DNA from: Candidatus Eiseniibacteriota bacterium
GTDB lineage: Bacteria > JAFGKV01
Direction of reading: 5' to 3'
Assembly: GCA_025453925.1 (NCBI GenBank)
Contig: JALOPK010000240.1
Span: 1 to 5,549, forward strand
Length of the DNA stretch: 5,549 bases
The position numbers and the translations under genes are program-made. The notes under the pieces were generated by a model. The model did no database searches. It saw nothing but the letters and a program-made list of their open reading frames with translations, and was not told where the DNA came from. This document shows, piece by piece, positions 1-5,549 of this stretch (within the stretch, counting starts at the first letter, position 1; each line of letters opens with the position of its first letter).

Positions 1-174
1 CGCGATGAAGACCCCATCGCTATCGACAACTTCCACGACGTCTCCCGAAATAGGCGCGCCCTCCAGCCTGCAGACCGCGCCTTCGAACACCCATGGGTGA
101 CCGCGGCGAATGGTGACATCCTTCCCTGGCCGCAACTGCATGAGGCCATCCGCTGTGTGATTGAGTGCTTCCAC
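1..174 (-). CDS. RlmI-family 23S rRNA methyltransferase, N-terminal PUA part (truncated by window edge)
   Basis: Reading the minus strand from a GTG at 174-172 gives 58 uninterrupted codons to the window edge. The product matches the N-terminal PUA domain of the RlmI/COG1092 class of SAM-dependent rRNA methyltransferases: a 'LRPGK' strand (residues 14-18), the basic 'RRGHPWVFEGAV' motif (23-34), then 'GDVVEVVDSDGVFIA' (44-58). In this family the PUA domain binds RNA, and a C-terminal Rossmann domain, off the window here, transfers methyl to a 23S rRNA cytosine in E. coli RlmI. The start is chosen because GGAGGA lies at 186-181, 7 nt upstream; ATG at codon 12 is possible but has no such site. 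An overlapping minus-strand reading from an upstream ATG in another frame is a shadow. The gene diverges from fbp. The family is fairly clear from these motifs; the exact target base is not. Confidence 0.82.
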   Translation of the reverse strand, partial: MEALNHTADGLMQLRPGKDVTIRRGHPWVFEGAVCRLEGAPISGDVVEVVDSDGVFIA

Positions 175-180
175 CGTTCG

Positions 181-186
181 TCCTCC
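181..186 (-). promoter_or_regulatory. Ribosome binding site of the RlmI-family gene
   Basis: GGAGGA on the minus strand, 7 nt before the GTG at 174. It decides the GTG start over the ATG at codon 12 and over an out-of-frame ATG at 188. Confidence 0.6.
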
Positions 187-209
187 ATGGGTCAAGTGCG
201 CCGAAGTCC

Positions 210-238
210 TTGCTTGGTCGTTGGCATCCTCCTAAACT
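210..238 (+). promoter_or_regulatory. Candidate sigma70-type promoter for fbp
   Basis: TTGCTT at 210-215 (3 of 6 matches to TTGACA) is followed after exactly 17 nt by TAAACT at 233-238 (4 of 6 matches to TATAAT). It lies in the only non-coding space upstream of fbp, about 80 nt before its ATG. The -35 is weak and short motifs like this occur by chance. An alternative -35, TTGGCA at 221-226, is a better hexamer but has no -10 at a suitable distance. The minus-strand gene must also start transcription from this spacer, so its promoter would overlap. Confidence 0.3.
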
Positions 239-279
239 ACGCCCGCTGAACGGCTTCCCCAAGGCAACCCTGCACATGA

Positions 280-318
280 GGGCGCCTGATTCACCGAACC
301 CAGCCCCAGGAGGCGCCC
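280..318 (+). promoter_or_regulatory. Hairpin overlapping the fbp Shine-Dalgarno site
   Basis: GGGCGCCT at 280-287 is perfectly complementary to AGGCGCCC at 311-318, with a 23-nt loop (288-310). The SD of fbp is AGGAGG at 308-313, 6 nt before the ATG at 320. The 3' arm therefore pairs the last three SD bases and all but one base of the spacer to the start codon. If formed in the mRNA, this stem of seven G-C pairs and one A-U pair would hinder ribosome entry. The complementarity is seen directly; a regulatory role is inference. Confidence 0.4.
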
Positions 319-319
319 A

Positions 320-1345
320 ATGCCCGAGGACAGAGTTATCTCCCTGGACCGCTTCATCATTGAGCAGGAACGTCTCTACCCCGAGGCCACTGGCAAGTTC
401 TCCAACATACTCTACGACATCGCGCTGGCGGCGAAGGTCGTGACACGGGAGGTACGGCGGGCGGGAATCACCGACATCCTCGGACGAGCAGGCAGGGCCA
501 ATGTGTACGGTGAGGATGTCACGAAACTCGACAACTTCGCAAACAACGTGTTCATCCATGCTACCGAGCACAGCGGCAACGTCTGTATCATGGCCAGCGA
601 GGAGAACGAGGGGTGCGTCGAGATTCCCCCCGAGTACCCCACGGGCAACTACGCACTGCTGATGGATCCCCTCGATGGATCATCCAACATCGACGTGAAC
701 GTCGCGATCGGGACGATCTTCTCCCTCCACCGGAAGGTATCCAAGGGGCCAAGGGGTGCGATCGAGGATTGCCTGCAGCCCGGGCGGAAACAGGTGGGGG
801 CAGGGTATGTGGTGTATGGATCCAGCACCATGCTTGTGTACACGACAGGCTCAGGTGTGCATGGATTCACGCTGGATCCTACCCTCGGCGAGTTCGTGCT
901 GAGCCACCGCAACATCCGGATTCCGGAGCGGTCGGCATACATCAGTGCCAACGAGTCCAACTACCCGAAGTGGCCCACCGAGGTGCGGTCCTACATCGAC
1001 CATCTCCGCAAACGATCTTACAGCAGCCGGTACATTGGATCTCTGGTCGCCGACTTCCATCGCAATCTTCTGAAGGGTGGGATGTTCTTATACCCGCCCG
1101 ACCTGAAGTCACCTAAGGGCAAGCTCCGCCTTCTGTATGAAGCGGCGCCACTCGCCTTTGTCGTCGAGCAGGCGGGAGGATACGCAAGCGACGGTAACGG
1201 CCCGATTCTTGACCTCCAACCGGAGCAGCTCCACCAGCGGGTACCCCTCTACATCGGGAGCCCCTTCGAGACAAGGGAGGCGGAAGCCTGGCTCAGCGGG
1301 AGGAGACGACCGGCCAGTGAACCCGTCGCCTCCCCGAGGGACTGA
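320..1345 (+). CDS. fbp: Class I fructose-1,6-bisphosphatase
   Basis: A cytoplasmic enzyme of gluconeogenesis (and of the Calvin cycle where present) that hydrolyses fructose-1,6-bisphosphate to fructose-6-phosphate and phosphate, using divalent metal. At 341 residues it is the usual family length. Visible signatures are 'GEDVTKLD' (64-71), the acidic metal-site segment 'MASEE' (91-95), the hallmark 'MDPLDGSSNID' (115-125) followed by 'GTIFSL' (131-136), 'YSSRYIGSLVADFHRNL' (234-250) with 'KGGMFLYP' (252-259), and 'KLRLLYEAAPLAF' (268-280) with the metal-ligand Glu274, then 'EQAGGYASDG' (283-292). All key residues look intact. The last 14 or so residues (from about 328) are a basic, proline-rich extension. 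The start is ATG at 320 with AGGAGG 6 nt upstream. It is the first gene of a plus-strand cluster, followed after 65 nt by an EIIA gene without an evident terminator. Confidence 0.97.
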   Translation: MPEDRVISLDRFIIEQERLYPEATGKFSNILYDIALAAKVVTREVRRAGITDILGRAGRANVYGEDVTKLDNFANNVFIHATEHSGNVCIMASEENEGCVEIPPEYPTGNYALLMDPLDGSSNIDVNVAIGTIFSLHRKVSKGPRGAIEDCLQPGRKQVGAGYVVYGSSTMLVYTTGSGVHGFTLDPTLGEFVLSHRNIRIPERSAYISANESNYPKWPTEVRSYIDHLRKRSYSSRYIGSLVADFHRNLLKGGMFLYPPDLKSPKGKLRLLYEAAPLAFVVEQAGGYASDGNGPILDLQPEQLHQRVPLYIGSPFETREAEAWLSGRRRPASEPVASPRD

Positions 1346-1363
1346 ACCCGCACCGTCCATCCT

Positions 1364-1371
1364 TAAGGAGG
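1364..1371 (+). promoter_or_regulatory. Strong Shine-Dalgarno sequence TAAGGAGG between fbp and EIIA
   Basis: TAAGGAGG is near-perfect anti-SD complement, but it sits 39 nt upstream of the EIIA start, too far to serve it. It is 4 nt upstream of a GTG at 1376 that opens a 12-codon ORF. The EIIA start has its own weaker site, GAGGG at 1400-1404, 6 nt before GTG 1411. Confidence 0.5.
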
Positions 1372-1375
1372 AAGT

Positions 1376-1414
1376 GTGCTCATCCGAACAAAGGCTCCTG
1401 AGGGTGACGTGTGA
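1376..1414 (+). CDS. Possible 12-codon leader ORF coupled to EIIA
   Basis: GTG at 1376 opens a reading frame for the 12-residue peptide MLIRTKAPEGDV (GTG read as Met), ending at TGA 1412-1414. It lies 4 nt after TAAGGAGG (1364-1371). Its stop overlaps the EIIA GTG start at 1411 as GTGA, the same geometry as the ATGA overlap between EIIA and the antiporter. Terminating ribosomes could therefore re-initiate on EIIA. The peptide resembles nothing I recognise and has no run of one amino acid suggesting attenuation. The strong SD and exact overlap are the only evidence, and chance is possible. Confidence 0.3.
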   Translation: MLIRTKAPEGDV

Positions 1415-1884
1415 AGATCGCCCAATACCTGCCCGAAGAAGCGATCATACCCACTCTCACCGTGAGCAACAAGCTCGAGGCACTGCGCCACATGCTTCGC
1501 GCCATGAATGCACTAGGGTATCTGAGCGATCCCGCACAGGCGGAGCACGACCTGTTGACCCGGGAGGCCAGAATGACCACGGGCATCGGGCACGGAATCG
1601 CCGTCCCCCATGCCCGCACGGCCAGCGTCACGGCGTTGCACGCCGTTCTGGCTCGACACGCAGATGGGCTGGACTGGGCCGCCCTGGATGGCAGGCCCGT
1701 GCACTTCATTCTGTTAGCCCTTTCACCGTCTGATGCACCCGGTCCACACCTTCAGTTCGTCGCGTCCATGGCTCGGCTCATGCATGACGGTGAGGTGTAC
1801 GCAAGCCTTCTCGCGGCGCCTACGGCCCGCCGGATGCACGGAATCGTCTCCCCACCCAAGCGAAAGGGGCTGTTCCGGCCATGA
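1411..1884 (+). CDS. PTS EIIA protein, fructose/nitrogen-regulatory (PtsN-like) type
   Basis: A 157-residue soluble single-domain EIIA. In this family a histidine accepts phosphate from HPr/NPr. Stand-alone members usually regulate rather than transport sugar: E. coli EIIA-Ntr binds TrkA and KdpD to control potassium. Here 'TTGIGHGIAVPHAR' (56-69) is the active-site loop, with His67 the expected phosphorylation site. 'LDGRPVHFILLALSP' (92-106) and 'HLQFVASMARLMHD' (113-126) match the family core. The usual C-terminal helix is short and replaced by a basic tail ending 'PPKRKGLFRP'. In-frame stops at 1399 and 1405 force the start to GTG 1411, which has GAGGG 6 nt upstream. The stop overlaps the antiporter start by ATGA. 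No EIIB, EIIC, HPr or EI is in the window, favouring a regulatory role. The domain is clear; the partner is inferred. Confidence 0.92.
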   Translation: MKIAQYLPEEAIIPTLTVSNKLEALRHMLRAMNALGYLSDPAQAEHDLLTREARMTTGIGHGIAVPHARTASVTALHAVLARHADGLDWAALDGRPVHFILLALSPSDAPGPHLQFVASMARLMHDGEVYASLLAAPTARRMHGIVSPPKRKGLFRP

Positions 1885-3554
1885 GAGCCCTCCTCCTTTT
1901 GCTTGCGCTTTGCGTGTGGGCCGTGCCCGCGTGTGCCGAGGCAACCGAAGGCCAGGACACGCCGGATTTGATGGTGCAACTGGTTTTGCAGCTCGCCATT
2001 GTCATCTTCGCTGCGAAGTTCGTCGGCGAGTTGGTGGAACGTCGTTTGCACCAGCCTGCAGTCCTGGGCGAGCTCATTGCCGGCACGATCATTGGGCCGT
2101 ATGCACTAGGTTCTATCCACCTCCCTGGCATCGGGCCGCTCTTCCCTCGACCAGACCCAACTGCGGCCTTGCCCGTGTCGCCAGAGCTCTACGCCATCGC
2201 CACGCTCGCCTCCATCGTTCTGCTGTTTCTCTCCGGCCTCGAGACGGACTTGGCGACGTTCCTCAAGTACTCTGTGGCGGGAACCGTTGTGGGTCTCGGG
2301 GGGGTGATCTTCTCGTTTGCCTTCGGTGACTGGATTACCGTGCTGCTCGGTTTCGCAGACGGTTTCATGGATCCCATCGCGCTCTTCATGGGCGCGGTCT
2401 CGACGGCGACCTCCGTGGGGATCACGGCCCGCATCCTGTCCGAACAGCGGAAGATGGACACGCCCGAAGGCGTGACCATCCTTGCGGGCGCCGTCATCGA
2501 CGATGTGCTCGGCATCATCGTGCTCGCGCTGGTCATCGGCATCTCCCGGGTCAGAGGCGGTGGGGGAGCCCTGGATTGGGGAGCCATCGGCCTCATTGCA
2601 GTCAAGGCATTCGGCTTCTGGTTGGGCTCCATGGCGATCGGACTCGCCGTCGCCAAGCGGGTATCCGGGCTGTTGAAGTGGCTGCGATCCAGGGAGACCA
2701 TGGGCGCGGTCGCTTTCGGCTTCGCTCTGCTATTGAGCGGCTTGGCGGAAAAGGCCGGTCTCGCCATGATAATCGGAGCGTATGTGATGGGCCTCTCGCT
2801 GTCGCGGGTGGACATCGCCCACGAGCTTCGGGATCGTCTGTCATCGATCTACAGTCTGCTGGTCCCGATCTTCTTCTGCGTGATGGGCATGCTCGTTGAC
2901 TTCTCCTCCATGGGGCATGTCCTGGTCTTTGGGCTCATCTCTACCATCCTGGCCGCACTGGCCAAACTCCTTGGATGTGGAGCCGCGGCCCTTCTGGTCG
3001 GGTTCAACCTCCGTGGCGCCGCCAGGGTGGGGTCAGGCATGCTCCCACGGGGTGAGGTGGCGCTGATCGTTGCGGGCGTGGGGTTGGCGGCGGGGGCCGT
3101 CACTCAAGACATGTTTGGGGTGGCCATCATGATGACACTGGTGACCACGCTGGCGGCGCCTCCCCTCCTCGTTCGACTCGTTAGGGGGGGATCGGGGCTG
3201 CGGTCGCGAAAAGGTCAGACCGCCGAGTCCGAAGTGGAGCCCATCACGCTCGACTTGCCCACCGTCGATGTGGCGGAGTTCATCCTGTCCCGGATTCTCG
3301 ATTCGTTCGTCCGGGAGGAGTTCTTCGTTCACCGCATGGATCCGGCGGCGGGGCTCTACCAGGTCCGCAAGGAGGATATCGCGCTGACGATTCGCCGCGA
3401 CAGAAGCGCTCTGCGTTTCACATCCCGTCCAGAGGACCGGGATGTCGTCCGGATGTTCGTTCTGGAGGAGATCGCAACTCTTCAGGAACTTCTCACGGGC
3501 CTGAGTAGGCTGGACTCCATGAAAGATCTTGGCGCGCGGCTGCTGCTGGACTAG
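1881..3554 (+). CDS. CPA2-family cation/proton antiporter with unusual C-terminal soluble domain
   Basis: A 557-residue inner-membrane antiporter exchanging Na+ or K+ for H+. Residues 1-19 resemble a signal peptide (Arg2, Leu-rich core, A-C-A before Glu20), which would place the N-terminus outside. About 13 hydrophobic segments follow from residue 30 to 433. Family marks are 'LHQPAVLGELIAGTIIGP' (56-73), 'LLFLSGLETDL' (114-124), 'STATSVGITARIL' (174-186), the ion-binding Asp pair in 'AVIDDVLGIIVLA' (204-216, Asp207-Asp208) and 'MLPRGEVALI' (387-396). Residues 440-557 are a soluble tail with no visible Rossmann or RCK (TrkA-N) motif; it contains 'FILSRILDSFVREEFF' (467-482) and an alternating charged/hydrophobic segment. 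Start ATG 1881 overlaps the EIIA stop by ATGA, with a weak AAAGGGG 11 nt upstream; Met31 has no SD. The ion specificity cannot be read from sequence. EIIA linkage suggests PTS control. Confidence 0.92.
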   Translation: MRALLLLLALCVWAVPACAEATEGQDTPDLMVQLVLQLAIVIFAAKFVGELVERRLHQPAVLGELIAGTIIGPYALGSIHLPGIGPLFPRPDPTAALPVSPELYAIATLASIVLLFLSGLETDLATFLKYSVAGTVVGLGGVIFSFAFGDWITVLLGFADGFMDPIALFMGAVSTATSVGITARILSEQRKMDTPEGVTILAGAVIDDVLGIIVLALVIGISRVRGGGGALDWGAIGLIAVKAFGFWLGSMAIGLAVAKRVSGLLKWLRSRETMGAVAFGFALLLSGLAEKAGLAMIIGAYVMGLSLSRVDIAHELRDRLSSIYSLLVPIFFCVMGMLVDFSSMGHVLVFGLISTILAALAKLLGCGAAALLVGFNLRGAARVGSGMLPRGEVALIVAGVGLAAGAVTQDMFGVAIMMTLVTTLAAPPLLVRLVRGGSGLRSRKGQTAESEVEPITLDLPTVDVAEFILSRILDSFVREEFFVHRMDPAAGLYQVRKEDIALTIRRDRSALRFTSRPEDRDVVRMFVLEEIATLQELLTGLSRLDSMKDLGARLLLD

Positions 3555-3570
3555 GTCGAACTACTCGATC

Positions 3571-3589
3571 GCGCTCCGCGGCGGGGCGC
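3571..3589 (+). terminator. Hairpin after the antiporter gene, possible transcript end
   Basis: GCGCTCC (3571-3577) pairs with GGGGCGC (3583-3589), 7 bp including one U-G, around a 5-nt loop, 17 nt after the antiporter stop. No T-run follows (ACCCATCT), so it is not a canonical intrinsic terminator. It may stabilise the mRNA 3' end or act with Rho. Confidence 0.25.
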
Positions 3590-3653
3590 ACCCATCTGCC
3601 CCCGGTCGCCCTGATGAGTCGCGGGAATCCCTACGTGGATGATTGCCTCGCGT

Positions 3654-3677
3654 CCAGTCCCCGGCAGATCGGACTGG
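3654..3677. terminator. Perfect 7-bp inverted repeat in the convergent spacer
   Basis: CCAGTCC (3654-3660) and GGACTGG (3671-3677) are exact inverted copies with a 10-nt loop. They lie midway between two convergent genes, so the hairpin would form in transcripts from either strand. It has no adjacent T-run on either strand. It may be a bidirectional transcription end or a binding palindrome. The rest of 3555-3808 shows no convincing gene. Confidence 0.28.
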
Positions 3678-3808
3678 TCCCGGGCGTGCATTTGCCGCCT
3701 GCCATCCGCACCGTCCCCGGAAAAAGGCGACCCGTGAGTGCCGAAAGGCGTATGCTGAGCCGCGAAACCGTTGGTTCTTAGACTCCACTGCAGCGTGCGG
3801 CAGTCGTG

Positions 3809-5549
3809 CTATTCCTCCTCCGGACACACTACGACACGATCAAACCCCACGATGCCTCCCCCTCGCGCTGCCAGGGCCACTGCGCCCAGGGGAGGGAGCC
3901 GCAGCTGCATGGCATACTGGTACTCCGCCACGACCTCGCCGTTCAGCATGCCGGCGAGATGGGTTTCATCAACAACCACCGCGATCGAGTTCCACCCATC
4001 GGCAAGGAACATGCCATGCCCGCCCGCGCTGCAGGGGAACCACACCCCAGTCGCTGCAACTCTCGCCTCGAGCCTGACGGCGCCATCGTGCCCCAGTGAG
4101 ACGGACACGGCGTCGCACGACGTTCCCTCGACGGGTATGGTTCTGCCGGGCGGAAGCACGAGCCACACCCAGGCCATGGTATCGTCCAGCCCCAGCAGCA
4201 CATCCACCTGACCTCGGCTGGAGCCTTGGTAGTCCAGCGCGTGCTCCGACCACGCAGTGGCCCCCACAGCGATGTTCTGCGCTACGTAGCGGCCATTCGT
4301 GACGGTCCAGGTGCCGGCATTGGCGGGTTGCCAATCCACCGCCTCGCCCGAGTTGAATGTCTCCGCGTACATCGGAGCGGCGCACCCCGCCGCACCGACA
4401 TCGAGGGCAATGTCCGTAGTGTCCGCGCCTCCGTTGGAACCCACGACCGCTTGACCCTGAACAGATCCGGGTATGAGTCCGGCCCGGTTCACGGTCAGAA
4501 CGGGGTAGGTCTGCTCACCTTGCTCCAAAACGCCGGAAGAAGGATCCATCGAGCACCATGCAGGAGCGGCGGTCACTGTCCACGCGAGTACACCCGTGCC
4601 GGCGTTTGTGACGGTGACCAGCGCCGAGTCGGTGTCGGCCGGCAGATAGAACTCGTCGGGAGTCACGTCGAGCGAGGGTTGCCCCGGGACAACGACGGTG
4701 AGAACTAGATCGACGGGGGACTGGCCGCCGTTGAACCAGATCCCGGTGCGCACGAGTCCCGACGGAAGCCCGCCGATATCCACCGAAATGGCCACGGGCT
4801 GATTCTCGAAGGGGGCGATGATGCCGGATGCTGGAGCCACCGTAATCCAGGCCTCATCCCATGCGGCACTCCAGGTCAGTGGAGAAGTACCGCAGTTTGT
4901 TACCGTGCACTGGGTCGATGAGGACGCGGCGCCGATATGGACGGAATCGGGTTCAACAGCAAGACACACCGGACCGGGCACCAGAACGTCGACATGCACG
5001 AGAAACGACACACTCCCCGTGCCGAGGATCATGACCGCCGAATACTGCCCGGGGGGCAGCCCGGTGGTGTCCGCGTGCACTCTGAGCGCACCGAATCCTC
5101 CCTCCGCCACGATCCCGCCGGACGGCAGCGGTGTGAGCCACGCGGCCGTGGTTGACGCTTCCCATGCCAGGTCTCCACATCCCACGTTCTGAATGGAGAG
5201 GGTGTCCTCGAAGTCAGGCGCAAACAGAACCAGCGAGTCTGGGATGGTGCTCCCCATCTCGGGAGCCACTTCCATGCGGGCGACGACTGGCACGCTGAAG
5301 CCCCCTGCCTCGAAGACGATCATTCCCCAATGCGTGCCCGGATCATAGCCAGCCCGCGAGACCACGGTGACCCACACGGTCTGCGGTGAGCCACCGATGA
5401 CTCCGCTCTGCGGGGAAACATCGAGCCACGGCTCCTGTGTGGCAGCCGTCCAGCCCAGCGGCAGCGTGGTTACCCCGGCAAGGGTGACGGCATGCTGGTT
5501 GGTGCCGCAGGGAAACAGCAATGACTCCGGTTCTGCGATGAATGCCGCG
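3809..5549 (-). CDS. Large secreted-type protein with BACON-like Ig repeats and a C-terminal lectin-like domain (5' end beyond window)
   Basis: Open from the right edge to TAG at 3811-3809: 579 residues visible, N-terminus missing. A TTG at 5521 could be called as a start, but the frame stays open upstream and that TTG falls inside the first repeat, so it is not the start. Residues are numbered here from that TTG. Four tandem Ig-like units have conserved 'LxW-x7-W' pairs at W24/W32, W120/W128, W217/W225 and W314/W322, then 'PxSGxI', a 'GLPPG' turn and 'G' strands. This resembles BACON or related extracellular beta-sandwich modules. Residues 384-570 resemble a concanavalin/LamG-type jelly roll: 'ETFNSGEAVDWQPANAGTW' (387-405), with Cys380, 469, 497 and 566 that could form two disulfides. 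The end 'VCPEEE' has no sorting motif that I recognise. Likely exported and binding glycans or surfaces; no catalytic motif is visible. It converges on the antiporter gene, with no evident functional link. Confidence 0.85.
   Translation of the reverse strand, partial: AAFIAEPESLLFPCGTNQHAVTLAGVTTLPLGWTAATQEPWLDVSPQSGVIGGSPQTVWVTVVSRAGYDPGTHWGMIVFEAGGFSVPVVARMEVAPEMGSTIPDSLVLFAPDFEDTLSIQNVGCGDLAWEASTTAAWLTPLPSGGIVAEGGFGALRVHADTTGLPPGQYSAVMILGTGSVSFLVHVDVLVPGPVCLAVEPDSVHIGAASSSTQCTVTNCGTSPLTWSAAWDEAWITVAPASGIIAPFENQPVAISVDIGGLPSGLVRTGIWFNGGQSPVDLVLTVVVPGQPSLDVTPDEFYLPADTDSALVTVTNAGTGVLAWTVTAAPAWCSMDPSSGVLEQGEQTYPVLTVNRAGLIPGSVQGQAVVGSNGGADTTDIALDVGAAGCAAPMYAETFNSGEAVDWQPANAGTWTVTNGRYVAQNIAVGATAWSEHALDYQGSSRGQVDVLLGLDDTMAWVWLVLPPGRTIPVEGTSCDAVSVSLGHDGAVRLEARVAATGVWFPCSAGGHGMFLADGWNSIAVVVDETHLAGMLNGEVVAEYQYAMQLRLPPLGAVALAARGGGIVGFDRVVVCPEEE
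4394..5548 (-). repeat. Four degenerate tandem Ig-like/BACON-like protein repeats
   Basis: Approximate units on the minus strand: 5548-5252, 5251-4970, 4969-4682 and 4681-4394. Each encodes about 95-97 residues. The second Trp of each unit (W32, W128, W225, W322) recurs every 96-97 residues, and the paired Trp always sits 8 residues earlier. Shared features are Trp, an aliphatic or Cys residue, Pro-x-Ser-Gly-Val/Ile, and a Gly-Leu-Pro-x-Gly turn (degenerate in units 1 and 4). DNA identity between units is low, so these are old duplications rather than recent ones. More units may lie beyond the right edge. Confidence 0.75.

Follow-up and report, generated by a model that had tools for sequence, protein, structure and literature searches.

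A widespread pairing of a PTS EIIA protein with a NapA-like antiporter suggests control of ion exchange by the energy-metabolite state of the cell

PTS phosphorelay proteins occur in many bacteria that have no recognised sugar permease. The closest precedent for the gene pair analyzed here is PtsN (EIIA-Ntr) and YcgO (CvrA) of E. coli, in which unphosphorylated PtsN inhibits the K+/H+ antiport of YcgO and the cytoplasmic tail of YcgO is the proposed binding site (PMC11808508). Both systems comprise a PF00359 EIIA with an acceptor histidine and a cation/proton antiporter whose C-terminal region is cytoplasmic, and in both the phosphorelay acts as a regulator rather than in sugar uptake. E. coli YcgO is a CPA1 protein that moves K+ and carries RCK- and CorC-like tail domains, whereas our antiporter belongs to the CPA2/NapA-like type and ends in a different tail that has no name, and our EIIA is a dedicated neighbor or a fused domain; to our knowledge, ycgO is not encoded beside ptsN in E. 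coli. Thermus thermophilus NapA (4bwz) has a similar transmembrane domain (33% identity; TM-score, 0.87 in Foldseek for a natural fusion) and the same Asp-Asp pair and Lys305 equivalent, but its solved chain of 394 residues lacks the tail of about 115 residues and the EIIA. The glutathione-gated K+ efflux systems KefC/KefB (8bxg) also have the CPA2 fold and a cytoplasmic C-terminal part that is regulated, although their match to our antiporter is far weaker than that of NapA, and Pfam detected no RCK/TrkA-N domain in our antiporter or in the tails of 55 relatives.

The window analyzed, 5,549 nucleotides in length, spans contig C264 of a draft genome from end to end, so the gene context available stops there. 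Its relevant features, all on the forward strand, are as follows.

320..1345, forward strand: fbp, class 1 fructose-1,6-bisphosphatase (NCBIfam NF006778), a neighbor only, outside the conserved module
1411..1884, forward strand: stand-alone EIIA (PTS_EIIA_2/EIIA-Ntr-like), 157 aa, GTG start (Pfam; PDB match to PtsN structures)
1609..1611, forward strand: His67 codon (CAT), predicted phosphoryl acceptor (sequence reading, alignments)
1881..1884, forward strand: ATGA overlap of the EIIA stop and antiporter start (sequence reading; GTGA in the sister species)
1881..3554, forward strand: NapA-like CPA2 cation/proton antiporter, 557 aa, with a C-terminal alpha/beta tail, ATG start (Pfam; match to NapA 4bwz)
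2499..2504, forward strand: Asp207-Asp208, predicted ion/proton-binding pair (invariant, 75/75)
2964..2966, forward strand: Lys362, aligned with NapA Lys305 (invariant, 75/75)
3216..3551, forward strand: uncharacterised C-terminal tail domain (beta-alpha-beta4-alpha), proposed EIIA docking/gating domain (55 relatives, AlphaFold2)

Reading of the open frames confirmed the order fbp, EIIA, antiporter and the ATGA overlap given in a preliminary description of this DNA. Its remark that no terminator interrupts the cluster also held, as a scan of the window found no terminator-like site between the three genes, and the four hits in the whole window were roughly equal to those in shuffled sequences. 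A second species of the genus has the same arrangement, RlmI (reverse)-fbp-EIIA-antiporter-BACON protein (reverse), with identities of 90% (FBP), 65% (EIIA), and 79% (antiporter). On first reading a short leader ORF seemed to overlap the EIIA start, but a recount removed it.

Conservation of the pair was assessed in the best 80 of 208 antiporter relatives, found with two short peptide patterns; the EIIA-linked fraction is therefore valid for this subfamily, and the loci counted are not mutually independent. An EIIA lay directly upstream of, or was fused to, the antiporter in 72 of the 79 scorable loci (L109 could not be scored), across about a dozen phylum-level lineages, far beyond the close relatives, confinement to which the preliminary description had named as grounds against its reading. 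It was immediately upstream at 58 loci, including one cut by a contig end and one partly masked, with gaps mostly of -10 to +30 bases. The fused proteins for which that description had proposed a search do exist, with the EIIA at the antiporter C-terminus in 15 of the 79 loci from several phyla, one of which has both a fusion and an upstream EIIA. A genome encodes about five EIIA genes, yet nearly all of the relatives have one linked, so the pairing is not due to chance. In five of the seven genomes without a linked EIIA, an EIIA of the same clade is encoded elsewhere and carries 10 to 12 of the 12 residues typical of linked EIIAs, whereas their other EIIAs score five or fewer; these signature residues were chosen without use of the genomes lacking a linked EIIA. 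The remaining two (L059 and L102), both draft MAGs, have the antiporter and no signature EIIA. Placing the linked EIIAs in one clade apart from 18 other EIIAs came at no cost in a tree test (log-likelihood, +10.7; p-AU, 0.66). A natural fusion of 730 aa was modeled by AlphaFold2 with a pLDDT of 91.6 and a pTM of 0.76, and its model matched NapA (TM-score, 0.87) and EIIA-Ntr 1a6j (TM-score, 0.90). We found no mention of EIIA-CPA2 fusions in the open-access literature searched, and earlier mention in subscription papers or domain databases is possible. The EIIA-antiporter module is real and widespread.

The EIIA of the window matched PTS_EIIA_2 (PF00359; E = 1.6e-25; 90.2 bits against a cut-off of 27). 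Its His67, previously described as intact, sits within GIAVPHAR, and the acceptor histidine is invariant in all 71 linked EIIAs aligned. The EIIA fold and active-site histidine are shared with EIIA-Ntr (PtsN) structures 1a6j, 3urr, and 4gqx (TM-score, about 0.88 to 0.90), but the protein scores below the NCBIfam PtsN equivalog threshold (TIGR01419; 63.9 bits against 138.7) and has the antiporter-clade residues M55, G58, S105, and P112. The C-terminal motif PPKRKGLFRP was ruled out as a generally conserved feature, being confined to Fermentibacteria among the linked EIIAs compared.

The antiporter matched Na_H_Exchanger in Pfam (E = 3e-57; 194.6 bits against a cut-off of 26.2) and NapA 4bwz (E = 1.4e-43), and it scored below the CPA2 subfamily model TIGR00932 (149.8 bits against a cut-off of 238.3). 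Residues D207, D208, K362, R390, and E392 are each invariant in the 75 antiporters aligned. The Asp-Asp pair and Lys305 equivalent constitute the electrogenic signature, from which Na+/H+ rather than K+/H+ exchange is predicted. The earlier assignment to CPA2 stands, and Na+ (or Li+) is a likelier cation than K+, a selectivity that is predicted by homology.

An alpha/beta domain of about 90 residues closes the antiporter and is conserved in 55 relatives (AlphaFold2 pLDDT, 88). No Pfam family matched it when the 55 tails were scanned, including CorC, and no credible PDB match was found by sequence; the best Foldseek match had an E-value of 0.015. Fold comparison (VIA) returned KA1-like and other common arrangements (Z, 7 to 9.5), and naming the domain from the KA1-like matches (Z up to 9.5) was rejected, as the arrangement is too common to infer function. 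EIIA distances tracked tail distances (r, 0.79; partial, 0.43) more closely than membrane-domain distances (r, 0.75; partial, 0.18), and similar rates alone may explain the tail correlation. The tail is likely the EIIA docking site.

HPr was present in all 24 sampled genomes with the pair, and a permease was found in four of these 24 and in none of three Fermentibacteria outside that sample, in a search confined to the PTS_EIIC family. The EIIA of the pair is therefore regulatory, as had been proposed from the lack of sugar permease genes nearby. All three Fermentibacteria encode EI, and the two more complete ones have HPr adjoining HPr kinase/phosphorylase. HPr was not found in the genome of the window, a draft 82% complete, in which an EI N-terminus is present in a short frame of 122 aa and the sole PEP-utilizers_C match is pyruvate phosphate dikinase. 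A dead relay was rejected given this partial EI, the incompleteness of the draft, and the HPr and EI of close relatives. No HPr, HPrK, or EI genes lay beside the pair in the flanks of the loci examined.

Strict association, fusion, co-retention when unlinked, the invariant acceptor histidine, conserved transport residues, and the presence of HPr together make it probable that EIIA and antiporter form one dedicated unit, in which an EIIA that is bound, or in some lineages covalently fused, sets the activity of an electrogenic NapA-type Na+/H+ antiporter. Phosphate would pass from PEP through EI and HPr to His67, the EIIA would dock on the alpha/beta tail, and its phosphorylation state would alter the action of the tail on the transport domain. 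In this scheme histidine phosphorylation would gate antiport. If the PtsN-YcgO precedent applies, unphosphorylated EIIA is probably inhibitory and phosphorylation would lift the block, so that an abundance of PEP over pyruvate would switch exchange on. The existence of fused copies makes it probable that the switch works by a change within the complex, with EIIA still bound, and not through EIIA release. We give an even chance to the full proposal, in which phosphate derived from PEP, carried on an EIIA that is permanently docked or fused, gates the antiporter through this previously undescribed tail and directly couples the PEP/pyruvate state to the Na+ and H+ gradients in about a dozen phylum-level lineages.

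Association and fusion give no direction of control, and the antiporter could instead be a membrane dock or sequestering site, with ion state or transport activity controlling EIIA and its downstream targets; in E. coli, EIIA-Ntr proteins do act on several regulatory targets (PMC13104625). We consider this improbable, however, since an EIIA with an invariant acceptor histidine is fused to the transporter, EIIA is the controller in the YcgO precedent (PMC11808508), and several other EIIAs in the same genomes could serve other targets. Gene overlaps and short gaps would also fit translational coupling alone, with an EIIA directed at another target and an operon shared for expression reasons. The 15 natural fusions and a distinct EIIA clade that tracks the antiporter across phyla, and is kept even when unlinked, make such housekeeping co-transcription highly improbable.

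The preliminary description had further tied the pair to gluconeogenesis through fbp, whose product scores 467 bits against a cut-off of 368 for NF006778. In two species the three genes follow one another, and no terminator was seen in the intervening gaps, an arrangement that would suit K+ antiport linked to gluconeogenesis. Among the loci retrieved, however, fbp adjoins the pair only in these two species of the genus of the window and is absent from the other 79, and the antiporter has the NapA-type signature and no RCK domain. As a general rule this reading is largely refuted, and we assign it only a very slight probability; fbp is a neighbor in one genus, rejected as part of the module and of the mechanism.

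The regulated targets of permease-less PTS relays are little known outside proteobacteria, and the dedicated, often fused EIIA-antiporter offers a concrete candidate that spans Spirochaetota, Kiritimatiellota, Lentisphaerota, Omnitrophota, Aminicenantes, and others. The pattern of pairing and fusion suggests that the energy-metabolite state of the cell directly controls ion exchange. The fused forms place switch and transporter on one polypeptide, so that EIIA control of cation flux is testable with a single purified protein.

The contig (C264, 5549 bases, entire in the window) belongs to a draft genome of 3.9 Mb in 502 contigs that is 82% complete, and it carries the following features.

1-195, strand opposite to fbp-EIIA-antiporter: RlmI-like fragment, truncated at the contig end
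320-1345, first of three head-to-tail genes: class 1 fructose-bisphosphatase (fbp)
1411-1884, second of the three: stand-alone EIIA with His67
1881-3554, third of the three: CPA2 antiporter, 557 residues
3809-5548, minus strand, opposite to the gene trio: BACON-domain protein with BACON/Ig-like repeats, truncated at the contig end

A second species of the genus shares this gene order; the antiporter start overlaps the EIIA stop as ATGA in the window and as GTGA in that sister species, where a 911-aa version of the BACON/Ig-like repeat protein has an N-terminal start resembling a lipoprotein signal. Candidatus Fermentibacteria (L035, which is contig G001:C169) is the nearest named relative in which the locus occurs, and a matching antiporter was not found in the third genome examined from the phylum. 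The EIIA C-terminal tail PPKRKGLFRP (window 1852-1881) is identical between the two Fermentibacteria species, whose EIIAs are just 65% identical overall, and was not found in linked EIIAs (those upstream of or fused to the antiporter) outside Fermentibacteria.

A scan of 84,980 species (one genome each) with the window antiporter as the query (alignment A1) found 208 relatives, and the best 80 were retained for locus analysis, in which ORFs were called and searched with a profile of the window EIIA and 13 other Fermentibacteria EIIAs. Among these best 80 of 208 relatives, the profile search placed an EIIA directly upstream of the antiporter in 56 loci and fused to its C-terminus in 15 (70 loci, one having both), and inspection added L057, cut by a contig end, and L096, partly masked. 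With L109 truncated and so unscorable, an adjacent or fused EIIA was present in 72 of the 79 scorable loci. The preliminary description had proposed the overlapping antiporter as the target of EIIA, which withstood both of the checks suggested there that were run, conservation of the pair and the existence of fused proteins; its tie to fbp was not borne out, as fbp adjoins the pair in Fermentibacteria only among the best 80 of 208 relatives. By NCBI naming, the pair occurs in Fermentibacteria, Aminicenantes/Acidobacteriota, Spirochaetota, Verrucomicrobiota, Kiritimatiellota, Lentisphaerota, Myxococcota, Fidelibacterota, Omnitrophota, Auribacterota, and KSB1, among other lineages, with strain-labelled or named carriers including Pontiella sulfatireligans F21(T) (L069) and Candidatus Marispirochaeta associata JC231 (L039). 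It was also seen on a contig labelled Paceibacterota (Minisyncoccota; L082), likely a binning error because Paceibacterota genomes are so small. One locus (L092:190-3089) has a fused EIIA plus a diverged EIIA-like gene immediately upstream with a 4-base overlap, and another (L105:4845-8376) has tandem antiporters of the window subfamily, the second apparently frameshifted or in pieces.

The seven scorable loci lacking an adjacent EIIA were examined using 12 marker residues derived by comparing linked EIIAs with 18 others (window numbering: M55, G58, V73, I99, T103, S105, P112, H113, Q115, F116, A118, and S121). Scores were 8-12 in 66 of 70 linked EIIAs (9 in the window) and 1-5 in the comparison EIIAs. 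In five of the seven exception genomes, an unlinked EIIA with 10-12 of the 12 markers is encoded elsewhere, an out-of-sample test because those EIIAs played no part in marker definition; the other two are draft MAGs. Three Kiritimatiellae loci without an upstream EIIA (L049:2335-4905, L059:2177-4945, and L102:132-2942) carry a GNAT acetyltransferase-acyl-CoA-ligase-like fusion directly upstream of the antiporter, Pfam-checked in L049 and assigned by a similar N-terminus in the others.

In a tree of 90 EIIAs, the 72 linked ones stayed together, bar a single row on a long branch and a few other EIIAs interspersed among them. Constraining all 72 to one clade gave a likelihood 10.7 above the free search (p-AU 0.66), so that the tree neither proves nor contradicts a single clade. 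Fused and unfused forms are interleaved, and well-supported branches force at least two switches between these states.

Thermus NapA is the best solved relative of the antiporter by sequence. Across 75 antiporter sequences there is no variation at D207, D208, K362 (equivalent to NapA K305), R390, and E392; from established work on NapA, this pattern predicts electrogenic Na+/H+ exchange. By this analogy, we infer that the window antiporter is an electrogenic Na+/H+ exchanger, and the earlier emphasis on potassium would shift to sodium, given the NapA-type residues D207, D208, and K362. The antiporter ends in a conserved domain of about 90 residues, common to fused and unfused forms, with no Pfam match. 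Predicted in isolation, this tail is beta-alpha-beta4-alpha (pLDDT 88), with no confident PDB match by Foldseek; its likeness to KA1-like domains (VIA Z scores, 7-9.5) was rejected as a guide to function, being too ordinary. A natural KSB1 fusion was confidently predicted as NapA + tail + EIIA (pLDDT 91.6; pTM, 0.76). The sister species also encodes a different, second CPA2-EIIA fusion (L019:3112-4815), about 24% identical to the window antiporter, with EIIA joined straight on without the tail domain, and a fusion in a Kiritimatiellae genome (L119:1453-3222) is 52% identical to it. An apparent third type (L138:1483-3342, truncated at the 5' end) comprises an antiporter membrane part, a long, possibly universal-stress-protein-like middle region, and a C-terminal EIIA-like domain.

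EI was found in all three Fermentibacteria genomes, HPr in the two more complete ones, adjoining HPr kinase/phosphorylase, and HPr in 24 of 24 other pair-carrying genomes examined; the acceptor His of linked EIIAs is therefore plausibly open to phosphorylation. A search for PTS_EIIC permeases returned none in the three Fermentibacteria genomes, which have 4-6 EIIA genes each, and hits in 4 of the 24 others, which argues that linked EIIA does not usually partner with a PTS_EIIC sugar permease. With PTS_EIIC as the permease family sought, the Fermentibacteria PTS is apparently regulatory-only.

Control of cation transport by EIIA is already known for TrkA, KdpD, and YcgO, and a second ptsN lies within the kdp operon in about 10% of alphaproteobacterial genomes (PMC13104625). 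We found no open-access report of CPA2 antiporters with a paired or fused EIIA, although domain databases may list the architecture. The sequences show a dedicated partnership, fusions, and invariant acceptor and transport residues; within this partnership, EIIA may dock onto the antiporter tail and its phosphorylation state would gate ion transport. EIIA divergence tracks that of the tail somewhat more closely than that of the membrane domain, which fits such docking but could stem from rates. The natural fusions favor a switch acting inside the bound complex rather than by dissociation. In its unphosphorylated form, E. coli PtsN binds to the tail region of the antiporter YcgO, a CPA1 rather than a CPA2 protein, and inhibits it (PMC11808508); from this precedent, we expect with modest confidence that unphosphorylated EIIA would likewise inhibit its antiporter.
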